Shown here piece after piece: positions 1 to 6,568 of a stretch of DNA of 6,568 bases. A program made the translations under genes and the position numbers. The notes under the pieces were generated by a model. It was given only the letters and a program-made list of their open reading frames with translations. It searched no databases and was not told where the DNA came from. Positions within the stretch are counted from its first letter, which is position 1. Each line of letters begins with the position of its first letter. This DNA comes from a bacterium (GTDB lineage Bacteria > Blakebacterota > Blakebacteria > Blakebacterales > Blakebacteraceae). The stretch lies in assembly GCA_025774205.1 (NCBI GenBank), contig JALGWK010000142.1:1-6568 (forward strand), in the 5' to 3' direction.

Positions 1-831
1 ATCATGCAGCAGCTGCTGACCGACATCACCGGAAAGCCCTTTCCGGAGGTCGTGCGGGAGCTGGTGCTCGATCCTGCCGGTATGGTGGAGAGCACCTATG
101 AACAGCCCCTGCCGTCGGCGCGATATGGAGATGCGGCGACCGCCTACCAGTCATCCGGGATACCGGTGACGGGAGAGTGGCATGTCTATCCCGAGATGGC
201 AGCGGCCGGTCTGTGGACGACTCCGACCGATCTGGCCAGGTTGGCCATCGATATCCAGCGGACATTCAATGGGGAATCCGACCGGATCGTGCGCCGATCG
301 ACGATGGAGGCGATGCTTGAAAAGGGTATGGGCAACTGGGGGCTGGGTTTTCAGATCCGCGGGGAGGGTGAGTCTCTATCCTTCGAACATGGCGGTTCGA
401 ATGCGGGGTTCCGGGCCGCCTTCTTCGCTCTGGCGCGTACCGGTCAGGGCGCGGTCGTCATGACCAATTCCGATACCGGGGGCGAGATACTCGGAAGGGT
501 AATGCAGACCCTGTCACGGTTATATGAGTGGCCGACCGAAGCGTTTCCGCTCCGGAGGATAGAGGCGGTCGATCTGAAGCGGAGTCTTCTCAGAGAGCTG
601 GAAGGTTCATATTCCTATGCCGACGGCAGGTACTCGATGACCTTCATGCGCGAAGGGAACCGGCTCTTCCTCGATTACGTCGGTGGGTGGCAGGCCGAGG
701 TGTTCCCGGTCTCCGAAAGCCGCTGGTTCGTGCCTGCCGACGGAACCCGCTTCGATTTCAACCGGGATGATTCGGGCCGGTTCGTTTCCCTGATGATCGA
801 CGGACGTGTGAGGGCCGAACGGGACCGCTGA
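1..831 (+). CDS. Serine hydrolase of the beta-lactamase / penicillin-binding family (PF00144-like), 3' part
   Basis: The frame is open at base 1 and ends at TGA 829-831, so this is the C-terminal ~276 residues of a longer protein. What remains matches the second half of class C beta-lactamase-fold hydrolases (esterases, D-aminopeptidases, PBP-like proteins). There is an 'AAGLWTTPTDLARLA' segment near residues 67-81 and a 'HGGSNAGF' segment near 129-136, the HxG equivalent of the KTG box that lines the active site. The SxxK nucleophile motif and the YxN motif lie upstream, outside the window. The last ~85 residues (from about 190) form a separate beta-rich segment with a 'LEGSYSYADGRYSM' pattern, like the lipocalin-like C-terminal domain (DUF3471 type) often attached to this family. 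Substrate cannot be told; such proteins are usually periplasmic or secreted, but the signal peptide is not in view. An ATG at base 4 is internal to the conserved fold and is not a likely start. Confidence 0.85.
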   Translation: MMQQLLTDITGKPFPEVVRELVLDPAGMVESTYEQPLPSARYGDAATAYQSSGIPVTGEWHVYPEMAAAGLWTTPTDLARLAIDIQRTFNGESDRIVRRSTMEAMLEKGMGNWGLGFQIRGEGESLSFEHGGSNAGFRAAFFALARTGQGAVVMTNSDTGGEILGRVMQTLSRLYEWPTEAFPLRRIEAVDLKRSLLRELEGSYSYADGRYSMTFMREGNRLFLDYVGGWQAEVFPVSESRWFVPADGTRFDFNRDDSGRFVSLMIDGRVRAERDR

Positions 832-840
832 TCGCGCCGG

Positions 841-1250
841 TCAGTCGTAGTTGAGGGCCCGTACCGGATCGATCCGGGTCACACGGCGACCTCTTCGAAT
901 GCCTCGACCTGCTCCCGCCGGGCGAAATAGTCGGGCACCGCGCAACCGAGCCTGGTGGCCTGGGCCCGGGGGTAGAGATTGAACACGATAACCAGTCGGT
1001 CCGGTAAATAGTCGGGCACCGCGCAACCGAGCCTGGTGGCCTGGGCCCGGGGGTAGAGATTGAACACGATAACCAGTCGGTCCGGTTCCTCGTAGGGGAG
1101 GGGCCTCAGCATGAGGGTGTTCACGACACTGAAGATGGCGCTGTTGGCGCCGATACAGAGCGCCAGTGTAAGCAGGGCCGTGACCGTAAAGCCGCGCTCC
1201 TTCATCAGCAGCTTCAGGCTGATTTTCAGATTCTGTCGCAGCGTGTCCAT
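841..1250 (-). pseudogene. Remnant of an ADOP-family (MacB/FtsX-like) ABC transporter permease, internally deleted and frameshifted
   Basis: From ATG 1250 the frame reads like the N-terminus of Acidobacterial duplicated orphan permeases. It has 'MDTLRQNLKISLKLLMKERG', a hydrophobic membrane segment with 'TLALCIGANSAIFSVVN' (about residues 24-45), then 'LRPLPYEEPDRLV', 'VPDYFARR' and 'AFEEVAV'. It stops at 879-881. The family is about 800-880 residues long with two MacB_PCD/FtsX halves; only about 95 original codons remain here. Directly after that stop, in another frame, bases 841-888 encode 'RRVTRIDPVRALNYD' and a stop, which is the family's typical C-terminal tail. The first and last pieces of the gene are therefore kept and the ~2 kb middle is gone. 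The remnant also contains an 81-base tandem duplication. No good Shine-Dalgarno site precedes the ATG. A functional transporter is not possible from this piece. The alternative is an assembly misjoin between paralogues, which ADOP-rich genomes invite. Confidence 0.85.
925..1086. repeat. Perfect 81-bp direct tandem duplication (two copies)
   Basis: Bases 925-1005 and 1006-1086 are identical over all 81 positions; the flanking bases differ, so the unit boundaries are exact. The unit is 27 codons long and repeats the segment 'PDRLVIVFNLYPRAQA...PDY' in frame within the ADOP permease remnant. One copy is expected in an intact family member; the join gives 'PDYLPDRLV' instead of 'PDYFARRE'. Absence of any divergence means a recent event or an assembly artefact. 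Confidence 0.97.
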
Positions 1251-1380
1251 GCCGATCGATCCGGTAGCAGGTTCGGGGCTGTATGCATGATACGGAAGGA
1301 CGGTCCGGACTGTTCGGACGCAACGCAGTCGGTCGAGATACGGCGCCGCTCGAATGCGACGGTTGTTGTGTGACAGGGTA
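1251..1380. other. Intergenic stretch between the nucleotidyltransferase tail and the permease remnant
   Basis: These 130 bases contain no frame that looks like protein and no clear promoter with both -35 and -10 boxes for the permease remnant on the minus strand. A short imperfect hairpin is present at 1303-1319 (7-base arms with one G-T pair, 3-base loop) but it has no U-tract, so I do not call it a terminator. Confidence 0.5.
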
Positions 1381-1530
1381 CTATGGTTCTGATGAGAACG
1401 CTTCCTGGAGGAAACCGATCACACCGTCGATAGCCACCATTGAATCCTGCAGGGTGGTGTCGATCTGTTCCATGATCCTGGCGGGATCGCTCAGTTCGGG
1501 ACGACGGCTCCGCTCCGGCGGAAAATCGTA
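1381..1530 (-). other. Displaced C-terminal coding segment of the nucleotidyltransferase (frameshifted tail)
   Basis: The main frame ends in 'RIGTIFRRSGAVVPN', which does not look like this family. Reading one base back from the glycine codon at about 1530-1532 gives 'YDFPPERSRRPELSDPARI' and then an amphipathic helix including 'MEQIDTTLQDSMVAIDGV' and 'FLQEAFSSEP', ending at TAG 1381-1383. This adds about 49 residues. The equivalent place in module 1 of the same protein reads 'LADKLGYEA' followed by a long helix ('LIIDYARGVREARKFSEFI'), so 'RIGYDF' plus helix is the expected structure. The simplest explanation is one missing base near 1529-1532; an extra T in the T4 run at 1522-1525 would also restore the frame. 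It could be a real mutation or a sequencing error. No classical slippery heptamer is present, so programmed frameshifting is unlikely. Confidence 0.7.
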
Positions 1531-4370
1531 CCGATCCGGGTCAGGTAGTCGGGATCGATTGTGTCTTCGGCGGCTACGGTGATGCGATAGAGATCGCGGA
1601 TCGTCCTGAGGTAGTAAAGGGAAGCGCTCAGGGTATCGAGTTCATCGGCGATCACCGGGAGTTCCGGCCTGATCCAGTGGAACAGATCCTGGGTCAGGGG
1701 CGCATGGATCCCCAGGTACGCCTTCAGCATCAGCGCGACCGCCTCGATGTCGCGCAGACCGCCGGCGGCCTCCTTCAGATTACAGCCGTCTTCTTCACAC
1801 GTCCCGGTGATGTACTGGCGGTTCCGCACCTCGACCACCATCCGGGTGATATACTCGCGCTTCCTGGAGATCGCGAACCGGTCGAGGATCTGGGAGTTGA
1901 TCGTCGTCCGCATCCTCTCGGACCCCACGATGAGCCTCGATCCGAGCAGTTGCGAGAGGTCGATGAAGTTCTCATCATCATCCGATTCCAGGTAGGCGAT
2001 CACCTGTGACATCGGATTTACGAAGCCGTCCAGTATCTCGCCCAGCCGGTACTGGGGCAGCAGACCCCGCTTGAGGATCTCACGGTTCATCTTCGTCATG
2101 ACCCGGGTGGCATACCGGAGCACGTCCTCGTCATCGGTGTCGACCAGGGCAATGATGTCGTAATCATCGTCGTAGGCCTGTTCACGGGCGTGGCCCCCCG
2201 CGGCCAGGACAGCGAACCGGTCGGTGCTGGGCGGCTCGCTGTCGCTCTCCCGCCTCACCTCCTCGAGGCAGACATCGTAGAGCTTCCGCATGTAGTTGTC
2301 GCAGAATTCGGTGAATTCGCTGTTGGTGGTCCTCAGGTCGGTTCCCCGCATGGTCCCCAGGCCGATCCTGAGGAACTCGAGGTCGTAATACTCACCCAGC
2401 GCCCGTTTCTGATCGTTGAGCAGCGGATACACATCGGCCTGGGCGAGAAGCCCGATGGCTATCTCGTGGAGCTGTTGGGAATCGGTCAGGTGGTTCAGGT
2501 ATTCGGGGTGACTGGCGATGACCCGGGAGAAGAACCTGCCGAAGTAGTGTCCTGACCATTCATGGACTTCGCAGAGGCTGCGGAGCCGCTGCAGTGGTTC
2601 CTCGAGGTTCTCGTCTGCGATCGGACGGTTCATGATCCGGAAGAAGAAGGCAAAATCGGCTTCCGGCAGGTGTTCGAGGAACTCATGGATGTACTGGGGG
2701 TAGCGAGTGAAGATCTTGGAGAGTCTCTCCGTTCCGTACGGCAGCTGCTCAAGTTTCTCCAGGAAGAGGTGTGACATGCGGGCAGCAACGGTATCGCCCA
2801 GGACGTTCTCCTGTCTCTTCCACAGGATGGTGATCAGCCTCATCAGGGAGATCGGGGAGTGGGGAGCCCACTCGGTGTATTCGTCGATGACCTGATTCCT
2901 GCTCTCCTCGTTGAGCGCTTCGAGACTGTCGATGAATCCGATCTGGAGTTCCTGATCCTCCGCCAGCCGGATGAGCACATCCTCCCAGTACCGGGTGCCC
3001 CTGAAGAAGCGGGCGCCCTCAATGAACTCCTTCGCGAACGAGCTTGCCGGCCGCGCCGCTCTGTCCGCCGGCTCCTGTGCTCCGTCCCGCTGGAACATGC
3101 CCCGGAAGATCGAGATCGAACTGAGGTGGGTGGTGATGTCGTCGACTATGAACTCGGAGAACTTCCTGGCCTCCCTGACCCCCCGGGCGTAGTCGATGAT
3201 CAGCTGATCCCAGGCGCTGACGGCGCCGATCGCCTCGTAACCAAGTTTGTCCGCCAGCTGGAGGCGCAGTTCAGGCGTTATCTCCTCCAGCCGGAAGGCC
3301 TCCTCCTGGGCAACGTACATCTGGAGCTGGAATTTCAGGATCTCCAGGAAGGACGTTATCCGGGAGATCGTCTCGTATAGTGAAGCATGATGCGGTTCCT
3401 TTATTTGGAGGGCGCCGATGATGTCCCAGGCGTTCACCTCCTCCAGACCGTAGATGACCTTCTTGGCGGCCAGGACCGCCTTGATGATCCGGAGGCCGTC
3501 CTGCTTCGGAGAGATGGTATCTGACGCCAGCGGAGACAGGAACTGGGCCCGGGCCTCTCCCAGGATCCCCCGCAGGAAACCTTCATGATATCGGATATCC
3601 CACTCGGGATCGTAGTAATAGCGGGAGGTCACCTGGTCGTGGAACTCCCAGAAGAGCGATTCTCCACCCAGGATGAATCTCGATCCGATCAGCTCGGAGA
3701 TGATGACCATGTCCCGGATCTCCGGCTCCAGATGCGTGACGTATTCCGAGATGGTCGAGGAGTAGAGGTGTTCGCCGATATGTTCCGACAGGTAGTGGTG
3801 GAGCGGTGTCGCGTAGATCATCATGTCACGGGACACGTCCCGCAGGGCCTGATTGATCGCCGTGATATCAGCATCGTCCTTCGTCACGACACCGACATCG
3901 ATGTCATCCTGGTCAGCTCTGGTACCCACTCCGCAGATGAAGAAATCTCCCCGGTTCCAACCGGGCAGATAGAGGTCGAGCAGGGTCTTCAGGTACGCCT
4001 TCGAGAGGTGACGGAAATCGCTCCCCACGTTCATCATGAACTGCTGGTAGACCGTCTCGACCATGTTGGCCGAGGATATCCCCATGGTGAGGATGTCCTG
4101 GTGACGGAAGTTCATGTGGAGGAACTGCAGGGCGTAGTAGCAGCTCACGTGCCTGACGTTCACCTGCGGCTCGTCGCTCAGACCGACGATGATCGCCATC
4201 TCCTCTTCTACATGACTGCTCGAGGTCCAGAGGTGGACCTTCATCAGGTTCCCGCTCGATTCGAGGGTGTCGAGGAGGGAGTCGAGATGCTGCTTCAGGA
4301 CGTGGATGTATTTCTGGTGATGGTTGGCGAGGGTGGCGACGCGCGCTTCGAGGGCCGGCAGGGAATCCAT
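1491..4370 (-). CDS. Tandem two-module nucleotidyltransferase, GlnD/GlnE-related (premature stop probably due to a frameshift)
   Basis: A 959-residue frame with two copies of a polymerase-beta-fold nucleotidyltransferase unit. Module 1: 'GVGTRADQDDIDVG' (residues 147-160; G-x-G and carboxylates D156, D158), 'ELIGSRFILGGESLF' (226-240), then a degenerate 'KQDGLRIIKAV' (289-299). Module 2: 'GGHAREQAYDDDYDII' (725-740; GG, R729, carboxylates D736, D738), 'QLLGSRLIVGSERM' (807-820), then 'NLKEAAGGLRDIEAV' (864-878), very like the KEGPGGLRDIQ block of GlnD. Between them lies a helical stretch (about 455-660) with 'FTRYPQYIHEFLEHL' and 'IASHPEYLNHL', recalling the helices between the two GlnE domains. 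The ~130 residues before module 1 are not recognised. No HD phosphohydrolase or ACT domain is present, and there is no room for them, so it is not ordinary GlnD. It is probably a soluble cytoplasmic enzyme that transfers a nucleotidyl group to a protein; donor and target are unknown. ATG 4370 is chosen because GGGAG lies 10 bases upstream. It sits 17 bases after korC. The C-terminus appears to continue in another frame to 1381. Confidence 0.8.
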   Translation of the reverse strand: MDSLPALEARVATLANHHQKYIHVLKQHLDSLLDTLESSGNLMKVHLWTSSSHVEEEMAIIVGLSDEPQVNVRHVSCYYALQFLHMNFRHQDILTMGISSANMVETVYQQFMMNVGSDFRHLSKAYLKTLLDLYLPGWNRGDFFICGVGTRADQDDIDVGVVTKDDADITAINQALRDVSRDMMIYATPLHHYLSEHIGEHLYSSTISEYVTHLEPEIRDMVIISELIGSRFILGGESLFWEFHDQVTSRYYYDPEWDIRYHEGFLRGILGEARAQFLSPLASDTISPKQDGLRIIKAVLAAKKVIYGLEEVNAWDIIGALQIKEPHHASLYETISRITSFLEILKFQLQMYVAQEEAFRLEEITPELRLQLADKLGYEAIGAVSAWDQLIIDYARGVREARKFSEFIVDDITTHLSSISIFRGMFQRDGAQEPADRAARPASSFAKEFIEGARFFRGTRYWEDVLIRLAEDQELQIGFIDSLEALNEESRNQVIDEYTEWAPHSPISLMRLITILWKRQENVLGDTVAARMSHLFLEKLEQLPYGTERLSKIFTRYPQYIHEFLEHLPEADFAFFFRIMNRPIADENLEEPLQRLRSLCEVHEWSGHYFGRFFSRVIASHPEYLNHLTDSQQLHEIAIGLLAQADVYPLLNDQKRALGEYYDLEFLRIGLGTMRGTDLRTTNSEFTEFCDNYMRKLYDVCLEEVRRESDSEPPSTDRFAVLAAGGHAREQAYDDDYDIIALVDTDDEDVLRYATRVMTKMNREILKRGLLPQYRLGEILDGFVNPMSQVIAYLESDDDENFIDLSQLLGSRLIVGSERMRTTINSQILDRFAISRKREYITRMVVEVRNRQYITGTCEEDGCNLKEAAGGLRDIEAVALMLKAYLGIHAPLTQDLFHWIRPELPVIADELDTLSASLYYLRTIRDLYRITVAAEDTIDPDYLTRIGTIFRRSGAVVPN

Positions 4371-4380
4371 GCTGGATCGT

Positions 4381-4385
4381 CTCCC
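4381..4385 (-). promoter_or_regulatory. Shine-Dalgarno site of the nucleotidyltransferase gene
   Basis: GGGAG on the minus strand, 10 bases before ATG 4370 and just beyond the TGA of korC (4388-4390). It supports ATG 4370 as the start and reinitiation after korC within one transcript. Confidence 0.6.
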
Positions 4386-4387
4386 GC

Positions 4388-4930
4388 TCAGGTGGACCTG
4401 ATCAGTTCCTGACCCGTCCGGAATGCCTTGATGTTCATCTCTTCGGTGCCCTTCGGTACCCTGGCCCGGATAGCGTTGATCACTGCTTCGTCGGAAATGA
4501 TCCCCGCCAGTTCGGTGATGACACCCAGGGCGACAAGGTTGGCCACGATCTTTTTGCCGATCCGCTCTTCGGCGATGTTGGTGATCGGGAATCCGTGACC
4601 GGTGAAATCACCTTCGGGGGGGGCATGCACGAAGCCTGTATCCATGACGATGGTGCCGCCCGGCTTGATCTCCCCCGAGTACTTGTCGGCCGCCTCCTGG
4701 GTCATGGCCAGCAGAAGATCGATGTCGGTGGCCTTGGGGTAGTCGATGTCGCCGTCACTGATGATCACTTCCGACCGGCTCGCGCCTCCCCGGGCTTCCG
4801 GCCCGTACGACTGGCTCTGGGTGGCGTTCTTGTCCTCGTAGATCGCGGCCGCTTCGGCGATGATCTTCCCGATCAGGATGAGGCCCTGGCCTCCGGCACC
4901 GCTTAATCGGATCTCGTAACGGAAACTCAT
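4388..4930 (-). CDS. korC: 2-oxoacid:ferredoxin oxidoreductase, gamma subunit (KorC type)
   Basis: A 180-residue protein covering a complete POR_gamma domain (PF01558 type). Near the N-terminus is 'GAGGQGLILIGKIIAEAA' (residues 11-28), the glycine-rich block of this subunit, followed by the family hallmark 'SYGPEARGGASRSEVIIS' (41-58). Further on are 'DIDLLLAMTQEAADKY' and 'NLVALGVITELAGIIS', both typical. The gamma subunit joins KorA and KorB and contributes to the CoA-binding side of the enzyme that makes or cleaves acyl-CoA with ferredoxin. The frame can be extended to GTG 4933, but GGGAG at 4937-4941 is only 3 bases from that codon and 6 from ATG 4930, so ATG 4930 is preferred. It lies 22 bases after korB and 17 bases before the nucleotidyltransferase gene. 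Residues 'HAPPEG' are encoded across a run of eight C (G at 4616-4623 on the + strand); the frame is intact. The substrate is most likely 2-oxoglutarate, but other 2-oxoacids cannot be excluded. Confidence 0.93.
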   Translation of the reverse strand: MSFRYEIRLSGAGGQGLILIGKIIAEAAAIYEDKNATQSQSYGPEARGGASRSEVIISDGDIDYPKATDIDLLLAMTQEAADKYSGEIKPGGTIVMDTGFVHAPPEGDFTGHGFPITNIAEERIGKKIVANLVALGVITELAGIISDEAVINAIRARVPKGTEEMNIKAFRTGQELIRST

Positions 4931-4936
4931 CACGCT

Positions 4937-4941
4937 CTCCC
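4937..4941 (-). promoter_or_regulatory. Shine-Dalgarno site deciding the korC start
   Basis: GGGAG inside a purine-rich stretch on the minus strand. The spacing is 6 bases to ATG 4930 and only 3 bases to the in-frame GTG at 4933, so it favours the ATG. Confidence 0.6.
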
Positions 4942-4952
4942 TCTGCTGAAAC

Positions 4953-5759
4953 TCACTGCGCGGCCCGCGCGATAGCTGCGTTATACGATTCGATGTATTC
5001 GGGGATATCGCGGTCGACCAGAACGCCGATCACGGTCTTCCCATCCAGTTCTTCCGGGGTCATCTTCTCGGCCTTCGCCACCCGCACTGCCGTTTCCTTC
5101 TGATCGAGGATCATATCCGCCCCGGTGCCCTTCTTGTTCAGCTTCCCGTAAGCGGTCGGGCAGGGGGCCAGAACCTCGATCAGCGAAAAGCCCTTCTTCT
5201 CCATGCCCTTCTTGATCAGGTCGCCGAGCAGTTTGGCGTGGAAAGCGGTGCAGCGGGCGACGTAGGCGGCTCCGGCCGCGATCACCAGGCCTGAGATATC
5301 GAAAGTGTTCTCGATTGCCCCGTATGGAGCAGTTGTTCCGATGTCACCTATCGGGGTGGTCGGTGAGGCCTGACCACCGGTCATCCCGTAGATGTGGTTG
5401 TTATAGAGGACCACCGTCATGTCGATGTTCCGCCGGGCGGCGTGGATCAGGTGGTTGCCGCCGATCGCGGTCGCGTCCCCGTCACCGGTGACGACGATCA
5501 CGGTCATGTCGGGTCGGGCCATCTTCAGCCCGGTGGCGTAGGTGAGCGGTCGCCCGTGGGTAGTGTGGAGCGTGTTGAAGTCGACATATCCGGTCGTCCG
5601 GCTCGAGCAGCCGATACCGGAGACCATGGCGATGTCATCCTGGGCGATCTCGAGTTCGTCGATCGCTCGCAGGATGGCCTTGAGCGCGACACCCGCCCCG
5701 CAGCCGGAACACCAGATGTGGGGGAAGTTGTCGGTGCGCAGGTACTTCTGGTAATCCAT
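4953..5759 (-). CDS. korB: 2-oxoacid:ferredoxin oxidoreductase, beta subunit (KorB type, thiamine diphosphate and 4Fe-4S binding)
   Basis: A 268-residue protein of the usual KorB length. Thiamine diphosphate and Mg2+ binding is shown by the 'GDGDATAIGGNHLIHA' block (residues 92-107), ending in 'VVLYNNHIYGMTGGQ' (116-130), where the NN and the following residues complete the motif. Four cysteines fit the proximal [4Fe-4S] cluster of this family: C17 and C20 in 'WCSGCG', C51 in 'GIGCSSR' and C200 in 'APCPTAYG'. 'HTTHGRPLTYATGLK' (65-79) is the conserved block before the cofactor motif. The subunit binds thiamine diphosphate, decarboxylates the 2-oxoacid with KorA, and passes electrons to ferredoxin; no ferredoxin domain is fused. 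The frame could start at GTG 5771, but AAGGAG (5771-5776) overlaps that codon, and 'MDYQKYLRTDNFPHIWCSGC' is the normal N-terminus, so ATG 5759 is chosen. Only 2 bases separate it from the korA stop, suggesting translational coupling. Confidence 0.94.
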   Translation of the reverse strand: MDYQKYLRTDNFPHIWCSGCGAGVALKAILRAIDELEIAQDDIAMVSGIGCSSRTTGYVDFNTLHTTHGRPLTYATGLKMARPDMTVIVVTGDGDATAIGGNHLIHAARRNIDMTVVLYNNHIYGMTGGQASPTTPIGDIGTTAPYGAIENTFDISGLVIAAGAAYVARCTAFHAKLLGDLIKKGMEKKGFSLIEVLAPCPTAYGKLNKKGTGADMILDQKETAVRVAKAEKMTPEELDGKTVIGVLVDRDIPEYIESYNAAIARAAQ

Positions 5760-5761
5760 CG

Positions 5762-6568
5762 CTAGCGGCACTCCTTGATCTTCTGCGCGATCTCTGCGGG
5801 CGGTATCGGATCACCTGTAATTTTGTTGACCCGGATGACTTCCGCCTCGCCGCGGGCGGCGTGTTCCACCTCGTGGGCGATCTGCCCCAGGTTGAGTTCC
5901 GGAACCACCAGGTGCGAGACCTGGCCTGCCAATTCCCTGATCCGTTCGGTCGGGAAGGGCCACATCGTCTGGATCCTGAGCATGCCCACGGGGATGCCCT
6001 GGTCACGCGTTTCCCGCATCGCCTGCCGCGCCGAACGGGCGCTCGATCCGTAACAGATGATCACGATCTCCGCGTCTCCGGTCTCGGTCTCCTCGAACTG
6101 GATGATCTCATCGGCGTAGTGATCGAGTTTGCCGTGCAGCCGGTTCAGCATCGCTTCGATCTTCCCCGAGTCCATGGTCGGGAATCCGGTCTGGTCGTGC
6201 ACGAGCCCGGTCACGTGATACCGGTAGCCCTCACCGAAGTTGGCCATGGCCGGGATCATCGAAGCCTCATTCTCGTAGGGGAGGTACTCCTCCGGAGAAA
6301 CCGAGGGTTTCTTGCGGTCGATGATCTCCAGTTCCGACGGGTCGGGCAGGGTCACCTTCTCATGGACGTGACCGATGATCTCGTCCAGCAGCAGGATCAC
6401 CGGGACCCGGAACCGTTCGGAGAAGTTGAAGGCCTGGATGGTCATGTCGAAGGCTTCCCGCACCCCCGCGGGAGTCAGTACGATGATCGGGTGATCGCCG
6501 TGGGTTCCCCAGCGGGCCTGCATGACGTCCCCCTGGGAGGGAAGGGTGGGGATGCCGGTGCTCGGACC
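5762..6568 (-). CDS. korA: 2-oxoacid:ferredoxin oxidoreductase, alpha subunit (KorA type), 3' part
   Basis: The frame ends at TAG 5762-5764 and stays open to the right edge, so the N-terminal part of the gene is missing. The visible 268 residues begin with 'GPSTGIPTLPSQGDVMQARW' followed by 'GTHGDHPIIVLTP', the most conserved block of KorA proteins. An ATG at 6523 falls inside this block and is not the start. Further on come 'VPVILLLDEIIGHVHEKV', 'YHVTGLVHDQTGFPT', 'IICYGSSARSARQAM', a C-terminal transketolase-like segment 'GMLRIQTMWPFPTERIRELA', and 'VPELNLGQIAHEVE' near the end. Full KorA is about 350-390 residues, so roughly 100 are outside. The alpha subunit supplies the pyrimidine-side thiamine fold and substrate pocket to the complex with KorB and KorC. 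It is the first gene of the visible operon; its promoter, and possibly a ferredoxin-like korD, would lie beyond the window. Confidence 0.94.
   Translation of the reverse strand, partial: GPSTGIPTLPSQGDVMQARWGTHGDHPIIVLTPAGVREAFDMTIQAFNFSERFRVPVILLLDEIIGHVHEKVTLPDPSELEIIDRKKPSVSPEEYLPYENEASMIPAMANFGEGYRYHVTGLVHDQTGFPTMDSGKIEAMLNRLHGKLDHYADEIIQFEETETGDAEIVIICYGSSARSARQAMRETRDQGIPVGMLRIQTMWPFPTERIRELAGQVSHLVVPELNLGQIAHEVEHAARGEAEVIRVNKITGDPIPPAEIAQKIKECR
5771..5776 (-). promoter_or_regulatory. Shine-Dalgarno site of korB, inside the 3' end of korA
   Basis: AAGGAG on the minus strand lies within the last codons of korA, 11 bases before ATG 5759. It overlaps the alternative GTG at 5769-5771, which rules that codon out as the start. 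Confidence 0.6.

Follow-up and report, generated by a model that had tools for sequence, protein, structure and literature searches.

A GlnE-Type Double Nucleotidyltransferase Family Genetically Linked to the Gamma Subunit of 2-Oxoglutarate-Type Ferredoxin Oxidoreductase

INTRODUCTION

What is a two-module nucleotidyltransferase doing as the fourth gene of an operon for a 2-oxoglutarate-type 2-oxoacid:ferredoxin oxidoreductase (KOR)? The textbook two-headed protein-AMPylating switch is GlnE, and glutamine synthetase is the one GlnE target that we know of. A sequence-only reading of the locus had called the fourth gene product a GlnD-like double nucleotidyltransferase and had suggested that it ties KOR to nitrogen control, its substrate being KOR itself, a PII-like protein, or glutamine synthetase. 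Here, we describe the protein, its relatives, and their genomic surroundings, and we weigh these possibilities against others.

RESULTS AND DISCUSSION

The kor operon and its fourth gene

The window, i.e., the whole stretch of DNA that was analyzed, is one contig of 6568 bases (G000:C417) from a draft genome that is 86% complete. Its minus strand carries a partial korA, korB, korC, and the double nucleotidyltransferase gene, with 2 bases between the first two genes, 22 between the next two, and 17 between the last two. A purine-rich ribosome-binding-type site precedes each gene other than korA. The gene order, gaps, and sites had been read correctly from the sequence, and all coordinates that we checked were right. 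The features are as follows.

5762..6568, minus strand: korA, alpha subunit of 2-oxoacid (2-oxoglutarate-type):ferredoxin oxidoreductase (POR_N, PFOR_II; PRK08659, E 3e-106)
4953..5759, minus strand: korB, TPP-binding beta subunit, from its ATG (TPP_enzyme_C)
4388..4930, minus strand: korC, gamma subunit (POR, PF01558, E 8e-36)
4381..4385, minus strand: GGGAG, ribosome-binding-type site of the double nucleotidyltransferase gene, 10 bases before its ATG, read from the sequence
1491..4370, minus strand: GlnE-like double nucleotidyltransferase, 959 amino acids

Because the contig ends within it, korA is truncated at its 5' end and lacks about the first 110 residues (the protein of a same-genus relative has 377 amino acids); whatever precedes korA lies beyond the contig end. 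The alpha, beta, and gamma subunits are encoded together in one operon, as in KorABC/OorABC, and Pfam and NCBIfam assign them to the 2-oxoglutarate/2-oxoacid type. Their best NCBIfam matches are 2-oxoglutarate or general 2-oxoacid equivalogs, all below the respective cut-offs; KorB scores 302 bits against the 2-oxoglutarate ferredoxin oxidoreductase beta subunit PRK09628 (cut-off 364), and KorC scores 214.8 bits against PRK08537 (cut-off 235). Relatives elsewhere adjoin SucCD-like genes (suc was named from sequence by eye). Promoter and terminator scans gave matches at chance level only.

In the remainder of the window, the contig end truncates a serine beta-lactamase-family protein (PF00144), of which the C-terminal part is left (positions 1 to 831), and there is a short MacB/FtsX-like permease open reading frame (879 to 1250, minus strand), apparently a broken gene. 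Within the latter lies a perfect 81-bp tandem duplication (925 to 1086; two copies, 100%), which is either real or an assembly artifact.

The 959-residue protein is of the GlnE type

In Pfam searches, the protein gives two GlnD_UR_UTase stretches and nothing else; HD and ACT domains are absent, and there is no match to PF03710 (GlnE). Its halves, residues 105 to 430 and 650 to 955, are homologous to each other (hhalign probability 99.7%, E 6e-26). An AlphaFold2 model built from 74 relatives (pLDDT 91.3, pTM 0.85) consists of two nucleotidyltransferase halves linked by a helical middle. Foldseek returned four chains at an E value of <0.001, comprising both Escherichia coli GlnE halves and DrrA. 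By VIA-align, the C-terminal part aligns with the GlnE N half (1V4A; Z 28.6, rmsd 3.9, 358 aligned residues) and the GlnE C half (3K7D; Z 28.0, rmsd 6.0, 389 aligned), and the N-terminal part aligns with the AMPylase DrrA (6YX5; Z 22.1, rmsd 4.3, 308 aligned). These three are the only strong PDB structure matches of the model; AadA-type small-molecule adenylyltransferases match one half at a Z score of about 8. When the sequence profile was searched against the PDB, the GlnE halves alone were found at an E value of <0.001.

Because of these structure and profile matches, the homologous halves, and the lack of HD and ACT domains, we assign the protein to the GlnE plan. GlnD identity was rejected: besides lacking HD and ACT domains, the protein continues as a second nucleotidyltransferase module up to residue 959 and scores 34.9 bits against the GlnD NCBIfam model (cut-off 519.4). 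Its best GlnE NCBIfam score is 25.8 bits (cut-off 724). Thus, the protein is GlnE type and not GlnD type, and it represents a previously undescribed family of its own. Of the earlier description, the two modules stand, whereas “GlnD-like” holds only for the shared nucleotidyltransferase domain. By analogy, the enzyme probably works like GlnE, although it fails GlnE membership by score and context. Neither the double nucleotidyltransferase, nor the 244-amino-acid protein described below, nor KorC had a match in PADLOC, and a defense system was rejected on this basis.

Both modules contain recognizable active-site elements, all on the minus strand.

3897..3932, minus strand: module 1 active-site loop GVGTRADQDDID, residues 147 to 158, with D156 and D158 invariant (74/74 sequences)
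3783..3785, minus strand: E196, invariant, likely third carboxylate of module 1 (aligned internally with residue 778)
3489..3506, minus strand: module 1 PKxxGLR motif (K289 and R294 invariant)
2157..2198, minus strand: module 2 active-site loop GGHAREQAYDDDYD, residues 725 to 738, with D736 and D738 invariant (74/74), aligning to the GlnE DxD
2037..2039, minus strand: E778, likely third carboxylate of module 2 (D or E in 68/74)
1743..1775, minus strand: module 2 KExxGGLRDIE motif, residues 866 to 876, a GlnD/GlnE signature that aligns with GlnE

In all 74 full-length sequences, D156, D158, E196, K289, and R294 of module 1 and D736, D738, K866, G870, G871, R873, and D874 of module 2 are invariant, so that the DxD pair is kept in both halves. 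E196 and residue 778 are the likely third carboxylates because the internal alignment superposes them. Deep relatives retain the acidic pattern as well (DQDDID/DQEDLD and NDYD/NDID/EDYD). Judged by motif, both nucleotidyltransferase active sites are thus intact in all 74 full-length relatives; from the invariant residues and the pattern kept in deep relatives, catalytic loss is unlikely, and the enzyme is presumably active. The loop GVGTRADQDDID of module 1 is shorter than the G-X11-D-X-D motif of the AMPylator SidM/DrrA (PMC12409994), which counts against the reading of the enzyme as a KOR switch.

At 18 loci, an extra single-domain nucleotidyltransferase (DUF6036 related, 244 to 251 amino acids) is encoded immediately ahead of the double nucleotidyltransferase and, at those loci with a linked korC, lies between the two genes (L029, 7227-7979; L037, 7264-7995; L092, 6805-7536; and 15 others). 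The presence of a third nucleotidyltransferase fits the idea that the locus serves nucleotidyl transfer above all.

Distribution of the family and its linkage to kor

A search that used one genome per species found relatives in at least 98 species genomes, of which 80 were retrieved; all 80 are titled as metagenome-assembled genomes. The carriers belong to Zixibacteria, KSB1, WOR-3/Stahlbacteria/TA06, Marinimicrobia, Calditrichota, Krumholzibacteria, and a few other groups, and they include a Gemmatimonadota chromosome. In a domain-wide sample, the enzyme is present in 19 of 386 genomes. Five deep relatives (L153, L160, L154, L165, and L157; 797 to 1011 amino acids) lie away from kor and keep the acid pairs.

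A korC gene lies upstream on the same strand at 61 of the 80 loci. The count is 53 of 66 when at least 1.5 kb of upstream sequence is available and 47 of 56 when at least 3.5 kb is. Carrier genomes have three to nine POR-gamma genes, and assuming six per 3 Mb, a neighbor on the same strand within 2.5 kb would be expected by chance at about 0.25 to 0.3% of loci. Because the linkage holds at 53/66 loci, persists down to 28% protein identity, and spans about seven phylum-level lineages, we rejected chance or close relationship as its explanation. The linkage of the double nucleotidyltransferase to kor is real and old, and the proposed tie to KOR is thereby upheld far beyond close relatives. In the domain-wide sample, most but not all carriers are kor linked, the deepest ones being unlinked. 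On a FastTree phylogeny of 86 sequences, whose deep forks are therefore soft, at least eight changes between kor-linked and unlinked states are needed. A KSB1/Calditrichota clade and the deepest relatives lie away from kor, which counts against the KOR-switch reading. In one clade, sdhABCD instead of kor is found beside the enzyme; at four loci of a KSB1/Calditrichota clade (L041, L084, L086, and L087), succinate dehydrogenase/fumarate reductase genes take the place of kor and are oriented divergently to the enzyme gene.

Of the KOR subunits, KorC accompanies the enzyme most consistently in gene order. In two separate clades, Zixibacteria/Krumholzibacteria and the distant pair L094/L097, the neighbor is a divergent stand-alone KorC, with no KorA or KorB on its strand. 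At many Zixibacteria/Krumholzibacteria loci, an Fd-KorABC-HdrA-type operon points away and HdrC/B-type genes converge. The two stand-alone-KorC genomes checked have a full KorABC elsewhere, beside succinyl-CoA-synthetase-like (sucCD-like) genes that were named by eye. Examples of divergent paralogues paired with the enzyme alone are found at L052 (7373-7921), L097 (7319-7888), and L032 (7402-7962). The stand-alone KorCs have drifted, some having lost the GxGGQG motif (GSSNHG in L032), and they keep most of AEAAAIYDxxNA...S(Y/F)G(P/E)E(A/S)R. As it is solely a divergent stand-alone KorC that stays adjacent in these two clades, KorC is the likeliest partner of the enzyme.

The same association appears in KorC subtypes. 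When the KorCs of 290 genomes were compared with that of the window, the 13 most similar ones (at least 58% identity) all came from carriers, four of which have the enzyme apart from kor. The co-occurrence of KorC subtype and enzyme gives a Fisher P value of 8e-21 without phylogenetic correction, and it partly reflects shared ancestry. Most KorC-bearing genomes in the domain-wide sample lack the enzyme. When KorCs of carriers were compared with close KorCs of noncarriers, no target residue stood out: A30, I31, and T38 alone differ and were not convincing as a modification site, and the tyrosine of SYGPEARGG occurs in noncarriers too.

Nitrogen control genes in carrier genomes

Genome content was assessed by family searches. 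Of 47 carriers, 33 have no PII, among them five of nine single-contig carrier chromosomes, while the same search was positive in 13 of 14 control genomes. GlnE was found in four of the 47 carriers (absent in 43/47), and a convincing GlnD was found in the same four; the remaining GlnD matches trace to HD or ACT domains in other proteins or to the double nucleotidyltransferase. All 26 carriers tested have genes of the glutamine synthetase family, the glutamine synthetase of most carriers being a short type without the adenylylation tyrosine motif. This motif (IYDL/IYDM) is restricted to GlnE-bearing genomes and three KSB1-type genomes. Thus, by genome content, the double nucleotidyltransferase is independent of PII, GlnD, and GlnE, and PII or glutamine synthetase was rejected as its general target. 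The suggested tie of KOR to nitrogen control falls with these absences.

The three KSB1-type genomes (G078, G091, and G093; loci L105, L107, and L104) have PII and an IYDM glutamine synthetase and no recognizable GlnE or GlnD, and their enzymes belong to a clade that is unlinked to kor. In these genomes, it is possible that the enzyme acts as a surrogate in nitrogen control.

The window's genome carries its own nitrogen control genes: contig 466 has glnA-glnD, contig 184 has the end of glnE next to the 3' part of glnD, and contig 64 has a further portion of glnE and a PII gene. Both glnD and glnE, whose presence elsewhere in the genome, together with a lack of nucleotidyl transfer activity, had been named beforehand as evidence against the sequence-only reading, therefore exist, each split over contigs. 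In a same-genus relative, glnA-glnD-glnE form one cluster with PII beside it. The GlnE search of the window's genome was positive for the true GlnE only, which is separate from the double nucleotidyltransferase. The presence of glnD and glnE elsewhere speaks against the nitrogen reading and not against a KOR-specific enzyme.

Proposed function and alternatives

Of the substrates proposed earlier, KOR itself is the best remaining idea because of the KOR linkage and the two complete active sites. We infer that the double nucleotidyltransferase would reversibly modify the 2-oxoglutarate-type KOR by adding a nucleotide, AMP being the likeliest, and taking it off again; KorC would be the subunit that is modified or to which the enzyme docks. 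GlnE has two homologous domains, opposite in activity, and a central domain that joins them (PMC12409994). By analogy, attachment and removal of the nucleotide would fall to different modules, and the signal would be sensed by the helical middle. That this GlnE-type enzyme reversibly nucleotidylates KOR by way of KorC is, in our estimate, evenly poised between right and wrong. The wider proposal, that uncultured phyla possess a second bacterial GlnE-type switch that would nucleotidylate KorC (or a KorC-paralogue adaptor) without PII, GlnD, or GlnE, falls somewhat short of that.

The main rival is a factor for the assembly, maturation, or holding of KOR, whose domains would sense a nucleotide or modify KorC only once. 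The tight pairing with KorC, which extends to divergent stand-alone copies including the one at L032 without GxGGQG, would suit such a role, as would the shortened loop of module 1. However, the invariance of all catalytic-type residues in both modules is unusual for a pure scaffold, and the many KorC genomes without the enzyme imply that KOR as such has no need of it; we consider this explanation unlikely, if less so than the two that follow. One of these is that a GlnD/GlnE surrogate acting on PII or glutamine synthetase is merely cotranscribed with kor. Its GlnE fold and the gene content of the three KSB1-type genomes speak for it, but it is improbable given the carriers without PII (five of them single-contig chromosomes), the short glutamine synthetases in which the site is missing, and a window genome already equipped with glnA, glnD, glnE, and glnB elsewhere.

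No more probable is a role in modifying a small molecule, a CoA-like cofactor, or RNA, with the kor linkage indicating a shared pathway only. This would accommodate the AadA-type match to one half (Z about 8), and the sdhABCD-adjacent clade fits a general link to the tricarboxylic acid (TCA) cycle; yet the protein-modifying GlnE and DrrA match far better (Z 22-29), and the pairing is specific to KorC, not KorA or KorB. Modification of KOR through KorC is thus the reading that we carry forward, and the double nucleotidyltransferase and KorC are a concrete protein pair for testing.

Comparison with known systems

With GlnD, the PII uridylyltransferase, the 959-residue protein shares a GlnD_UR_UTase domain next to the nucleotidyltransferase core. 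GlnD, however, has one nucleotidyltransferase, an HD domain, and two ACT domains, whereas the protein described here has two modules and neither HD nor ACT domains. DrrA/SidM, which shares the fold, AMPylates tyrosine (PMC12409994), and it resembles the N half of the double nucleotidyltransferase (6YX5, Z 22.1 over 308 residues); it differs in being a single-module, secreted effector that acts on Rab1, and there is no sequence relation beyond the fold. The KOR subunits of the window are members of the 2-oxoglutarate:ferredoxin oxidoreductase family (OorABC/KorABC), for which we found no GlnE-type enzyme or nucleotidyl switch in the literature searched.

GlnE is the closest system. It provides the strongest fold and sequence match, and the two enzymes have in common two homologous halves, a K-x-x-x-GG-x-R-D-I-E module, a helical middle, and a length of about 950 residues. 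The differences are that the double nucleotidyltransferase scores below the curated GlnE cut-offs and adjoins korC instead of glnA or glnB. Its carriers mostly lack PII, GlnD, and GlnE, whereas the window's genome has a separate GlnE; likewise, most carriers do not combine PII with a glutamine synthetase that has the tyrosine motif, and the window's genome has both. If our proposal is true, a GlnE-type device also controls the TCA cycle at its ferredoxin-linked 2-oxoglutarate step, and it does so in phyla for which metagenomes are nearly the sole source of knowledge. Our findings suggest that the enzyme converting 2-oxoglutarate to succinyl-CoA is switched there by reversible nucleotide tagging, outside the known nitrogen control system. 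What is new relative to GlnE itself is a GlnE-type enzyme with a new partner, KorC.
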